Shown piece by piece: positions 1 to 64,000 of a stretch of DNA of 64,000 bases. Source of the DNA: Paractinoplanes bogorensis. Lineage in GTDB: Bacteria; Actinomycetota; Actinomycetes; Mycobacteriales; Micromonosporaceae. Position numbers and translations under genes: made by a program. Positions within the stretch are counted from its first letter, which is position 1. Every line of letters begins with the position of its first letter. The stretch lies in assembly GCF_018829635.1 (NCBI RefSeq), contig NZ_JAHKKG010000014.1, forward strand, positions 186,001 through 250,000, read 5' to 3'. Under the pieces are notes generated by a model. That model was not told where the DNA came from, did not search any database, and was given only the letters and a program-made list of their open reading frames with translations.

Positions 1-468
1 TCGGCCATGGCCGCGCCCCGCCAGTGGCAACCGCCCCGGCAGAGTGCCGTGCAGAACCACTCGATCTTCGTCGACCTCGAGCTGTGGAGCGATCGGCCCG
101 ACGGCAGCCGCCAGTGGTCGTGCCCGTTCCTGGCCGCGGTCTGGCAACTGCAGCGGCTCGGCCTGCTGCGCCATCTGGGCCGCCCGGTCGCCGAGCCGCA
201 ACCGGCCACACCGGCCGAGCTGCCGGCCGAGTGGGAGCTGATGCCCGCCGTGGTGAAGCTCAACCCGCAGGCGGCGCCGATGCGGGCGTACCGGACGTTC
301 TCGGCCATCGACTCCCGGTTCCTGCCGATCGAGCTGGCCGTGCGGACGATCCTGGGCAACGTCGCCATCGACCCGGCCGCCGCCGCCCAGGTGCGCACCC
401 GGGCCCGGGGTGAGGGGTTCGACCTGCCCGACGAGACGGTCGGGCGGATCGCCTACGCGTTCCTCTGA
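1..468 (+). CDS. SCO2522-like protein, 3' part (5' end outside window)
   Basis: The frame is open from the first base, so this is the C-terminal part (155 codons) of a gene that starts upstream; the ATG at 7 is probably internal. The text (HSIFVDLELW, WSCPFLAAVWQLQRLGLLR, AYRTFSAIDSRFLP, AVRTILGNVAID, DETVGRIAYAFL) resembles, from memory, the C-terminus of the actinobacterial SCO2522 family, conserved but of unknown function. The SCO2521-like gene close by supports this, because these families cluster together. No catalytic motif is recognisable. Its 3' end overlaps the convergent gene by 16 bp (453-468). The family name is a recollection and needs a profile search. Confidence 0.6.
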   Translation, partial: SAMAAPRQWQPPRQSAVQNHSIFVDLELWSDRPDGSRQWSCPFLAAVWQLQRLGLLRHLGRPVAEPQPATPAELPAEWELMPAVVKLNPQAAPMRAYRTFSAIDSRFLPIELAVRTILGNVAIDPAAAAQVRTRARGEGFDLPDETVGRIAYAFL

Positions 469-1409
469 GCCTCGGTCCGTAGCTCGCGCGAGATGTCCCA
501 CAGCTCGCGGAACAGCTGCGCGCACTCCTTGACCCGCGCGTCGTTGAGCACCAGCCGGGTCTCGGCCACCTGGGCCAGCTGCGGATCGCTGATCGTCGGG
601 GTGGTCTCGTAGGCCAGGATGTCGTCGAAGACGATCAGGTCGCGCAACTGGACCTGCAGCGGGGTGTGCACCGCGGACCGGTCGAGCAGGCGCACGTCGA
701 TCGACATCTGGCGTTGTTCCTCGTACGCCCGGCGCAGTTCCGGATCCCGCTCCATCTCGGGATTGTCGAGCACGAAGATGCGCCGCACCCGTTTGCCGGC
801 CCGCGCCGCCCGGCGCTGCGCGTCCAGATAGCGCTGACCGATCTCGCTGCGCCACAGGTCGTGGTCGACCGCGGCCAGGCTGATCGCGTCGACGCTCAGG
901 GTGGCGTGCCGGGTGAGGCCGAGCAGCCAGTCGCGGTCCTCGCCGTAGTAGGTGACGGTGCCGCCCTCGGACAGCTGCTTGAGGAAGTCCGACGTCTCCT
1001 TGATCTTGGCCTGCACGAACTGGTAGACGATCGGCGGCGAGTCCGGTGAGATCGTGGTCGAGTTGCGGACGAGCTGGGTCACCAGGTCGGTCTGCAGAGC
1101 CGACGCCTCGACCGACCCGAACAGCTCGGTCGCCTCGTTGATCTTGGCGAAGGCGTCGCCGACCAGCTTCTTCATGTCGTCCATGCCGTCCCGCTCGAGC
1201 TTCTCGACGGCGGCCAGCCGCTTCTCGAACTCGACCAGGAACCGCACCATCAGCACGATCCCGCCGATCAGCACCGAGAGCGTGATGCAGACGGCCTGCG
1301 GCTGGTCCAGGCCATTGGTGATCAGGAAGGTGGTTCCACCGGTGACGATGGTGACCAGAGCCGTCCGCACGACACCGGAGCCCTCGCCGACCTGGCGCGC
1401 GACACTCAT
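453..1409 (-). CDS. membrane-anchored protein with coiled coil, unknown function
   Basis: A 318-residue protein. Two hydrophobic segments near residues 13-31 and 36-56 are followed by a charged, probably coiled-coil stretch (about 58-100) and a cytoplasmic-looking alpha/beta domain (about 150-300; RRIFVLDNPE, LIVFDDILAYE). I cannot assign a family; a phospholipase-D-like or effector-associated sensor fold is conceivable, but no HKD motif is present. ATG at 1409 was chosen because it shares one base with the TGA of the upstream gene (TGATG), so the two are probably translationally coupled. The longer frame up to 1526 runs inside the SCO2521-like gene and looks spurious. Confidence 0.75.
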   Translation of the reverse strand: MSVARQVGEGSGVVRTALVTIVTGGTTFLITNGLDQPQAVCITLSVLIGGIVLMVRFLVEFEKRLAAVEKLERDGMDDMKKLVGDAFAKINEATELFGSVEASALQTDLVTQLVRNSTTISPDSPPIVYQFVQAKIKETSDFLKQLSEGGTVTYYGEDRDWLLGLTRHATLSVDAISLAAVDHDLWRSEIGQRYLDAQRRAARAGKRVRRIFVLDNPEMERDPELRRAYEEQRQMSIDVRLLDRSAVHTPLQVQLRDLIVFDDILAYETTPTISDPQLAQVAETRLVLNDARVKECAQLFRELWDISRELRTEAQRNA

Positions 1410-2344
1410 CACGCCGGCTCCCCCGCGAGCGCTTCGACCGCGGCCAGCGCGACCTGGTCGCGGATCCGGTCGCGCAGCAGCCGCCACTGGTCGCTCAGCG
1501 CGTCCTGCCGTTCCACCGCCGCCCACAACTCGCGGGCCACGTCACCGTCACGCCGGCCGGGCAGCCACAGGTGCAGCAGGTGGTCGACCGCGGGCCGGAG
1601 CCGGCGCAACGACTCGCCGAACGGAAGCACCCCGATCTCGGCCCGTTCGACGATCCCGAGCACCGAGGTGAGCAGCCAGTCGTGCAGGGCCAGGTCTTCG
1701 CCGAAGGCCACCAGCAGCCGCGGATCGGCTCCGGCGGGCAGCGTCACGCGCAGCACCCGCAGCTGGTCGCCGTGGACCGCGAACCGGGGCGGACCGGTGC
1801 TCGCGGCCTCCTCGACCACGAAGCGCAGCCGGGTGCGGGGCAGGCGCAGGCGTTCGCGGGGGCGTCCGTCGGCCGGGACGGCGCTCTGCACCACATCGGA
1901 CGCACGGCCGGCGATGTCACCGAGGTCGAGGGCAGCCGGGTCGCGGGCGGCGGCGGCGAACGCGTCGGCCACCTCGCCCGTACGGGCCCGGCCGACGGTC
2001 TCGATCACGCCCGGGCGGGCCAGGTAGTGCGACCACGGGCGCCGGGCGCTGCCGTCGGCGGGCGTCAGGGTGGCCCAGGCCGTGCCCTGCACGACATGGC
2101 CACCGGTGATCGCGGCCCGCTGCAGGACGGTGCCGATACCGCGGACCTGACGCGCGGCGGCGGGCACCCCGAGCGGGCAGTCCACCCCGACCGGTCGTTC
2201 CGGCGACCGCACGTACGCCCGGGGACGCTCGAGCCGCAGCACCGGCTCGCCCGCCACCAGGTCGACCAGCATCGCGGCGCCGGTCGCGCTCAACGGTCCA
2301 CGACCACGAAGCAGGCCGGTGTGGACCTCACCCACGATGAGCAC
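1409..2344 (-). CDS. SCO2521-family-like protein
   Basis: About 311 residues from the GTG at 2344; an alternative GTG at 2395 adds an Arg/Pro-rich N-terminus of 17 residues. Text such as GEVHTGLLRG, VGVDCPLGVP, WSHYLARPGVIE and LRLPRTRLRFVVEE resembles the SCO2521 family of actinobacteria, a conserved protein of unknown role encoded beside SCO2522-SCO2525 homologues. I see no signal peptide, membrane segment or catalytic motif. A G-rich stretch lies 8-9 nt upstream of GTG 2344 and could act as ribosome-binding site. It is first in a two-gene unit with the membrane protein downstream. Family assignment is from memory. Confidence 0.65.
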   Translation of the reverse strand: MLIVGEVHTGLLRGRGPLSATGAAMLVDLVAGEPVLRLERPRAYVRSPERPVGVDCPLGVPAAARQVRGIGTVLQRAAITGGHVVQGTAWATLTPADGSARRPWSHYLARPGVIETVGRARTGEVADAFAAAARDPAALDLGDIAGRASDVVQSAVPADGRPRERLRLPRTRLRFVVEEAASTGPPRFAVHGDQLRVLRVTLPAGADPRLLVAFGEDLALHDWLLTSVLGIVERAEIGVLPFGESLRRLRPAVDHLLHLWLPGRRDGDVARELWAAVERQDALSDQWRLLRDRIRDQVALAAVEALAGEPA

Positions 2345-2489
2345 GTCTGGGACCCCCCAATGTCGACGGCGCGGAAGCCTGGGGAGAGTACGCACCTGCT
2401 CCCCAGCGGCGCGCCCCCGGGCCGCTTGACGTCAGCGGTTCGATTGGAACGCAAAGGTCGGCGGATTGCAATACCGACGGTGATCGCTC

Positions 2490-2542
2490 ACAAACGGTGA
2501 GTGTTTGTGCCTACCACCCCCGAAGTGGGGTGACAAGGCACG
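2490..2542. promoter_or_regulatory. two overlapping inverted repeats between divergent genes
   Basis: CACAAAC (2490-2496) pairs with GTTTGTG (2504-2510). GTGCCT (2508-2513) pairs with AGGCAC (2537-2542), with an inner CACCCC (2516-2521)/GGGGTG (2528-2533) stem. The two hairpins share 2508-2510, so as RNA they would compete. They lie between the SCO2521-like gene and the first oxidase gene, upstream of the predicted oxidase promoter, so operators are as likely as RNA structure. Confidence 0.4.
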
Positions 2543-2605
2543 GGCGCGAAATCCGCACTCGCCGGAGAAATCCTCGCGTTCGCTATCCGACAGATCGATC
2601 GCCGT

Positions 2606-2611
2606 TAGCTT
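2606..2611 (+). promoter_or_regulatory. leaderless -10 box TAGCTT
   Basis: TAGCTT ends 7 nt before the GTG at 2619 and fits the actinobacterial TANNNT -10, which would place transcription start on or next to the start codon. It supports the short GTG start over the upstream ATG at 2505. Confidence 0.5.
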
Positions 2612-2618
2612 GAGTGAG

Positions 2619-3578
2619 GTGACCTCCGACCGACCCGATGTGCTCGTCGTCGGCGCCGGTGTCTCCGGCCTGACCACCGGCGTGCGCCTCGCCGAGAGCG
2701 GCCGCCGTGTGCGCATCAGGGCCGAGCAGGAGCCGTGGGAGAGCCATTCGGCGGCCGCCGGTGCCATCTGGGACCCGATCTACGCCCAGCATCCGCGCGT
2801 GTCGCAGTGGGCCGCCCGCTCCTACGACGTCTTCGTCGAGCTGGAACAGCAGGGCTTTCCCGGCGTACGCGTCATCGACGGCGTCGAGGCCTCCCGCGTC
2901 CCCATCTCGGTTCCCGACTGGGCGGTCGGCCTGCCCGGTTTCCGCGTCTGCGAGCCGGGCGACCTGCCCCCGGGCTTCGTGTTCGGCTGGCACTACACCG
3001 CCCCGATCATCGACATGCCCGCCTACCTGCACGAACTCCAGCGCCGGCTGATCACGGCGGGCGGCGAGCTGGTGTTCGGCCCGCGGCTGCGCAGCCTGGA
3101 CGACGCGTTCGCCGACGCCCCGATCGTGGTCAACTGCAGCGGGGTGGGGGCGCGCGAGCTGGTGCCCGATCCGTCGGTCCAGCCGATCCGGGGGCAGCTG
3201 GTGGCCGTACGGAACCCGGGGTTGACCGAATTCTTCGCCGAGTACACCGACGAGCTCGGCGAGATGACCTACCTGCTGCCCCAGGGCGACACGCTGCTGC
3301 TGGGCGGCAGCGCCGAGAAGGGCGAGGCCGACCCGGTGCCGGACGCGCAGATCGCCGCGGACATCGTGCAGCGGTGCAGCCTGATCTTCCCGGCGATCCG
3401 CGACGCCGAGATCGTCGGCCACCGCACCGGCATCCGGCCGTCGCGTCCCGAGGTGCGCCTCGAGCACGAGGACCTCGGCGACCGGCACCTGATCCACAAC
3501 TACGGGCACAGCGGGGCCGGCGTGAGCCTGTCGTGGGGCTGCGCCGACGACGCCACCGAGATCGTGCTGGGGCTCTAG
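2619..3578 (+). CDS. D-amino acid oxidase-like FAD oxidoreductase (copy 1)
   Basis: A 319-residue DAO-family flavoenzyme, expected to oxidise D-amino acids to 2-oxo acids, ammonia and peroxide. N-terminal Rossmann motif GAGVSGL (about residues 11-17), a middle IIDMP substrate-domain motif, GIRPSRP carrying the likely substrate Arg, and the C-terminal DAO signature IHNYGHSGAGVSLSWG. Length is slightly below the usual 330-370. It starts at GTG 2619 with a leaderless -10 and no Shine-Dalgarno. Its TAG stop shares the palindrome CTAG (3575-3578) with the stop of the convergent gene. A paralogue lies at 4423. Substrate could also be glycine or D-aspartate. Confidence 0.88.
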   Translation: MTSDRPDVLVVGAGVSGLTTGVRLAESGRRVRIRAEQEPWESHSAAAGAIWDPIYAQHPRVSQWAARSYDVFVELEQQGFPGVRVIDGVEASRVPISVPDWAVGLPGFRVCEPGDLPPGFVFGWHYTAPIIDMPAYLHELQRRLITAGGELVFGPRLRSLDDAFADAPIVVNCSGVGARELVPDPSVQPIRGQLVAVRNPGLTEFFAEYTDELGEMTYLLPQGDTLLLGGSAEKGEADPVPDAQIAADIVQRCSLIFPAIRDAEIVGHRTGIRPSRPEVRLEHEDLGDRHLIHNYGHSGAGVSLSWGCADDATEIVLGL

Positions 3579-4339
3579 CCGGCCACGTGGGCCGTGTTGT
3601 CCAGCCAGTGCCTCACAACGGACACGTCGCCGGTCTCTCCGGTGAGGGGCAGCCGCCGGGTCAGGATCAGCAGCAGCGATCCGGCCGGGCCGCTCACCGT
3701 GGCGTCGGCCGTCCGGACGCCGGGCTGCCAGGTCGCCCCGTCCGGACCGCGCTCGACGAACCAGGCGTCGCCGGAGTCGGTGGCCCGCCACAGCAGGGTC
3801 TGCCCGCTGCCCCGCAACGCCTCGGCCGATTTCGGCACCTGCATCGCCCACGTCGGCGAGGTGAGCATCCGGAAGTGGTTGGTGATCAGCGCGGCGGCCA
3901 CATCCGGGTCGACGCCCGGGGGCCGACCGGCCGCGTTCTCGCCGTCGAAACCGTGCACGACGGCCTCGTTGAGCATGCTGGAGCGCCAGAATTCGACTCC
4001 CGTACGCCCGTCGCCGGCCGCGTTCCACAACGGCACCTCGTCGGCGAGCGCCGCCACCACCCGTCGGGCCGACCGGTCCAGCCAGGCCGCCCACTCGCCC
4101 GGGTCGGCCGGGAGGGCCACGACCTCGGTCGGCAGCTGAGTGGGGTCGGTGATCTGCCGTTCGGCCATCTCGGCGACCCAGTGCTGGGTCTGACCCAGGT
4201 GCTCGACGAGTTGCCGGACGGTCCAGTCGGGCGCGGTCGGCACAGCGGCGTCCGGCCCGGCCTGGGCGGCGGACCCGGCCAGCCACCGGGTGTGCTCGAC
4301 GATCGCCCGACGGGCCTGGTCCGGCTTCAGCTCGCTCAT
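3575..4339 (-). CDS. maleylpyruvate isomerase-like mycothiol-dependent protein
   Basis: A 254-residue member of the maleylpyruvate isomerase N-terminal (DinB-like) superfamily. N-terminal helical bundle with the typical DWTVRQLVEHLGQTQHWVAEM segment; the metal-binding His set is probably the His of EHLG, a central acidic residue and the His of NEAVVHGFD (about residues 130-140). Such proteins often use mycothiol as cofactor; this substrate is unknown. ATG 4339 is preceded by GGAGAGGG at good distance. It sits convergent to one oxidase gene and back to back with the other, and shares its stop bases with the first. Confidence 0.8.
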   Translation of the reverse strand: MSELKPDQARRAIVEHTRWLAGSAAQAGPDAAVPTAPDWTVRQLVEHLGQTQHWVAEMAERQITDPTQLPTEVVALPADPGEWAAWLDRSARRVVAALADEVPLWNAAGDGRTGVEFWRSSMLNEAVVHGFDGENAAGRPPGVDPDVAAALITNHFRMLTSPTWAMQVPKSAEALRGSGQTLLWRATDSGDAWFVERGPDGATWQPGVRTADATVSGPAGSLLLILTRRLPLTGETGDVSVVRHWLDNTAHVAG

Positions 4340-4410
4340 CGCGTTGCCCTCTCCGTTTCGGTGCTGGTACCGGCTCAGACCGGCCGGGGCGCCCGAACTC
4401 ATCGGTGACA

Positions 4411-4416
4411 TACCGT
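4411..4416 (+). promoter_or_regulatory. leaderless -10 box TACCGT
   Basis: TACCGT ends 6 nt before ATG 4423, with no Shine-Dalgarno in between. It supports the start at MKPDVLV rather than the ATG six codons upstream. Confidence 0.5.
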
Positions 4417-4422
4417 GGCTCC

Positions 4423-5358
4423 ATGAAACCTGACGTGCTTGTCGCCGGGGCCGGGGTGTCCGGGCTCACCAGCGGGATCCGGCTGGCCGAGGCCGGCTTC
4501 CAGGTGCGGATCGTGGCCGCCGAGATGCCGCTCGACACCACCTCGGCCGCGGCCGGGGCCATCTGGGGCCCGGCCTACGTCGACCACCCCGAGGTGCCAC
4601 GGTGGGGCGACGAGGGCCTGCGGATCTTCACCGATCTGGCCGGCGACGCCGGTGCGGGCGTCCGGATGCTGACCGGGGTCGAGGCGTCCCGCGTTCCGAC
4701 GTCAGCGGCGCCGTGGGTGCACGGCGCGACCGCGGCCGGGCCGGGCGACCTGCCGGACGGCTGGGCGTCCGGGTGGCGCTTCCGTGCGCCCGTCATCGAC
4801 ATGCCGGTCTACCTGCAGTGGCTGCTCAAACGCTACGAGGCGACCGGCGGCGAACTGATCCGCGGGCGGCTGACCCGGCTCGAGGACGGGCTGGCCGACG
4901 CCCCGGTGGTGGTCAACTGCACCGGGCTCGGCGCACGGGCCCTGACCGGGGACGACACCCTGGCCGCGAGCCGGGGGCAGATCGTGGTGGTGGCCAACCC
5001 GGGCGTCGAGGAGTTCTTCGTGGAGATGACCGACGATCCCGAACTGGCCTACCTGCTCCCCCAGGGCGACCGCCTGCTGCTGGGCGGCTGCACCATCGCG
5101 GGCGACGAGTCCCCCGGGATCGACCCGCTGATGGCGAGGCGGATCATCGACCGGTGTGCGGCCGTACGCCCCGAGGTGCGCGACGCCGAAGTACTCGGCC
5201 ACCGGGTCGGCTTCCGCCCGATCCGCCCGACCGTCCGGCTCGAACGCGACGGCTCGATCATCCACAACTACGGCCACGGCGGCGCCGGGATCACCCTGTC
5301 GTGGGGCTGCGCCACCGACGTCGTCGCCCTGGCCCGGGAGATAGCACAAGATCGATAG
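4423..5358 (+). CDS. D-amino acid oxidase-like FAD oxidoreductase (copy 2)
   Basis: A 311-residue paralogue of the product of 2619-3578, by eye about half identical along its whole length. It has GAGVSGL, the shared SAAAGAIW block, VIDMP, GFRPIRP (likely substrate Arg) and IHNYGHGGAGITLSWG. The two copies point the same way and bracket the mycothiol-type gene, as expected for an old tandem duplication with an insertion or rearrangement. The start is leaderless. Only 10 bp separate it from the next gene, which nevertheless has its own promoter-like box inside this gene's 3' end. Differences around residues 35-50 and 60-110 may reflect different substrates. Confidence 0.88.
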   Translation: MKPDVLVAGAGVSGLTSGIRLAEAGFQVRIVAAEMPLDTTSAAAGAIWGPAYVDHPEVPRWGDEGLRIFTDLAGDAGAGVRMLTGVEASRVPTSAAPWVHGATAAGPGDLPDGWASGWRFRAPVIDMPVYLQWLLKRYEATGGELIRGRLTRLEDGLADAPVVVNCTGLGARALTGDDTLAASRGQIVVVANPGVEEFFVEMTDDPELAYLLPQGDRLLLGGCTIAGDESPGIDPLMARRIIDRCAAVRPEVRDAEVLGHRVGFRPIRPTVRLERDGSIIHNYGHGGAGITLSWGCATDVVALAREIAQDR

Positions 5359-5361
5359 GCT
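5356..5361 (+). promoter_or_regulatory. leaderless -10 box TAGGCT
   Basis: TAGGCT overlaps the stop codon of the second oxidase gene and ends 7 nt before ATG 5369. No Shine-Dalgarno is present. Confidence 0.5.
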
Positions 5362-5368
5362 CGCCCGC

Positions 5369-6460
5369 ATGCCGGACACCACACCGACCTGGCGCGCCGT
5401 CGAGGACGAGGTCGTCCGCGGCCGTCAACGCCTGATCTTCGTCCGCGACGACGACCGCTACCTGCTGACGACGCTCGGCGTCTTCGCCGACGGGGTGGTC
5501 GTCTGGCGTTGGCAGACCACGGATTTCGACGGGCTGCGGGCCGCGCTCGACGACGGCACCCTGACCCTGGCCCCGCCCGCAGGTTCCCCGGTCACCGTCA
5601 GCGACACGGCCACGGGTTCGGCGTGGCTGGAATCGTTCCGGACGCCCGAGCAGGTGCTCGCCGACCTGGCCGACGAGGTGGACCGGCTCAACGACCGCCC
5701 CGACTCGGCCGGACGGTGCCGCGAAGCACTGGACGCCTACGCCGCCGACCCGGCCCCGGACGGCCTGGCGCTCGTGCGGTCGCGTTACCACGCAGTTCCC
5801 GAACACCGGCGGATCTACATGCTCGGCGACATGGACCACAACGACGTGCCGGTGCGGGTGCTGCTCGCCGAACTGGGCGAGGAGATCCCGGCCCGGCGGC
5901 CGGGGAGCACGCTCACGGTGACGGCCGAGACGCGGGAGTGGGCGCTGGAATACTTCCGCCGCGGTGAGCGGGCGGTGGCCGAGTCGCGGGAGCGGGACGA
6001 GGCCGACGGTCCGCAGACGACGATGCCCCGGCGGGTGGGCGGGCACGTATATCCGAACGGCTGGCCGTCACCGCCCGGTCCCGAGGTCCTGCAGATCGAC
6101 TATCCGGCTCCGGTCGTGCACGACGGCCGGGAGTACCCCACGGTCATGCACGCCTACTGGGCACTGTCCACGTCGGACGGCGCGTGGCACGACCGGATCG
6201 CCGCCGCCGGTCGCGGGCTGGACGCCCGCCGCCTGGGCCAGGAGGCACCCCGCCGCGACGACTGGCCCGCGGTCCGGCTCGGGGTGATGGCCGCACTGCT
6301 GCGCGGCAAGTTCGAGCAACACCCCGAGCTGGCCCGCGAACTGATCGCCACCGGCGACGACCGCCTGCTCTACGTCGACTGGAGTTCGAGCTTCTGGAGC
6401 TCCACCGGCACCAACTGGCTGGGCCGTCTGCTGGAGCTGGTCCGTTCCGAGCTCACGTGA
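5369..6460 (+). CDS. NADAR-domain protein with N-terminal extension
   Basis: 363 residues. The C-terminal ~140 residues match the NADAR/YbiA (DUF1768) fold: YPTVMHAYWALST, RLGVMAALLRGKFEQHPEL and WSSSFWSSTGTNWLGRLLE, where the family motif usually reads L-x(n)-E-x-S-x-D-x-x-W-G-x-G-x-N-x-LG. NADAR enzymes hydrolyse N-glycosidic bonds of riboflavin intermediates or of ADP-ribosyl-guanine. The N-terminal ~210 residues (FVRDDDRYLLTTLGVFADGVVVWRW at 23-47, then helical) are an additional domain I do not recognise. The usual D-x-x-WG is here S-S-F-W-S, so activity should be tested. No ADP-ribosyltransferase partner is visible nearby. Confidence 0.78.
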   Translation: MPDTTPTWRAVEDEVVRGRQRLIFVRDDDRYLLTTLGVFADGVVVWRWQTTDFDGLRAALDDGTLTLAPPAGSPVTVSDTATGSAWLESFRTPEQVLADLADEVDRLNDRPDSAGRCREALDAYAADPAPDGLALVRSRYHAVPEHRRIYMLGDMDHNDVPVRVLLAELGEEIPARRPGSTLTVTAETREWALEYFRRGERAVAESRERDEADGPQTTMPRRVGGHVYPNGWPSPPGPEVLQIDYPAPVVHDGREYPTVMHAYWALSTSDGAWHDRIAAAGRGLDARRLGQEAPRRDDWPAVRLGVMAALLRGKFEQHPELARELIATGDDRLLYVDWSSSFWSSTGTNWLGRLLELVRSELT

Positions 6461-6469
6461 GGGCTGGGG

Positions 6470-6497
6470 CCGGGCCGGCTTGGCGGAGCCGGCCCGG
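6470..6497. terminator. GC-rich hairpin between convergent genes
   Basis: Perfect 11-bp arms (6470-6480 and 6487-6497) around a 6-nt loop, lying just after the NADAR gene stop. There is no T-tract, but the position suits a bidirectional terminator. Confidence 0.6.
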
Positions 6498-6502
6498 CCT
6501 GG

Positions 6503-6539
6503 CCGGGCGTGTCCGGCGGATCGCGCGGGACACGCCCGG
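6503..6539. terminator. second hairpin, 5 bp before the chitinase stop
   Basis: CCGGGCGTGTCC (6503-6514) pairs perfectly with GGACACGCCCGG (6528-6539) over a 13-nt loop. In tandem with the previous hairpin it probably ends transcription from the chitinase side. Confidence 0.6.
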
Positions 6540-6544
6540 GCCGG

Positions 6545-7897
6545 TCAGCGGCCCTGCAGGCGCTTCACGTTGTCGCCGAAGGTCCAGCCCTTCGAGCCGT
6601 CCCAGTTGATCGACCAGGTCATCAGGCCCTTGATGTTCGGGACGCTGTTGTAGGCCTGCGTGACCAGGGCCGGGGTCATGTAGCCGCCACCGGCACCGGG
6701 CTGGGCGGGCAGACCGGGGACCTGCTTGTCGTACGGGATCCGGATCGTCGTGCCCTGGATGGTCAGCCCGTTGGCCAGGCACTGCGTCTGGACGGTGAAG
6801 CCCTGCACGGTGCCCGCGCCGTACGAGTCGCCGGAGCAGCCGTACATCGAGCCGTTGTAGTACTGCATGTTCAGCCACCACAGCCGGCCGTTGTCCAGGT
6901 ACTTCTTGATGATCGGCAGGTACGAGCCCCAGATCGAGCCGTAGGTGACGCTGCCGCCGGTGACGTAGGCGGTCTCGGGGGCCATGGTCAGGCCGAAGTT
7001 GGACGGCATGGCAGCCAGCACGCCGTCGATGATGCGGATCAGGTTGGCCTGCGAGGTCGACAGCTGGTTGATGTTGCCGCTGCCGGTCAGGCCGGTCTCG
7101 ATGTCGATGTCGATGCCGTCGAAGCTGTACTGCTTGAGGATCGGCACGATGGTCGTCACGAACCGGTCGGCGACGGCGCTCGAGCTCAGGTCGATGCCCG
7201 CGGTCGCGCCGCCGATCGACATCAGGATGGTCGCGCCCTGCTGCTTGGCCGCGCAGATCTCGGTCGTGGTCGGCACCCGCACGCCGGCGTCCATGCCGTT
7301 CTCCCACAGCACCGTGCCGTCCGAGCGGATCACCGGGAAGGCCGCCATCAGCACGTTGTAGCCGTGCTGGCTGATCCGGCTGTCGTTCATCGGAATCCAG
7401 CCCATGCCCGGGTGCACGCCGTTGGAGGCGCCGTCCCAGTTCTCCCAGTAGCCCTGCAGCACCTTGCCCGCGGGCTTACCGCGAACGGCACACCCGACAG
7501 GCGGGGTGGTGGGCGGGGTGGTGGGCGGAGTCGTCGTGGGCGGCGGAGTGGTGGCGGGCGGGGTCGTCGGAGGGCGGGTGGTCGGCGGGGTCGTGCCGGG
7601 CGGCGGAGTGGTGGGCTGGCCGGTGCAGGCGCCGAGGTCGGTCCACAGTGACGGCGTGGCGGCCGGGTTCCAGCCCGCGCCCGGATAGGCGGTGTGCGTC
7701 ACGAGCGCCTGGTAGTTACGCGAGTTGTAGGCGACCTGCTGGCCGGCGGTGTAGGTGCGGCCCTCGACCCAGAATGTGCCCGCGCACGTCACCGCCGCGG
7801 AGGCCGTGCCCCCGCCGGTGATCACGGCGACGGCGAGTCCGCCGGCCGCCACTCCGAGCGCTGCGGACAGCGCCACCAATCTCCGACGAACACCCAT
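6545..7897 (-). CDS. secreted GH18 chitinase with CBM5/12
   Basis: 450 residues. Signal peptide of about 35 residues ending at TASA; a CBM5/12-type chitin-binding module (about 37-92: aromatic-rich, WVEGRTYTAGQQVAY to WTDLGAC); a Pro/Thr linker (about 94-135); and a GH18 TIM barrel (about 145-450). The catalytic motif DGIDIDIE is at 260-267, with Glu267 as proton donor; MSIGG matches the conserved SxGG strand. It hydrolyses chitin outside the cell. ATG 7897 follows GAGGGAG at good spacing; upstream in-frame ATGs are less likely. The upstream gap is only 64 bp and AT-rich, with a TATAGAT -10-like box (7951-7957). No DasR-type site is obvious. Confidence 0.93.
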   Translation of the reverse strand: MGVRRRLVALSAALGVAAGGLAVAVITGGGTASAAVTCAGTFWVEGRTYTAGQQVAYNSRNYQALVTHTAYPGAGWNPAATPSLWTDLGACTGQPTTPPPGTTPPTTRPPTTPPATTPPPTTTPPTTPPTTPPVGCAVRGKPAGKVLQGYWENWDGASNGVHPGMGWIPMNDSRISQHGYNVLMAAFPVIRSDGTVLWENGMDAGVRVPTTTEICAAKQQGATILMSIGGATAGIDLSSSAVADRFVTTIVPILKQYSFDGIDIDIETGLTGSGNINQLSTSQANLIRIIDGVLAAMPSNFGLTMAPETAYVTGGSVTYGSIWGSYLPIIKKYLDNGRLWWLNMQYYNGSMYGCSGDSYGAGTVQGFTVQTQCLANGLTIQGTTIRIPYDKQVPGLPAQPGAGGGYMTPALVTQAYNSVPNIKGLMTWSINWDGSKGWTFGDNVKRLQGR

Positions 7898-7961
7898 GGC
7901 GACTCCCTCAGTGCGCATGTGACCTGCGTTACGCACATCATGGAGTTCACATCTATAAATA

Positions 7962-9077
7962 TCAAGGGTTCTTAACAGTTAGCGGCAAACCGAGATAGGC
8001 CGCGTACGGGTCCAGGGCTTTCGCGGCCGCGTCGCGATCTTTCTTGGTGAAGCTGGTCAATGGCTCGACGGTCACGGTGACGCCCTTGGCGGTGAGCGTA
8101 CGGGTCCAGGTCGCGCGCACCCGCCCCCGCTGCACGAGCGTCGACCGGAACACCCCGTTGCCGCCGGGCACAATCGCGTCGACGTTGTCCGTCATCAGCG
8201 AGCGGTCTTTGTAGCCCAGCATGAATTCGTCGAACCCCGGAAGCGCGAGCCACCCGTCACTCCCACCCGCCGCAGCCTCAGTGCCACCCGCCGCCGCGAT
8301 GTCGGGCGTCGCGCCGTCGAGGAGTGCGGTCGCCGCGAACATCGGCGTGCCGTCGACGTCGACCGTGGCCAGGGCGTCGCCGTTCTCGGCGATGCCGGCC
8401 CGGCAGTCGGTGACGGTGAGGCCGGTCCAGCCGACGAAGTCCTTCAGCGTCGCCGGCCCGTGACTGCGGAAGTAGCGCAACGCGATGATGCCCAGCGCCT
8501 CCTCGCGCGCGGGCCGATTCGGCGCCGGCACCCACTCGTCGAGCAGCACGAACGTCTGCTCCTTGCCGACATGGGGCGCGATGGCCGTGACGCCGCGCTG
8601 GGCGGAATACCAGAGCAGGTGATAGCCCCGCTGCCCGGTGACCTCGACGCCGCCGTCGGTGATCGCGGCCAGGCACTCGGCCCGGGTGAGCCGCCCGCCC
8701 TTGAGGGCGTCGCCGAGAATGTCGACCGCGCGATCGACCGTCGCCTCGTCGAGCCCGAGCGTCTCGCGTCGCTTGTTCGCACCGGCGAGCGCCCGCACAC
8801 CCATCAGCTCGAGCATCCAGTGCACGTCGGCCGAGGGGACGAAGTGGACCGTCCCGCGCATGGGCCACGTACGGAGAACGGATTTGTCCTCAAGAGCCGC
8901 GTTGACGTCAGCGAGGGTGGACCCGGGCAGCCGGCAGCCCAGCGACCACAGGCCGCTGTTCACATCCTGCGCCTGCATCGCCCCGAACCACTCGACGATG
9001 CCCGCGACCGAGCCCGGCGCGTTGCCGCGCAGCAGCAGGCTGGTCATCCGCAGGCCCAGGGCCGCCGCTTTGTCCAT
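7962..9077 (-). CDS. AlkZ-like winged-helix DNA glycosylase (HTH_42 family)
   Basis: 371 residues of the HTH_42/YcaQ superfamily (three winged-helix units plus a C-terminal beta-barrel). The family's catalytic Q-x-Q element is visible as Gln35-Ala-Gln37 in AMQAQD; QxQ is typical of AlkZ-type enzymes that unhook interstrand crosslinks or remove bulky N7 adducts, as opposed to QxD in AlkX. RTWPMRGTVHFV (about residues 69-80) and LPGFDEFMLGYKDRS are also typical. Some relatives confer self-resistance beside DNA-alkylator gene clusters, but none is visible here. The start has a leaderless -10 TAGGGT (9084-9089). Confidence 0.85.
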   Translation of the reverse strand: MDKAAALGLRMTSLLLRGNAPGSVAGIVEWFGAMQAQDVNSGLWSLGCRLPGSTLADVNAALEDKSVLRTWPMRGTVHFVPSADVHWMLELMGVRALAGANKRRETLGLDEATVDRAVDILGDALKGGRLTRAECLAAITDGGVEVTGQRGYHLLWYSAQRGVTAIAPHVGKEQTFVLLDEWVPAPNRPAREEALGIIALRYFRSHGPATLKDFVGWTGLTVTDCRAGIAENGDALATVDVDGTPMFAATALLDGATPDIAAAGGTEAAAGGSDGWLALPGFDEFMLGYKDRSLMTDNVDAIVPGGNGVFRSTLVQRGRVRATWTRTLTAKGVTVTVEPLTSFTKKDRDAAAKALDPYAAYLGLPLTVKNP

Positions 9078-9083
9078 GCGACG

Positions 9084-9089
9084 ACCCTA
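9084..9089 (-). promoter_or_regulatory. leaderless -10 box TAGGGT
   Basis: Reading the minus strand, TAGGGT is followed by 6 nt and then ATG 9077. It lies in the 32-bp gap after the isomerase gene, so the glycosylase gene probably has its own promoter. Confidence 0.5.
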
Positions 9090-9109
9090 GAGCCCGGGTA
9101 CGACAAAAA

Positions 9110-10747
9110 TCAGCGGCCGCGCTGCGACCGGTACAGCTTGATCAGCGCGTTGGTCGACGAGTCGTCGTCCTGCGCCGGGGCCGACGACGAGGTCAGCTTG
9201 GGCGCCAGCTGGTTGGCCATCACCTTGCCGAGCTCGACACCCCACTGGTCGAACGAGTTGATCTGCCAGATCGTGCCCTGGGTGAACGTGATGTGCTCGT
9301 ACAGGGCGATCAGCTGACCGAGCACGGCCGGCGTCAGCGACTCGGCGATGATCGTGGTGGTCGGGTGGTTGCCCTGCATGACGCGGTGCGGCGCGATCTC
9401 GGGCGAGGTGCCCTCGGCCAGCACCTGGTCGATCGAGCGGCCGAAGGCCAGCGCGCCGGTCTGGGCGAAGAAGTTCGACATGAACAGGTCGTGCATCTCG
9501 CCGATGTCGTGGTTGGGCTTGCTGAACCCGATGAAGTCGGCCGGGATCATCTTGGTGCCCTGGTGGATCAGCTGGTAGAAGGCGTGCTGCCCGTTGGTGC
9601 CGGGCTCGCCCCAGAAGACCTCGCCGGTCTGGAAGCTCGCCGGGGAGCCGTCGAGGCGTACGGACTTGCCGTTGCTCTCCATCGTGAGCTGCTGGAGGTA
9701 AGCGGCGAAGCGGTGCAGATATTGCGAGTACGGCAGGATCGCGTGCGACTGGGCGCCCAGGAAGGTGTCGTACCAGACGTTGAGCAGGCCGAGCAGCGCC
9801 GGGACGTTCGACTCGAGCGGCTGGGTGCGGAAGTGCTCGTCGACCGTGTGGTAGCCGGCCAGCATGTCGGCGAAGTGCTCCTTGCCGACCGCGATCATCA
9901 CGGACAGGCCGACCGCCGAGGGCAGCGAGTAGCGGCCGCCCACCCAGTCCCAGAAGCCGAACATGTTGGCGGTGTCGATGCCGAAGCCGGACACCCGGTC
10001 GGCGTTGGTGCTGACCGCCACGAAGTGCTTGGCCACCGCGTCGGCGCCGGCCCCGTCGCCCAGACCCGCGAGGAGCCAGTTGCGGGCCTCGGTCGCGTTG
10101 GTCAGGGTCTCCTGGGTGCCGAACGTCTTCGAGCAGACGATGAAAAGCGTGGTCGCCGGGTCGAGGTCGTGGGTCTTCTCGTACAGGTCGGTGGGGTCGA
10201 TGTTGGAGATGAACCGGCACTCGATGTCGGGCGATTTGAAGGCCTTGAGCGCCTCGTACGCCATCACGGGGCCGAGGTCGGAGCCACCGATCCCGATGTT
10301 GACGACGGTCTTGATGCGCTGACCGGTGTGCCCGGTCCACTCGCCCGAGCGCACCTTGTCGCTGAAGGCGCCCATCCGGTCGAGCACCTCGTGCACCTCG
10401 GCCACCACGTCCTGCCCGTCGACCACCAGGTTGGCGTCGCGCGGCAGGCGCAGGGCGGTGTGCAGCACCGCGCGGTCCTCGGTCACGTTGATGTGCTCGC
10501 CGGCGAACATGGCACCGATCCGCTCGCGCAGCCCGGCCCGGTCGGCCAGGGCCAGCAGGGCGGTCAGCACCTCGTCGGTGACCAGGTTCTTGCTGTAGTC
10601 GACGGTGAGATCGGCGACCTGCGCGGTCAGGCGCTCACCGCGTTTCGGGTCGCTGCCGAAGAGGTCGCGCAGGTGCACGGCGCCGAACTTCTCGGCCTGG
10701 CCCTGCAGCGTCTGCCACTCGGTGCTGTCGGAAACGTGTTCGCTCAT
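9110..10747 (-). CDS. pgi: glucose-6-phosphate isomerase
   Basis: 545 residues, the normal size for Pgi, which interconverts glucose-6-phosphate and fructose-6-phosphate in the cytoplasm. Family blocks seen: [17 protein letters not shown] (substrate phosphate site), [10 protein letters not shown] (SIS-domain strand with catalytic Lys nearby), [19 protein letters not shown], and the catalytic Glu/His block [22 protein letters not shown] 10747 is chosen because the protein then begins just before the first conserved helix; a longer frame to 10795 is spurious. The TetR gene ends 57 bp upstream. Housekeeping enzyme; nothing odd. Confidence 0.97.
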
Positions 10748-10803
10748 TGCCCCAGTCTCTTCCTCGAACCCGGACTCTCGTCCCCATCCTGGCACGAAAC
10801 GCG

Positions 10804-11391
10804 CTAGGCCGACGGCGACGCCGTGGAGATCACTTGGCGAACGACGCGTTCCATCGCGGGCATCACCTTCTCCGGATCCTCCCCCGCCGTCTGCAGCGCC
10901 ACGCGGAAACAGGCGATCCCGATCTGCGAGGCCAGCAGGGCGAGCTCCGGTTCGGCGCCCCGGCTGCGCAACGCGCCCTCGAGGGCCTCGGCGATGCGCT
11001 GCATCTTGCGGCCGGAGCGGTCCTGCAACTCGGGCACGGTCGCGATCAGGCGTTGCCGTACGGCGAACATCGTCGGGTCGCCGATGATGATGTCGCGCTT
11101 GTCGCTGGCCAGGTGCCAGAGCTGGATCAGCGCCTCGCGCAGATCATGCGGGGCGGACGCCGGGTCGCCGTCACCGGCCGTGCCGAACTCGGAGACCAGG
11201 CGCTCCTCGTCGGCGAAGAGCACCTCCTGCTTGTCGCCGAAGTAGCGGAAGAACGTGGTGCGGCCGACCAGGGCCCGGGACGCGATGTCGGTGACCGACA
11301 CCTGGGCGAACCCGCGCTCCTCGAACAGCGCGAACGCCGCTCCGACGATGTGCTCGCGGGCCCGCTGCTGCTTGAGCTCGCGGAGTGTCAT
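10804..11391 (-). CDS. TetR-family repressor
   Basis: 195 residues. N-terminal TetR helix-turn-helix (about residues 10-55: [39 protein letters not shown]) and a helical ligand-binding C-domain. It is divergent from the short-chain dehydrogenase at 11486 with a 94-bp gap holding two GTACT-N-RGTACC palindromes, so it most likely represses that gene and itself. A TAGGGT box (11398-11403) lies 6 nt upstream of ATG, suggesting a leaderless transcript. The ligand is unknown. Confidence 0.88.
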
Positions 11392-11397
11392 GCCCCC

Positions 11398-11403
11398 ACC
11401 CTA
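11398..11403 (-). promoter_or_regulatory. leaderless -10 box TAGGGT
   Basis: On the minus strand TAGGGT precedes ATG 11391 by 6 nt (GGGGGC). The same box and spacing occur before the AlkZ-like gene. Confidence 0.45.
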
Positions 11404-11427
11404 GCGGATTGGAACCAAGTCCCGTAC

Positions 11428-11457
11428 GGTACTGAGTACCAAAACGTACTCGGTACC
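11428..11457. promoter_or_regulatory. tandem TetR operator palindromes
   Basis: GGTACTGAGTACC (11428-11440) is a perfect 13-bp palindrome around a central base. CGTACTCGGTACC (11445-11457) is a close second copy with centres 17 bp apart, and a partial GTACGGTAC overlaps the left side. They lie between the divergent tetR and dehydrogenase genes, where a TetR repressor normally binds. Confidence 0.65.
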
Positions 11458-11485
11458 GGCACGGACTCGGACCCAGGAGGAACTC

Positions 11486-12298
11486 ATGCCCACGATCCTG
11501 ATGAACGGCGCCAGCCGCGGCATCGGCCTGCACGCCGCCCAGCGCATGCTCGACGACGACCCCGGACTGCGGCTGATCGTCATGGCCCGCGGCGAACAGC
11601 CCGCCCTGCCCCGCACGACCGTCCTGCACGCCGATCTGACCTCACTCGACAGCCTGCGCAAGGCCGCGGCCCAGATCACCGAGCCGCTCGACGGCTACGT
11701 GGGCAACGCCGGCATCCAGATGACCGACGCGACCACCCCGACCGCCGACGGCTACGAGACGACGTTCGCGGTCAACGTGCTCGCCCACCACCTGCTGCTG
11801 CGCCTCGTGCCGCTGACCGACCGGGCCCGCGTCGTCATCACCGGCAGCGACGCCCACTTCGGCGACCTGCGGCACAACCTCGGACTGGTGCCCGCACCCA
11901 CCTGGACCACCCCCGAGCAGCTGGCCCGGCCCAACCCGGCGATGAAGGGGCGCGGCGCCTACTCGACCAGCAAGCTCGGCGTCCTCTACCTGGTGCACGC
12001 CCTGGCCCGGCGCGGCGTCGACGCGTACACCTGGAACCCGTCCTTCACCCCGGGCACCGGACTGGTCCGCGCCGACCGGATCGGCAACGTGCTCTTCCGC
12101 CGCGTGTTCCCGCTGTTCCCGGGGGTCAACACGCCGGCCGGCGCGGGAGATCAACTGGCCGCCGCGGCGACGAAGACGATCGCCGGGCCGAGCGGCAGCT
12201 ACATCGACCGATCGACCGTCACGAAGAGTTCCGCCGAGTCCTACGACGAGGCCCGCGAGGAGGAGCTGTACCGCGCCGCTGAGACCCTCACCTCATAG
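11486..12298 (+). CDS. short-chain dehydrogenase/reductase
   Basis: 270 residues. N-terminal nucleotide-binding GASRGIG motif (about residues 8-14), NAGIQ in place of the usual NNAG strand, and the catalytic YxxxK as YSTSK (about 156-160). The family transfers hydride between NAD(P)H and alcohol or carbonyl substrates; the substrate here is unknown. GGAGGAA precedes ATG 11486. It is probably the target of the divergent TetR repressor through the two GTACT palindromes, so it may be induced by a xenobiotic or a secondary metabolite. Confidence 0.88.
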   Translation: MPTILMNGASRGIGLHAAQRMLDDDPGLRLIVMARGEQPALPRTTVLHADLTSLDSLRKAAAQITEPLDGYVGNAGIQMTDATTPTADGYETTFAVNVLAHHLLLRLVPLTDRARVVITGSDAHFGDLRHNLGLVPAPTWTTPEQLARPNPAMKGRGAYSTSKLGVLYLVHALARRGVDAYTWNPSFTPGTGLVRADRIGNVLFRRVFPLFPGVNTPAGAGDQLAAAATKTIAGPSGSYIDRSTVTKSSAESYDEAREEELYRAAETLTS

Positions 12299-12354
12299 AA
12301 CGCGCACAGCAAGGGCACAGAGCGGCCGTAGGGGCACAGCCGAACGTAGCTGCC

Positions 12355-14352
12355 ATGACGACCCTGATGGAACGGCCCGCGGCCGCCTCGCAGCCCCGGC
12401 ACGTGGCTCCGGCCGTACGAAAAGACCGCCGATGGCCGATCCTCGTCCTGCTGCTCGGCACGGCGGTGCTCTATCTGTGGGACCTGAGCGCGAGCGGCTG
12501 GGGCAACAGCTTCTACGCCGCCGCCGCGCAGGCCGGCGCGCAGAGCTGGAAGGCGTGGCTGTTCGGCTCGCTCGACGCGGGCAACGCCATCACCGTCGAC
12601 AAACCGCCGGCCGCCATGTGGGTGATGGGCCTGTCCGCGCGCATCTTCGGCGTGAACAGCTGGGCCATCCTGGCTCCGCAGGCGCTGATGGGCGTGGCCA
12701 GCGTGTGGTTCCTGTACGCCGCGGTCAAGCGCTGGTTCGGCACCGCGGCCGGCCTGGTCGCGGGGGCGGCGCTGGCGCTCACCCCGGTGGCCGTGCTGAT
12801 GTTCCGCTACGACAACCCCGACGCGCTGCTCGTGCTGCTGATGACGGCCGCGGCCTACACGACCGTACGAGCCGTCGAGAAGGCCTCGTGGAAGTGGCTC
12901 GCGCTGACCGGCGTCCTGCTCGGGTTCGGCTTCCTGACCAAGATGATGCAGGCGTTCCTGGTGCTGCCCGCGTTCGCGCTGGTCTACCTGATCGCCGCGC
13001 CGACCGGGCTCGGCCGGCGGATCCGTGACCTGCTGATCGCCGGCCTGGCGCTGATCGTCTCGGCCGGCTGGTACGTCGCCCTGGTGTCGCTGTGGCCGGC
13101 CTCGTCCCGCCCGTACATCGCCGGCTCGACCAACAACACCCTGTGGGAACTGGCCCTCGGCTACAACGGCCTCGGCCGCATCCTGGGCGGATCCGGCAAC
13201 GGCGGTGGCGGGGGTGGCGGCAACACCGGCTTCGGCGGCGCCACCGGCATCGGCCGCTTGTTCGGCAGCTCGATGGGCCTGGAGATCTCGTGGCTGCTCC
13301 CGGCCGCGCTGATCGCCCTGGTCGCCGTGCTCGCCGCGACCTGGACCAGCCCGCGCACCGACCGGGCCCGGGCCGCCATGATCATGTGGGGCGGCTGGGT
13401 GCTCGTCACCGGCCTGACGTTCTCCTACATGAGCGGCACGATCCACCCGTACTACACCGTCGCGCTGGCCCCCGGCATCGCCGCGCTGATCGGCATCGGC
13501 GGCCGCGTGATGTGGCTCTACCGCTCGTCGCTGTGGGCTCGCCTGGTGCTGGCCGCGATGATCCTGTCCACCGCGGTCTGGGGCTGGGTGCTGCTCGGCC
13601 GCACCGACTGGCTTCCCGCCCTGCGCTGGGGTTCGCTCGTGCTCGGCGCCGTTCTCGCGCTGGCGATGCTGATGCCGCTGCGCAAGCTCGCGGTGGTTGC
13701 GCTGACCGCGGCCATCCTGTCGGCCGGGGCGAGTGGCGCGGCCTACGCCGGGGCGACGGCCACGGTCGCCCACACCGGGTCCATTCCGAGCTCCGGGCCG
13801 TCGTCGGCCGGCGGCATGGGCAGCGCCTTCGGCGGCGGAGGTACGGGGGCAGGCGGCTTCAACCGCAACGGTGGGGACGACGCTTCTTCGGGCGGCCCAT
13901 CCAACTCCTCGACCAGCACGAGTTCGACGGACACGTCATCCGGGAACGCCACGTCGGGGTCGGCCTCTTCCAGCGGCCCGGGCAACGGCGGCCCGGGCGG
14001 CGAGTCCTCCAACACCGAGCTGAACACTCTGCTCGAGGCGAGCACGACCAAGTGGTCGGCCGCGATCAGCGGCGCCACCTCGGCCGCCTCGCTGGAGCTG
14101 GCCACCGGCACCTCGGTGATCGCCCTGGGCGGCTGGAACGGCAGCGACCCCTCCCCCACGCTAACCGAGTTCCAGGCCTACGTGGCGGCCGGCCAGATCC
14201 ACTACTACATCTCGGGTGGCGGCATGGGCGGCGGCGGTCAGGGCGGTTCGTCCACCGACGCCGGCCAGATCGCCACCTGGGTCGCGGCCCACTACACGGC
14301 CACCACGGTCGGCAGCTCCACCGTCTACGACCTCACCCAGACGGCGAGTTAG
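12355..14352 (+). CDS. GT39/ArnT-type membrane glycosyltransferase
   Basis: 665 residues with about ten or more membrane segments in the first 460 and a large extracellular, Gly/Ser/Thr/Asn-rich region (about 470-560) followed by a C-terminal domain (about 560-665) ending TVYDLTQTAS. The first periplasmic loop carries VDKPPAAMWV, the family position for the catalytic acidic residue; relatives move a sugar from polyprenyl phosphate to an acceptor at the outer membrane face. A glycine-run insert (GNGGGGGGGN, about residues 281-290) interrupts a membrane-proximal loop. Acceptor unknown; wall glycan or protein are candidates. A hairpin terminator follows. Confidence 0.87.
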   Translation: MTTLMERPAAASQPRHVAPAVRKDRRWPILVLLLGTAVLYLWDLSASGWGNSFYAAAAQAGAQSWKAWLFGSLDAGNAITVDKPPAAMWVMGLSARIFGVNSWAILAPQALMGVASVWFLYAAVKRWFGTAAGLVAGAALALTPVAVLMFRYDNPDALLVLLMTAAAYTTVRAVEKASWKWLALTGVLLGFGFLTKMMQAFLVLPAFALVYLIAAPTGLGRRIRDLLIAGLALIVSAGWYVALVSLWPASSRPYIAGSTNNTLWELALGYNGLGRILGGSGNGGGGGGGNTGFGGATGIGRLFGSSMGLEISWLLPAALIALVAVLAATWTSPRTDRARAAMIMWGGWVLVTGLTFSYMSGTIHPYYTVALAPGIAALIGIGGRVMWLYRSSLWARLVLAAMILSTAVWGWVLLGRTDWLPALRWGSLVLGAVLALAMLMPLRKLAVVALTAAILSAGASGAAYAGATATVAHTGSIPSSGPSSAGGMGSAFGGGGTGAGGFNRNGGDDASSGGPSNSSTSTSSTDTSSGNATSGSASSSGPGNGGPGGESSNTELNTLLEASTTKWSAAISGATSAASLELATGTSVIALGGWNGSDPSPTLTEFQAYVAAGQIHYYISGGGMGGGGQGGSSTDAGQIATWVAAHYTATTVGSSTVYDLTQTAS

Positions 14353-14366
14353 TCCGGCCGGCAACA

Positions 14367-14401
14367 AAGCCCCGCGCCCCGGTCACCGGGACGCGGGGCT
14401 T
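14367..14401. terminator. bidirectional hairpin terminator
   Basis: AAGCCCCGCG (14367-14376) pairs with CGCGGGGCTT (14392-14401); the loop contains a nested CCGGT/ACCGG pair. The A and T ends flank the stem on both strands, and the hairpin lies between convergent genes. Confidence 0.8.
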
Positions 14402-14412
14402 CGTCGTGTCGC

Positions 14413-14661
14413 TCAGTAGACGGGCTGCTCGGCCGGGGCCGCGGGCTCATCGGCGGCGGGCTCGTCCTCCTGCACCGGGGAGCCGGTCAGCAGCTCGACC
14501 TCCCAGTGCTCGGTCAACGTCTCGCCCTCGTCCTCGGCTTCCAGATAGCTGCGCACCCGCACCCCGAGGCCGAGCTGGTTGGCCGCGCGCAAGTGCTCGG
14601 TCACCTCATCGACGCTGGTCAGGTAGTAGGTGGCGATCAGGGTCTCGTCCAGGTCAGTCAC
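14413..14661 (-). CDS. small acidic protein, unknown
   Basis: 82 residues from GTG 14661. A short alpha/beta region (ETLIATYYLTSVDEVTEHLR, LGVRVRSYLEAEDEGET, WEVELLTG) ends in an acidic Glu/Asp/Pro/Ala tail. No family recognised. The GTG is preceded by TACCCT 6 nt upstream on the minus strand (14668-14673), a leaderless -10. The longer minus-strand frame to 15006 overlaps the phosphotransferase gene and is rejected. Confidence 0.68.
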   Translation of the reverse strand: MTDLDETLIATYYLTSVDEVTEHLRAANQLGLGVRVRSYLEAEDEGETLTEHWEVELLTGSPVQEDEPAADEPAAPAEQPVY

Positions 14662-14731
14662 CGCACCAGGGTAGAAGCCCCCCTCACGTCCACCGGGGCC
14701 GGGCTGGCCGGCCCGTGATGCAATGCGCCGC

Positions 14732-15670
14732 ATGAGCGAACCTGTGCTGGAGATGTTGTGGGAGCGGGACGACCCGGGCCAGGCTCTCGACCAGCGGTTC
14801 GGCTTCGACGACCCCGGCGCGGCCACCCGCTGGGTGACGGACACGCTGGACGAGCTGTGGGGCATCCGGGTCGACGCGTGCGAGCGGATCGTCATGAGCA
14901 GCGGCAACGCCCTCGCCTGGGTGCACACGCCATCCGGCCGGATGCTCGCGAAGTGGTCGGTCGTACCGGACCGGTTCGCCCGCCTGGCCGAGGTGGCCCG
15001 CCTCACCGCCTGGCTGGACGATCACGGGCTGCCGGTCTCGGCCCCCGTTCCCACCCTCGACGGTCGCCTGCAGGCCGAGTCCGGTGGCGTCTCCGTGGGC
15101 CTGCAACGGGTGATCGAGGGCGAACTGCTCGACACCGGCGACCCGGCTCAGGTGCGGGCGGCCGGTGCGATGCTGGCCCGGTTGCAGGAGGCGCTCGCGA
15201 AATACCCGGACGCGGACCGGCTGCCCGGCCCGGACCGGGTGGGCGCGCCGCTGGCCCAGCGGGTCGCGCAGGGCGGACATCTGCCCGCGGAGGCCCGGCC
15301 GGAGCTCCCCGATCTGCCGGGCCGCCAGCTCGTCCACTACGACTTCCGCTCGGCGAACGTGCTGATGGCGGGCGACCGGGTGGCCGCGGTCCTCGACCTC
15401 GAGGAGGCCCAGCCCGAGCACCGGCTCATCGAGCTGGCCCGCGCGGCGATCCTGCTCGGCACCCGCTATCACGACTGGGGTCCGGTGCCGGTCGAGGTCC
15501 ACGCCGAGTTCGTGGCCGGCTATCGGGACGTGTGCCCGCTGACCCCGGATGAGGAGAGCTGGCTCGACGTGCTGTTGCTCTGGCAAGCCCTGGCGATGGT
15601 GCCGGCGGGAGACGACCCGACCGGGTGGGGGCCGTCCGCGTCGAGCCGGCTGGCGGCCGGGAGGCTCTGA
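14732..15670 (+). CDS. aminoglycoside-phosphotransferase-fold kinase
   Basis: 312 residues of the APH/choline kinase-like superfamily. The catalytic loop is HYDFRSANVL (Brenner-type H-x-D-x(4)-N) and the metal-binding loop VLDLEEAQPEHRL replaces the usual DFD/DWE with DLE. N-lobe beta strands and a Lys (MLAKWSV) suit ATP binding. The substrate could be an antibiotic, a sugar or a small alcohol; nothing nearby decides it. ATG 14732 preferred over ATG 14723 because a TGCAAT -10-like box ends 7 nt before it. Confidence 0.85.
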   Translation: MSEPVLEMLWERDDPGQALDQRFGFDDPGAATRWVTDTLDELWGIRVDACERIVMSSGNALAWVHTPSGRMLAKWSVVPDRFARLAEVARLTAWLDDHGLPVSAPVPTLDGRLQAESGGVSVGLQRVIEGELLDTGDPAQVRAAGAMLARLQEALAKYPDADRLPGPDRVGAPLAQRVAQGGHLPAEARPELPDLPGRQLVHYDFRSANVLMAGDRVAAVLDLEEAQPEHRLIELARAAILLGTRYHDWGPVPVEVHAEFVAGYRDVCPLTPDEESWLDVLLLWQALAMVPAGDDPTGWGPSASSRLAAGRL

Positions 15671-15736
15671 CCGCCCAGCCGGTCGGGCGTGACCGCCCGG
15701 GGTCGCACTCAGCCGGGCGAGCCTCGGGAAGCGGCG

Positions 15737-18355
15737 CTAGTGCGTTTGTGGAGTCGACAAGGCGTACGGGAAAAGCGGCGTAAGTGACGCACCTACCGCA
15801 AGTCCGGTCTTGAGCAGTTCGCCCGCGGCGGCGGACGGCAGCGGCCGCGAGAGGAGATACCCCTGGGCGAAGTCGCAGCCCATCATGCGCAGGGCGGCCA
15901 GCTGGGCCTCGTTCTCGATGCCCTCGGCGACCGTGGTCATGCCGAAGCGGTGCCCGAGGCGGATGATCGTGTCGACCAGCGGGTCGCCCTCGTGGTCGAG
16001 GCGGTCGATGAAGCTGCGGTCGATCTTGAGGACGTCCATCGGGAAGCGGCGCAGGTAGGCCAGGGACGAGTAGCCGGTGCCGAAGTCGTCCATGGCCAGC
16101 ATGACGCCGAGGGCCTTGAGGCTGACGATGCGGGCCAGGTTCTCGTCGGTGTCGGTCAGCAGCACGCTCTCGGTCATCTCGAGGCACAGCTGATCGGCCG
16201 GCATGCCGGTCTCGGCCAGCACCGACGCCACCGTGGCGGCCAGGTCGCCCGCCTCGAACTGGCGCACCGACACGTTGACGGCCATCTTGAGCGGGCGGCC
16301 CCAGGCCACCGCCTGCCGGCACGCCTCGGCCATCACCCAGCGGCCGATCGGCACGATCAGGCCGGTCGACTCGGCGATCGGGATGAAGTCGAGCGGCGGC
16401 ACCATGCCGCGGGTCGGGTGCTGCCAGCGCACCAGGGCCTCGAAGCCGATGATCTCGCCTGTGGCCAGGTCGACCGTGGGCTGGTAGTGCAGCACGAACT
16501 CGTCGCGGTCGAGGGCCCGGCGCAGGTCGTCGGCGAGCTCGAGGCGCTGCACCAGCGCGTCGTGCATGGCCGGGTCGTACGTCGCGTAGACGCCGCCGCC
16601 CGCCTCCTTGGCCTTGTACATGGCCAGGTCGGCGTTGCGCTGGAGCTGCTCGATGTCGCCGTCGGCCGGGGCCGCGGCGATGCCGATGCCCGCGCCGACG
16701 TGCAGTTCGCGGCCGTCGAGTTCGATCGGCTCGTCGAGGCGGCCGAGGATCCGGGCGGCGAGGGCTTCGGCGTCGGCGTGGGCGTCGGGCGACTCGACCA
16801 TGACGGCGAACTCGTCGCCGCCCAGGCGGGCCACGACGTGCGGGGCGGGCACGGCCTGGAGCAGCCGTTCGGCCACCCGCACCAGCAGCTGGTCGCCGGC
16901 CGCGTGCCCGAGGCTGTCGTTGACCTCCTTGAACCCGTCGAGGTCGAGGAAGAGCACCGCCACCGGGTTGCGGGTGGCCGCCGCGGCCAGCTGTTCGCGG
17001 AACAGCGCGCGGTTGACCAGCCCGGTCAGCCCGTCGTGGTAGGCGTCGTGGCGCAGCTGGTCCTGCAGGTGCTGGGCGTCGCTGATGTCGCGGGTGTTGA
17101 ACACGAGTCCCTGCACGTACGGGTCGTCCATCAGGTTGGTGACCGTCATCTCGGACAGCCGCCAGGTGCCGTCCTGATGCGGCAGCGTCACGTGGATCGT
17201 CGTGATGCCACCGGGGCGTTCGAGGGCCTCGTCCAGGGCCGCCTGGATGATCGGTCCGGACCGCCCTCCCACGACGTCGACCAGACGCCGGCCGACGATG
17301 GCGGCGGCCGGGAAGCCGTAGAGGCGCTCGATCGACGAGCTCTGGTAGCGCACGGTCGAGTCGGCCTCGAGGATCGCCAGCGAGTCCGAGCTCTGGTCGA
17401 CCAGCGCGCGGAACCGCTGCTCGGAGGTGGCGAGATCGGCCGTCCGGCCGGTGACCCGCTCCTCGAGCCGGCGGGCCAGCTGACGGTTGTCGAGCACGAG
17501 GATCACCTCGCGCAGCACGATGAGCGCGATGGACAGGAACCGGCACCAGGTGAAGACGGCCGAACTGGTGTGCCCGGCGGCCAGCCACACGGTGCCCGAG
17601 ACCACGGCGCCGAGCACGGCCAGGTAGGGCAGCAGCAGGCTCGGCGTCCGGCGGCGGGCCTGGGTCTCGGCGTCCGGCTCCTCGTCGACGCGGTTCATGG
17701 CCGCCGCCCGCAGCGCCGCGATCAGCAGGAACGCGAAGGCGGCGAACTGACCGGCGGACGGCAGCGACATCCACCGCCAGGCGTCGCCGACGATCAGGCC
17801 CACGGCGACGCTGTCGGTGACGGCCAGCAGCAGCAGGCCCAAGCTGATCAGGACGAGCGTGGACGAGCCGCGGTAGCCGCGGTGCCAGCGGGCGAGGGCG
17901 GCGATCGCGACGGTGCCCAGCACGACGTCGGCCATCGGCGCGGCGATCAGGCTGAGCCGGCCCGCCTCCTCGGCCGGCAGCACCACCAGGTGCCAGCTGG
18001 TCATCAGCAGCGACACCGCGACCAGCAGGGCGTCGACGGCACTGCGGACCTGAGCGAGCCGGGACTGCCGGGGTTTCGGGACGACGAACAGGCAGACGGT
18101 GACGATCGTGACCAGCGCGACGTGGCCGAAGCCGCGGACCGGTCCACCGGCGAAGACTCCCACCGAACCGGCCAGGGCACCGGTGCCGAGCCCGATCCAG
18201 GCGGTCCGGGTTCCCCCGTCGCGCCGGCGGACCACCCGGGCGGCCGCGACGGCGGCGGCGAGAGCGGTCAGTGCGGTGATCACGTTGATCGTCAGGTGGC
18301 CGGCTGTGGCGGCCAGCACGGCGGCCGCGGCCAGCACGAGCAGCGGGACCGTCAT
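15737..18355 (-). CDS. membrane PAS-GGDEF-EAL protein (c-di-GMP turnover)
   Basis: 872 residues: about eight to nine membrane helices in the first 285, a PAS domain (about 312-425), a diguanylate cyclase GGDEF domain (about 435-595) with intact GGDEF at 512-516, and an EAL phosphodiesterase domain (about 610-855) with EAL at 639-641, plus DDFGTGYSSL and the KIDRSFI motif. Both active sites look intact, so it could make or degrade cyclic di-GMP depending on the membrane/PAS signal; this messenger controls development in filamentous actinobacteria. No regulator adjoins it. Confidence 0.95.
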   Translation of the reverse strand: MTVPLLVLAAAAVLAATAGHLTINVITALTALAAAVAAARVVRRRDGGTRTAWIGLGTGALAGSVGVFAGGPVRGFGHVALVTIVTVCLFVVPKPRQSRLAQVRSAVDALLVAVSLLMTSWHLVVLPAEEAGRLSLIAAPMADVVLGTVAIAALARWHRGYRGSSTLVLISLGLLLLAVTDSVAVGLIVGDAWRWMSLPSAGQFAAFAFLLIAALRAAAMNRVDEEPDAETQARRRTPSLLLPYLAVLGAVVSGTVWLAAGHTSSAVFTWCRFLSIALIVLREVILVLDNRQLARRLEERVTGRTADLATSEQRFRALVDQSSDSLAILEADSTVRYQSSSIERLYGFPAAAIVGRRLVDVVGGRSGPIIQAALDEALERPGGITTIHVTLPHQDGTWRLSEMTVTNLMDDPYVQGLVFNTRDISDAQHLQDQLRHDAYHDGLTGLVNRALFREQLAAAATRNPVAVLFLDLDGFKEVNDSLGHAAGDQLLVRVAERLLQAVPAPHVVARLGGDEFAVMVESPDAHADAEALAARILGRLDEPIELDGRELHVGAGIGIAAAPADGDIEQLQRNADLAMYKAKEAGGGVYATYDPAMHDALVQRLELADDLRRALDRDEFVLHYQPTVDLATGEIIGFEALVRWQHPTRGMVPPLDFIPIAESTGLIVPIGRWVMAEACRQAVAWGRPLKMAVNVSVRQFEAGDLAATVASVLAETGMPADQLCLEMTESVLLTDTDENLARIVSLKALGVMLAMDDFGTGYSSLAYLRRFPMDVLKIDRSFIDRLDHEGDPLVDTIIRLGHRFGMTTVAEGIENEAQLAALRMMGCDFAQGYLLSRPLPSAAAGELLKTGLAVGASLTPLFPYALSTPQTH

Positions 18356-18401
18356 GCTCTGCAGAATCGGGTCGGCGGGCGGCCACCTGAGGAAACGGCG
18401 A

Positions 18402-18433
18402 CGGCGGCCTCCCCCGTACGGGAAAGACCGCCG
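18402..18433 (-). terminator. hairpin after the microprotein gene
   Basis: CGGCGG (18402-18407) pairs with CCGCCG (18428-18433) and encloses the 10-bp palindrome CCCGTACGGG (18413-18422). It lies 10 bp after the stop of the microprotein gene and upstream of the GGDEF-EAL gene, so it may isolate the small transcript. Confidence 0.5.
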
Positions 18434-18442
18434 CCGCTCAGA

Positions 18443-18502
18443 TCACTTCTTCTTCTTGTTCTTCTTGTCTTTCTTCTTGTCCTTCTTCGACTTCTTGGCC
18501 AT
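18443..18502 (-). CDS. 19-residue lysine-rich microprotein
   Basis: ATG 18502 to TGA 18443 encodes a 19-residue peptide with 13 lysines (begins MAKKSKKDKK, ends KKKK; others are Ala, Ser, two Asp and Asn). A near-perfect Shine-Dalgarno GGGAGG sits 7 nt before the ATG, much better than at most genes in this window, and a hairpin follows. Nearly all lysines are AAG. It is too short for standard gene calling. The composition suggests binding to nucleic acid or ribosome, as for tiny basic ribosomal proteins such as bL37, but no homology is claimed. Confidence 0.6.
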   Translation of the reverse strand: MAKKSKKDKKKDKKNKKKK

Positions 18503-18538
18503 GGCGGAGCCTCCCTGGAGTCGATCTCGCTACTGCCG

Positions 18539-18550
18539 AGCGTTAACGCT
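18539..18550. promoter_or_regulatory. AGCGTTAACGCT palindrome upstream of microprotein gene
   Basis: A perfect 12-bp palindrome centred about 43 bp upstream of the microprotein start, in the gap after the GH26-like gene. It is a candidate operator; I recognise no known regulator. Confidence 0.35.
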
Positions 18551-18620
18551 ACGGAAATTCGCGACGACGGGAAGCCCAACGCAGATGAACATCAGGTGTC
18601 CGGAGCCCCAGGGGCACCGG

Positions 18621-20126
18621 TCAGCCCAGCTTCACCTTGAAGATCGGGTCGGCGGCCAGCTTCTTGAACGCGGCCAGCGCCGACTGCGTGCTGTCGATGC
18701 TGATGTCGCGGTCGCCCTCGTCGTCCTTCTTCGTGTCGAAGTACACGATCGCCTTGATCGCCGGGCGCTTGGCCAGCTCGGGCAGGACGCTGTTGTAGAC
18801 GGCGGACTTGTCGGTGGTCTTGCCGACGCGGTGGTAGGCACCCCACTCGGCGATCATGATCGGCTTGGCCGCGTGCTGCTTGGTCGCCCAGTCGTACCAG
18901 TTGGTGCCGCCGCCGGTCGGGGCGCGGTCGAGCAGGTCGTTGAACTTGCCGTAGTGGTAGTAGCCGGCCTCGACGCTCACGTACGAGTCCAGACCCATCC
19001 AGTCGACGACGTCGTCACCGGGGTACAGGTCCTTCCACCAGCTCTGGGCCATCCACTTCTCGTTGCCCATGTAGGCCATGACGTTGACGACGTTGGTGAC
19101 GCCCTGGGCGCGCAGGCGCAGGATCGTGTGGCGGTACATCGCGGCGAAGTCCTTGGCCGTCATGCCGGAGCCGGCCGTGGCGACGACGTCGTTCTCGGGC
19201 TCGTGGTTGAGAACCAGGAAGAACTTCTTCCCGTACGCCTTGGCGCGCGCGGCGAACGCATCGATGCGCTTGTCCTGCTGGCCCTGGGCAACCTTGGCCC
19301 ACGTCGAGCCGTACGCGATCTTCCAGTTGGTCAGGAGCACCCGGGGGGCGGCCGCGTCGTTCGTCATCGCGATCTCGGCCTTGGTCGGGAAGAGCTCGTC
19401 ACCCTTGTGGTAGGTGTGGAAGATCGTCGAGGTGCGGCCGCTGAGCTTCTCCCAGTCCTTGAGGGCCTGGTCGCGCGGGGCGGTGGTGAAGCCACCCGCG
19501 GCGGCGCCCCAGAGCACGCCGCACGACGGGACGAGGTTGGCACCGGTGGTGCAGTTCTTGTAGTCCGTCGCGGGCACCGGCGGCGACACATCCGTGTCCG
19601 TGGTGACCTCGAGGACCGGGGCGCCGGACTTGGCCTCGGCCGAGTTGAAGCGCACGGCGGCACCGGTCGAGGACAGCGCGAACGAGTACGTGCCCGGGCC
19701 CTTGACGATCTTGCCCAGGTCGGCGATCAGCGTCGCGCCGGGGACGGCGCTGGAGACGACCGCGCCGAGCGCCGGGGCGGTGGCGGCGGTGAGCTTGCCC
19801 TCGGTCCAGCCGGTGCTGGCGACCTGGCGGATCGAGACAGTGCTGGCCGACGCGGCCTGCGTGGTCAGGATCAGGCGGGCCCCGGCGACCTTGGTGCCGG
19901 CCGGGACGGCGAACTTGAGGAACGAGGTCTTGATCTCCTTGCCGATGACCCCGGCGACCAGCTTGGTCTCGCCACCGAAGGCGACCGAGGTACGGGCGCT
20001 CGACACGTAGGTGTCGTCGCCCGCGGCGATCTTGATCGTGCCGGCGGCGTGGGCCGGGCTCGCGATCGCCGCCATGCCGGTGGCACCGGCGAGCACCGCG
20101 GTCAGCACCGAGAACTGCTTACGCAT
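18621..20126 (-). CDS. secreted DNRLRE-domain GH26-like glycoside hydrolase
   Basis: 501 residues. Signal peptide ending SPAHA; a DNRLRE/CBM96-like beta-sandwich (about 30-175: IKIAAGDDTYVSSA, TSFLKFAVPAGTKVAGARLIL); a hinge with PPVPATD; and a TIM-barrel domain (about 195-500). LVLNHEPEND and MIAEWGAYH look like the acid/base and nucleophile Glu positions of GH26 (mannanase clan A). Probably an extracellular beta-mannanase or related glycanase. ATG 20126 follows GGGGGAGAG. A secreted dipeptidase-like gene is divergent across a 160-bp gap. The GH26 assignment is by motif pattern only. Confidence 0.8.
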   Translation of the reverse strand: MRKQFSVLTAVLAGATGMAAIASPAHAAGTIKIAAGDDTYVSSARTSVAFGGETKLVAGVIGKEIKTSFLKFAVPAGTKVAGARLILTTQAASASTVSIRQVASTGWTEGKLTAATAPALGAVVSSAVPGATLIADLGKIVKGPGTYSFALSSTGAAVRFNSAEAKSGAPVLEVTTDTDVSPPVPATDYKNCTTGANLVPSCGVLWGAAAGGFTTAPRDQALKDWEKLSGRTSTIFHTYHKGDELFPTKAEIAMTNDAAAPRVLLTNWKIAYGSTWAKVAQGQQDKRIDAFAARAKAYGKKFFLVLNHEPENDVVATAGSGMTAKDFAAMYRHTILRLRAQGVTNVVNVMAYMGNEKWMAQSWWKDLYPGDDVVDWMGLDSYVSVEAGYYHYGKFNDLLDRAPTGGGTNWYDWATKQHAAKPIMIAEWGAYHRVGKTTDKSAVYNSVLPELAKRPAIKAIVYFDTKKDDEGDRDISIDSTQSALAAFKKLAADPIFKVKLG

Positions 20127-20286
20127 CTTCTCTCCCCCGTTCTGTCCGGCCGTTGTCGGCCGGGCATGAGAAGAGATTCCGGGGTCCGCGGTGCGCGTCC
20201 AGTGCCCGCGACGGTGCGATCAGGTTGCGGGGGCCGTTTTCCTCAAGTCTTGCTTTTCGGTGCTTTTCCCGGGTAGGCCAGTTCTC

Positions 20287-21459
20287 ATGGAACCGATCAT
20301 CGACGGGCACAACGACCTGCCCATGCAGCTGCGCGGACGCTACGGATACCGGGTCGAGGGCCTCGACGAGCCGCGCCCCGAACTGCAGACGGACATCCCG
20401 CGGCTGCGGGCGGGCGGGGTCGGGGGCCAGTTCTGGTCGGTCTACGTGCCCGGCGACCTCGGCGAGCCCGAGGCGGTGGTGGCGACGATGGAGCAGATCG
20501 ACGCGGTCTACCGGATGGTCGCCGCCCATCCGGACGACCTGGCCATCGCCTGCAGCGCCGACGACGTCGAGCGGGCTTTTCAGAGCGGGCGGATCGCCTC
20601 GCTGATCGGCATCGAGGGCGGGCACAGCCTGGCCACCTCGCTCGGGGTGCTGCGGGCGTTCGCGCGGCTCGGGGTGCGCTACGTGACGCTGACCCACAAC
20701 GAGAACACCTCGTGGGCCGACTCCGCCGTGCGCCCGCCCGCCGTGGCCGGCCTCAACGACGACGGACGGGCGATCGTCCGCGAGATGCAGCGCATCGGTG
20801 TTCTCGTGGACCTCTCGCACGTGGCGCCGGTGACGATGCACGCCGCCCTCGACACGGCGTTCGCCCCGGTGATCTTCAGCCATTCCGGCGTACGGGCCCT
20901 GCACGACCATCCGCGCAACGTGCCCGACGACGTGCTGGCCCGGCTGCGCGACAACGGTGGCGTCATCCAGCTGACCTTCGTCGCCCCGTTCCTGACCGCC
21001 GAGTACCGCGCCTGGATGGTCGCCGCCGAGGCCGAATGGGAGCGCCTCGGTCCGCCGCCGCGCCCGGCCGACTGGCCGCGCGCCCCGCGCCCGGCCGAGG
21101 ACCCGGCGACGATGCCCGACTGGCCCGACCCCGACCCGTTGACCGTGCCCGGGTTCGCGTCCTGGGTGGCGGCGAACCCACGCCCGCCGGTGACCGTGGC
21201 CCACGTCGCCGACCATGTGGAACACGCCCGCGACGTGGCCGGCGTCGACCACATCGGCCTGGGCGGCGACTACGACGGCACCACGGACCTGCCCGAGGGC
21301 ATGGGCGACGTCTCGGGTTACCCGCTGCTGTTCACCGAACTGTCCGGCCGCGGCTGGTCCGCCGACGACCTGGGCAAGCTGGCCTCACGCAACATCCTGC
21401 GCGTGCTGCGCGAGACGGAGCGGCTGGCGCAGGAGCCACTCTGGCCCCGGCCTTCCTAG
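20287..21459 (+). CDS. membrane dipeptidase (peptidase M19 family)
   Basis: 390 residues of the renal dipeptidase family, which cleaves dipeptides with a binuclear zinc site. DGHNDLP supplies the first HxD ligands, IGIEGGHS the bridging Glu, LVDLSHV and IFSHSGVRALHDHPRN the two His ligands, and GLGGDYDG the Asp region. There is no signal peptide from ATG 20287, so it is probably cytoplasmic. An Ala/Pro/Trp-rich insert (about residues 255-285) is unusual. A TAGGCC box (20274-20279) lies 7 nt upstream. Its stop shares CTAG (21456-21459) with the convergent gene's stop. Confidence 0.92.
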   Translation: MEPIIDGHNDLPMQLRGRYGYRVEGLDEPRPELQTDIPRLRAGGVGGQFWSVYVPGDLGEPEAVVATMEQIDAVYRMVAAHPDDLAIACSADDVERAFQSGRIASLIGIEGGHSLATSLGVLRAFARLGVRYVTLTHNENTSWADSAVRPPAVAGLNDDGRAIVREMQRIGVLVDLSHVAPVTMHAALDTAFAPVIFSHSGVRALHDHPRNVPDDVLARLRDNGGVIQLTFVAPFLTAEYRAWMVAAEAEWERLGPPPRPADWPRAPRPAEDPATMPDWPDPDPLTVPGFASWVAANPRPPVTVAHVADHVEHARDVAGVDHIGLGGDYDGTTDLPEGMGDVSGYPLLFTELSGRGWSADDLGKLASRNILRVLRETERLAQEPLWPRPS

Positions 21460-22331
21460 GCACGCTTGCGCCAGCTGGTCGGGACGCCGTCGAGGCCGGT
21501 GTCGTGCTGGCCCTTGCCGGTGCGGTTCATCATCCAGATCTCGGGGGCGGTGGAGTAGCCGGGGAAGTCAGGGTTGAACTCACCCGGGCCGCGCCCGTAG
21601 ACGAGCCACCGCCCGTCGGGCGACCACAGCGGGGCGAACTCCACCACGTCCGGCGTGTCGGTCACCTGACGGGCCCGGCCGGTGACCGTGTCGACCAGCC
21701 ACAGGTCGTTGTGGGCCTCGACGGCGAGGGTGACACCGTCCGGGTTCCAGGCCACCCGGTACGCGTCGGCCAGGTCGGTCAGGGTCCGCTGCGACGAGCC
21801 GTCGGCCCGGAAGATCTGCACGCCCGGATAGGTGCCGACGGCGAACCGCTTGCTGCCCGGCGCCCACGACACGGTGAGATCGTTGTAGTCGTACGCGCCG
21901 GTGACGTCGGCCCACCCCGACTCGTAGCCCCGCGAGCTGACCTTCCAGATGTCACCGCACGACTCGGCGGCGATCCACTTCCCGTCCGGCGACCAGCGCG
22001 GCCAGGCCGGCCCGCACGGCGCCCCGACCAGCACCCGGTCCCCGGTGCCGCCGGCGCTCATGGCATGGAATTCGTACGACTCCACGTAGGCGATCTGCCG
22101 CCCGTCCGGCGAGTAGTCCGGGTACGAGTAGAGCGACATCGCCCGCTGATAGTCGACCAGCCCCGACCCGTCGAGCTTGGAACTGAGCAGCCGCCCCTGA
22201 TCCCCGGTGGACCCGTCGAACTGGAGGTAGAGCAGGCGCCCGCCCGGCACCGGCCCGGCCGCGTGGGCCGCCGTGCCCGGCATCGTGACAAGCAGGAGAA
22301 CCGCGGCCGCGACCTTGCTGAGCAGTCTCAT
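21456..22331 (-). CDS. secreted TolB-like beta-propeller protein
   Basis: 291 residues. Signal peptide of about 24 residues (ends TAAHA) and repeated PD40-type blades, e.g. YSPDGRQIAYVES, WSPDGKWIAAES, WNPDGVTLAVEA, WSPDGRWLVYGRG, giving about five to six blades. No catalytic residues are evident; these propellers bind peptides or partner proteins. Its stop overlaps the dipeptidase stop. No Shine-Dalgarno is seen; TAAGCC 7 nt upstream of the ATG may be a leaderless -10. Function unknown. Confidence 0.83.
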   Translation of the reverse strand: MRLLSKVAAAVLLLVTMPGTAAHAAGPVPGGRLLYLQFDGSTGDQGRLLSSKLDGSGLVDYQRAMSLYSYPDYSPDGRQIAYVESYEFHAMSAGGTGDRVLVGAPCGPAWPRWSPDGKWIAAESCGDIWKVSSRGYESGWADVTGAYDYNDLTVSWAPGSKRFAVGTYPGVQIFRADGSSQRTLTDLADAYRVAWNPDGVTLAVEAHNDLWLVDTVTGRARQVTDTPDVVEFAPLWSPDGRWLVYGRGPGEFNPDFPGYSTAPEIWMMNRTGKGQHDTGLDGVPTSWRKRA

Positions 22332-22497
22332 GTGGATCGGCTTACCACGCCGTTGCGTCAGTCCTCAAGAACAACGTTTTTCGCGGAGCAGCCGCCGCCT
22401 CCCCCGCCCACCCAGGGACGCGGCTCAGAGTAGGCCCCGCGCGGCGACGATCCGGCGTTGTCCACAGGCCCGTCCGGCCATTTTTCCGGCGGCGCGG

Positions 22498-23193
22498 TCA
22501 GACCAGGCCGGCGTCGTGGACCAGGATGGCGACCTGGACGCGGTTGTTCAGCTCCAGCTTGATGAGCAGCCGCGAGACGTGGGCCTTGACCGTGGCGATC
22601 GACATGTGCAGGTCGGTGGCGATCTCGGCGTTCGAGCGGCCCTGGGCCAGCCCCAGCGCGACCTCCCGCTCGCGCTCGCTGAGCTGGTCGAGCCGGTCGG
22701 CGGCCCGCGTGCGCGAGGGCGGCGCCGGCGCGGCCACGTGCGCGATCAGCCGGCGCGTGACGGTGGGCGACAGCATCGCCTCGCCCGCCGCGACCCGCCG
22801 CACGGCACGCTGGATCTCGGCCGGGGGCGTGTCTTTGAGCAGGAACCCGCTCGCGCCCGCCCGCAACGCCCGCAGCACGAACTCGTCGGCGTCGAACGTC
22901 GTCAGCACGATCACCTCGGGCGCGTCCGGCCGGGCGCGCAGCGTCTCGGTGGCGGTGAGCCCGTCGACCCGCGGCATCCGGATGTCCATCAGCACCACGC
23001 GCGGCCGATGCTGCGACACCGCGCCCGGCACCTCGGCGCCGTCGGCCGCCTCGCCCACCACGGTGATGTCGGGCGCCGCCGACAGGATCATGCTGAGCCC
23101 GGCCCGCACGAGCGCGTCGTCGTCGACGATCAGCACCCGGACCGGATCCGGCAGGCCCGCCGCGCCCGGCTCGGGGGTGCCCGGTTCGGTCAC
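22498..23193 (-). CDS. NarL/FixJ-family response regulator
   Basis: 231 residues. Receiver domain about 17-135 with phosphoacceptor Asp70 (VVLMDIRMP), acidic pocket VDDD (23-26) and Lys in GFLLKD; C-terminal LuxR helix-turn-helix (about 165-225: LSEREREVALGLAQGRSNAE, HMSIATVKAHVSRL). I chose GTG 23193 because it forms a GTGA overlap with the kinase stop (23190-23192), the usual coupling; ATGs at 23202 and 23211 are alternatives without Shine-Dalgarno. It is the partner of the kinase encoded at 23190-24422 and probably controls the divergent ABC exporter. Confidence 0.93.
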   Translation of the reverse strand: MTEPGTPEPGAAGLPDPVRVLIVDDDALVRAGLSMILSAAPDITVVGEAADGAEVPGAVSQHRPRVVLMDIRMPRVDGLTATETLRARPDAPEVIVLTTFDADEFVLRALRAGASGFLLKDTPPAEIQRAVRRVAAGEAMLSPTVTRRLIAHVAAPAPPSRTRAADRLDQLSEREREVALGLAQGRSNAEIATDLHMSIATVKAHVSRLLIKLELNNRVQVAILVHDAGLV

Positions 23194-24422
23194 GTCGGCC
23201 ATGGCAGCCATGCTGTCAGAGCGAACTCGTTCTGCGGCGTGCGCCCGTGGCTCAGCCGCCCGCCGGCCAGCACGGCCCGCTCGGTCAGGCCGATCAGCCC
23301 GGTGCCGGTGCCGGGGATGGTCGCGGTGAGCCCGCCGACCGGCCACGGGTTGCGGATGTCGATCACCAACCCGTCACCGGCCGAGCCGGCCACGTTGACC
23401 CGCACGGTGGTGCCGGGCGCGTGTTTGCGGGCGTTGGTCAGGCCCTCCTGCACGATGCGGTAGGCCGTGCGGCCGGTGCCGTCGGGCACCCCGTCCGGTT
23501 CGACGGCGACGTCGAGGCTGACCTTGACCCCGGCCGAACGGGACTCGTCGGCCAGCGCGGTCAGCGCGCCGAGCGTCGGCTGCGGAGGCTCGGGCACGCC
23601 CTCGGCCCGCTCGTCACGCAGCACCCCGATGACCTCGCGCAGATCTTGCAAGGCCTGGTGGGCGCTGGCCCGGATCACCCCCGCGGCCCGGGTCACCTCG
23701 TCGGGCGAGGCGTCGGGTTTGATCTCGAGCGCGCCCGCGTGCAGGCTCAGCAGCGAGATGCGGTGGGCGAGCACATCGTGCATCTCGCGGGCGATCCGGT
23801 TGCGCTCGACCGACCGGGCCTGCGCCACCCGCAACTGCTGCTCGGCCTCGGCCCGCTCGGCCCGGTCACGGTAAGAGGCGACGAGCTGCCGGCGGGCCCG
23901 GATCACCATGCCCCACAGGGCGACGATGGTCAGGAAGAGCGAACCCCAGGCCACCGTCTCCCAGTAGTGGCGGCCGTTCTCGGGGCGCAGGAACGGGAAG
24001 ATCCCGTTGGTGGCGGTGATGCCGAGGAAGAACACTGCGAGCACCGGGAACCGCCGGTGCACGGCCACGGTGAAGAGCACGATGAGCAGGGTGAAACCGG
24101 CCGAGACGGTGAACGACGAGATGGCCACGCAGAAGATCGCCAGCGGGATCATCAGCCGGGTGCGCCGCCACCACAGCCCGATCGCCGCGACGGTGGCACA
24201 GACGAAGTCGAGCCAGATCAGCCAGCCCGGGTTTCCGGCCTGCTCGGGGACGAAGCTGGGCACCGGCTGCAGCAGGTCGTAAGTGACATAGACGGTGAAA
24301 CCGAAGCCGATCACGAACACGAGCACATCGACCAGCCAGTCGCGCGTCGACCGGCGGCCCGGCTGCGCCGCCTCCATCGCGGAGGGCAGCAGCCACCTGT
24401 ACTCCTGCCTGAGCTTGCCCAC
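23190..24422 (-). CDS. NarL-type sensor histidine kinase (HisKA_3)
   Basis: 410 residues. Four to five membrane helices in the first ~165, a linker helix, a HisKA_3 dimerisation domain with phosphoacceptor His in NRIAREMHDVLAHRISLL, and an ATPase domain (RIVQEGLTNARKHAPGT as N-box, GTGTGLIGLTERA as G-box). The short loops between helices suggest membrane or drug sensing rather than a soluble ligand. Translation overlaps the regulator by 4 bp. GTG 24422 has TAGAGT 6 nt upstream on its strand (24429-24434), so it is probably leaderless. Confidence 0.93.
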   Translation of the reverse strand: MGKLRQEYRWLLPSAMEAAQPGRRSTRDWLVDVLVFVIGFGFTVYVTYDLLQPVPSFVPEQAGNPGWLIWLDFVCATVAAIGLWWRRTRLMIPLAIFCVAISSFTVSAGFTLLIVLFTVAVHRRFPVLAVFFLGITATNGIFPFLRPENGRHYWETVAWGSLFLTIVALWGMVIRARRQLVASYRDRAERAEAEQQLRVAQARSVERNRIAREMHDVLAHRISLLSLHAGALEIKPDASPDEVTRAAGVIRASAHQALQDLREVIGVLRDERAEGVPEPPQPTLGALTALADESRSAGVKVSLDVAVEPDGVPDGTGRTAYRIVQEGLTNARKHAPGTTVRVNVAGSAGDGLVIDIRNPWPVGGLTATIPGTGTGLIGLTERAVLAGGRLSHGRTPQNEFALTAWLPWPT

Positions 24423-24428
24423 GCTCGA

Positions 24429-24434
24429 ACTCTA
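24429..24434 (-). promoter_or_regulatory. leaderless -10 box TAGAGT
   Basis: On the minus strand TAGAGT ends 6 nt before GTG 24422. The corresponding -35 zone (about 24452-24457) abuts the palindrome at 24458-24473. Confidence 0.5.
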
Positions 24435-24457
24435 CGGGCGCCGGTGACGGGCCGGAT

Positions 24458-24473
24458 ACCGACCAAAGTCGGT
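24458..24473. promoter_or_regulatory. ACCGAC-CAAA-GTCGGT palindrome, likely response-regulator site
   Basis: Perfect 6-bp arms separated by 4 bp, lying in the 130-bp gap between the divergent kinase and ABC genes and next to the -35 zone of the kinase promoter. NarL-type regulators often bind such sites to control a linked exporter and themselves; that link is inferred. Confidence 0.55.
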
Positions 24474-24552
24474 GGCCGGGGCATACCAAGGTTCCGGGGC
24501 GCCGACCTCCGGCGGAAGCGCGGGGCCATCCGGCGGCCGCAGGCTGGATGAC

Positions 24553-25452
24553 ATGATCACGGTCGAAAATCTCACGAAGAGGTACGGCAACCACAACGCC
24601 GTCAACGACGTGTCCTTCACGTGCGAACCCGGCACGGTGACCGGTTTCCTCGGGCCGAACGGCGCCGGCAAGTCGACCACCATGCGCATGATCTGCGGCC
24701 TGTCGGCGCCCACGTCCGGCTCGGCCACGGTGCGCGGCGTTCCCTATCGGCGGCTCGGCAACCCCGGCCGCGAGGTGGGCGTGCTCCTGGACGCCTCGGC
24801 CCAGCACTCCGGGCGTACGGGGAAAGAGATCTTGACCTTGGCCGCCCTCACCATGGGCATCGACACGGCCACGGTGCCCAAGGCGCTCGACCGGGTGGGG
24901 CTGAACGCGACGGCCGGCAAACGGCGGGTGCGGGCCTATTCGCTGGGCATGCGGCAGCGGCTCGGCCTGGCGCTGGCGCTGCTGGGCGACCCGGCCGTGC
25001 TGATCCTGGACGAGCCGGCCAACGGCCTCGACCCGGAGGGCATCTTCTGGATGCGCGGCCTGCTGCGCGACTACGCCGACCGGGGCGGCACAGTACTGCT
25101 CTCCTCCCATCTGCTGCGCGAGGTCGAGGCGGTCGCCGACCGGCTGGTCGTCATCGGCGGCGGCAAGGTCGTCGCCCAGGGTGACAAGGCCGAACTGCTG
25201 GCCCAGACCGGCACGCTCGTCCGCGCCGCCGACCCCGCCGCCCTGCTGATGGTGCTCGAGCGGGCCGGCCTGACCGGCACCAGGACGACCGACGGGGGCG
25301 TCGTGGTGCCGACCACGTCCGACGTGATCGGGCGGGCCGCCGCTGACGCCGGGCTCGTCCTGCTCGAACTGCGGCCGGCCGGTTCCGGTGGCCTCGAGCA
25401 GATGTTCCTGACCCTTACCGCCGGCGATTCCGTCAAGGAGGCCGTCCGATGA
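24553..25452 (+). CDS. ABC transporter ATP-binding protein
   Basis: 299 residues. Walker A GPNGAGKST, a degenerate signature YSLGMRQRLGLALALLG, Walker B AVLILDEPANGLDPEG and the switch His in LLSSHLL. This is the type found in ABC-2 exporters of antibiotics or antimicrobial peptides. ATG 24553 was chosen because the protein then begins with the first beta strand (MITVENLTKRYG); a CAGGCT box lies 7 nt upstream. It overlaps the permease gene by ATGA and is divergent from the two-component system that probably regulates it. Confidence 0.94.
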   Translation: MITVENLTKRYGNHNAVNDVSFTCEPGTVTGFLGPNGAGKSTTMRMICGLSAPTSGSATVRGVPYRRLGNPGREVGVLLDASAQHSGRTGKEILTLAALTMGIDTATVPKALDRVGLNATAGKRRVRAYSLGMRQRLGLALALLGDPAVLILDEPANGLDPEGIFWMRGLLRDYADRGGTVLLSSHLLREVEAVADRLVVIGGGKVVAQGDKAELLAQTGTLVRAADPAALLMVLERAGLTGTRTTDGGVVVPTTSDVIGRAAADAGLVLLELRPAGSGGLEQMFLTLTAGDSVKEAVR

Positions 25453-26237
25453 CCGCCGTTCTTCAAGAAGACACCCTTCCCTCCGTACGCACCCCGAGCG
25501 GCCGGGCGGTCGGCCTGGGCCGGCTCACGCTCGTCGAGCTGCGCAAACTCGCCGACACCAGGGCCGGGCTCTGGCTGCTGATCATCATCGCCCTGGCCAC
25601 GGCCGGCACCTCGGCCATCCAGATCGGCTGGGCCGACGATGCCGACCAGAACCTCGCGGGCTTCTTCGGCTTCGCGTTGCTGCCCTCGGCCATCCTGCTG
25701 CCCGTGCTGGGCATCCTCTCGATGACCGCCGAGTGGTCGCAGCGCACCGCGCTCACCACCTTCACGCTGGTGCCGGCCCGGGAACGGGTGATCGTGGCCA
25801 AGCTGCTGGCGGGCACGCTGATCGCGATCGCCTCGACGGTGGCCATGATGGTGATCGCGGCGGCGGGCAACCTGCTGGCGGGCGCGCTCGGCGGCGACGG
25901 GGGCTGGGACATCCCCGGCTCGCTGATCTGGCAGGGCATGGCCATGCAGATCCTGTTCGTGCTGATGGGCATGGCGTTCGGCGCCCTGCTGCTCAACTCG
26001 CCGCTGGCGATCGTGCTGTACCTCGCCCTGCCGATGGTGTGGGGCATCCTCGGCAGCACGATCTCGGCCCTGCGGGACGCCTCCGGGTGGCTCGACATCA
26101 ACACGACGACCGCGGCCATGACCGAGGCCGGCATGACCGGCGGCGAATGGGCCCGGGTCGGGGTCTCGGCCGCCGTCTGGGTGCTGTTGCCGCTGATGAT
26201 CGGCATCGTCCGGGTGCTGCGGCGCGAGATCTCCTGA
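25449..26237 (+). CDS. ABC-2 type permease
   Basis: 262 residues with six predicted membrane segments (for example GLWLLIIIALATAGTSAIQI, LLPSAILLPVLGILSM, TLIAIASTVAMMVIAAAGNL, ILFVLMGMAFGALLL, and a last one near VWVLLPLMIGIVRVL). The motif AEWSQRTALTTFTLVPAR is typical of actinobacterial ABC-2 permeases linked to NarL-type systems. Translationally coupled to the ATPase gene through ATGA. Substrate unknown; export of a lipid or antimicrobial peptide is likely from context. Confidence 0.92.
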   Translation: MTAVLQEDTLPSVRTPSGRAVGLGRLTLVELRKLADTRAGLWLLIIIALATAGTSAIQIGWADDADQNLAGFFGFALLPSAILLPVLGILSMTAEWSQRTALTTFTLVPARERVIVAKLLAGTLIAIASTVAMMVIAAAGNLLAGALGGDGGWDIPGSLIWQGMAMQILFVLMGMAFGALLLNSPLAIVLYLALPMVWGILGSTISALRDASGWLDINTTTAAMTEAGMTGGEWARVGVSAAVWVLLPLMIGIVRVLRREIS

Positions 26238-26277
26238 CCGTGGTTTGCGGCCGGCCGGGCCCGGGTACGCGCGGGCC

Positions 26278-26544
26278 ATGCCCATCGGTGCCCAGCCACC
26301 CGGCCGCCGCGGCACGGTCGAGGAACCGTACAGCCCGCTCAACCTGCGGCTGATCCTGGCCGCGTTCGGCTTTGTCGTCTGCACCGTCCTGGCCGTGCTG
26401 CTCTTCCGGACCGGCTGGACGGTGCCGGGCTGGCTGCTGCTGGCGTGGGCGCTGGTCGCGGTGGTCGACATGATCGTCGTGCAACTGCGCCGCCGGGCCC
26501 GCCGCCGCGCCGAGAGCGGGCGTGACCACTCGCTCTTCGAATAG
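26278..26544 (+). CDS. DUF6343-like small membrane protein
   Basis: 88 residues with two membrane helices (about 30-50 and 55-75) joined by RTGWTVPG, then an Arg-rich cytoplasmic tail. EEPYSPLNLRLILAAFGFVV and ALVAVVDMIVV resemble actinobacterial DUF6343 proteins, whose role is unknown. ATG 26278 fits the family N-terminus better than an earlier in-frame start at 26245, which overlaps the region just after the permease. An intrinsic terminator follows at once. Confidence 0.75.
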   Translation: MPIGAQPPGRRGTVEEPYSPLNLRLILAAFGFVVCTVLAVLLFRTGWTVPGWLLLAWALVAVVDMIVVQLRRRARRRAESGRDHSLFE

Positions 26545-26549
26545 GCATC

Positions 26550-26582
26550 GGGACGCTGCTCACGCCGAGTAGCGTCCCTTTT
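26550..26582 (+). terminator. intrinsic terminator overlapping the next gene's promoter
   Basis: GGGACGCT (26550-26557) pairs with AGCGTCCC (26571-26578), followed by TTTT. The next gene begins at 26584, one base after the T-tract, and its likely -10 TAGCGT (26570-26575) lies in the 3' arm of the hairpin. Confidence 0.8.
26570..26575 (+). promoter_or_regulatory. leaderless -10 box TAGCGT
   Basis: TAGCGT ends 8 nt before ATG 26584 inside the terminator stem. There is no room for a Shine-Dalgarno. The same hexamer precedes GTG 44846. Confidence 0.5.
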
Positions 26583-26583
26583 C

Positions 26584-29058
26584 ATGAGCCGCACCCGGTT
26601 TGCTGCTTTCACGGCTTTCATCCTCGCCGCCGTCATCGCCCCTCCCGTTACCGGTCAGCCTGCCGCCGCTTCTAACGCGCGTTTTCACGCGCGCGCGGCA
26701 GCGCTCCACACCGACACGCGCCCGCCGGCAGCGGCCTCGATCGACGCGCGCTCGCCGGCAACGGCCCCGATCAACGCGCGCCCGTCAGCCCACTCGATCG
26801 CCGCGCGCTCAGCGGCGCCCTCGTTCTACGCGCGCTCAGCGGCACCCTCCTCCGACGCGCGCTCAGCGGCACCCTCCTCCTACGCGCGCTCAGCGGCACC
26901 CTCCTCCTACGCGCGCTCAGCGGCACCCTCCTCCGACGCGCGCTCAGCGGCACCCTCCTCCGACGCGCGCTCAGCGGCACCCTCCTCCGACGCGCGCTCA
27001 GCGGCACCCTCCTCCGACGCGCGCTCACTCACCCGGAGACACCTGGCGGTGCCGCGCTCGTGGATGCGCGAACGGCCGCGGGGACGCGCGGCGGCCGGGC
27101 CGACCCCGGCGGTGGGGACCGTGCGCGAATGGGTCGGGCTGGACGACACGACCGGGAATCTCTATCGCAAGAACTACACGCTCAAGGCGGTCGGCAAGCA
27201 CATCGAGGTGTGGGTCGCGCAGGATCTGGCGTTCCCGGCCACCGACTGCCGCAAGAACTCGGTCGAGATCACCGCGGCCAACGTCGCCGACCTGGTGCGG
27301 GAGTTCGACGGCACGATCTATCCGAAGGAGACCGCCGTCTTCGGCGTCCCGCCCGAGCGCACCGGCGCCGCAGCGACGATGGACGGCGACTTCACCGGCG
27401 ACGGCAACAAGACGGTCACCCTGATCGACAACATCCGCGACGCCAACTACTACACGTTCCCGAAAGCGGTCACCTACGTCGCCGGCTTCTTCTCCCAGCA
27501 GCTCAACGAGCTCTTCGACCGCAACGTGATGACGATCGACGCGTACGACTGGAAGCACCGCCTCGGCGCCGACCCGGCCGACGACCCCGCGGACGACCTG
27601 TGCACCAGCCGGCCGGCGCGGCCCCGCATGTACGAGGCGACCTTCGCCCACGAGTGGCAGCACCTGCTCGGCTACTACACCGACCCGAACGAGACGACCT
27701 GGCTCAACGAGGGCATGGCCGACTTCGCGCAGACGCTGACCGGCTATGTGGACGGACGGGCCACGGTGAACGACCCGGCCAACGACACGCATCTGATGTG
27801 CTTCCAGGGCTGGGGCCCGGTGAAGACGAGATACAACGTGGCCCCGCGTGACTGCGGCGGCCCGCAGAACTCTCTGAACCTGTGGGACGAGGGCACGCCG
27901 AGCGACGTGCTGGCCGATTACGGCAACGTCTATCAGTTCCTGCTCTATCTGCGTGACCGCTTCGGGATCGGGGTCATCTCGATGCTGCACCGCGACGGGC
28001 TGCGGCAGGGGCTGGCGGCGGTGCAGGCGGCCCTGCCGACCGGGGTGGCCCTCTACGACGTCCTGCACGACTACCAGCTGATGACCCTCGTGGACGGGGT
28101 GGCGGGCGAGCCGGGCGGGGCGGTCGACGGCATCGACGCGGCCCGGGTGACCGCGGCGAGCCTGCGCTCGACGATCAATCCGGCCAACCAGGCGGCCTAC
28201 GACTCCCCGGGCGCGGCGCCGAACGGTGCCGACTACGTGCCACTGCCGACGCCCTTGAAGTCGATCTCCTTCCGCGGGTCGGCCACACTGCACCCGCGCG
28301 ACCTCGGGTGGACGGTCGCCGCGGGCACCCTCTTCTCCGGCAACCGCGACAATCTCGACGCGTACGCCGTCCGGCCGGTGACCGTTCCGGCCGGCGAGCC
28401 GGTGCTGTCGCTGGAGACCTCGTATGCGGCCGAGGAGGGCTACGACTGGGCATACGTGATGATCTCGATCAACGGCGGGAAGACGTTTCACTCCGTCACC
28501 GGTGACCGGACGAGACCCGGGCCGCTCGGACCGGGCCTGACCGGAACCAGCGGGACCGTCGTGACGGCGAGCTATCCCCTCAAGGCGTACGCGGGAAAGT
28601 CTGTGCTCCTTGGTCTGCGCTATGTGACCGACGGGCAGAACTCGAAGGGGGGCTGGCGGATCGGGACGATCGGGCTCGCCGGGCGGACGCTCAGCGACGG
28701 CTCGACGCTCGCCGGGTGGACGACGCCGACCGCGATCGAGCCGACGCCCGTGCACGGCTGGCACGTGCGGCTGGTCGGGCTCGACGCGCACCGGGCCCTG
28801 GTGGTGCCGTTGTCGCAGTTCAAGCGGCTGGCACGGTATCCCCGCATCGTCGCGGTGGTCTCGCACGACGAGCCGGACGAGACTGAACGGCGCTATGCCC
28901 CCTATCGCCTCACGGCCAACGGAATCCTCCAGCCCGGCGGCGCCGTATCCGCGTCTCCCCCGGCCGCCGCATCCGCATCTCCGCCGGCCGCCGCACCCGC
29001 CTCTCCCCGGGCCACCGCACCCGGGTCTCGCTCGGCTGGTCACGGCAGCAGGCCGTAG
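26584..29058 (+). CDS. secreted zinc metalloprotease with tandem-repeat pro-region
   Basis: 824 residues. Signal peptide of about 30 residues; a low-complexity pro-region (about 31-146) with eight perfect-length 9-residue repeats RSAAPS(S/F)(D/Y)A; a protease domain (about 165-500) with HEWQH (HExxH) and the downstream NEGMAD, giving a gluzincin/M6-like zinc site; then a C-terminal beta domain (SLETSYAAEEGYDWAYVMIS, like the immune-inhibitor-A fold) and an Ala/Pro/Ser tail of three 24-bp repeats. It probably degrades extracellular protein. The start is leaderless, directly after a terminator. The 3' end overlaps the convergent cyclase gene by 19 bp. Confidence 0.85.
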   Translation: MSRTRFAAFTAFILAAVIAPPVTGQPAAASNARFHARAAALHTDTRPPAAASIDARSPATAPINARPSAHSIAARSAAPSFYARSAAPSSDARSAAPSSYARSAAPSSYARSAAPSSDARSAAPSSDARSAAPSSDARSAAPSSDARSLTRRHLAVPRSWMRERPRGRAAAGPTPAVGTVREWVGLDDTTGNLYRKNYTLKAVGKHIEVWVAQDLAFPATDCRKNSVEITAANVADLVREFDGTIYPKETAVFGVPPERTGAAATMDGDFTGDGNKTVTLIDNIRDANYYTFPKAVTYVAGFFSQQLNELFDRNVMTIDAYDWKHRLGADPADDPADDLCTSRPARPRMYEATFAHEWQHLLGYYTDPNETTWLNEGMADFAQTLTGYVDGRATVNDPANDTHLMCFQGWGPVKTRYNVAPRDCGGPQNSLNLWDEGTPSDVLADYGNVYQFLLYLRDRFGIGVISMLHRDGLRQGLAAVQAALPTGVALYDVLHDYQLMTLVDGVAGEPGGAVDGIDAARVTAASLRSTINPANQAAYDSPGAAPNGADYVPLPTPLKSISFRGSATLHPRDLGWTVAAGTLFSGNRDNLDAYAVRPVTVPAGEPVLSLETSYAAEEGYDWAYVMISINGGKTFHSVTGDRTRPGPLGPGLTGTSGTVVTASYPLKAYAGKSVLLGLRYVTDGQNSKGGWRIGTIGLAGRTLSDGSTLAGWTTPTAIEPTPVHGWHVRLVGLDAHRALVVPLSQFKRLARYPRIVAVVSHDEPDETERRYAPYRLTANGILQPGGAVSASPPAAASASPPAAAPASPRATAPGSRSAGHGSRP
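26806..27021 (+). repeat. 27-bp tandem repeat, 8 copies, in protease pro-region
   Basis: Eight in-frame 27-bp units encode RSAAPS(S/F)(D/Y)A. Copies differ mainly by a GAC/TAC switch (Asp or Tyr) and one TTC. More degenerate 9-residue units precede the block (about residues 47-74). Copy number is likely to vary between strains. Confidence 0.92.
28954..29025 (+). repeat. 24-bp tandem repeat, 3 copies, at protease C-terminus
   Basis: Three imperfect 24-bp units encode SP(P/R)A(A/T)A(S/P)(A/G)-like octapeptides, forming a Pro/Ala/Ser tail. Confidence 0.75.
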
Positions 29059-29735
29059 ATCAGGGCGGAGGAACCGGAGCCGGCCCGGTTGATCTGGCCC
29101 CCGCAGAGGATGTGGGCGCCGGTCTCGGGCAGCGCCTCCAGATTGGCCAGGATCTCGAGACTGATGCGGTGGCGCCGATAGACCAGGTGGGAGACGGTGA
29201 ACGTGGCGTCGGCGCCGACGTCGGGACTGAACGCGTCGGTGCCCGTGCCGCCGCGGCGGCCGAGGCGGCCGGTGTCGATCAGCCAGCGTGCGGTCTCGAC
29301 GGCGAAACCCGGATGGCGGGGCGCCCCGTCGGCACCCGCACCGGTGAACTCGGCCGTGCCCCACTTGGCGTCCCACCCGGTCCAGATGATCACCATCGAC
29401 TCGTCGGGGATGCGCCCGTGCGTGCGTTCCCAGGCCTCGACGTCGGCGATGGTCACCGCGTAGCCGGGGTCGCGGGCACAGCGCTCCCGCACGTCGATCT
29501 TGACCGCGCTCAGATGCAGATCGGCCAGGTCGAGCTCGTCGGCCAGCGGCTCGCCCTGGTTGAAGTGGCCGGGCGCGCCCCAGTGGGTGCCGGTGTGCTC
29601 GCCCTGACGGACGAACCGCAGGTAGTAGCCGTCTTTCTCGATCGTGGCGACGGTCTCGAGCTCGAACGGCGGGTCGCCCGGATAGACGTTGGTGGTGGCG
29701 GGGTCGTTCACGTGGGACAGGCTCACGAGGCGCAT
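29040..29735 (-). CDS. cyclase/kynurenine formamidase-like hydrolase with altered metal motif
   Basis: 231 residues of the cyclase (KynB-like) family of metal-dependent amidohydrolases. The usual HxGTHxDxPxH motif appears as HTGTHWGAPGHF (about residues 51-62): both His pairs are present but the metal-ligand Asp is Gly. VSLSHVND and YPGDPP match the family N-terminus. The substitution may mean different metal binding or loss of activity. ATG 29735 with TATGGT 6 nt upstream (29742-29747) gives a leaderless start. It is divergent from the MerR gene; its 3' end overlaps the protease gene by 19 bp. Confidence 0.83.
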   Translation of the reverse strand: MRLVSLSHVNDPATTNVYPGDPPFELETVATIEKDGYYLRFVRQGEHTGTHWGAPGHFNQGEPLADELDLADLHLSAVKIDVRERCARDPGYAVTIADVEAWERTHGRIPDESMVIIWTGWDAKWGTAEFTGAGADGAPRHPGFAVETARWLIDTGRLGRRGGTGTDAFSPDVGADATFTVSHLVYRRHRISLEILANLEALPETGAHILCGGQINRAGSGSSALIYGLLP

Positions 29736-29741
29736 GCCGAG

Positions 29742-29747
29742 ACCATA
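29742..29747 (-). promoter_or_regulatory. leaderless -10 box TATGGT
   Basis: On the minus strand TATGGT precedes ATG 29735 by 6 nt. It lies beside the MerR operator block, so the cyclase gene could be co-regulated. Confidence 0.45.
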
Positions 29748-29753
29748 GCGCAA

Positions 29754-29783
29754 TTGACAGTGTCATGGTGACAGTGTCATAGT
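29754..29783 (+). promoter_or_regulatory. MerR promoter with two TGACAGTGTCA operators
   Basis: TTGACA (29754-29759) and CATAGT (29778-29783) form a sigma70-type promoter with an 18-bp spacer. Two identical 11-bp palindromes TGACAGTGTCA lie at 29755-29765 and 29769-29779, 14 bp apart. The stretched spacer and palindromes inside it are the classic layout for a MerR-type regulator. ATG 29791 starts 7 nt after the -10. Confidence 0.7.
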
Positions 29784-29790
29784 CATCGGC

Positions 29791-30585
29791 ATGTGGACGC
29801 TCGACCAGCTCGTGGAAAAGGTGCGCCAGGCCCTCGAAGGGGAATATGCCGGCGCACCGAACGGCCGCGTGCGTGACGTGCCCGATCGGCGGGCGATCCG
29901 GTGGTATTCGACGATCGGCCTGGTCGACAAGCCGCTCGGCATGCGCGGCCGCACGGCGCTCTACGGCCCGCGCCACCTGCAGCAACTCGTCGCGGTCAAG
30001 CGTCTCCAGGCGGCCGACCTCAGCCTGGCCACCATTCAGGAGAAGCTGACGGGGGCCTCGCCCGCCGAGCTGGCCGAGATCGCTCAGGTCCCGCCAGAGC
30101 TGTTGCGACCGGTTGAGCAGAGCACCCCCGACGCGGCCGCGACCCGTCCCCACTTCTGGGCCGCCCAGCCCTCCGCCGCCCAGCCCTCCGCCGCCCAGCC
30201 CTCCGCCGCCCAGCCCTCCGCCGCCCAGCCCTCCGCCGCCCAGCCCTCCGCCGCCCAGCCCTCCGTCGCCCAGCCCTCCGTCGCCCAACCCTCTGCCGCG
30301 CATACGCCGCACGAGGAGCCGGTTTCCGAGGTCGACCCGGTCGACCTCCGGCCCGGTGACTTCGTGTTCCCCGCCGATCCGCCCGTCGTCGCGGCCGGCG
30401 CGACGGCCCACGCTCGCTCGTTCGGCGGGGCCGACCTGGGCGGCGGAGTTCTGCTGCTCGTCCCGCATGCCCTGTCCGACCGCGACCTCGACGCCATCGC
30501 CGAGGCCGCCCGACCCCTGCTCGATCTGCTCACCGCCCGAGGCCTGACCACGGCCGAGGGCTCGACCCATGGGAGTCCGTCATGA
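29791..30585 (+). CDS. MerR-type regulator with AAQPS repeat linker
   Basis: 264 residues. An N-terminal MerR-like winged helix (about 20-90: RRAIRWYSTIGLVDKP, GRTALYGPRHLQQLVAVKRLQ), a linker with nine AAQPS/VAQPS pentapeptides (about 124-168), and a C-terminal alpha/beta domain (about 185-260: LRPGDFVFPADPP, LGGGVLLLVPHALSDRDLDA) that may bind a ligand. It overlaps the VIT/VWA gene by ATGA, so the two are coupled. It probably autoregulates through the TGACAGTGTCA sites. The effector is unknown. Confidence 0.85.
   Translation: MWTLDQLVEKVRQALEGEYAGAPNGRVRDVPDRRAIRWYSTIGLVDKPLGMRGRTALYGPRHLQQLVAVKRLQAADLSLATIQEKLTGASPAELAEIAQVPPELLRPVEQSTPDAAATRPHFWAAQPSAAQPSAAQPSAAQPSAAQPSAAQPSAAQPSVAQPSVAQPSAAHTPHEEPVSEVDPVDLRPGDFVFPADPPVVAAGATAHARSFGGADLGGGVLLLVPHALSDRDLDAIAEAARPLLDLLTARGLTTAEGSTHGSPS
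30160..30294 (+). repeat. 15-bp tandem repeat, 9 copies, in MerR linker
   Basis: Nine in-frame copies of GCCGCCCAGCCCTCC, with late copies showing GTC and CAA/TCT changes, encode A/V-AQPS. Confidence 0.95.
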
Positions 30586-33083
30586 GCATCTCCGTCACCC
30601 CGATGGATCCCGCGGAGATCAGCCGCGTCCGGATCCTGCCCGACGCGGGCTTCGGCATGCTGCGCACCGATCGCGGCGCCCTGCCGCTCGACCGCCTCGA
30701 CGTGCGGGCCCGCATCAGTGGGCTGGTCGCGCACACGGTCGTCACCACCGAGTTCGTCAACGTGCACGACGACGCGCTCGAGGCGACCTACATCTTCCCG
30801 TTGCCCGACCGGGCCGCGGTCACCGGCATGACGATGACCGCCGACGACCGCACGGTCACGGCCGAGCTGCAGGAGCGCGGGGCCGCCCGGGAGGCCTACG
30901 ACCGGGCGATCGCGGCCGGTCAGCGCGCGTCGATCGCCGAGGAGGAGCGGCCCGACGTCTTCACGATGCGGGTCGGCAACGTCGTCCCCGGCGAGCGGGT
31001 CGTGATCGAGCTGAGCCTGGTCGGGCCGCTGCCCTTCGAGGACGGGGAGGCCACGTTCCGGTTCCCGCTGGTGGTGGCCCCGCGTTACATCCCCGGCACG
31101 CCCCTGCCCGGCGCGTCGGTCGGCGACGGGTGGGTGCCCGACACCGACGCCGTGCCGGACGCGTCGCGCATCACTCCCCCGGTGCTGCTGCCCGGTTTCC
31201 CCAACCCGTTGCGGCTCGGCCTCACGGTCGAGATCGACCCGGCCGGGCTCGAGCTGGGCCAGGTGCGGTCGAGCCTGCACACCGTCTCCGACCGCGAAGG
31301 GGTGCTGTCGATCGGGCCCGGCGAGAAGGCCAACCGCGACTTCATCCTGCGCCTGCCCTATGCCGGTGGCGGTCAGACCGCGATCGCCGTGCCCGACGAG
31401 ACCGCGGAAGAGCCCGAGGGCGTCTTCCAGCTCGTCGTGCTGCCCCCCGCCGACGCCACCGCGGCCCGGCCGAAAGACGTCGTGCTGCTGCTCGACCGTT
31501 CGGGCAGCATGGGCGGCTGGAAGATGGTGGCCGCCCGGCGGGCCGCGGCCCGGGTCGTCGACACGCTGACCGCCGCCGACCGGTTCGCCGTCCTCACCTT
31601 CGACCACGAGGTCGGGCACCCCGCCGACCTGCCCGCGGGGCTGGCCGAGGCGACCGACCGGCATCGCTTCCGGGCGGTCGAGCACCTGGCCCAGGCGGAC
31701 GCCCGCGGCGGCACCGAGCTGCTGGCCCCGCTCACCGAGGGCCTCGGGCTGCTGCGGGCGAGCGAGGGCCGCGACCGGGTGCTCGTGCTGGTAACCGACG
31801 GGCAGGTCGGCAACGAGGATCAGATCGTCCGCGACGTCACGCCGCTGATCGGCACGACCCGCATCCACACGATCGGCATCGACCGCGCGGTCAACGCCGG
31901 CTTCCTGGGCCGGCTCGCCGCGCTCGGCGCCGGCCGGGCCGAGCTGGTCGAGAGCGAAGACCGCCTCGACGAGGCCATGGAGCACATCCACCGCCGGATC
32001 GGCGCCCCGGTCGTCACCGGTCTGCAGATCACCGCGACGGGACTGGCCCTGGTCGACGACGACCGGTCGCCGGCCCGGCTGCCGGGCCTCTACCCGGGCG
32101 TGCCGCTGGTGGTCAGCGGACGCTACACGGGGCAGCCCGAGGGCGAGCTCGTGGTCACCGGGCGCACCCGCGACGACCAGGAGTTCCGCACGACGGTCGC
32201 GGTGCAGCGGCGCATCGAGCCCGCCGTCGCGGCCCAGTGGGCGCGGGCCCGGCTGCGCGATCTGGAGGACGCGTACGCGGCCGGCGACCGCGGCCTCGAG
32301 AAGCGGATCGTGGCCGTCTCGCTGCGCTACGGCGTGCTGTGCCGCTTCACCGCCTTTGTGGCGGTCGACAGCCGCGTCGTGAACGAGGGCGGCGAGACCC
32401 GTCGCGTGACCCAGCCGATCGAGATGCCCGACGGCTGGGAGGCACCGGGCGACGTCGCCCCCGCCATGATGCGCCTGGCCGGGGCCGCCCCGCCGGCGGC
32501 CGCGCCGGCCCACTTCGCGTCGTTCGCGGCCCCGGAATCCCTCGCGCCGGACGCCGGTTTCGCAGCCGGTGGGGCCGGTGGCGGATTCGGCAGTGCTGCC
32601 CCGCCCGCACCCGGCGGCGCCGCCCGGGCTCGGCGAAGTGGGGTGCTCGGTGCACCGGCAATGGCGCGGTCCAAGGGCCGGGCGTCGTTCGGGGGCGAGC
32701 TGCCGCTCGACGAGGTGCGGGCCCTGGCCGCGACCGAGGCCCAGCGGTTGCGCGACGCGGCCGACCGGCCCGGCTGGGAGCGCCGCGATCTGCTGGACGA
32801 CTTGGCCAGCCGACTCGAGGTCCTGGTCGGCGCGACCGTCGACGAGGCGTTCGGACCGCTGAAAGAGCTGGTCACCGAGCTCCGCTCGAACGCGTCGGTC
32901 GACGACCGCTGGACGATCGCGATCGACGTGCTGACCGCCTTCGCCGGCGGCGCCGCTTCGCCCGGCGCGGGAGCCACCCCGTCAACGGGCGGCGCACAGA
33001 CGAGCGGCGCACAGACGAGCGGCGCACAGACGGGCGACGCGCAGACGGGCGGGCCCGAGCGTAAGGCGTTCTGGAAACGATGA
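30582..33083 (+). CDS. VIT and VWA domain protein
   Basis: 833 residues. An N-terminal VIT (inter-alpha-trypsin-like) domain (about 15-150: FVNVHDDALEATYIFPLPDRAAVTGM is the hallmark stretch) and a VWA domain (about 295-470) with MIDAS motif Asp305-x-Ser307-x-Ser309 in DRSGSMGG. A C-terminal helical region and an Ala/Gly linker (about 630-700) follow, ending in GAQTS repeats. No signal peptide. VIT/VWA proteins act as metal-dependent adhesion or assembly scaffolds; bacterial roles are mostly unknown. Coupled to the MerR gene, so expression probably responds to its ligand. A hairpin follows. Confidence 0.9.
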   Translation: MSISVTPMDPAEISRVRILPDAGFGMLRTDRGALPLDRLDVRARISGLVAHTVVTTEFVNVHDDALEATYIFPLPDRAAVTGMTMTADDRTVTAELQERGAAREAYDRAIAAGQRASIAEEERPDVFTMRVGNVVPGERVVIELSLVGPLPFEDGEATFRFPLVVAPRYIPGTPLPGASVGDGWVPDTDAVPDASRITPPVLLPGFPNPLRLGLTVEIDPAGLELGQVRSSLHTVSDREGVLSIGPGEKANRDFILRLPYAGGGQTAIAVPDETAEEPEGVFQLVVLPPADATAARPKDVVLLLDRSGSMGGWKMVAARRAAARVVDTLTAADRFAVLTFDHEVGHPADLPAGLAEATDRHRFRAVEHLAQADARGGTELLAPLTEGLGLLRASEGRDRVLVLVTDGQVGNEDQIVRDVTPLIGTTRIHTIGIDRAVNAGFLGRLAALGAGRAELVESEDRLDEAMEHIHRRIGAPVVTGLQITATGLALVDDDRSPARLPGLYPGVPLVVSGRYTGQPEGELVVTGRTRDDQEFRTTVAVQRRIEPAVAAQWARARLRDLEDAYAAGDRGLEKRIVAVSLRYGVLCRFTAFVAVDSRVVNEGGETRRVTQPIEMPDGWEAPGDVAPAMMRLAGAAPPAAAPAHFASFAAPESLAPDAGFAAGGAGGGFGSAAPPAPGGAARARRSGVLGAPAMARSKGRASFGGELPLDEVRALAATEAQRLRDAADRPGWERRDLLDDLASRLEVLVGATVDEAFGPLKELVTELRSNASVDDRWTIAIDVLTAFAGGAASPGAGATPSTGGAQTSGAQTSGAQTGDAQTGGPERKAFWKR
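32991..33050 (+). repeat. 15-bp tandem repeat, 4 copies, at VIT/VWA C-terminus
   Basis: Four in-frame units of GGCGCACAGACGAGC type encode G/D-AQT-S/G. They lie about 30 bp before the stop codon. Confidence 0.85.
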
Positions 33084-33092
33084 CAGCACCCG

Positions 33093-33121
33093 CCACCCGG
33101 CCGTCGCAACCGGCCGGGTGG
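33093..33121 (+). terminator. hairpin terminator after VIT/VWA gene
   Basis: Perfect 11-bp arms CCACCCGGCCG (33093-33103) and CGGCCGGGTGG (33111-33121) with a 7-nt loop, 10 bp after the stop codon. No T-tract. Confidence 0.65.
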
Positions 33122-33159
33122 CCGCCGCACGAACGACGCCCCGTCAACCGGCCGGAACC

Positions 33160-33227
33160 GGTGAGCGGGACGTCGTGGTGAGCGAGGCGTCGTGGTGAGC
33201 GGGACGTCGTGGTGAGCGAGGCGTCGT
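33160..33227. repeat. 17-bp intergenic tandem repeat, 4 copies
   Basis: GGTGAGCGGGACGTCGT and GGTGAGCGAGGCGTCGT alternate twice between the convergent VIT/VWA and peptidase genes. It is non-coding, and the unit is not a multiple of three. Confidence 0.9.
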
Positions 33228-33236
33228 GGTGTGGGG

Positions 33237-34985
33237 TCAGCGGACGGGCGGCAGGACCTTCGGGGCGTTGTCGGCAGGGAGGCCGTGAGCGGCGATCTCG
33301 GCCGGTGTGGCGTTGTTCAGGTCGAAGGCGTCCTCGCTGGTCTCGCCGGTGTTGTCGCTGAGCTTGGTGCGGAAGGGCTGGTAGTCGCCGACACACATCC
33401 GGCCCTGGGCGGGCAGGGTGCGCGTGAGCAGGTATCGGTCCATGGCGACGGTCGCGCAGGGCGAGGTGCCGTAGGCGGTGTGGCCCCAGTTGGCGCTGGA
33501 GAGCAGGCGGCTGTTCGGGATCAGGCGCGACGACTTCACCGCGTCGACGTAGTTCGTGGCCGGGTCCCACAGGCTGCCGACGACCAGGACGGGGTTCTTG
33601 GTCCTGCGGTCGAACGGTCCCATGTAGGCGTCCTCGTCGCGCACCGTCCACGTGTCACGGGCGCAGGGGGCGCTCGCCCAGGCCCAGGCGCGGCCGAAGT
33701 ACGGGGCGCGCTGGTCGGCCTTGGCACCGGCCTTCACCCAGTCGGCCCCCGTGCGGGGGTGGCGGCCGTCGGTGCACATGACTGCGGTGTACGCGTCGTA
33801 CGAGTTGTCGTAGGGGAAGGAGCGCCCGATGCTGCGCTGGTGGGCGCGCAGGACGATCGCCTCCGCGGCCGCGGCCACCTTGGCGCCGGGCGTGGTGAGC
33901 CGCCACATCGCGGCCGCCATCTCGGTGACCTCGGCGCCCGCCTCGACGTCGTAGAGCGAGCTCAGCGCCATGCTGACGAACGCCGCGTAGGTGATCTTCT
34001 GGCCGCCGATGCGTACCGGCCTGGCCTTGAGACGGTTGGCGATGGTGCGGAAGCGGCGCAGCCCCTGGCCCGAGAACTCGCACTTCGCCGGGCCGGCCGC
34101 GTTGCAGCGACGCAGGATCTCCTGCAGCGCCTTCCACGCGCCGTCGGCCGAGCGCAGGCGGTCGTCCTGCACCTGGTTGCCGGTGGCGCGGCTGCCGACC
34201 CACGCGCGCGGGTCGATCACGCCGTCCACGGCGATGGCGCGGAAACGGTCGGGGAACATGTTGGCGTAGTACTGCCCGAGCGCGGTTCCGTAGCTGAAAC
34301 CGAGGTAGGTCAGCTTGCTGTCGCCGACCGCCCGGCGCATGACGTCCATGTCCCGCGCGACCTCGGCCGTCGACATCGCGCCGGCCAGCTCGCGGCCACC
34401 GTGCGAACAGGCCTTGCCCTGCTTGGCGGTGGCTTTCAGGAACGCCTTCTCCTCCGTGGACCCGTACGGGAAACCGGTGTTGAGCTTGTCCAGAACGGGC
34501 TGCTGGCGGCCGGGGTCGCCGAAACAGTTGACCGGGTCGCTGAAGCCGATGCCGCGCGGGTCCATCCCGACGATGTCGAAACGGTCGAGCAGCTCGTCGC
34601 TCAGGAAGTAGGGCGCGGCCAGCGCGAGCGAGACGCCCGAGGCGCCGGGACCGCCCGGGTTGACGAAGAGGCTGCCGGTCTTGTGCTTCTGGTCCCGGGC
34701 CTTGACCCGCAGGAGGGCGAGCGTCACCTTCGCGCCGTACGGGCGGTCGTAGTCGAGCGGCACCTGGGCGGTCGCGCACTGCGCCCACTGGTAGCACGAG
34801 TACCAGCCCAGTTTCGGCGTCGGCACCGAGTCCACGCGGCGGCGTTCGAGGGGGCTCGTCCGGGCGACGGTCGCGGATGCTTCGACGGCGGCCGGGGCGG
34901 CCGTGGCCGGGCTCGGGACGACGAGCGCGCCGGCCATGACCAGGCCGGCGACGCCGGCGGCGAGCAGGCGGGACGGAAGCGACAT
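33237..34985 (-). CDS. secreted alpha/beta-hydrolase peptidase (tripeptidyl aminopeptidase-like)
   Basis: 582 residues. Signal peptide ending ATAA; alpha/beta-hydrolase core with oxyanion motif NPGGPGASG, nucleophile Ser in LGFSYGTALG, likely catalytic Asp in GSLWDPATN and His in NWGHTAYG; a Cys-rich C-terminal cap. This matches the secreted tripeptidyl aminopeptidases (SlpD/SlpE/Tap type) of streptomycetes, which take peptides from the N-terminus of extracellular proteins. AAAGG precedes ATG 34985. With the metalloprotease 4 kb away it could supply peptides. Confidence 0.92.
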   Translation of the reverse strand: MSLPSRLLAAGVAGLVMAGALVVPSPATAAPAAVEASATVARTSPLERRRVDSVPTPKLGWYSCYQWAQCATAQVPLDYDRPYGAKVTLALLRVKARDQKHKTGSLFVNPGGPGASGVSLALAAPYFLSDELLDRFDIVGMDPRGIGFSDPVNCFGDPGRQQPVLDKLNTGFPYGSTEEKAFLKATAKQGKACSHGGRELAGAMSTAEVARDMDVMRRAVGDSKLTYLGFSYGTALGQYYANMFPDRFRAIAVDGVIDPRAWVGSRATGNQVQDDRLRSADGAWKALQEILRRCNAAGPAKCEFSGQGLRRFRTIANRLKARPVRIGGQKITYAAFVSMALSSLYDVEAGAEVTEMAAAMWRLTTPGAKVAAAAEAIVLRAHQRSIGRSFPYDNSYDAYTAVMCTDGRHPRTGADWVKAGAKADQRAPYFGRAWAWASAPCARDTWTVRDEDAYMGPFDRRTKNPVLVVGSLWDPATNYVDAVKSSRLIPNSRLLSSANWGHTAYGTSPCATVAMDRYLLTRTLPAQGRMCVGDYQPFRTKLSDNTGETSEDAFDLNNATPAEIAAHGLPADNAPKVLPPVR

Positions 34986-35267
34986 GGGCCGCCTTTCGTG
35001 ATCAGCCGGTGGCGTGGGCCGCGCCGGATTCTCAGAAAGGTAGGTTCGCCGGAGATCATCAAGGTTTCCCGATTCGGAGCAGGAACGTTGCTACCGACCG
35101 AACTGTCACCAACCCGGCCTGACGTGCGTGTTCTTGGCGTGAACGGCCACGACGGGCGGATAGTCGGATCTTCAGGGGGAGGCGGACGTCGATCATCCCG
35201 GGTATGTTGGGCGGCCGATCGTCTGTGCAGACTCGATGGCGGCGGGCTCGAAGGCGGCGGGTGAAGC

Positions 35268-36278
35268 GTGACCGACGGTGACCAGAACGGTGAGCAGGAT
35301 CCTCTGCTCGTCCGGCCGTTCGTGCTGCGCGATTCCGGGGCGTCCGATGTCGACGACTCGACCCAGACCTGGCCCGCGACGGCCACCGGCGAGACGACGG
35401 GGCTTCCCGCTCACGACGGGGCCGATGCGCCGACCGTGATCATGCACCTGCCGTTCCGGCGCCGGCACGCCGCGGGCAAGGCCAGGCCCTCGTCCGCGGG
35501 CAACGGACACCGCCGGTTGATCGTGCTGGGCGCTGCCGCCGCTGTCGTGGTGCTCGGAGCGGCGGCGGCCGGTTATGCGGCGCTCGGCTCCGACGTCCGG
35601 CCCTCGGTGGCCCCGGCTCTGCCCGGCGGTCCGCTGCCGGCGGCGACCGCGCCCGTGTCACCCAGCAACGCGGCCTCGTCCAGCTCGATCGGGGATTCGC
35701 AGACCGAGCAGCGGCCCGGTGGCACCGCGACCGGCGCGACCTCGAGTTCGCCGGCCACACCCACCAGCGGCTCGACGTCACCGCTCGCCCCGCTGCCCGG
35801 CAGCCCGACCGCGGGTGAGCCGATCTCGCTCGACCCGGGCCCGACCAGCGACAGCAACAAGCCGGCACCCACGTCCGATCCCCGGCTCGTGGCGCCGCAG
35901 CCGCCGACCGCCGACCGGACGGGCGTGATCCGCGGCCAGAACTCGTTGTGCCTCGACCTGAACGGCGCGGTTCCCACGGACGGCAACCACGTGCAGGTGT
36001 ACGACTGCAACAGCACGGTCGCGCAGACGTGGACGCTGGCCACCGACGGCACGCTGCGGGTGATGGGCAAGTGCGCCCTGCTGGTCGGCGACAACTCGGT
36101 CGAGATCGTGACGTGCGACGGCCGGACGCCGGCGCAATGGCGTGCGGTGGGCCAGCTGCTCATCAACTCGGCGAACGCCGGATGCCTGACCGACCCGTCC
36201 GGAGGGCGCACCTCCGGGACGGGTGTGACGGTCACGGAGTGCTCGGGCTCGGCCAGTCAGCGCTGGTCGCTGCCCTGA
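35268..36278 (+). CDS. membrane-anchored ricin-B-lectin protein
   Basis: 336 residues from GTG 35268. A cytoplasmic N-terminus (about 1-80), a single membrane helix (about 83-106: LIVLGAAAAVVVLGAAAAGYAAL), a Ser/Thr/Pro stalk (about 110-215) and one ricin-type beta-trefoil (about 218-336) with LCLDLNG, QVYDCNS, QTWTL, CLTDPSG and the terminal QRWSL motifs. Probably a type II membrane protein displaying a sugar-binding lectin outside. No enzymatic domain. It resembles the trefoil at the start of the beta-helix protein encoded at 41159. Confidence 0.85.
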   Translation: MTDGDQNGEQDPLLVRPFVLRDSGASDVDDSTQTWPATATGETTGLPAHDGADAPTVIMHLPFRRRHAAGKARPSSAGNGHRRLIVLGAAAAVVVLGAAAAGYAALGSDVRPSVAPALPGGPLPAATAPVSPSNAASSSSIGDSQTEQRPGGTATGATSSSPATPTSGSTSPLAPLPGSPTAGEPISLDPGPTSDSNKPAPTSDPRLVAPQPPTADRTGVIRGQNSLCLDLNGAVPTDGNHVQVYDCNSTVAQTWTLATDGTLRVMGKCALLVGDNSVEIVTCDGRTPAQWRAVGQLLINSANAGCLTDPSGGRTSGTGVTVTECSGSASQRWSLP

Positions 36279-36324
36279 CCGCTCCTAGCCGGCCGCGCGA
36301 GAACGGCCGAGTGAGAGCGGGCCG

Positions 36325-36450
36325 CGGCCGAGCGGGAGCGGGCGCGGCCGAGCGGGCGCGGCCGAGCGGGAGCGGCCGAGCGGGAGCGGCCGAGCGGGAG
36401 CGGCCGAGCGGGCGCGGCCGAGCGGGAGCGGGCGCGGGCGCGGCCGAGCA
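36325..36450. repeat. 14-bp imperfect tandem repeat, non-coding
   Basis: About seven copies of GGCCGAGCGGGAGC or GGCCGAGCGGGCGC, with some shorter units, fill the gap between the convergent lectin and FAD dehydrogenase genes. All frames are open here because the sequence is almost only G and C, so apparent reading frames are not trusted. Confidence 0.85.
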
Positions 36451-36457
36451 ATCGGCG

Positions 36458-38128
36458 TCAGAGGGACTTGGCCAGGTGGCGGCCGGCCGCTCGGCCGCTG
36501 AACAGGCAGCCGCCGAGGAAGGTTCCCTCGAGCGCGTTGTAGCCGTGGACGCCCCCGCCCCCGAAGCCGGCCACCTCGCCCGCCGCGTACAGGCCGGGAA
36601 TCGGACTGCCGTCGGAGGCGAGCGCGCGCGAATCGAGATCGGTCTGGATGCCACCCAGCGTCTTGCGGGTCAGGATGTGCAGCTTGATGCCGATCAGCGG
36701 GCCCGCGGCCGGGTCGAGAATGCGGTGCGGCGTCGCGGTGCGGCCGATCCGGTCGCCGAGATAGCGCCGGGAATTGCGGATGCCCTGCACCTGGGCATCC
36801 TTCGCGAACGGGTTGGCCATCTGCCGGTCCCGCGCCTCGATCTGGGTGCGGATCCGGGCCGCGTCGAGCAGCGGCTGATCGATGAGCTTGTTCATTCCGG
36901 CGACGAGATCGTCGAGGTGGGAGGCGACCACGAAATCGGCGCCCTTACGCTTGAACGCCTCGACCGGGGCCGGCGCGCCCTTTCCGAGAACGCGTTCCTT
37001 GAGGAAGGCGCGTTTGTCCCCCGAGGTGATGTCGGGGTTCTGCTCGGAGCCGGAAAGCGCGAACTCCTTCTCGATGATCCGTTGCGTGAGAATGAACCAG
37101 GAATGGTCGTAGCCGGCGATGTCCGGCGTCGTGCGCAGATGCTGCAGCGTGCTCATGGTGTCGTAACCGGGCAGGCACGGGGCGGGCAGCCGCCGGCCGA
37201 GAGCGTCGAACCACATCGACGACGGCCCGGGCAGAATGCGAATGCCGTGACCGGGCCAGATCGGATTCCAGTTCTGAATGCCCTCGGTGTAATGCCACAT
37301 GCGGTCCCGGTTGACGAGCCGCGCCCCGGCGTCGGCCGAGATCTGCAACATGCGACCGTCGACATACGCGGGAACGCCGGTGATCATGCTGGCAGGCGCC
37401 GTGCCGAGCCGTTCCGGCCAGTATTTCCGCACCAGTTCGTGGTCGCCGCCGATACCGCCCGACGCCACGATCACGGCCTGCGCCGTCAACTCGAAATCGC
37501 CGGTCTCCTCGCGGTTGGACGGTTCGCCGCGTGACCCGTCGGAAGGAGCGAGGACCTTTCCCCGTACGCCGGAAACTGTCCCGTTCTCCACGACGACCTC
37601 GTCGACCCGGTGGCGATAGTGGAAGGTCACGAGTCCCCGGGCGGCGGCCTCCTCGACCGAGCGGACGAACGGCGCGACCACGCCGGTGCCGGTGCCCCAG
37701 GTGACGTGGAAGCGGGGTACCGAGTTGCCGTGGCCGTCGGCGCGCAAGCTGCCGCGCTCGGCCCAGCCCACGGTCGGCAGCCAGCTCAGGCCGAGCGAGG
37801 ACAGCCAGGCGCGCTTCTCCCCGGCCGCGAACTCGACGTAGGAGCGGGCCCACTTGTAGCCCCACGAGTCCTGGTCGTCGAGCCGGTCGAAGCCGGCGCT
37901 GCCCTGCCAGTCGCTCCAGGCCAGGTCGAACGAGTCGGCGACGCGCATCCGGCGCTGCTCGGGGGTGTCGACCAGGAACAGTCCCCCGAACGACCAGAAC
38001 GCCTGGCCGCCGAGGTTGGCCGCGTTCTCCTGATCGACGAGGGCGACCCGCTTGCCGGCCTTGGTGAGCTCGTGGGCGGCGGCCAGCCCGGCCAGTCCGG
38101 CCCCGACGACGATGACGTCTGCGTCCAT
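36458..38128 (-). CDS. FAD-binding dehydrogenase (3-ketosteroid dehydrogenase/fumarate reductase-like)
   Basis: 556 residues of the FAD_binding_2 family. N-terminal GAGLAGLAAAHEL dinucleotide motif (about 9-21), VALVDQENAANLGGQAFWSFGG, a second nucleotide region (AQAVIVASGGIGG), and the C-terminal FAD contact GLYAAGEVAGFGGGGVHGYNALEG. Relatives include steroid 1-dehydrogenases and fumarate reductases; the substrate is not deducible. Its promoter has TACATT 8 nt upstream of ATG (38137-38142 on the minus strand), so the start is probably leaderless. The TetR gene lies just upstream on the same strand (45-bp gap) and may control it. Confidence 0.9.
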   Translation of the reverse strand: MDADVIVVGAGLAGLAAAHELTKAGKRVALVDQENAANLGGQAFWSFGGLFLVDTPEQRRMRVADSFDLAWSDWQGSAGFDRLDDQDSWGYKWARSYVEFAAGEKRAWLSSLGLSWLPTVGWAERGSLRADGHGNSVPRFHVTWGTGTGVVAPFVRSVEEAAARGLVTFHYRHRVDEVVVENGTVSGVRGKVLAPSDGSRGEPSNREETGDFELTAQAVIVASGGIGGDHELVRKYWPERLGTAPASMITGVPAYVDGRMLQISADAGARLVNRDRMWHYTEGIQNWNPIWPGHGIRILPGPSSMWFDALGRRLPAPCLPGYDTMSTLQHLRTTPDIAGYDHSWFILTQRIIEKEFALSGSEQNPDITSGDKRAFLKERVLGKGAPAPVEAFKRKGADFVVASHLDDLVAGMNKLIDQPLLDAARIRTQIEARDRQMANPFAKDAQVQGIRNSRRYLGDRIGRTATPHRILDPAAGPLIGIKLHILTRKTLGGIQTDLDSRALASDGSPIPGLYAAGEVAGFGGGGVHGYNALEGTFLGGCLFSGRAAGRHLAKSL

Positions 38129-38136
38129 GGTCCGGC

Positions 38137-38142
38137 AATGTA
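38137..38142 (-). promoter_or_regulatory. leaderless -10 box TACATT
   Basis: On the minus strand TACATT precedes ATG 38128 by 8 nt in the short gap after the TetR gene. Confidence 0.45.
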
Positions 38143-38173
38143 CCGGAAATAGTGAGGAAGTTTCAGCTTCCGA

Positions 38174-38731
38174 TCATGCCGCGCGTCGCAGCTCGGCCAG
38201 CGCCTCGCGCATGTGGGTGGAGAGCTCGCGATCGTCGGGGTCGTTGATCCAGCGGGAGAACGCGACCTTGAACGCGGCCACGCCCGACTCGGCGGCGATA
38301 GCGGCGCGCAGCTCGGAAACGCCCCGGCGCTGGAGAGCCGCGGCCAGCTCGGCGGCGACCGCGTGGAGTTTGACCAGCTCGCGTTCCTGCAGGGAGATGT
38401 TGGCGTCGATCACGGACTGACGCTGACGGGAGAAGGCCACGGGTGGGAAGTAGTCGGCGGCCACGGACTCGAACGCGGCGGCGACCGCCTGGGCCGGGCC
38501 GGCCTCGACCGGCGCGTCGGTGACCGTGGCGACGAGCAACTCGCGCAGGCGCTCGGAGCCGGCGAAGAAGACCTCGCGCTTGTCGGCGAAGTGGCGGAAG
38601 AACGTGCGCTCGGTGAGCCCGGCCTTCTCGGCGATCTCGGCGACGGTCGTGCGCTCGAAGCCCCGCGACGCGTAGAGATCCATCGCCGCCTGACGAAGGC
38701 GGGACTGCGCGTTCGGCTCCCAGCGACCCAT
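38174..38731 (-). CDS. TetR-family repressor of the epimerase divergon
   Basis: 185 residues from ATG 38731. TetR helix-turn-helix at about 8-52 (AAMDLYASRGFERTTVAEIA, AGLTERTFFRHFADKREVFF) and a helical ligand domain. A TAGAAT -10 lies 7 nt upstream of ATG 38731 (38739-38744), favouring this start over ATG 38740, which would lie inside the promoter. The divergent NAD-epimerase gene starts 157 bp away and the gap carries four copies of a 17-bp palindrome, the likely operators; one lies upstream of this gene's -10, so autoregulation is expected. Confidence 0.88.
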   Translation of the reverse strand: MGRWEPNAQSRLRQAAMDLYASRGFERTTVAEIAEKAGLTERTFFRHFADKREVFFAGSERLRELLVATVTDAPVEAGPAQAVAAAFESVAADYFPPVAFSRQRQSVIDANISLQERELVKLHAVAAELAAALQRRGVSELRAAIAAESGVAAFKVAFSRWINDPDDRELSTHMREALAELRRAA

Positions 38732-38738
38732 GCGAGCC

Positions 38739-38744
38739 ATTCTA
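38739..38744 (-). promoter_or_regulatory. leaderless -10 box TAGAAT
   Basis: A good TANNNT match on the minus strand, 7 nt from ATG 38731. The first operator copy (38750-38766) lies between this box and its -35 zone. Confidence 0.55.
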
Positions 38745-38749
38745 TGCGA

Positions 38750-38857
38750 TGACAGTGTCTGACATCATCGGCATCATGTCAGCGACTGACGTCACACCGC
38801 CGCAGGGATGACAGCGACTGACATCGGGGTGGTAGCTTCATGTCAGCGGCTGACATC
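38750..38857. promoter_or_regulatory. array of four 17-bp TetR operators
   Basis: Four copies fit TGWCAGYGNCTGACRTC: 38750-38766, 38777-38793, 38809-38825 and 38841-38857. Their core TGTCAG-N3-CTGACA is an inverted repeat, perfect in the last copy. Spacings of 27, 32 and 32 bp are close to whole helical turns, so dimers could bind on one face cooperatively. Confidence 0.85.
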
Positions 38858-38887
38858 GCGGATGCCGCGAAGAGAGAGGGAACAGTC

Positions 38888-39781
38888 ATGCGCGTATTCG
38901 TGACCGGAGCGTCGGGCTGGATCGGGTCGGCCGTGGTGCCGGAGCTGATCGCCCACGGACATCAGGTGGTCGGGCTGGCCCGGTCGGACGAGAAGGCGGC
39001 GGCCGTGGCGGCGGCGGGGGCCGAGGTGCTCCGCGGCGACCTGGACACACTGGACGTCCTGGCCGAGGGGGCCCGCACCACCGACGCCGTGGTGCATCTG
39101 GCGTTCGTGCACGACTTCGGGAACTTCGCGGAGTCGCTGCGCAAGGACCGGGCCGCCATCGACACCATCGGGGCGGCACTAGAAGGCACCGGGCGGCCGT
39201 TCGCCATCGCCTCAGGGACGCTCGGACTCACGCCCGGGCAGGTCGCGACCGAGCAGACCAACCCCGACCCGGCCACCGCCCACCCGCGGCAGCAGTCGGC
39301 GGCCGCCGCGCTCGCGCTGGCCGGGCGCGGGGTCAAGCCGATCATCGTGCGGCTCGCGCCGACCGTGCACGGTGCCGGCGATCACGGCTTCGTCGCCGAG
39401 CTGGTGCGGGTCGCGCGGGAGCGCAAGGTGGCCGGCTACGTCGGAGACGGCGCGAACCGGTGGACGGCCGTGCACCGCGACGACGCCGCCGCTCTGATCC
39501 GGTTGGCGATCGAGAAGGCTGCGAACGAGGAAGCGATGGCCGGCCGTGTCGTGCACGCCGTTGCCGAGGAGGCGGTGACCGCCCGCGAGATCGCCGAGGC
39601 CATCGGACGCGGGCTGGGCATCGAGACAGCGCCGGCCGCGCCGGAGGAGCTCGGATGGATCGGGCCGATGTTCGCCGCGGACAGCCCGGCCTCGAACACG
39701 ATCACCCGCGAGACGTACGGCTGGAACCCGACCGGCCCGACGCTGATCGAGGATCTCGACGCCGGCCACTACTTCAACTAA
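38888..39781 (+). CDS. NAD-dependent epimerase/dehydratase-type SDR
   Basis: 297 residues of the extended SDR family. Nucleotide motif GASGWIG (about 7-13); V-x-A-R-S-D-E-K binds the adenine ribose; AVVHLAFVHDF is the central strand. The usual YxxxK is not obvious: HPRQQSAAAALALAG occupies that place, as in atypical NAD(P)-binding relatives. It may thus be a sensor or reductase with changed chemistry. Probably repressed by the divergent TetR through the four operators. ATG 38888 has GAGGGA 7 nt upstream; the in-frame ATG at 38840 lies inside an operator. Confidence 0.85.
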   Translation: MRVFVTGASGWIGSAVVPELIAHGHQVVGLARSDEKAAAVAAAGAEVLRGDLDTLDVLAEGARTTDAVVHLAFVHDFGNFAESLRKDRAAIDTIGAALEGTGRPFAIASGTLGLTPGQVATEQTNPDPATAHPRQQSAAAALALAGRGVKPIIVRLAPTVHGAGDHGFVAELVRVARERKVAGYVGDGANRWTAVHRDDAAALIRLAIEKAANEEAMAGRVVHAVAEEAVTAREIAEAIGRGLGIETAPAAPEELGWIGPMFAADSPASNTITRETYGWNPTGPTLIEDLDAGHYFN

Positions 39782-39791
39782 GGCGGGAACT

Positions 39792-39807
39792 AAGAGAGCG
39801 CTCTCTT
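39792..39807. promoter_or_regulatory. LacI-type operator AAGAGAGC-GCTCTCTT
   Basis: A perfect 16-bp palindrome with the central GC typical of LacI-family sugar repressors (compare CebR-like GGGAGCGCTCCC sites). It lies 120 bp upstream of the polysaccharide lyase gene. No lacI gene is visible in the window, so the repressor would act from elsewhere. Confidence 0.65.
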
Positions 39808-39926
39808 GTTCCGGAACCTTTAAGAGACACTTAAGTACGTCGATTTCTGCTTGACCGGGCTCTCCCGGGATGGGAACTGTTAACTCACTTTCCGGTTCCC
39901 CCACCCCCAATTCCGGGAGATCCCCC

Positions 39927-41150
39927 ATGCATAGACGTGTCCTATTGGCGGCCTTCACGGCATTAGTCGCGGCGGGCGCCACGTTCGGCGTCCGCCTCGT
40001 GACGGCCGACGCGACCACGACCGCAGTAAAAGACGCGACCACGACCGCAGTAAAAGCAGCAGCCCCGGCTGCCTTCACCCACCCCGGGGTGCTGGTCAGC
40101 CGGGCTCAACTCGACTTCGTCAAGGGGCGCGTGAACGCCGGCGCCCAGCCGTGGGCCAGTGCCTACAACCAGATGCTGGCCAGCCGGTACGCGTCCCTCA
40201 GCCGGACGCCGGCGCCCCGGGCCACCGTGGAATGCGGGTCCTACTCGAACCCGAACAACGGGTGCACCGACGAGCGTGAGGACGCCATCGCGGCGTACAC
40301 GGACGCCCTGATCTGGTACGTCACGGGGAACGCGGCCTATGCGCAGAAGTCGATCGCGCTGATGGATGCCTGGTCGGCCACGATCAAATCGCACACCAAC
40401 AGCAACGCCCCGCTGCAGACCGGATGGGCGGGATCGGTGTGGCCGCGGGCCGCCGAGATCATCAAGCACGCGTACGGGAACTGGCCCAACCAGGCCCGCT
40501 TCGCCACCATGCTGCGCACCGTCTATCTGCCGGTCGTGATCGCGGGCAGCAGCAGTAACGGCAACTGGGAACTGTCGATGATGGAGGCCGCGGTCGGCAT
40601 CGCCGTGCACCTCGACGACAAAGCCAGTTACGACCGGGCGATCGCGCGCTTCCAGGCCCGTACGGCGGCCTACATCTACATCGCGGCCGACGGCTCGCAA
40701 CCGAAGTATCCGCCGGTGGGCAGCGTCGACACCCGGGCCGAGCTGATCAGCTACTGGCAGGGGCAGAGCACCTTCGTCGACGGGCTCGCGCAGGAGACGT
40801 GCCGCGACTTCGTGCACACGGGGTACGGACTGAGCGCGATCAGCCACGTCGCCGAGACCACCCGCATCCAGGGCCAGGATCTCTGGCCGCAGCTGCAGGA
40901 GCGGATGCGGCACGCGTACGGGTTCCACACCAAGTTCGAGAACGGGACGGCCGTGCCCTCGAACATCTGCGGCGGCTCGGTGACCAAGGGGCTCGGGCCG
41001 GTCTCCGAGGTGGCCTACAACGCGCTGGCCAACCGGCTCGGCATCGCCATGAGCAATTCGAAGACCTACACCGAGGCGCGCCGCCCGCAGGGCACGAACA
41101 ACCTGTTCGTCGCCTGGGAGACGCTCACCCACGCCAACAACCCGGCCTGA
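39927..41150 (+). CDS. secreted alginate-lyase-family polysaccharide lyase
   Basis: 407 residues. Signal peptide (about 1-27) followed by a short repeat ATTTAVK; helical toroid domain of the alginate_lyase (PL5-like) superfamily with YTDALIWYVTGNAAYAQKSI, NAPLQTGWAGSVWPRAAEII, NGNWELSMMEAAVGIAVHLDD and the later RDFVHTGYGLSAISHVAETT, whose Asn, His and Tyr are candidate catalytic groups. It should cleave an acidic glycan outside the cell. Codon 13 is TTA (39963-39965), rare in such genomes, amid AGA, CTA and TTG. GGGAGA precedes ATG. It forms an operon with the next gene (8-bp gap). Confidence 0.86.
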   Translation: MHRRVLLAAFTALVAAGATFGVRLVTADATTTAVKDATTTAVKAAAPAAFTHPGVLVSRAQLDFVKGRVNAGAQPWASAYNQMLASRYASLSRTPAPRATVECGSYSNPNNGCTDEREDAIAAYTDALIWYVTGNAAYAQKSIALMDAWSATIKSHTNSNAPLQTGWAGSVWPRAAEIIKHAYGNWPNQARFATMLRTVYLPVVIAGSSSNGNWELSMMEAAVGIAVHLDDKASYDRAIARFQARTAAYIYIAADGSQPKYPPVGSVDTRAELISYWQGQSTFVDGLAQETCRDFVHTGYGLSAISHVAETTRIQGQDLWPQLQERMRHAYGFHTKFENGTAVPSNICGGSVTKGLGPVSEVAYNALANRLGIAMSNSKTYTEARRPQGTNNLFVAWETLTHANNPA

Positions 41151-41158
41151 GGAAGAGA

Positions 41159-43333
<2,175 letters not shown>

Positions 43334-43349
43334 CAAAAGCAAAGAATCG

Positions 43350-43404
43350 CCCGCATCAACGAGGCCAACGCATGACGATGGAGTCATGCGTTGGCTGATG
43401 CGGG
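43350..43404 (+). promoter_or_regulatory. 55-nt hairpin enclosing the next start codon
   Basis: CCCGCATCA (43350-43358), a 5-nt bulge ACGAG, and GCCAACGCATGAC (43364-43376) pair perfectly with GTCATGCGTTGGC (43383-43395) and TGATGCGGG (43396-43404) around a GATGGA loop, giving 22 paired bases. The right arm contains ATG 43386. As RNA it would bury the start codon; as DNA it may end the upstream operon. Confidence 0.8.
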
Positions 43405-44816
43405 TGGACACCAGTGTGCCGGCCGCCGGTCTCGTCGCGTTCCTGCTGATCTTCGGCGTTTTCGGCGGCCCGTCCGACCCGGCCCCGGCGGCACGCTGGG
43501 TCGGCCTGGGCGTGCTGATCGGGCCGGCCCTTTCCGTGTACCCCCACCGGGGCGCGGCGGCCTGGGCGGCGGTACTCGGTGCGGTGCTCTGGACCCCGCT
43601 CGCCCTCAGCCCCGGCACGGTCATCGCCACCTGGTGTTACGCGGCGGTCGCGATCCTGGTCTCCCGCCTCGACCGCCCCACCGCACCGCTGCCCGTCCCC
43701 CATCGCAAACCCCCTTCCCCGTACGCGATCCCGCACGTCGCCGCCCCGGCCGAGGTGGCCGGGTTCGCGCTGTTGCTGACGGCCGCGGCCGGAGTGGTCT
43801 GGGTGGCCGTGAGTGACGCCGCCGTCCCGTGGCTGGCCGTCACCATCGCCGCCTTCACGCTCGGTTGTGCCCTGCTGGCGCGCGCCGTCCGGGCCCAGGC
43901 CGCCCTGCGCCGCCTGTTCCTGACTCCCCAGCCGGTGCACGCCGTCCGCGCGGTCGAGCAGGAGGGGTACGTGCACGTGCTGCTCCCCGCCGAGCACGGC
44001 GAGACGGCGTACGAGTTCGCCTTCGACGTCGCCGAGCCCGAACCTCGGCACGACGAGGACGACGTGCACACCGAAGCTGCGGTTCTCTACGGCGAACCTC
44101 GTACGGGAAGCTGGTGTGCCCTCGAGGTCGGCGACCGTCTGCATGTGCCGGTCGGGCCGGTGGGCGAGGTCATCGAGGTGCCCTACGACGTGGTCGAGGG
44201 CCTCCCCCGCGAGATCGAGGACGACGAGGAGCAGCTGGTCGACCCCGATTCGCTGCGCCCGGCCGACCGGGACGCCGACGCGTTCCAGCCGCGCGAGCAC
44301 CGGATCTCGCCGCAACGGGCCTGGGCCGCCACCATCGCCATCGGTCTCGGCGCCGCGCTCGCCCTGGCCGAGGCGGCCCAGCTGGCCGGGCTGCCGCGCG
44401 GCGTGCTGATCGCGGTGGCCGCCGTCGCCGCCGGGGCCGGATACGAGTTCGGGTGGCGCTCGCAGCTGCGGCCCCGGCTGCGCTGGCACGCGGGCGGCAT
44501 CGCGGCGATCGGTTTCCGCGGGCGCAACCGGGAACCGTGGGCGACCGACAGCGCGATCGTGCACGACGACGAGGGCACGGTGGTGCTGACCGCGGGCGAG
44601 GCCGTGCTCAACGTGCCGGTGCCCGCGCCCTGGCCGGCCCGCTCGCACCAGCGCACGGCCGACCAGCTGGTGGCCGCGCTGCGCGACACCCGGATCCGCG
44701 CGCTCGCGATCAGCCCCTTGCCGCCCCCGCCCGTGCTCGAGGTGCCGCGCCGCCCGGTGTTGCTGTTCGTGTTGTGGGCGGCCACGGTCGCCGCGACGTT
44801 GCTGATCGTGAACTAG
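43386..44816 (+). CDS. integral membrane protein, unknown
   Basis: 476 residues. Two or three hydrophobic segments near the N-terminus (about 12-90), two more about 118-160, then a soluble acidic region (about 175-310; EEQLVDPDSLRPADRDADAF), two helices (about 315-365) and a last helix at the C-terminus (about 455-475). I recognise no family. The start is uncertain: ATG 43386 lies in a stable hairpin with GGAG only 2 nt upstream; ATG 43398 is an alternative. Upstream is the beta-helix gene, downstream the molybdenum enzyme. Confidence 0.72.
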   Translation: MRWLMRVDTSVPAAGLVAFLLIFGVFGGPSDPAPAARWVGLGVLIGPALSVYPHRGAAAWAAVLGAVLWTPLALSPGTVIATWCYAAVAILVSRLDRPTAPLPVPHRKPPSPYAIPHVAAPAEVAGFALLLTAAAGVVWVAVSDAAVPWLAVTIAAFTLGCALLARAVRAQAALRRLFLTPQPVHAVRAVEQEGYVHVLLPAEHGETAYEFAFDVAEPEPRHDEDDVHTEAAVLYGEPRTGSWCALEVGDRLHVPVGPVGEVIEVPYDVVEGLPREIEDDEEQLVDPDSLRPADRDADAFQPREHRISPQRAWAATIAIGLGAALALAEAAQLAGLPRGVLIAVAAVAAGAGYEFGWRSQLRPRLRWHAGGIAAIGFRGRNREPWATDSAIVHDDEGTVVLTAGEAVLNVPVPAPWPARSHQRTADQLVAALRDTRIRALAISPLPPPPVLEVPRRPVLLFVLWAATVAATLLIVN

Positions 44817-44833
44817 CCGAAACACGACGCGCG

Positions 44834-44839
44834 TAGCGT
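44834..44839 (+). promoter_or_regulatory. leaderless -10 box TAGCGT
   Basis: TAGCGT ends 6 nt before GTG 44846 in the 29-bp gap after the membrane protein gene. It supports a separate leaderless transcript for the molybdenum hydroxylase genes. Confidence 0.5.
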
Positions 44840-44845
44840 ACTGAC

Positions 44846-45628
44846 GTGGACCTGCACACCGTCGCCGAAGTGGTCAGCCCGGCCGAGGTCGGCCAGTGGC
44901 GACCGGGTGACGCCTGGCTGGGCGGCGGCACGGCACTGTTCGGCGAGCCCCGGCCGCACCTGTCCCGGCTGCTCGACCTGACCACGGCCGGCTGGCCCGC
45001 CCTGACGGTCCGCGACGACGGCCTCGAGATCGCCGCCACCTGCACGATCGCCGAACTGGCGGCGAGCGGCTACGACATCGCCGAGAAGTGCTGCCACGCG
45101 TTCCTGGCCTCCTTCAAGATCTGGAACGTGGCGACCGTGGGCGGCAATCTGTGCGCCGCGCTGCCGGCCGGCCCGATGATCGCGCTGGGCGCCTCGCTCG
45201 GCGGATCGGTGCTGCTGCTCGGTCCCGGGGGTGAGCGGCGGGTGCCGGTGGCCGGGTTCGTGACCGGGGAGGGCACCACCGTGCTGACCGAGGGTGAGTT
45301 GCTGCGCTCGATGCATCTGCCCGCGAAGGCGCTCACCGCGAGGACGGCGTACCGGCAAGGCTCTCTGCATGCCCACGGACGCTCGGGCGTGCTGGTGATC
45401 GGGCGGCTCGACGGCGACGGCACGGTCGAGATCACCGTGACCGCGGCGACCCGACGGCCGTACGTGCTGACCTTCCCCGGGATGCCGGGCGCCGAGATCC
45501 TGTCGGTCGCGCTGACCGAGCGGATACCCGAGGACGCCTACGTCGACGACGTCCACGGACTACCCGCGTGGCGCCGGCACCTGACGCGTCTCTATGCCGA
45601 GCAGGTGCGGGTGGAGCTGGCGTCATGA
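44846..45628 (+). CDS. molybdenum hydroxylase FAD subunit (CoxM/XdhC-like)
   Basis: 260 residues from GTG. FAD_binding_5 features: AWLGGGTALFGEP (flavin contact, usually AGGT), ATVGGNLCAALPAGPMI (second FAD motif; the family reads ATxGGNL), and the C-terminal CO_deh_flav domain. It passes electrons from the Fe-S centres to FAD and then to the acceptor. ATGA overlap with the large fused subunit gene shows coupling, as in xanthine-dehydrogenase-type operons. Substrate unknown (purine, aldehyde or CO relatives). Confidence 0.9.
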   Translation: MDLHTVAEVVSPAEVGQWRPGDAWLGGGTALFGEPRPHLSRLLDLTTAGWPALTVRDDGLEIAATCTIAELAASGYDIAEKCCHAFLASFKIWNVATVGGNLCAALPAGPMIALGASLGGSVLLLGPGGERRVPVAGFVTGEGTTVLTEGELLRSMHLPAKALTARTAYRQGSLHAHGRSGVLVIGRLDGDGTVEITVTAATRRPYVLTFPGMPGAEILSVALTERIPEDAYVDDVHGLPAWRRHLTRLYAEQVRVELAS

Positions 45629-48267
45629 AGATCAACGGGACCGAGCACGACCAGACTCCCCGTCCGGGCCAGTGCCTGCGCACCTATCTGCGCGAACAGG
45701 GGGCGTACGGGGTCAAGAAGGGTTGTGACACCGGCGACTGCGGCGCCTGCACCGTGCACGTCGACGGCGTGCCGGTGCACTCGTGCGTCTACCCGGCGTT
45801 CCGGGCCGCCGACCGCAACATCACCACGGTCGAGGGGCTGGCCGGCGACGACGGTCTGCACCCGGTGCAGCAGCAGTTCCTCGACGCGCAGGGCTTCCAG
45901 TGCGGGTTCTGCACGGCCGGTCTGATCATGACGACGGCCGCCCTGACCGACGATCAGCGCGCCGATCTGCCGCGGGCGTTCAAGGGCAACCTCTGCCGCT
46001 GTACGGGGTATCGGGCCATCGCCGACGCGGTCGCGGGCGTGGTCAACGTGGCCGAACCTTCGACGGGCAAGGCGGTCGGCTCGAACCTGGGCGCTCCGGC
46101 CGGTCCGCAGGTGGTCACCGGCACCGCCCGCTACACGTTCGACCTCGACGTTCCGGATGTGCGGCATCTGAAGGTGCTGCGGTCGCCGCACCCGCATGCC
46201 CGGATTCTTTCCGTACGGACGGAAGCCGCGCTCGCCGTGCCCGGGGTCGAGCTCGTGCTCACCCACGCCGACGCGCCGGACGTCCGCTTCTCCACGGCCA
46301 TGCACGAGCGGGCGGAGGAGGACCCGGCCGACACCCGGGTACTCGACGACGTGGTGCGCTTCGCCGGGCAACGGGTCGCCGCCGTCGTAGCCACCAGCGA
46401 GGCCGCGGCCGAGGCGGGCATACGCGCCCTGGCCGTCGACTACGAGGTGCTGCCCGCGGTGCTCACCCCGGAGGAGGCGCTGGCCGGCGACGCCCCGCAA
46501 CTGCATCCCGGGGCGGCGGGCAACGTGGTCGCCGAACTGCACGCCGAGATGGGCGACACCGAGGCCGGATTCGCCGCGGCCGACGAGGTGTACGAGGGCA
46601 CGTTCCACACGCCGCGGGTGCAGCACGCCAGCCTGGAGACGCACGGCGCGACCGGCTGGCTCGACGACGACGGGCGGCTCGTGCTCCGGACCAGCTCGCA
46701 GACCCCGTTCCTGACCCGGCGGGCGCTGGCCCGGCTCTACGACCGGACCGACGACCAGGTGCGTGTGCTGACCGGCCGGGTCGGCGGCGGGTTCGGCGGC
46801 AAGCAGGAGATGCTGGTCGAGGATCTGGTCGCGCTGGCCGTGCTGCGCCTGGGGAAGCCGGTGCGGCACGAGTACACCCGGGCCGAGCAGTTCACGGCGG
46901 CCACCACCCGGCATCCATTCACGGTCACGGTCAAGGTGGGCGGACGGGCCGACGGCACGCTGACCGCGCTCCGGCTGACGGTCGTCTCCAACACCGGGGC
47001 GTACGGGAATCACGGTCCGGCGGTGATGTTCCACGGCTGCCACGAGTCGATCGCCGTCTACCGCTGCGCCAACATGCGGACCGACGCGCAGTGCGTCTAC
47101 ACGAACACCGTGCCCGCGGGCGCGTTCCGGGGCTACGGGCTCGGGCAGGTCTCGTTCGCGGTCGAGTCGGCGCTCGACGAGCTGGCCCGGCGGCTCGGCG
47201 TCGACCCGGTCGCGCTCCGCGAGATCAACATCGTGCGCGCGGGCGACCACCTGACCGCGCCGGGCGACCATGCCGACGATCTGACCATCGCCTCGTACGG
47301 GCTCGATCAGTGCCTCGGCCACATCCGGGAGGCCGCGGCCGCCCCGGTCGAGCCGGCGCCCGCGGGCTGGCTGACCGGCGACGGCATGGCCATCACGATG
47401 ATCGCGGCCGGTCCGCCCGGCGGCCACTACGCCGACGCGACGGCGACGCTGCGCCCGGACGGGCGGTTCGAGATCGCGGTCGGGACGGCCGAGTTCGGCA
47501 ACGGCAGCACGACCGTGCACGCGCAGATCGCCGCCGACGCGCTGGGCACCACGCCCGACCGGATCGTCGTGCGGCAGTCCGACACCGACGTGGTCCGGCA
47601 CGACACCGGCGCGTTCGCCTCGACCGGCGTGGTCGTGGCGGGCCAGGCGGTGCTGCACGCGACCCGCGGGCTGAACGCGAAGCTGCGGGACGCGGCGGGT
47701 GGCGGCGAGCTCACCGAGGCGGTGCTCGAACGGCTGGCCGCGGGCGGGTTCACGGCCGAGGGGCACTGGGGCGGCAGCCCGCGGTCGGTGGCGTTCAACG
47801 CCCAGTGGTTCCGGGTCGCGGTCGACCCCGACACCGGCGAGCTGCGGATCCTGCGCAGCGTGCACAGCGCCGACGCGGGCACGGTGATGAACCCGCTGCA
47901 GTGCCGCGGGCAGGTCGAGGGCGGGGTGGCCCAGGCGCTCGGGGCGACGCTGGCCGAGCACGTCGACATCGGCGCCGACGGGCACGTCACCACGGCCGGG
48001 TTCCGGCAGTATCACCTGCCCACGTTCGCCGACGTGCCGCGTACGGAGGTGCTGTTCGCCGACACCGACGACGCGATCGGGCCGCTGGGCGCGAAGTCGA
48101 TGAGCGAGAGCCCGTACAACCCGGTCGCCCCGGCGCTGGCCAATGCGGTCCGGGACGCGACCGGCGTACGGATGACGGAACTGCCCCTCACCCGCGACCG
48201 GATCTGGACGGCTCTGCAGCGGGCCGGTGCGCCTGCGGTTCGGCCATCACCGGGAGCACCATCGTGA
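45625..48267 (+). CDS. fused Fe-S and molybdopterin subunit of a xanthine-dehydrogenase-family hydroxylase
   Basis: 880 residues combining two subunits that are often separate. N-terminal 2Fe-2S ferredoxin domain with Cys34, Cys39, Cys42 and Cys54 (CDTGDCGAC...C), a second 2Fe-2S helix domain with CGFC and CRCTGY (about 95-135), then the molybdopterin domains (about 160-870): GGFGGKQE, PAGAFRGYGLGQ, and GAKSMSESPYNP with the likely catalytic Glu. The active motif differs from the usual GxGEPP. ATG 45625 overlaps the FAD gene stop. It lacks the AYxxR-type CO dehydrogenase signature, so purine or aldehyde oxidation is more likely. Its 3' end overlaps a kinase gene by 80 bp. Confidence 0.9.
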   Translation: MKINGTEHDQTPRPGQCLRTYLREQGAYGVKKGCDTGDCGACTVHVDGVPVHSCVYPAFRAADRNITTVEGLAGDDGLHPVQQQFLDAQGFQCGFCTAGLIMTTAALTDDQRADLPRAFKGNLCRCTGYRAIADAVAGVVNVAEPSTGKAVGSNLGAPAGPQVVTGTARYTFDLDVPDVRHLKVLRSPHPHARILSVRTEAALAVPGVELVLTHADAPDVRFSTAMHERAEEDPADTRVLDDVVRFAGQRVAAVVATSEAAAEAGIRALAVDYEVLPAVLTPEEALAGDAPQLHPGAAGNVVAELHAEMGDTEAGFAAADEVYEGTFHTPRVQHASLETHGATGWLDDDGRLVLRTSSQTPFLTRRALARLYDRTDDQVRVLTGRVGGGFGGKQEMLVEDLVALAVLRLGKPVRHEYTRAEQFTAATTRHPFTVTVKVGGRADGTLTALRLTVVSNTGAYGNHGPAVMFHGCHESIAVYRCANMRTDAQCVYTNTVPAGAFRGYGLGQVSFAVESALDELARRLGVDPVALREINIVRAGDHLTAPGDHADDLTIASYGLDQCLGHIREAAAAPVEPAPAGWLTGDGMAITMIAAGPPGGHYADATATLRPDGRFEIAVGTAEFGNGSTTVHAQIAADALGTTPDRIVVRQSDTDVVRHDTGAFASTGVVVAGQAVLHATRGLNAKLRDAAGGGELTEAVLERLAAGGFTAEGHWGGSPRSVAFNAQWFRVAVDPDTGELRILRSVHSADAGTVMNPLQCRGQVEGGVAQALGATLAEHVDIGADGHVTTAGFRQYHLPTFADVPRTEVLFADTDDAIGPLGAKSMSESPYNPVAPALANAVRDATGVRMTELPLTRDRIWTALQRAGAPAVRPSPGAPS

Positions 48268-50185
48268 AGGTGCTCCCCTGCCCCAGCTCGGAGCGGGCGG
48301 TCACGGTACCGCCGTGGTCGTTGACGATGTTGCGCACGATGGCCAGGCCCAGTCCGTTGCCCTGCACGGCCTGATCCATCGCGTTGGCCGCCCGGTGGAA
48401 CGGGGTGAACAGCCCCGGCACGTCGTCGGCCGGGATGCCGATGCCGGTGTCCGAGACGGTGACCACGGCCCGGTCGTCGACCCGGGTCAGCCGGCATTCG
48501 AGGTGACCGCCGGGCGCGGTGAACTTGACCGCATTGTCGAGCAGGTGGCGGACGGCCCGTTCGAGCTGGGCGGCGTCGCCGCGGACCCAGGCCGGCTCGG
48601 TCGACAGCTCGCACCGCAGGTCCTTGGCCCGCGCGGCGACCCCCAGCGTCGCGTGCACCTGGCCGATCAGCCGGGCCAGGTCGACCGGCAGCGTCTCGGC
48701 GCCCGAGCGGTCGTTCGTCCGGTCGAGCAGCAGCAGGTCGTCGACCGTGGCCTCGAGCCGGTGGGCGTTGCGCAGGATCGCGTCGATGCCCCGCTTCTGC
48801 ACCCGGGACAGGCCCCGCGCGTGCTCCGGGTTGTCGGTCAGGTCCTCGGACAGCATCTCGCTGTAGCCCAGGATGCTGGTCAGCGGCGTACGCAGCTCGT
48901 GGGTGACGGTGGCGACGAAGACGTCCTTCTGCTCGTCGAGCACCCGCAGCTCGTTGATCAGCCGGGCCTGGCGCAGCCGCAGGCGCTCCTGGTGGGCCGC
49001 GTGGTCGACCTCGCGGGCCAGGCCGATCAGCAGCCGGGACTCCTCCTCGGACCACGGACGCCCGGCCCGGATCAGGCAGATCAGCCCGGGCGGGCAGCCG
49101 GCGTCACCGCTGAGCGGGATGACCAGGCCGCCGGCGAGCTGACCGGGCCGCAGCGCGCTGCCCGGGGCGCACGAGCGGGCCTGCTCGTCGATCGCCGGAT
49201 CCAGCGGCGGGGCGCCGGCCGGCCAGGTGATCGCGATCGGCACACCGGCCTGGATCGTGATCCGGCTGTGCAGCACGTCGGCGCCCAAGGTGGTGCCGAT
49301 CATGTCGGCGATCCGCCAGGCCGACTGCTCCGGCTCGGCGTCCTCCTGCAACTGCAGCGTGACGGCCTGCCGCAGCTCGATCCGGGCCACCCGGGCCTTC
49401 TCGGCGCTGAGCAGGCGCTCGGTCTCGGCCGCGAGGTCGTTCAGGGTGCCCGCGACCGCACGCAGCTCGCCCGGCCCGGCCGGGGTGGTCCGGGCGGTCA
49501 GGTCGCCGTCGGCCAGGCGGCGCAGGGTGAGCCGGATGTGTTCGAGCGGGACCAGCAGGTGCCGCTGATGCAGCAGGGCCAGGCCCAGCCCGGCCGCCAC
49601 GACCAGGCAGGCGAGCCCGGCGAAGAGCAGGGTGACGAACTCGGCCCCGGCCCGCTCGTGCTCGCCGGCCAGCCGCTCGAAGCTCTCGACGGCGGCGAAG
49701 ACGTCCGCGTTGGCCGTGCGGAGCTGGTCGAACAGGTCCTTGCCGCGGGCCGCCCGGGCGGCGTCGTCGTCGGGCACGCCCGCGTTCACGATCGGGATGG
49801 CGTAGTCGTAGAGCCAGCCCTCGGCCGCCTGCCGTTCGACCTCCAGCAGCCGGGCCGTCTCGGCGTCGAGCGGGTCGGCCACCAGCCGGTCGAGGGCGCT
49901 GAAGGCGCCGGCCCGGCCGCTGGTGTAGGGCTGCAGGAACGCCGTGTCACCGGTCAGCTGGAACCCGCGGATGCCGGTCTCGGCGTCGGTCATGTACTGC
50001 AGCACGGCCCGGTTGGTGTCCCGGGCGACGTCGATCCGGGCGCCGCGCTCCTCGTGCTGCGTGCGGGCCCGCTCGGTCACCACGAAGTTGGCCACGATCA
50101 GGGCCAGGAAGAGCAGGAGCAGCACCGCGAACCCGCCCGCCACCCGGTATTTCAGCCTCGTGAGGGCGAACCGCTGGAAGATCAT
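48188..50185 (-). CDS. CHASE3-HAMP sensor histidine kinase
   Basis: 665 residues. Membrane helix (about 16-38), an extracellular CHASE3-like helical domain (about 40-185: MTDAETGIRGFQLTGDTAFL), a second helix (about 190-215), HAMP (about 215-270), a GAF-like region, a HisKA domain with phosphoacceptor His in VTHELRTPLTSILGYSEML, and an ATPase domain (LLDNAVKFTAPGG, DTGIGIP, GNGLGLAIV). ATG 50185 overlaps the upstream kinase gene's stop (ATGA). No response regulator adjoins. The C-terminal coding end overlaps the molybdenum enzyme gene by 80 bp in antisense. Confidence 0.9.
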   Translation of the reverse strand: MIFQRFALTRLKYRVAGGFAVLLLLFLALIVANFVVTERARTQHEERGARIDVARDTNRAVLQYMTDAETGIRGFQLTGDTAFLQPYTSGRAGAFSALDRLVADPLDAETARLLEVERQAAEGWLYDYAIPIVNAGVPDDDAARAARGKDLFDQLRTANADVFAAVESFERLAGEHERAGAEFVTLLFAGLACLVVAAGLGLALLHQRHLLVPLEHIRLTLRRLADGDLTARTTPAGPGELRAVAGTLNDLAAETERLLSAEKARVARIELRQAVTLQLQEDAEPEQSAWRIADMIGTTLGADVLHSRITIQAGVPIAITWPAGAPPLDPAIDEQARSCAPGSALRPGQLAGGLVIPLSGDAGCPPGLICLIRAGRPWSEEESRLLIGLAREVDHAAHQERLRLRQARLINELRVLDEQKDVFVATVTHELRTPLTSILGYSEMLSEDLTDNPEHARGLSRVQKRGIDAILRNAHRLEATVDDLLLLDRTNDRSGAETLPVDLARLIGQVHATLGVAARAKDLRCELSTEPAWVRGDAAQLERAVRHLLDNAVKFTAPGGHLECRLTRVDDRAVVTVSDTGIGIPADDVPGLFTPFHRAANAMDQAVQGNGLGLAIVRNIVNDHGGTVTARSELGQGSTFTMVLPVMAEPQAHRPAAEPSRSGRG

Positions 50186-51471
50186 GAGACAGCCGCCGCG
50201 TGCTGCCCGACCGGCAGCGTGAAGACGACCGTCGTCCCCCCGCCCGGTGTCTCCGCCGCCACGATCCGCCCGCCGTGCCGGTCGACGATCCGCTGGCAGG
50301 TCGATAGGCCGATGCCGTGCCCCCGGCCCGAACCGGGGTCGACCTGCGTGAACATGTCGAAGACTTTTTCGCGCTGGGCCTTGGGGATGCCGACCCCGTT
50401 GTCGGCCACGCTCACCCGCCACTGCCCGCCGTCGTGCCGCGCGCTGACCTCGATGTGGCACGGCCGGTCGGGCCGGCGGTACTTGAGCGAGTTGCCGATC
50501 AGGTTCTGCAGCAGCTGCCGGATCAGGGTCGGATCGGCGTCGATCGTCGGCAGGTCCGGCTGCACCACCACGGTCGCCCCGTCCAGGCTGCCGCGCAGGT
50601 CGGTGAGGGCCTGCTCGACCAGATCGCCGAGCGCTGCGGGCTCGGGCCGGCACGGGGCATGACCGGCCCGCGCATACAGGAGCAGCGCCGTGATCAGGCG
50701 CTGCATCCGGCCGATGGCCCGCGTCGACGACCCGATCCAGCGGGCCGACTCCGGATCGGCGCGGGCGACCCGCTCCTCGATCAGCTCCAGATAGCCGTTG
50801 ACCACGGTCAGCGGGGCGGCCAGGTCGTGGCTGACCACGCCGGCGAACTGCTCCAGCTCCCGGTTGGAGCGCCGCAGCTCGACGATGGTGGCCTTCTTCT
50901 CGGCGTGCGCCCGGCCCAGGTCGGCGTGCGCGACCTCGAGCTCCTCGTGCTGCTCGCGCACCTCGGACGCCAGCTCGGCGTTGGCCCGGGCCTGGCGGCG
51001 GCGCTCGAACAGGGCCACGATCACCTCGGCCAGGTCCTTGAGCCGCGCGATCTGCTCGTCGGTCAGCTCGTGCCGCTCGGTGTGGAAGACGCAGAGCGAG
51101 CCGAGCGCGTAGCCCTGCGGTGTGACCAGCGGGGCCGAGAAGTAGAACCGGACCCGGCCCAGCAGACCGGTGACCCAGGGGTTGAACGCGAACGCCAGGT
51201 CGAGGCCGGCGTCCGGCAGATAGGTGACCTCACCCGTCTCGAACCGGACGGCGCACATCGAATCGGACCGCGCGGTGTCGGAGCCCTCGAACCCGTGCGT
51301 GGTCAGCTGGCACTGCCGGCTCTCGTCGATCAGGTTGAGCGTCGCGTTGGGCACTCCCGCCACCAGGGCCGCCACCCGCACCACGGCTTCCAGCTCGTCG
51401 CCCGCAGGGGTGTCGAGCAGCTCGTACTCGTGCAGGGCGGCCAGGCGTCGCTGCTCGTGGGCGGCGGTCAC
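50182..51471 (-). CDS. cytoplasmic GAF-domain histidine kinase
   Basis: 429 residues from GTG. A GAF domain (about 20-165: NATLNLIDESRQCQLTTHGF, LGSLCVFHTERHELT), a coiled coil (about 165-215), a HisKA domain with SHDLAAPLTVVNGYLE (His at about 222) and an ATPase domain (LLQNLIGNSLKYRR, DNGVGIPKAQREKVFDMFTQ, GHGIGLSTCQRIV), as in phytochrome-type kinases. No membrane helix. It is followed at once by the CHASE3 kinase gene (ATGA). Two kinases without a receiver suggest a phosphorelay partner elsewhere. Confidence 0.9.
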   Translation of the reverse strand: MTAAHEQRRLAALHEYELLDTPAGDELEAVVRVAALVAGVPNATLNLIDESRQCQLTTHGFEGSDTARSDSMCAVRFETGEVTYLPDAGLDLAFAFNPWVTGLLGRVRFYFSAPLVTPQGYALGSLCVFHTERHELTDEQIARLKDLAEVIVALFERRRQARANAELASEVREQHEELEVAHADLGRAHAEKKATIVELRRSNRELEQFAGVVSHDLAAPLTVVNGYLELIEERVARADPESARWIGSSTRAIGRMQRLITALLLYARAGHAPCRPEPAALGDLVEQALTDLRGSLDGATVVVQPDLPTIDADPTLIRQLLQNLIGNSLKYRRPDRPCHIEVSARHDGGQWRVSVADNGVGIPKAQREKVFDMFTQVDPGSGRGHGIGLSTCQRIVDRHGGRIVAAETPGGGTTVVFTLPVGQHAAAVS

Positions 51472-51511
51472 TTCGTTCAGTTCGGCAGCAAACCCGAAGA
51501 AACTGAGTCAA

Positions 51512-53605
51512 TCACCCCCCGTACGCCTTCTGGCTGCTCGGCGGCGTGAACCCCGCGTATCCGCCGTCTCCGACCGCGGCGCGCAGAGTACGCCCCACGG
51601 CCGTGACCACGCGCGCCTCGACCGCACTGCCCACCAGGTCGGACGGGTTGGCCGGGTCGTTGGCGATGCCGGCCGCGGCCATCGTCGGAGTGAAGCCGAC
51701 GAAAGTCTCCGTACGGTTGTCGTTGGTGCTGCCGGTCTTGCCGGCCACGTCGAGGCCCCCGAACATGGCGCCGACCTCGGTCGCGGTGCCGCCGTTGCAC
51801 TGGCTGGTGCTGCTCTGCTGACCCACCGGGCACCGGGCGGCGTCGGTCGCGGCCCGCGCCACCTCGGGGTCGAGCACCTGCTTGCAGTTGTCCGCCACGG
51901 CCACCTTCACGCCGTCCGAGCCGGTGATCGACTCGACCGGCAGCGGCGAGCAGTACTTGCCCTCGGCCGCCACCGTCGCGTAGGCCGAGGCCAGCTCGAG
52001 CGGGGTGGTGTCGACGACGCCGAGGGTGAACGAGCCCCACGAGTCGGCGCTGGTCGCGGCCATCTTCGCGTCGGCCTGGGCGCTGAAGCTGATGCCGAGC
52101 CGCTGGGCCATGGCGACCACCGCGGCCGGGCCGACCTGCTCCTCGAGATGCACGAAGTAGGTGTTCACCGAGCGGCCGAACCCGTCCCACATCGTGCGGT
52201 AGCCGTCCATCCAGCTCGGGTTGGCGTTACCCGGGCAGTACATGCCGTTGCAGTTGCCCGGCCCGGAGTCGGGCCACTGGGTGGGCAGCTTGGCCGGGGA
52301 GTCGAACCCGGCGCTCAGCGGCATCCCGGCCTCGAGCGCGGCCAGCATGGTGAACATCTTGAAGGTCGAGCCGGACGGGTAGCCGGTGACCCCTCCCCCG
52401 CCACTGATCAGCGGGTTCACCGTGTATTCGCGGCCGCTGGTCCCGCTGCCGGTGCCGTAGTGCCGGTTGACCGCCAGGGCCAGCACCTTGCCCGTACCCG
52501 GCTGCACGACGGCGATCGGCAGGGTCTTCTTGTTGGTCAGCCCGTAGACCTTGCGCGACTGCTCGGCCGCCGTCTTCTGCACGCTCGGGTCGAGCGTGGT
52601 GACGATCGTGTAGCCGCCCCGGCGCAGGGCGTTCTCCCGCGCAGTCTGCGTCGCCCCGAACTGGGTCTGCGTGTCCCACCAGCGCTCGAAGTAGTCGCAG
52701 AAGAAGCCCCACCCGGAACTGCTGCCGGTCGCGTCGACGCATCCGTCGGGCTGCGTCCGGCCCGAGTACCTGAGCTTCTCCTTGGCCGCCGAGTCGTGCT
52801 GGGCCTGGGTGATCAGGCCGGCCTTGAGCATCGCGTTCAGCACGTACGTCTGGCGGATCTTGGCCTGGGCCTTGTCGCCGCCGATCGGGTTGTCGGCGTC
52901 GGGCGACTGCACGATCCCGGCGATCAGCGCCGACTGGGCCAGGTCGAGCTTGGCCGGGCTGACCCCGAAGATGCGGCGGGCGGCGGCCTCGATCCCGTAC
53001 GCCCCGTCGCCGAAGTACACGATGTTCAGGTAGTTCTGCAGGATCTGCTGCTTGGACAGGCGCGACTCGAGCTCGACGGCGTACTGGATCTCGCGCAGCT
53101 TGCGGGCCGGGGTGCTCGCGGTCGCGGCGGCGCGCTCGGCCGGCGTGAGCGTCGGGTCCTCCTTGAGCACGTTGCGGACGAGCTGCATGGTGAGCGTCGA
53201 CGCGCCCTGCTGGGCCGAGCCGCTGCCGGCGTCGCGCACCAGCGCCCGGGCCAGCCCCTTGAGGTCGACCCCGCCGTGCTCGTAGAAGCGGGTGTCCTCG
53301 GCCGCGACGATCGCCTTCTGCATCACCGGCGCGATCTGGGCCAGCGCGACGTCCTGCCGGTCCTGCTCGTAGAACGTGGTGATCAGCGTCTTGCCGTCGT
53401 TGGCATAGATGCGGGTCAGCTGGGCCGCGGGCGGCTGCAGCAGCTGGGCGGGCAGGGTGGCGCGCTGCTGGGCGTCCCACTGCGTGCCCGCCGTCAGCAC
53501 GGCGCCGACCGGGATGGCGGCCACGCCGACCAGGGCCCCGACCAGGATCAGCATCCCGCCGAGGCGGGCCAGGGCACCCGGTTTCGAAGTGTTGCTGCGG
53601 CGCAT
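51512..53605 (-). CDS. class A penicillin-binding protein (transglycosylase/transpeptidase)
   Basis: 697 residues from ATG 53605 with a strong GGAGG. Cytoplasmic tail, one membrane helix (about 14-37), a GT51 transglycosylase domain (about 60-250) with catalytic Glu103 in AAEDTRFYEHGGVD and GGASTLTMQ-like QGASTLTMQLVRNVL, and a transpeptidase domain (about 335-650) with SxxK at Ser413-Thr-Phe-Lys416, SxN in GRSVNTYF and KTGS near AGKTGST. It polymerises and crosslinks peptidoglycan outside the membrane. The C-terminus lacks PASTA repeats. An in-frame start at 53656 is less likely. Confidence 0.96.
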   Translation of the reverse strand: MRRSNTSKPGALARLGGMLILVGALVGVAAIPVGAVLTAGTQWDAQQRATLPAQLLQPPAAQLTRIYANDGKTLITTFYEQDRQDVALAQIAPVMQKAIVAAEDTRFYEHGGVDLKGLARALVRDAGSGSAQQGASTLTMQLVRNVLKEDPTLTPAERAAATASTPARKLREIQYAVELESRLSKQQILQNYLNIVYFGDGAYGIEAAARRIFGVSPAKLDLAQSALIAGIVQSPDADNPIGGDKAQAKIRQTYVLNAMLKAGLITQAQHDSAAKEKLRYSGRTQPDGCVDATGSSSGWGFFCDYFERWWDTQTQFGATQTARENALRRGGYTIVTTLDPSVQKTAAEQSRKVYGLTNKKTLPIAVVQPGTGKVLALAVNRHYGTGSGTSGREYTVNPLISGGGGVTGYPSGSTFKMFTMLAALEAGMPLSAGFDSPAKLPTQWPDSGPGNCNGMYCPGNANPSWMDGYRTMWDGFGRSVNTYFVHLEEQVGPAAVVAMAQRLGISFSAQADAKMAATSADSWGSFTLGVVDTTPLELASAYATVAAEGKYCSPLPVESITGSDGVKVAVADNCKQVLDPEVARAATDAARCPVGQQSSTSQCNGGTATEVGAMFGGLDVAGKTGSTNDNRTETFVGFTPTMAAAGIANDPANPSDLVGSAVEARVVTAVGRTLRAAVGDGGYAGFTPPSSQKAYGG

Positions 53606-53903
53606 CGGGATCCTCCGGGCGGGCCTGAAACGAGTCGTCGACCAAGTCGGTAACACCGTTTTCTGGGAGGACGCTGGGTTTCGTTACCGATCCGTGATCA
53701 TTGGCCTTCCTTATACAGGTGGTGACCGTCACACATCGACAGAGTCCTCTTTGACCGGATTTTGCTCACACCGCGTGAGCTTTACGGTTACTGGCCAGTA
53801 GCCACCGCCCTTGTCCTCACGGAGCGCCAGGAGCAATATTTCCCGCACGTTAAGGACGGCATCGACAAATCTCACTGACCGTCACCATCCGCGAGGAGGA
53901 TCC
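53606..53903. other. 298-bp intergenic region between PBP and DUF6230 genes
   Basis: Promoters for both divergent genes must lie here. It is less GC-rich than its neighbours and holds the TACTGGCCAGTA palindrome (53789-53800). No small gene with a convincing start was seen. Confidence 0.6.
53789..53800. promoter_or_regulatory. TACTGGCCAGTA palindrome upstream of DUF6230 gene
   Basis: A perfect 12-bp palindrome, extended one-sidedly by GT (GTTACTGGCCAGTAGC). It lies about 110 bp before GTG 53904. TTACT-N-AGTAA-type sites are used by TetR/FadR regulators of acyl-CoA metabolism in actinobacteria; the link here is a guess. Confidence 0.4.
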
Positions 53904-54542
53904 GTGAAGGACGCGCAAGGCGATCCGGCGTACGGACGCACCAACTGGCGCCGTTTCGCCGTGGCCCTGGGCGTGCCCGCCGTGGTCGCCGGAGGCCTGG
54001 TCATCGCCCTCGCGAACGGTGCGCTGGCGGCCAGCTTCTCGGTCTCGGGCACCCAGTTCAAGCTGACCGCCGACAAGCTCGTCGGCGAGGGCTTCACCCA
54101 GTACAGCAAGCAACTGCCGACCGAGAAGGTGCAGTCGTCGACCGGCCAGAAATACGTCGTGGCCGCCATGTCGGGCATCCAGAGCGCCGACATCTACAAG
54201 CTGTGCCAGTCGGTGGCGGCCGGGCCGGTCGTGCTGCGCATCGAGGCCGGCACCGACCCCGACAAGCCCGCCGAGGCCGAAGACCTGCTGATCGGCATGT
54301 CCGAGCTGAGCGGCGACGCGACCTTCCAGAACATCGACATCGGCCAGGACGCCTCCACGCTCACCGCCGACGGGCAGAAGGAGCACGGCGAGGTCGGCAC
54401 GTTCGGCCAGCAGGCGACCGACGTGACCATCGTGGGCCTCAAGCAGAAGGCGTACACGACCTCGGCCTCCACCTTCAAGCTGACCGGGATGAAGCTCCAG
54501 CTCTTCCTCGGCGACAGCAGCAAAGAGTGCTACAAGGGCTGA
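53904..54542 (+). CDS. DUF6230-family exported protein
   Basis: 212 residues from GTG 53904, with GAGGAGG just upstream. One membrane or signal helix (about 18-42: FAVALGVPAVVAGGLVIALA), then an extracellular beta-rich domain (about 44-210) with FKLTADKLVGEGFTQY, AAMSGIQSADIYKLCQSV and TFKLTGMKLQLFLG. It matches actinobacterial DUF6230 proteins, which are consistently followed by a DUF6114 membrane protein, as here. Sometimes mislabelled cholesterol esterase; I see no catalytic triad. Two Cys near 100 and 209 could form a disulfide. Confidence 0.82.
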   Translation: MKDAQGDPAYGRTNWRRFAVALGVPAVVAGGLVIALANGALAASFSVSGTQFKLTADKLVGEGFTQYSKQLPTEKVQSSTGQKYVVAAMSGIQSADIYKLCQSVAAGPVVLRIEAGTDPDKPAEAEDLLIGMSELSGDATFQNIDIGQDASTLTADGQKEHGEVGTFGQQATDVTIVGLKQKAYTTSASTFKLTGMKLQLFLGDSSKECYKG

Positions 54543-54569
54543 TCCGGCATTTTTGGGAAGGCAATATTC

Positions 54570-56030
54570 GTGGCGGAAAGTTTCCGGCGCTGGCGGCGCC
54601 GGCGGCCGTTCTGGGGCGGGCTCTTCTTCTTGCTGGCGGCGGTCGAACTGCTCTACACGGCCAACATGAACCTGGGCAACCTCGAGGTACACCTCGGGCC
54701 GCAGGGTTTCCTGTCCTATCTGCTGCCGCTGTTGCTGCTGCTGTGCGGGCTGCTGGCCTGGTTCAGCCCGGCGCAGCGGCTGTTCTACGGCATCGTCGGG
54801 CTGCTGACCGCGCTCTACACGTTCGTCGGGCTCAACCTCGGCGGCTTCTTCGCCGGCATGCTGCTCGGCATCATCGGCGGCGCCCTGGTCATCGCCTGGG
54901 GACCCGTTTCTTCTTCCCGTACGCCCCCAGAAGGCGTTCCCGCTCCTGATGGTGACGGCGGGTCGCAGGTGCGGCCCGCCACCCCGGAGGGCGACCCTGG
55001 GATCGTCCCCGGACTGGATCAGCGTCGTGACGGCGGGTACGGAAATCCGCGCGCACTCTCCGTCATCCTGCTCGTCCTGGCGGTAACCGGCAGCGTGCTG
55101 GTGGCCGGCGGCAGTCTTCCGGCTCGCGCTGCGGAGTGTCCCGAGGGGCTACCGTCCCGCACCTCGGCCACCTCCTCGGCGCCGGCCTCCGCGGGGGCAA
55201 CCCCCTCGGGCGACGCGTCGTCGCGGCCAGTGCCCGGCAAGGCGCCGGCCGGCGGCTCCAAAGGCGCGAAGCCCGCCCCCACCTCCTCCGCGTCTGCCTC
55301 GGCCGGCGCGGAGGACGGGGGCGACGACGGGGGTACCGGCAATCCGGTTCTCGACGGGATCGGCGACTTCTTCGACGGCATCGGCAATCTGCTCGGCATC
55401 GGGGGCGACAAGTCGTCCCCGTCTCCGAGCGCGTCGCCGACGCCGTCGAAGTCCTCATCGACCCCCGCTCCGACCTCGGCTCCCACGGCGACCTCATCCC
55501 CCGCCGCCGCCAAGCCGAGCCCGAGCGCGTCGGTCACCACCAGCAAGGGCGAGGAGATCCCGTGCCTCGGGCCGCGGGTGCTCGGCATGAAGGCCGGTGC
55601 CGACGACATCCCGCAGGTCGCGGCCACGCCCGGCGTGATGGAGGTGGACTCGCTGACCATGTACGAGTCGACCTACGACGGCGTGGTCGACATGCCGACG
55701 GCCAAGGGCTCGTTCCCGGCGCTCAAGTTCAGCATGGACAAGGCGGTGAACAAACCGTTCACGCTGACCATCGCCGAGCCCGGCAAGGCGCAGACGGTGA
55801 TCCGCAGCAACGAGCTGGTGACCGACGGGAACGTGCGGTTCTACACGCCCGAGTTCAAGGGCAAGCTGTTCGGGCTGATCCCGGTGACCTTCACACCCAA
55901 GTCACCGCCGCCGCTGACCCTGCCGGTGCTCTGGTTCACCGACGTGACGATCCAGCTGGCCTACGTCCGCTGCGACACGCTGACCGCAGACCCGCTCGAC
56001 ATCCGCGAGCGCCTTACCACCGCCAAGTAA
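54570..56030 (+). CDS. DUF6114 membrane protein with extracellular C-terminal domain
   Basis: 486 residues from GTG 54570 with GGAAGG 9 nt upstream. Four membrane helices (about 12-31, 46-62, 68-86, 90-110) form the DUF6114 unit; a further helix at about 165-185 is followed by an Ala/Ser/Thr/Pro stalk (about 195-330) and a beta-rich domain (about 335-486: PCLGPRVLGMKAGADDIPQV, SLTMYESTYDGVVDMPT, TLPVLWFTDVTIQLAYVRC). The usual partner is DUF6230, encoded 27 bp upstream. The long stalk and second domain seem an addition to the usual short DUF6114. Likely envelope role, function unknown. Confidence 0.83.
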   Translation: MAESFRRWRRRRPFWGGLFFLLAAVELLYTANMNLGNLEVHLGPQGFLSYLLPLLLLLCGLLAWFSPAQRLFYGIVGLLTALYTFVGLNLGGFFAGMLLGIIGGALVIAWGPVSSSRTPPEGVPAPDGDGGSQVRPATPEGDPGIVPGLDQRRDGGYGNPRALSVILLVLAVTGSVLVAGGSLPARAAECPEGLPSRTSATSSAPASAGATPSGDASSRPVPGKAPAGGSKGAKPAPTSSASASAGAEDGGDDGGTGNPVLDGIGDFFDGIGNLLGIGGDKSSPSPSASPTPSKSSSTPAPTSAPTATSSPAAAKPSPSASVTTSKGEEIPCLGPRVLGMKAGADDIPQVAATPGVMEVDSLTMYESTYDGVVDMPTAKGSFPALKFSMDKAVNKPFTLTIAEPGKAQTVIRSNELVTDGNVRFYTPEFKGKLFGLIPVTFTPKSPPPLTLPVLWFTDVTIQLAYVRCDTLTADPLDIRERLTTAK

Positions 56031-56070
56031 CCAGCACCCGCCTCAGCTCCGGCGCGGCGCTCTCCACGCC

Positions 56071-56463
56071 TCAGCCCGCGGCGCGGCGCTCTTTCCAGGC
56101 CTCGACGACCGCGTCGATGTCGAACGGGCGCAGGATCACCGGCGGGCCGTCCATCCGGCCGACCGTGGCCTGGTGGATCCGCTCGTTGAGGTCGGCGACG
56201 TAACCGCGTACCTCACGCTCGGTCTTGAGCCGGTCGACCTTGACCTCGAGATCCTCGGTCTCGCGGCGCAGCGCCAGGGTGGGCGGGATGACCCCGGCCG
56301 TGGCGCCCTCGCGCTCGAGCCAGTCCTTGACCCACCAGTCGTCCTCGTACTCACCGCCGTGCCCGGGCAGCGGCTTGCCCTTCCCAGGCAGGTCGTCGAA
56401 CTCGCCCCGCTCGGTCGCCTCACGGAGCTGCCGGTCGATGGAGGACTCGTACCAGTGCGCCAT
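56071..56463 (-). CDS. DUF1992 (DnaJ-homologue C28-like) protein
   Basis: 130 residues. WYESSIDRQLREATERGEFDDLPGKGKPLP is the hallmark of DUF1992, also called DnaJ homologue subfamily C member 28-like although no J domain is present; function unknown. The C-terminal half is helical with a coiled-coil-like ETEDLEVKVDRLKTE. TAGTAT lies 7 nt upstream of ATG 56463 on the minus strand (56471-56476), so the transcript is probably leaderless. Divergent from the DUF2277 gene. Confidence 0.88.
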   Translation of the reverse strand: MAHWYESSIDRQLREATERGEFDDLPGKGKPLPGHGGEYEDDWWVKDWLEREGATAGVIPPTLALRRETEDLEVKVDRLKTEREVRGYVADLNERIHQATVGRMDGPPVILRPFDIDAVVEAWKERRAAG

Positions 56464-56470
56464 GCCGCCA

Positions 56471-56476
56471 ATACTA
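56471..56476 (-). promoter_or_regulatory. leaderless -10 box TAGTAT
   Basis: The best -10 in the window by eye, 7 nt before ATG 56463 on the minus strand. Confidence 0.55.
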
Positions 56477-56539
56477 AAAGCGTCGTACCCGGGGCGTAGG
56501 TTGGCAGGCGTCGCGTTCCCCGACACCCGGAGGCCAGCC

Positions 56540-56809
56540 GTGTGCCGCAACATCCACCAGCTGCACAATTTCGAACCGCCCGCCACGCGTGACGAGATCC
56601 AGGCGGCCGCGCTGCAATACGTGCGCAAGGTCGCCGGCAGCACGCGTCCGTCGGCCGCCAACCAGGAGGCGTTCGACCGGGCCGTCGCCGCGATCGCCGC
56701 CGCCACCGCCGAGCTGCTCGACGAGCTGGTCACCAGCGCCGCTCCGAAAAACCGCGAGGTCGAGGCGGCCAAGGCCCGCGCCCGAGCCGAGAAGCGCTAC
56801 GCCAGCTGA
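56540..56809 (+). CDS. DUF2277 protein
   Basis: 89 residues from GTG 56540 with GGAGG 7 nt upstream. The N-terminus VCRNIHQLHNFEPPATRDEI and the downstream AALQYVRKVAGSTRPSAANQ match DUF2277, a small helical protein widespread in actinobacteria and proteobacteria with no known role. The Cys at residue 2 is characteristic of the family. The longer frame from 56225 is rejected because it lies in antisense to DUF1992. Confidence 0.88.
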   Translation: MCRNIHQLHNFEPPATRDEIQAAALQYVRKVAGSTRPSAANQEAFDRAVAAIAAATAELLDELVTSAAPKNREVEAAKARARAEKRYAS

Positions 56810-56897
56810 CCCCGCCCCGCGCACACACTAAGGCCGCCCGGCGGGAGCTGGGACCGCTCGGCGGGAGCCGTGCGGGGCGGACCGCGCTGCACGGTGC

Positions 56898-57623
56898 TCA
56901 GAGCTGGGCCGACTGCGCCCAGCTGACCGTGAGTCCGGTGACCGCGCGTTCGGTACGGATCTCCATCATCGTGCCGAGGATCGTCGCGCGGTCGGCCACG
57001 AGGGCCCGGTCGTCGAGGCCGTAGGTGACCCGCTCGGAGAGGAAGGCGGCCGTGCCAGCGGGCTGTCGCAGCAATGTGGCCGCGGCCTGGTCGAGCGCCC
57101 CCGGCCGCACCGCCTCCCTGGCCCGGTGCACGGCCACGCCCCGGTCGGCCAGCGCCTGATAGAGCGACGTCCCGCTCAGGTCGGCGTCGGCCAGCGCCGA
57201 CCCGCGGATCCACGACACCTGGTGCACGGCGGGCCGGCCGGCGAGAAGGCGGAGGCGTTCCAGCCGTACGGCGGGAGGCCGCTCGCCCAGATGCGCCGCC
57301 GCCCACGCCGGTGGCGCCCCCACCGCCTGGCCGAGGATCTGCGTCGTGACCAGGTGGCCCTGGGCGCGCAGGTCCTCGGCGAAGCCGCGCAGCGAGTCGA
57401 GGCGGTAGGCGGCCCGCGGCTCGGCCACAAAGGTGCCCCGCCCGGGCTGCTGCGACAGCAGCCCGTCGGCCTCGAGCTGCTGCAACGCCTGTCGCAGGGT
57501 GGCCAGCGTGACGCCGTAGCTGGCGCTCAGCTCCTTCTGCGGGGGCAGCGCCGATCCGGGCGGCAGTTCCCCGCCCCGGATCTTGGCGCCCAGGTCAGCC
57601 GCGATGACCTGATACTTCGGCAT
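56898..57623 (-). CDS. GntR/HutC-family regulator with UTRA domain
   Basis: 241 residues. Winged helix-turn-helix (about 2-70: [44 protein letters not shown]) and a UTRA ligand domain (about 85-230: VRLERLRLLAGRPAVHQVSWI, FLSERVTYGLDDRALVADRAT). The start ATG 57623 lies inside the end of trpA (29-bp overlap, same strand), so trpB-trpA-gntR form one operon. The twin palindromes before trpB are the likely operators; the effector may be tryptophan, a precursor or another small molecule. Self-regulation is expected. Confidence 0.88.
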   Translation of the reverse strand: MPKYQVIAADLGAKIRGGELPPGSALPPQKELSASYGVTLATLRQALQQLEADGLLSQQPGRGTFVAEPRAAYRLDSLRGFAEDLRAQGHLVTTQILGQAVGAPPAWAAAHLGERPPAVRLERLRLLAGRPAVHQVSWIRGSALADADLSGTSLYQALADRGVAVHRAREAVRPGALDQAAATLLRQPAGTAAFLSERVTYGLDDRALVADRATILGTMMEIRTERAVTGLTVSWAQSAQL

Positions 57624-58388
57624 ACGGGGTGCGGCGCTCAGCGGAATCCTCCTGGGAAGCACTGTCGAGGGCGGCGCGCAACGCCGCGACCTCGGCTCCC
57701 AGGTCGGCGGCGGTGGCTCCGTCGAGAACCCTACGCATCAGAGCCGATCCGATGGCGACACCGTCCCCGGCGCGTCCCGCCGCGACCGCCTGCTCGGGGC
57801 CGGTCACCCCAAAGCCGACCAGCACCGGCAGCGTGGTGACGGCCTTGATCCGGGCGGCCAGCGCGGCGGCCGAGGCGGCCAGCGACGTCTGTTCGCCGGT
57901 CGTGCCCATCCGGCTGATCGCATAGACGTAGCCACGGCTGCGGGCGACGATCTCGGCCAGCCGCTCGTCGGTGGTGACCGGGGCGACCAGCAGGGTCAGT
58001 TCGATCTCGGCCTGCTCGGCGGCCCGGGACACCTCGGCGACCTCGTCCAGGGGCAGGTCGGGGACGATCAGCCCGCGGAACCCGGCCTCGGCCAGGCGCC
58101 GGCAGAAGACGTCCGGGCCGGGGCGGAACACCAGGTTGGCGTAGGTGAACGCGATGAGCGGGGTGCGCACCTGCCCGCGTACGAGGGAAAGCTCTTGAAG
58201 TATCGATGCCACGGTGACGCCCCGGGCGAGCGCGCGGTCGGACGCCTGCTGGATCGTCGCGCCGTCGAGCATCGGGTCGGAGAAGGGCAGACCGACCTCG
58301 ATCGCGTCGGCGCCGGCCTCCTGCACGGCGAGGAGATAGTCGATCCAGTCCTCGGTCAGCCCGGCGGTCAGGTAGGGAACGAGAAGAG

Positions 58389-58392
<4 letters not shown>
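57595..58392 (-). CDS. trpA: tryptophan synthase alpha subunit
   Basis: 265 residues. It cleaves indole-3-glycerol phosphate to indole and glyceraldehyde-3-phosphate and channels indole to TrpB. Catalytic Glu32 and Asp43 lie in [20 protein letters not shown]. The N-terminus starts directly at the first barrel strand ([11 protein letters not shown]), missing about 15-20 residues of helix alpha-0 seen in other TrpA proteins. ATG 58392 overlaps the trpB stop (ATGA). The GntR gene begins inside the end of trpA. No other trp genes are in the window. Confidence 0.94.
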
Positions 58393-59546
<1,154 letters not shown>

Positions 59547-59557
59547 CACGCCTCCAA

Positions 59558-59612
59558 AGTTCTAGAACTCTCAACCGCAGTCTTGCATATCGCGGTCAAG
59601 AGTTCTAGAACT
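59558..59612. promoter_or_regulatory. twin GntR operators AGTTCTAGAACT before trpB
   Basis: Two perfect 12-bp palindromes at 59558-59569 and 59601-59612, centres 43 bp apart (about four helical turns). Their flanks are also mirrored: both read AGAGTTCTAGAACT(A/T)TTGGAG when viewed in opposite orientations. They bracket a TTGACC -35-like element (59594-59599, minus strand), and the first abuts the trpB Shine-Dalgarno. Confidence 0.8.
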
Positions 59613-59621
59613 ATTGGAGAC

Positions 59622-60767
59622 CTACTTCTTGGCGGCTTCCTGGTAGAGCAGCTCCGGGGCGACCGCACCGGCGAAGACCCGGCCGTCGTCGGTCACCAGC
59701 ACGCTGAACAGCGAACCGGCGAACAGGTGACCCTTGCCCCACGTGCCGCTCACGGCGGGCAGCATGTCGAGCATGCCCTCGGCCGACTTGGCCTGGTCGC
59801 CCTTGGCTGCCGTGTCGGCCGGCAGCTTGGCCGTCACGATCGACGCCCAGCCCTCCCCGACCACCTTCGGGCCCTCGCCCTTGGCCAGCGCCTCGGTGCG
59901 GGCCTTCTCCACCTCGGCCCGGTGCTCCTTGGCGTTCTTCTGCGCGTCCTTCTCGATCTGCGCGGTGTTCGCCTCCGTCACCTTCGTGCCGGCCGGCGGG
60001 TTGAACGCGAACTGCTGCGCGTCCGGCGTGTCAAAGCTGATCTGCTGGAATGCCACCCGGAAAGCCGGGCTGGTGGCGTTCTTGGCGTAGACGTCCACCC
60101 GCAGCGGGATGTGCGTCTCGGCGTCGATGGCCAGGCGGACCTGGCCGACCAGCGACTCCTTCGCCTTGGGGCTGAGCGCCAGCTCGTACGCGTCGCGGTC
60201 GGCCACCTTGGCCGCGCCCGTCGTCGACACGGTGGTGGTGTCGTCGATCGCGGCCAGGGCCGCGTCGGCGGCTTCCTGAGGCGTCGACGGCACCCCGGAC
60301 GGCAGGGCCTCCGGCTTCTTGTTGTCGGCACCGGCCGGCACCTTGAGGTGCGTCGCGGTCTTCTCCTTGGACTGCCAGAGCCAGACGTCGGAGCCGTTGC
60401 GGATGACGTCGGTCTCGCCGTCGGTCTGCATCAGCGCGATGCGCGCCTTGTCCTCACCGGCGTACCAGACCTTCGCGGTGTTGCTGCCCGCGACGAGGCT
60501 GGCGATGTTGCCGGCCACGCCCGAGCCCTCGGTGACCCCGGAGATCTTCGGCAGACCGAGATCGGCACTCTGCACGATGGTTCCGGAGAATCCGTCGACC
60601 TTGGCGTTCTGCACGTCGACGAGCAATTGCGCCGCGCTGCGCTCCGGCAGCCCGGGATCGGCGCTGGCGATGATCGTCCCCGCCGCAGCGCCACCGCCGA
60701 TGACGACGGCGGCCGCGGCTGACGGTACGAGCCATCGCAGCGTCGACCTTGACCTGAACACGGACAC
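59622..60767 (-). CDS. LolA-like lipoprotein-carrier-fold exported protein
   Basis: 381 residues from GTG 60767, which has GGGAGG 8 nt upstream; an earlier GTG at 60794 is less good. One membrane helix near residues 12-35, then a LolA/RseB-like beta-sandwich (about 45-250: GFSGTIVQSADLGLPK, YAGEDKARIALMQTDGETDV, LRVDVYAKNATSPAFRVAFQ). A charged helical insert (about 255-300, EKDAQKNAKEHRAEVEKART) precedes a C-terminal part. It has no outer membrane to serve, so it may bind lipid or sense envelope stress. Divergent from a two-component system. Confidence 0.82.
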   Translation of the reverse strand: MSVFRSRSTLRWLVPSAAAAVVIGGGAAAGTIIASADPGLPERSAAQLLVDVQNAKVDGFSGTIVQSADLGLPKISGVTEGSGVAGNIASLVAGSNTAKVWYAGEDKARIALMQTDGETDVIRNGSDVWLWQSKEKTATHLKVPAGADNKKPEALPSGVPSTPQEAADAALAAIDDTTTVSTTGAAKVADRDAYELALSPKAKESLVGQVRLAIDAETHIPLRVDVYAKNATSPAFRVAFQQISFDTPDAQQFAFNPPAGTKVTEANTAQIEKDAQKNAKEHRAEVEKARTEALAKGEGPKVVGEGWASIVTAKLPADTAAKGDQAKSAEGMLDMLPAVSGTWGKGHLFAGSLFSVLVTDDGRVFAGAVAPELLYQEAAKK

Positions 60768-60870
60768 GATGTCCACCTCCCGTTGATCTGCCACCAGAGT
60801 GCGCCACCACCGCTGTGACCGGGCTGAGAGCTGCCCCTAGGGGTTACCCCTTCCATGCAAAGGTAATGAG

Positions 60871-61533
60871 GTGCGGTTGCTAGTGGTGGAGGACGAAGCG
60901 CGGCTCGCGGCCGCGCTGCAGCGTGGACTGCAGGCCGAGGGCTTCGCGGTCGATGTGTCGGGCGACGGTCAGGACGGGCTCGAGATGGCCCGGCACGGCG
61001 GCTACGACGCGATGATCCTGGACGTGATGCTGCCCCGGCTCAGCGGTTACCGGGTGGTGCGGCAGCTGCGGGCCGAGCAGAACTGGGTGCCGGTGCTGAT
61101 GCTCTCGGCCAAGGACGGCGAGTACGACCAGGCCGACGGTCTGGACTGCGGCGCCGACGACTATCTGACCAAGCCTTTCTCGTACGTCGTCCTGCTCGCC
61201 CGGTTACGTGCACTGCTCCGCCGTGGGGTGCACGAACGCCCGGTCGTCCTGCGGCACGGCGACGTCGAGCTCGACCCGGCCGAGCGCCGCGTGGTCGTCG
61301 CGGGCGAGGAGGTCACGCTCACGGCCCGCGAGTTCGCGCTGCTGGAATACCTGATGCGACGCCCCGGCGAGGTGGTCAGCAAGATCGAGCTGCTCGACCA
61401 CGTGTGGGACGCGGCGCTCGAGACCGCCCCCAACGCCGTCGAGGTCTACGTGGGCTACGTACGCCGCAAGATCGGGCGGGAGCGGCTCGAGACCGTCCGC
61501 GGGGCCGGCTACCGGCTGGCGGCGGTGGGGTGA
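60871..61533 (+). CDS. OmpR-family response regulator
   Basis: 220 residues from GTG. Receiver with Asp51 (MILDVMLPRLSG), acidic pocket VEDE (6-9) and Lys in DYLTKPFSY; OmpR-type winged helix (about 125-218: VTLTAREFALLEYLMRRPGE, NAVEVYVGYVRRKIG, VRGAGYRLA). AAGG lies 7 nt upstream of the GTG. Translation overlaps the kinase gene by GTGA. The divergent LolA-like gene is 103 bp away and its gap holds the palindrome CCCCTAGGGG (60834-60843), a possible site for this regulator. Confidence 0.93.
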   Translation: MRLLVVEDEARLAAALQRGLQAEGFAVDVSGDGQDGLEMARHGGYDAMILDVMLPRLSGYRVVRQLRAEQNWVPVLMLSAKDGEYDQADGLDCGADDYLTKPFSYVVLLARLRALLRRGVHERPVVLRHGDVELDPAERRVVVAGEEVTLTAREFALLEYLMRRPGEVVSKIELLDHVWDAALETAPNAVEVYVGYVRRKIGRERLETVRGAGYRLAAVG

Positions 61534-62882
61534 GAAGTCCCCGCGAGTTCAGCCTGCGGGCCCGGCTGATGCTGGTCTCGGTGCTGGCGCTGACGGTCGG
61601 GCTGGCCGCCGGCGGGGTGCTGCTGGTCGGGGTGCTCAACTTCGCGCTGCTGCGGGCGGTCAACTCCGAGGCCGACCAGACCGCGGAGAGCATCGCCTAC
61701 CTGATCAGCCAGAAGCAGCTACCCGACCCGATCCCGGTCAACGCGGCCATGCAGGCCCAGGTGATCGACGCCGACGGCCGGGTGGTGTCGATCTCGGCCA
61801 GCGCCGACCGGCTGATCCCGATGCTGCACGCCGACGAACTGCAGGGGCTGGCCGACGGCGGGGTGCGCGAGATCCCCGGCAGCCGGATCGGCCTGGCCGG
61901 TCAGGCCCGGGTGGTCATGAAGGTGGCCGGGACGCCGAGCGAACCGCAGCGAGTGCTGGTGGCCCGCTCGACCAACGACCTCAGCGTCGGCGTCCGCATC
62001 CTGGCGATCACCCTGCTGGTGGCCTTCCCGCTGCTGATCGCCCTGCTGGCGATCGTGTTGTGGCGGGTGCTGGGGGCCGCGCTGCACCCGGTGGACGCGC
62101 TGCGGGCCGGCGCCGAGGAAATCACCGGAGGCACCCGGGAGGGCCGCCTGCCGGTGCCGGAGTCCCGCGACGAGATCCACCGGCTGGCCACCACCCTCAA
62201 CGGCATGCTGCACCGGCTCGACGCGGCCCGCACCCGGCAGCGCGCGTTCGTCGCCGATGCCGCCCACGAACTGCGCAGCCCGCTGACCAACATGCGGACC
62301 GAGCTCGAGGTGGCGCAGCGGCTGCCCGACAACGACTGGCAGGCCCTGTCGGCCGACCTGCTCACCGACGTCGACCGGCTCAGCCGGCTCGTCGACGACC
62401 TGCTGCTGCTGGCCCGGGCCGACGACGGGGGCGGGCGGGCGGTGGCGGCGCCGTTCCGTACGGTCGACCTGGGGTCGCTGGTCGGCGACCTGGCCGACCG
62501 CTATCCGACGGTGACGTACCTGCGTCCGGAGGTCCCGATGGAGGTCGTCGGCGAGCCCGACGCGCTCGGCCGGGTGGTGGCCAACCTGCTCGACAACGCG
62601 GTGCGGCACGCCAAATCCCGGGTGCAGGTGACGGTGCGGGCCGAGGCCACGCAACGGGTGATCACCGTGACCGACGACGGTCCGGGCATCCCGCAGGCCG
62701 ACCGGGAGCGCGTCTTCGACCGGTTCACCCGTCTCGACGACGCCCGCGCACGCGACGCCGGCGGCTCCGGGCTGGGGCTGGCGATCGTCCGGGAACTGGT
62801 CCGGCGGCACGGCGGATTCGTGACGCTGGGCGATGCCGAGCCCGGTCTGCGGGTCGACGTGCGGCTGCCGGCCCTTCGCTGA
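61530..62882 (+). CDS. HAMP sensor histidine kinase
   Basis: 450 residues from GTG 61530 (GTGA overlap with the regulator). Two membrane helices (about 15-42 and 153-180) flank a ~110-residue extracellular sensor; HAMP (about 180-232); HisKA with phosphoacceptor His in DAAHELRSPLTNM (about 245-257); ATPase domain with LLDNAVRHAKSR, DDGPGIP and GSGLGLAIVREL. Partner of the OmpR regulator encoded immediately upstream. The signal is unknown; an envelope or copper-related cue is conceivable given the flanking LolA-like and YcnI genes. Confidence 0.93.
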   Translation: MRSPREFSLRARLMLVSVLALTVGLAAGGVLLVGVLNFALLRAVNSEADQTAESIAYLISQKQLPDPIPVNAAMQAQVIDADGRVVSISASADRLIPMLHADELQGLADGGVREIPGSRIGLAGQARVVMKVAGTPSEPQRVLVARSTNDLSVGVRILAITLLVAFPLLIALLAIVLWRVLGAALHPVDALRAGAEEITGGTREGRLPVPESRDEIHRLATTLNGMLHRLDAARTRQRAFVADAAHELRSPLTNMRTELEVAQRLPDNDWQALSADLLTDVDRLSRLVDDLLLLARADDGGGRAVAAPFRTVDLGSLVGDLADRYPTVTYLRPEVPMEVVGEPDALGRVVANLLDNAVRHAKSRVQVTVRAEATQRVITVTDDGPGIPQADRERVFDRFTRLDDARARDAGGSGLGLAIVRELVRRHGGFVTLGDAEPGLRVDVRLPALR

Positions 62883-62919
62883 GATTCTTTTTTGGTCACC
62901 GGGAACTTTTTCCTCGGGG

Positions 62920-62945
62920 GGAACGACCAACGGGCAGCGCCCGTC
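62920..62945 (+). promoter_or_regulatory. possible ECF-sigma promoter (GGAAC-N17-CGTC)
   Basis: GGAAC at 62920-62924 and CGTC at 62942-62945, 17 bp apart, about 33 nt before ATG 62978. GGAAC/CGTC pairs are typical of SigE-like ECF promoters. Weak on sequence alone. Confidence 0.35.
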
Positions 62946-62977
62946 ACTGGGCGTTCCCCCACGCGGAAGGTTCGAGG

Positions 62978-63742
62978 ATGTCCCTGTTCAAGCGCTCGGC
63001 AGTGGTGAGCGCCACCGTCATCGGATTCACGCTCGCCCTGGCCGCCCCCGCTGCCGCCCATGTCTCGGTGAACCCCGACACCGCGACGGCCGGTGGATAC
63101 TCCAAGGTCACCTTCCGGGTGCCCAACGAGTCCGACAGCGATTCCACGACCAAGGTCGAGATCAACCTGCCGGCCGACAAGCCGATCGCGTCGGTCTCGG
63201 TCAAGCCGCTCAACGGCTGGGACGTGGCGACCACGGTGTCCAAGCTGGCCACACCGCTCGAGGCGCACGGCGCGCAGATCACCGAGGCGGTCTCGAAGAT
63301 CACCTGGACGGCCAAGGCGGGCTCGGAGGTCAAGCCGGGCCAGTTCCAGGAGTTCGACGTCTCGATGGGCCCGCTGCCCGAATCCGGTCAGATGATCTTC
63401 AAGGCGCTGCAGACCTACTCGGACGGCACGATCGTCCGCTGGATCGACGAGCCCTCGACCGACGGCACCGAGCCCGAGTCGCCCGCGCCGGTCCTCAAGA
63501 TCGTGCCGGCCGCCGCCGCGGGCACGGACGCCGCAGCCGCCGCCACCGGCCCGACCGCCGCGGTCGCCGCCGAGCCCGCCGCGGAGTCGAGCAGCTCGAA
63601 CGGCTTCGGCATCGCCGGGCTGGTCGCGGGCGTGCTCGCCCTGATCGTGGCGATGCTGGCCTACGCCCGGGCGGCCCGCCGCCCCGAGCCTGCCACCGCG
63701 GCTCCGGCGGCCGCTGTGGACAAGTCCGCCGCGGACAAGTAG
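62978..63742 (+). CDS. YcnI-family (DUF1775) copper-binding protein
   Basis: 254 residues. Signal peptide ending AAPAAA, so the mature protein begins with His: AHVSVNPDTATAGGYSKVTF, the N-terminal histidine brace typical of YcnI copper proteins. A YcnI beta-sandwich (about 28-165) is followed by an Ala-rich stalk and a C-terminal membrane helix (about 208-232). It binds copper outside the cell and is normally encoded with CopC/CopD or a copper chaperone; none follows in the remaining sequence. GGAAGG precedes ATG. A T-tailed terminator follows. Confidence 0.9.
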   Translation: MSLFKRSAVVSATVIGFTLALAAPAAAHVSVNPDTATAGGYSKVTFRVPNESDSDSTTKVEINLPADKPIASVSVKPLNGWDVATTVSKLATPLEAHGAQITEAVSKITWTAKAGSEVKPGQFQEFDVSMGPLPESGQMIFKALQTYSDGTIVRWIDEPSTDGTEPESPAPVLKIVPAAAAGTDAAAAATGPTAAVAAEPAAESSSSNGFGIAGLVAGVLALIVAMLAYARAARRPEPATAAPAAAVDKSAADK

Positions 63743-63757
63743 CTCCACCTCGTTGCA

Positions 63758-63789
63758 GGGCCGGGCCTTCTTCGGGTCCGGCCCTTTTT
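63758..63789 (+). terminator. intrinsic terminator after ycnI-like gene
   Basis: GGGCCGG (63758-63764) pairs with CCGGCCC (63778-63784), followed by TTTTT. Confidence 0.85.
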
Positions 63790-63886
63790 CGTCGTCCCCA
63801 TTCCACGCCGCGGTTGCGGTCGGCTACCCACACCCGCCGTTACCAGCAACGTCGAGTGGAAAGGTTCATTGATAACCTCCGGAGCC

Positions 63887-64000
63887 ATGTCTGCTTGGCA
63901 CTTCGCGCACGAGAACAGTGAGCTCACAGGTGGCAATGCCATCACGCGCCTTCGGGAACGGACGGCCACGGGCGAGTTGGAGACCTGGCTCCGACACGAC
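63887..64000 (+). CDS. start of an unidentified gene, truncated by window end
   Basis: ATG 63887 opens 38 codons that run off the right edge (MSAWHFAHEN, then SELTGGNAIT). GGAG lies close upstream, and TAACCT (63873-63878) ends 8 nt before the ATG, so it could be leaderless. Codon use is less GC-biased than in its neighbours. I recognise no family from this fragment. Confidence 0.6.
   Translation, partial: MSAWHFAHENSELTGGNAITRLRERTATGELETWLRHD

Follow-up and report, generated by a model that had tools for sequence, protein, structure and literature searches.

A lysine-rich microprotein gene of Micromonosporaceae with a control region resembling that of phosphate-starvation genes

Can a reading frame of 19 codons, most of them for lysine, be a gene, and if so, what would its product do in the cell? 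The question was raised by an earlier note on the window, i.e. the whole 64,000-nucleotide stretch of Paractinoplanes bogorensis DNA analysed here, which had described a minus-strand microprotein gene with its own expression signals. The frame was confirmed on that strand, with the ATG at 18502-18500, the TGA at 18445-18443 and 13 lysines among the 19 residues of MAKKSKKDKKKDKKNKKKK, and so were the GGGAGG lying 7 nt upstream of it (18515-18510) and the downstream hairpin, whose arms (18398-18417 and 18418-18437) are 80% complementary and whose region exhibited a minimum free energy of −46.6 kcal/mol over 91 nt (z −3.77 versus shuffles). A terminator scan requiring a T-run listed none for this hairpin. 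The microgene and both flanking genes are all encoded on the minus strand, with the GGDEF-EAL gene starting 87 bp downstream. Of the neighbours named in the note, this one was well supported, while the GH26-like label of the 18621-20126 product fell below the Pfam cut-off (score 19.8 versus 20.2), and a good CBM96/DNRLRE match was obtained instead. Rfam yielded nothing at gathering scores in the window, no NCBIfam family was assigned to the peptide, and the own genome revealed no second similar copy, with the best DNA match beyond the query at E 0.002 and a single match to the peptide pattern. The features are collected in Table 1.

Table 1. Coordinates of the microgene, its signals and its flanking genes in the window
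Feature	Position	Strand	Remark
CDS, lysine-rich microprotein MAKKSKKDKKKDKKNKKKK, 19 aa	18443..18502	-	ORF reading; 61 loci across 56 genomes, counting its own
Shine-Dalgarno GGGAGG	18510..18515	-	7 nt 5′ of ATG
Predicted -10 hexamer TAGCGT	18546..18551	-	in conserved block TTTCCgTAnCGTTAAC
PHO-box-like heptamer GTTCATC	18584..18590	-	TTC starts 38 bp 5′ of -10
Degenerate partner repeat GGACACC	18595..18601	-	11 bp 5′ of heptamer
12-bp palindrome AGCGTTAACGCT	18539..18550	-	overlaps -10 box; palindrome in 1/16 promoters
GC-rich strong hairpin 3′ of stop	18398..18437	-	probable terminator without T tail
Downstream PAS-GGDEF-EAL gene	15737..18355	-	well supported; read as separate from microgene
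Upstream CBM96/DNRLRE protein gene	18621..20126	-	profile matches; GH26 match marginal

The strict peptide pattern MAKKxKKxKK was detected in 50 of 300 family genomes, i.e. 33 of the 67 genus genomes and 17 of the 233 family genomes from outside the genus (seven other genera), and its reversed control in none; across the class it was found in one of 394 genomes, the own one only (reversed control 0). The remaining 34 genus genomes were searched at 3 mismatches and matches were obtained in 27, but the reversed control matched in 26 of the 34 as well, so that search alone proves nothing, and only six genomes in which an ORF was read (G021, G022, G040, G045, G051 and G053) were accepted from it, which brings the genus genomes with a relative to 39 of 67 (33 by the strict pattern and six variants). 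In the other 28 the microgene was not found, and it therefore looks dispensable, absence among the other 3-mismatch genomes meaning ‘not found’ only, because some matches were left unread. A DNA search of the 67 genus genomes returned matches at E ≤ 0.01 in 53, of which the weak ones may be noise, and each of the 30 best-matching loci fetched from it, the window's among them, encodes a relative of 15–22 residues at the nearest MAK/VAK start. A wider contig scan gave at least 116 stretches, mostly unrelated K-rich N-termini, which were excluded from the family counts. Five genomes carry two copies of the microgene. A chance ORF, which a length far below that usually annotated might suggest, is strongly disfavoured and in our judgement extremely improbable, given its presence in 56 genomes against none for the strict-pattern controls, and the retention of the Shine-Dalgarno and promoter elements. 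Related-looking microproteins (VAKKSKKSKKSKKGKK and VAKKTKKGKKGKKGKK) with similar upstream regions were also observed in a Streptosporangiaceae MAG (L125), i.e. outside Micromonosporaceae, and in an Actinomycetota MAG (L162).

The 61 loci were chosen by likeness to the query, and their reading required a start of [A/G]TG-GCN-AAR, 12–45 residues and a lysine content of 42% or more; this selection predetermines the MAK start and some of the charge, but not the stop, the Shine-Dalgarno, the hairpin or the promoter. The peptides are 15–22 residues long with one of 35, and while the length varies, the net charge is +10 or +11 at 54 of the 61 loci. Their 1155 residues comprise 771 K, 115 D, 87 S, 66 A, 61 M, 34 N and 18 G, with one residue each of R, E and P across all the peptides; bulky hydrophobic residues are absent except for the start methionine. 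Sixty of the 61 end in KKK, and a KKx periodicity was displayed, the spacing between successive non-lysine residues being 3 in 149 of 201 cases. The start codon is ATG at 60 loci and GTG at one, and a purine run of at least 5 within positions −18 to −1 was present at all 61. An identical 19-residue peptide occurs at 13 loci, where it is encoded by 10 distinct DNAs, and the variable sites among them numbered zero, one (in the stop) and five (four synonymous and one in the stop) at the first, second and third codon positions, respectively. The 72 nt downstream folded at −40.5 kcal/mol, compared with −29.1 kcal/mol for 495 neighbour genes, and stems of at least 10 bp were identified at 55 of 61 loci versus 153 of the 495 neighbour genes. 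Hence, the frame, the Shine-Dalgarno and the downstream hairpin are all kept in relatives, with DNA changes under the identical peptides confined to synonymous sites and the stop, so that the lack of conservation named in the earlier note as refuting was not observed. This comparative evidence supports what had been proposed, namely a genuine gene that is too short for annotation and has expression signals of its own. As judged from the sequences, the microgene appears to be a real gene that is conserved in many relatives and was overlooked by annotation.

Shared-gene analysis of stretches of about 7–14 kb, with genes called by a simple GC-position heuristic that extended the CHAD ORF over the microgene in L079 and L081, divided the 61 loci into 27 neighbourhood groups, and no neighbour was conserved across them. 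The synteny with the GGDEF-EAL gene that had been put forward as a check did not hold up, that neighbour being present at 16 of 61 loci. The arrangement in the window, a run of lysine codons followed by a hairpin and, 87 bp on, a same-strand gene, could be that of a leader peptide, in which ribosome stalling at the 13 lysine codons would control the hairpin and hence the downstream gene by attenuation, and 25 of the 44 same-strand downstream genes indeed start within 150 bp of the microgene. Against this, the downstream gene is encoded on the opposite strand at 17 of 61 loci and differs between the neighbourhood groups, and no lysine-metabolism family was detected in a Pfam scan of 21 neighbour proteins. 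Attenuation was thus rejected as a general reading for lack of a conserved same-strand downstream gene, and we regard it as improbable. Likewise, a secreted or self-acting cationic antimicrobial peptide would fit the strong positive charge, but neither a hydrophobic stretch able to be a signal peptide nor a neighbour conserved across the groups was found, which makes this explanation very improbable. Because of the 27 groups and the 17 oppositely encoded downstream genes, the microgene is a free-standing unit with its own promoter, a strong Shine-Dalgarno and its own hairpin, and with this independence from neighbours, clues to function are best sought in the promoter. Its neighbours change frequently for a unit this small, about 200 bp (27 groups among 61 loci, and two copies in five genomes). 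L071-L074, from another genus (g7), share 6-phosphogluconate dehydrogenase and a Na+/H+ antiporter as neighbours.

In the 16 promoters of the window's neighbourhood group, conservation was concentrated in GTTCATCt and TTTCCgTAnCGTTAAC, with GTTCAYY in place in 12 of them, and a k-mer count using no prior motif identified GTTCATCTT in 10 of 61 microgene upstream regions versus 0 of 270 control neighbour promoters. Sites of the FliA/WhiG and TcrA types had also been considered for this promoter and were set aside, since the count pointed to GTTCATC. The 12-bp palindrome AGCGTTAACGCT pointed out in the earlier note does exist at 18550-18539, as part of the second conserved block (TTTCCgTAnCGTTAAC), but it is not conserved as such: it is perfect in the window alone and lacking in the 15 orthologous promoters compared, and an operator role for it was rejected. 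Of the 16 loci having TTCAYY 25–50 bp before TAnnnT, 14 including the window showed a distance of exactly 38 bp, a test made after seeing the data, and apart from L251 and L085 they all (12 of 14) come from one neighbourhood group, that of the window, so such counts overstate independence because the loci are related.

According to excerpts of PMC4415409 and PMC7866108, the PHO box of Streptomyces coelicolor has the motif GTTCACC, arranged in direct repeats of 11 nt. In the pstS promoters obtained from 30 of the 56 carrier genomes, the TTC of the proximal GTTCAYY invariably (30 of 30) lies 37 bp before the -10, and 26 of them also have an intact second heptamer 11 bp upstream. The window's promoter therefore shares with that of pstS, an actinobacterial Pho-regulon gene, the GTTCAYY heptamer at a nearly equal distance from the -10, but differs in combining one strong heptamer with a degenerate partner, both heptamers being strong in most pstS promoters, and its PhoP site is a predicted one. 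With a pstS-derived matrix, the window's heptamer pair scored over the control 90% level and under the 98% level. Across the family, GTTCAYY 37–38 bp before the -10 was found in 14 of 61 microgene promoters versus 3 of 269 controls, and anywhere within 160 bp on either strand in 31 of 61 versus 30 of 269. Pair tests were performed on 45 non-redundant upstream regions of the 61: heptamer pairs spaced by 11 bp and matching at least 12 of 14 letters occurred in 11 of 45 versus 4 of 270 controls, compared with 0–1 of 45 at nine other spacings, and by the pstS-derived matrix 16 of 45 regions had 11-bp pairs above the 98% control level versus 5 of 270 (other spacings, 0–9 of 45). The overall rank shift was less specific, with AUCs of 0.80 at spacing 11, 0.82, 0.79 and 0.82 at spacings 10, 22 and 33, and 0.77 for a single heptamer, so that only the high-score tail favours spacing 11. 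By the pair or the geometry test, a box was identified in at least one member of 13 of the 27 neighbourhood groups and not found in the other 14, even though a single box in one member was enough for a group to be counted; L266, one of the two CHAD-linked arrangements, was also without a box.

Other upstream patterns were noticed in the course of these comparisons. A GGTAAAC/GGTGAAC-type repeat in the opposite orientation is located 58–59 bp before TAnnnT at L075, L077, L078, L255, L257, L259 and L268, all from other groups; GGTTCAGT, which resembles the PHO heptamer, lies 36 bp before TAnnnT upstream of L071-L074; and L247 and L252, which are without GTTCAYY, have in common an upstream inverted repeat GCATCGTTCGATGC, possibly the site of another regulator.

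The likeness of this control region to those of phosphate-starvation genes suggests, at the level of DNA sequence, that a tiny positively charged peptide is made when phosphate is short. In the window's lineage the microgene would be read from a PHO-box promoter, for which activation by PhoP under phosphate limitation is the most likely control, with both PhoP binding and low-phosphate induction predicted. A peptide with a charge of about +10 to +11 that hardly varies would then accumulate, and since drift in its sequence and length leaves this charge almost unchanged, it would most simply serve as a counter-ion, neutralising and condensing a phosphate polyanion, putatively polyphosphate alone or polyphosphate bridged to DNA or RNA. 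The PHO promoter together with the CHAD linkage makes polyphosphate the most consistent polyanion. We give an even chance to this reading as a whole, i.e. a PhoP-controlled polycation from a free-standing microgene that neutralises and condenses a phosphate polyanion, with polyphosphate as the best candidate.

As to the CHAD linkage, CHAD genes were present in all 56 carrier genomes searched, at 72 places with 1–2 per genome, and in five of the 56 one lay within 2 kb of the microgene, while in 51 none did; about 0.03 genomes would be expected by chance, a rough estimate from some 1.3 CHAD genes per 10 Mb. The five fall into two different arrangements: in four genomes of the genus Dactylosporangium the CHAD gene adjoins the microgene and is divergent from it, and in G005, of the window's genus, it lies immediately 3′ of the microgene in the same orientation. 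Of the CHAD neighbours, one representative (L081) was seen to have a CYTH part, and L075, L077 and L079 belong to its BLAST cluster. Part of PMC6537752 describes CHAD as binding polyphosphate but not nucleic acids. The microprotein may resemble CHAD proteins in relating to polyphosphate, and it is their genetic neighbour in the five genomes, but it is without the folded helical domain described in that part of PMC6537752, the CHAD profile spanning 228 positions and the peptide 19 residues.

The same charge could also be that of a general nucleic-acid polycation, which would bind DNA, mRNA or rRNA in the nucleoid or ribosome regardless of phosphate, the PHO-like boxes being incidental or belonging to another OmpR-type regulator. 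Other OmpR-type regulators such as GlnR and AfsR/SARP may bind similarly spaced repeats. A charge of +10/+11, the KKx periodicity, the want of hydrophobic residues other than M and A (and one P) and the 14 of 27 groups without a recognisable box would all suit such a role, whereas the GTTCAYY-to--10 geometry close to that of pstS, the linkage to CHAD genes and a patchy distribution (39 of 67 genus genomes), ill-suited to a core ribosomal part, argue against it; we consider it possible though somewhat unlikely. The actinobacterial small ribosomal proteins bL37 and bS22 are very short, basic and arginine-containing core components. The microprotein is likewise very short and basic, but is patchily distributed, in contrast to these proteins as they are generally described.

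For the counter-ion reading, a precedent by analogy is offered by the K-rich AlgP of Pseudomonas, since it is, by the portion of PMC9239181 consulted, a DNA-binding protein that associates with polyphosphate granules, i.e. a lysine-rich protein on such granules which also binds DNA. With the histone H1-like C-terminal tails of AlgP and PhaF the microprotein shares the character of a lysine-rich polycation; in that account, however, AlgP has KPAA repeats in a tail of 154 residues, and a helical structure is predicted for its N-terminus, whereas the microprotein has 19 residues, is KKx-patterned and is without proline, and a KPAA-type repeat domain is absent from the family (the 61 peptides contain a single proline among their 1155 residues). 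The small DUF1127 proteins of Agrobacterium, often below 50 residues, act on PhoR according to excerpts of PMC12501420; they too are small proteins tied to phosphate control, but are set apart, by the description given there, as another family acting through protein contact with PhoR. Work on this peptide or on a lysine-rich Pho microprotein, or data on its expression, was not found among the papers listed in searches of the open-licence literature. If the counter-ion reading is true, a conserved polylysine microprotein family too short for usual gene finding would join the phosphate-starvation response, and it would provide a minimal natural peptide for asking by what means polyphosphate is condensed in cells and kept separate from nucleic acids; with a charge that hardly changes as length varies, the selected property is also directly testable. 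That lysine-rich microproteins are in general genetically encoded, phosphate-starvation-induced polyphosphate counter-ions, which arose independently in Micromonosporaceae and Bradyrhizobium, is a doubtful extension of it.

Finally, a PhoB-like box resembling CTGTCAC-N4-GTGTCAT was observed about 132–138 bp 5′ of the ATG at seven loci of one short K/A microprotein family (L141, L153, L176, L194, L206, L222 and L233), the first four of which are from Bradyrhizobium. These seven, brought together in hindsight because their upstream DNA is similar, matched 12–13 of 14 letters, compared with scores of at most 10 for the other 26 of the 33 K/A loci, and 12 was reached by 13 of 1320 random windows.
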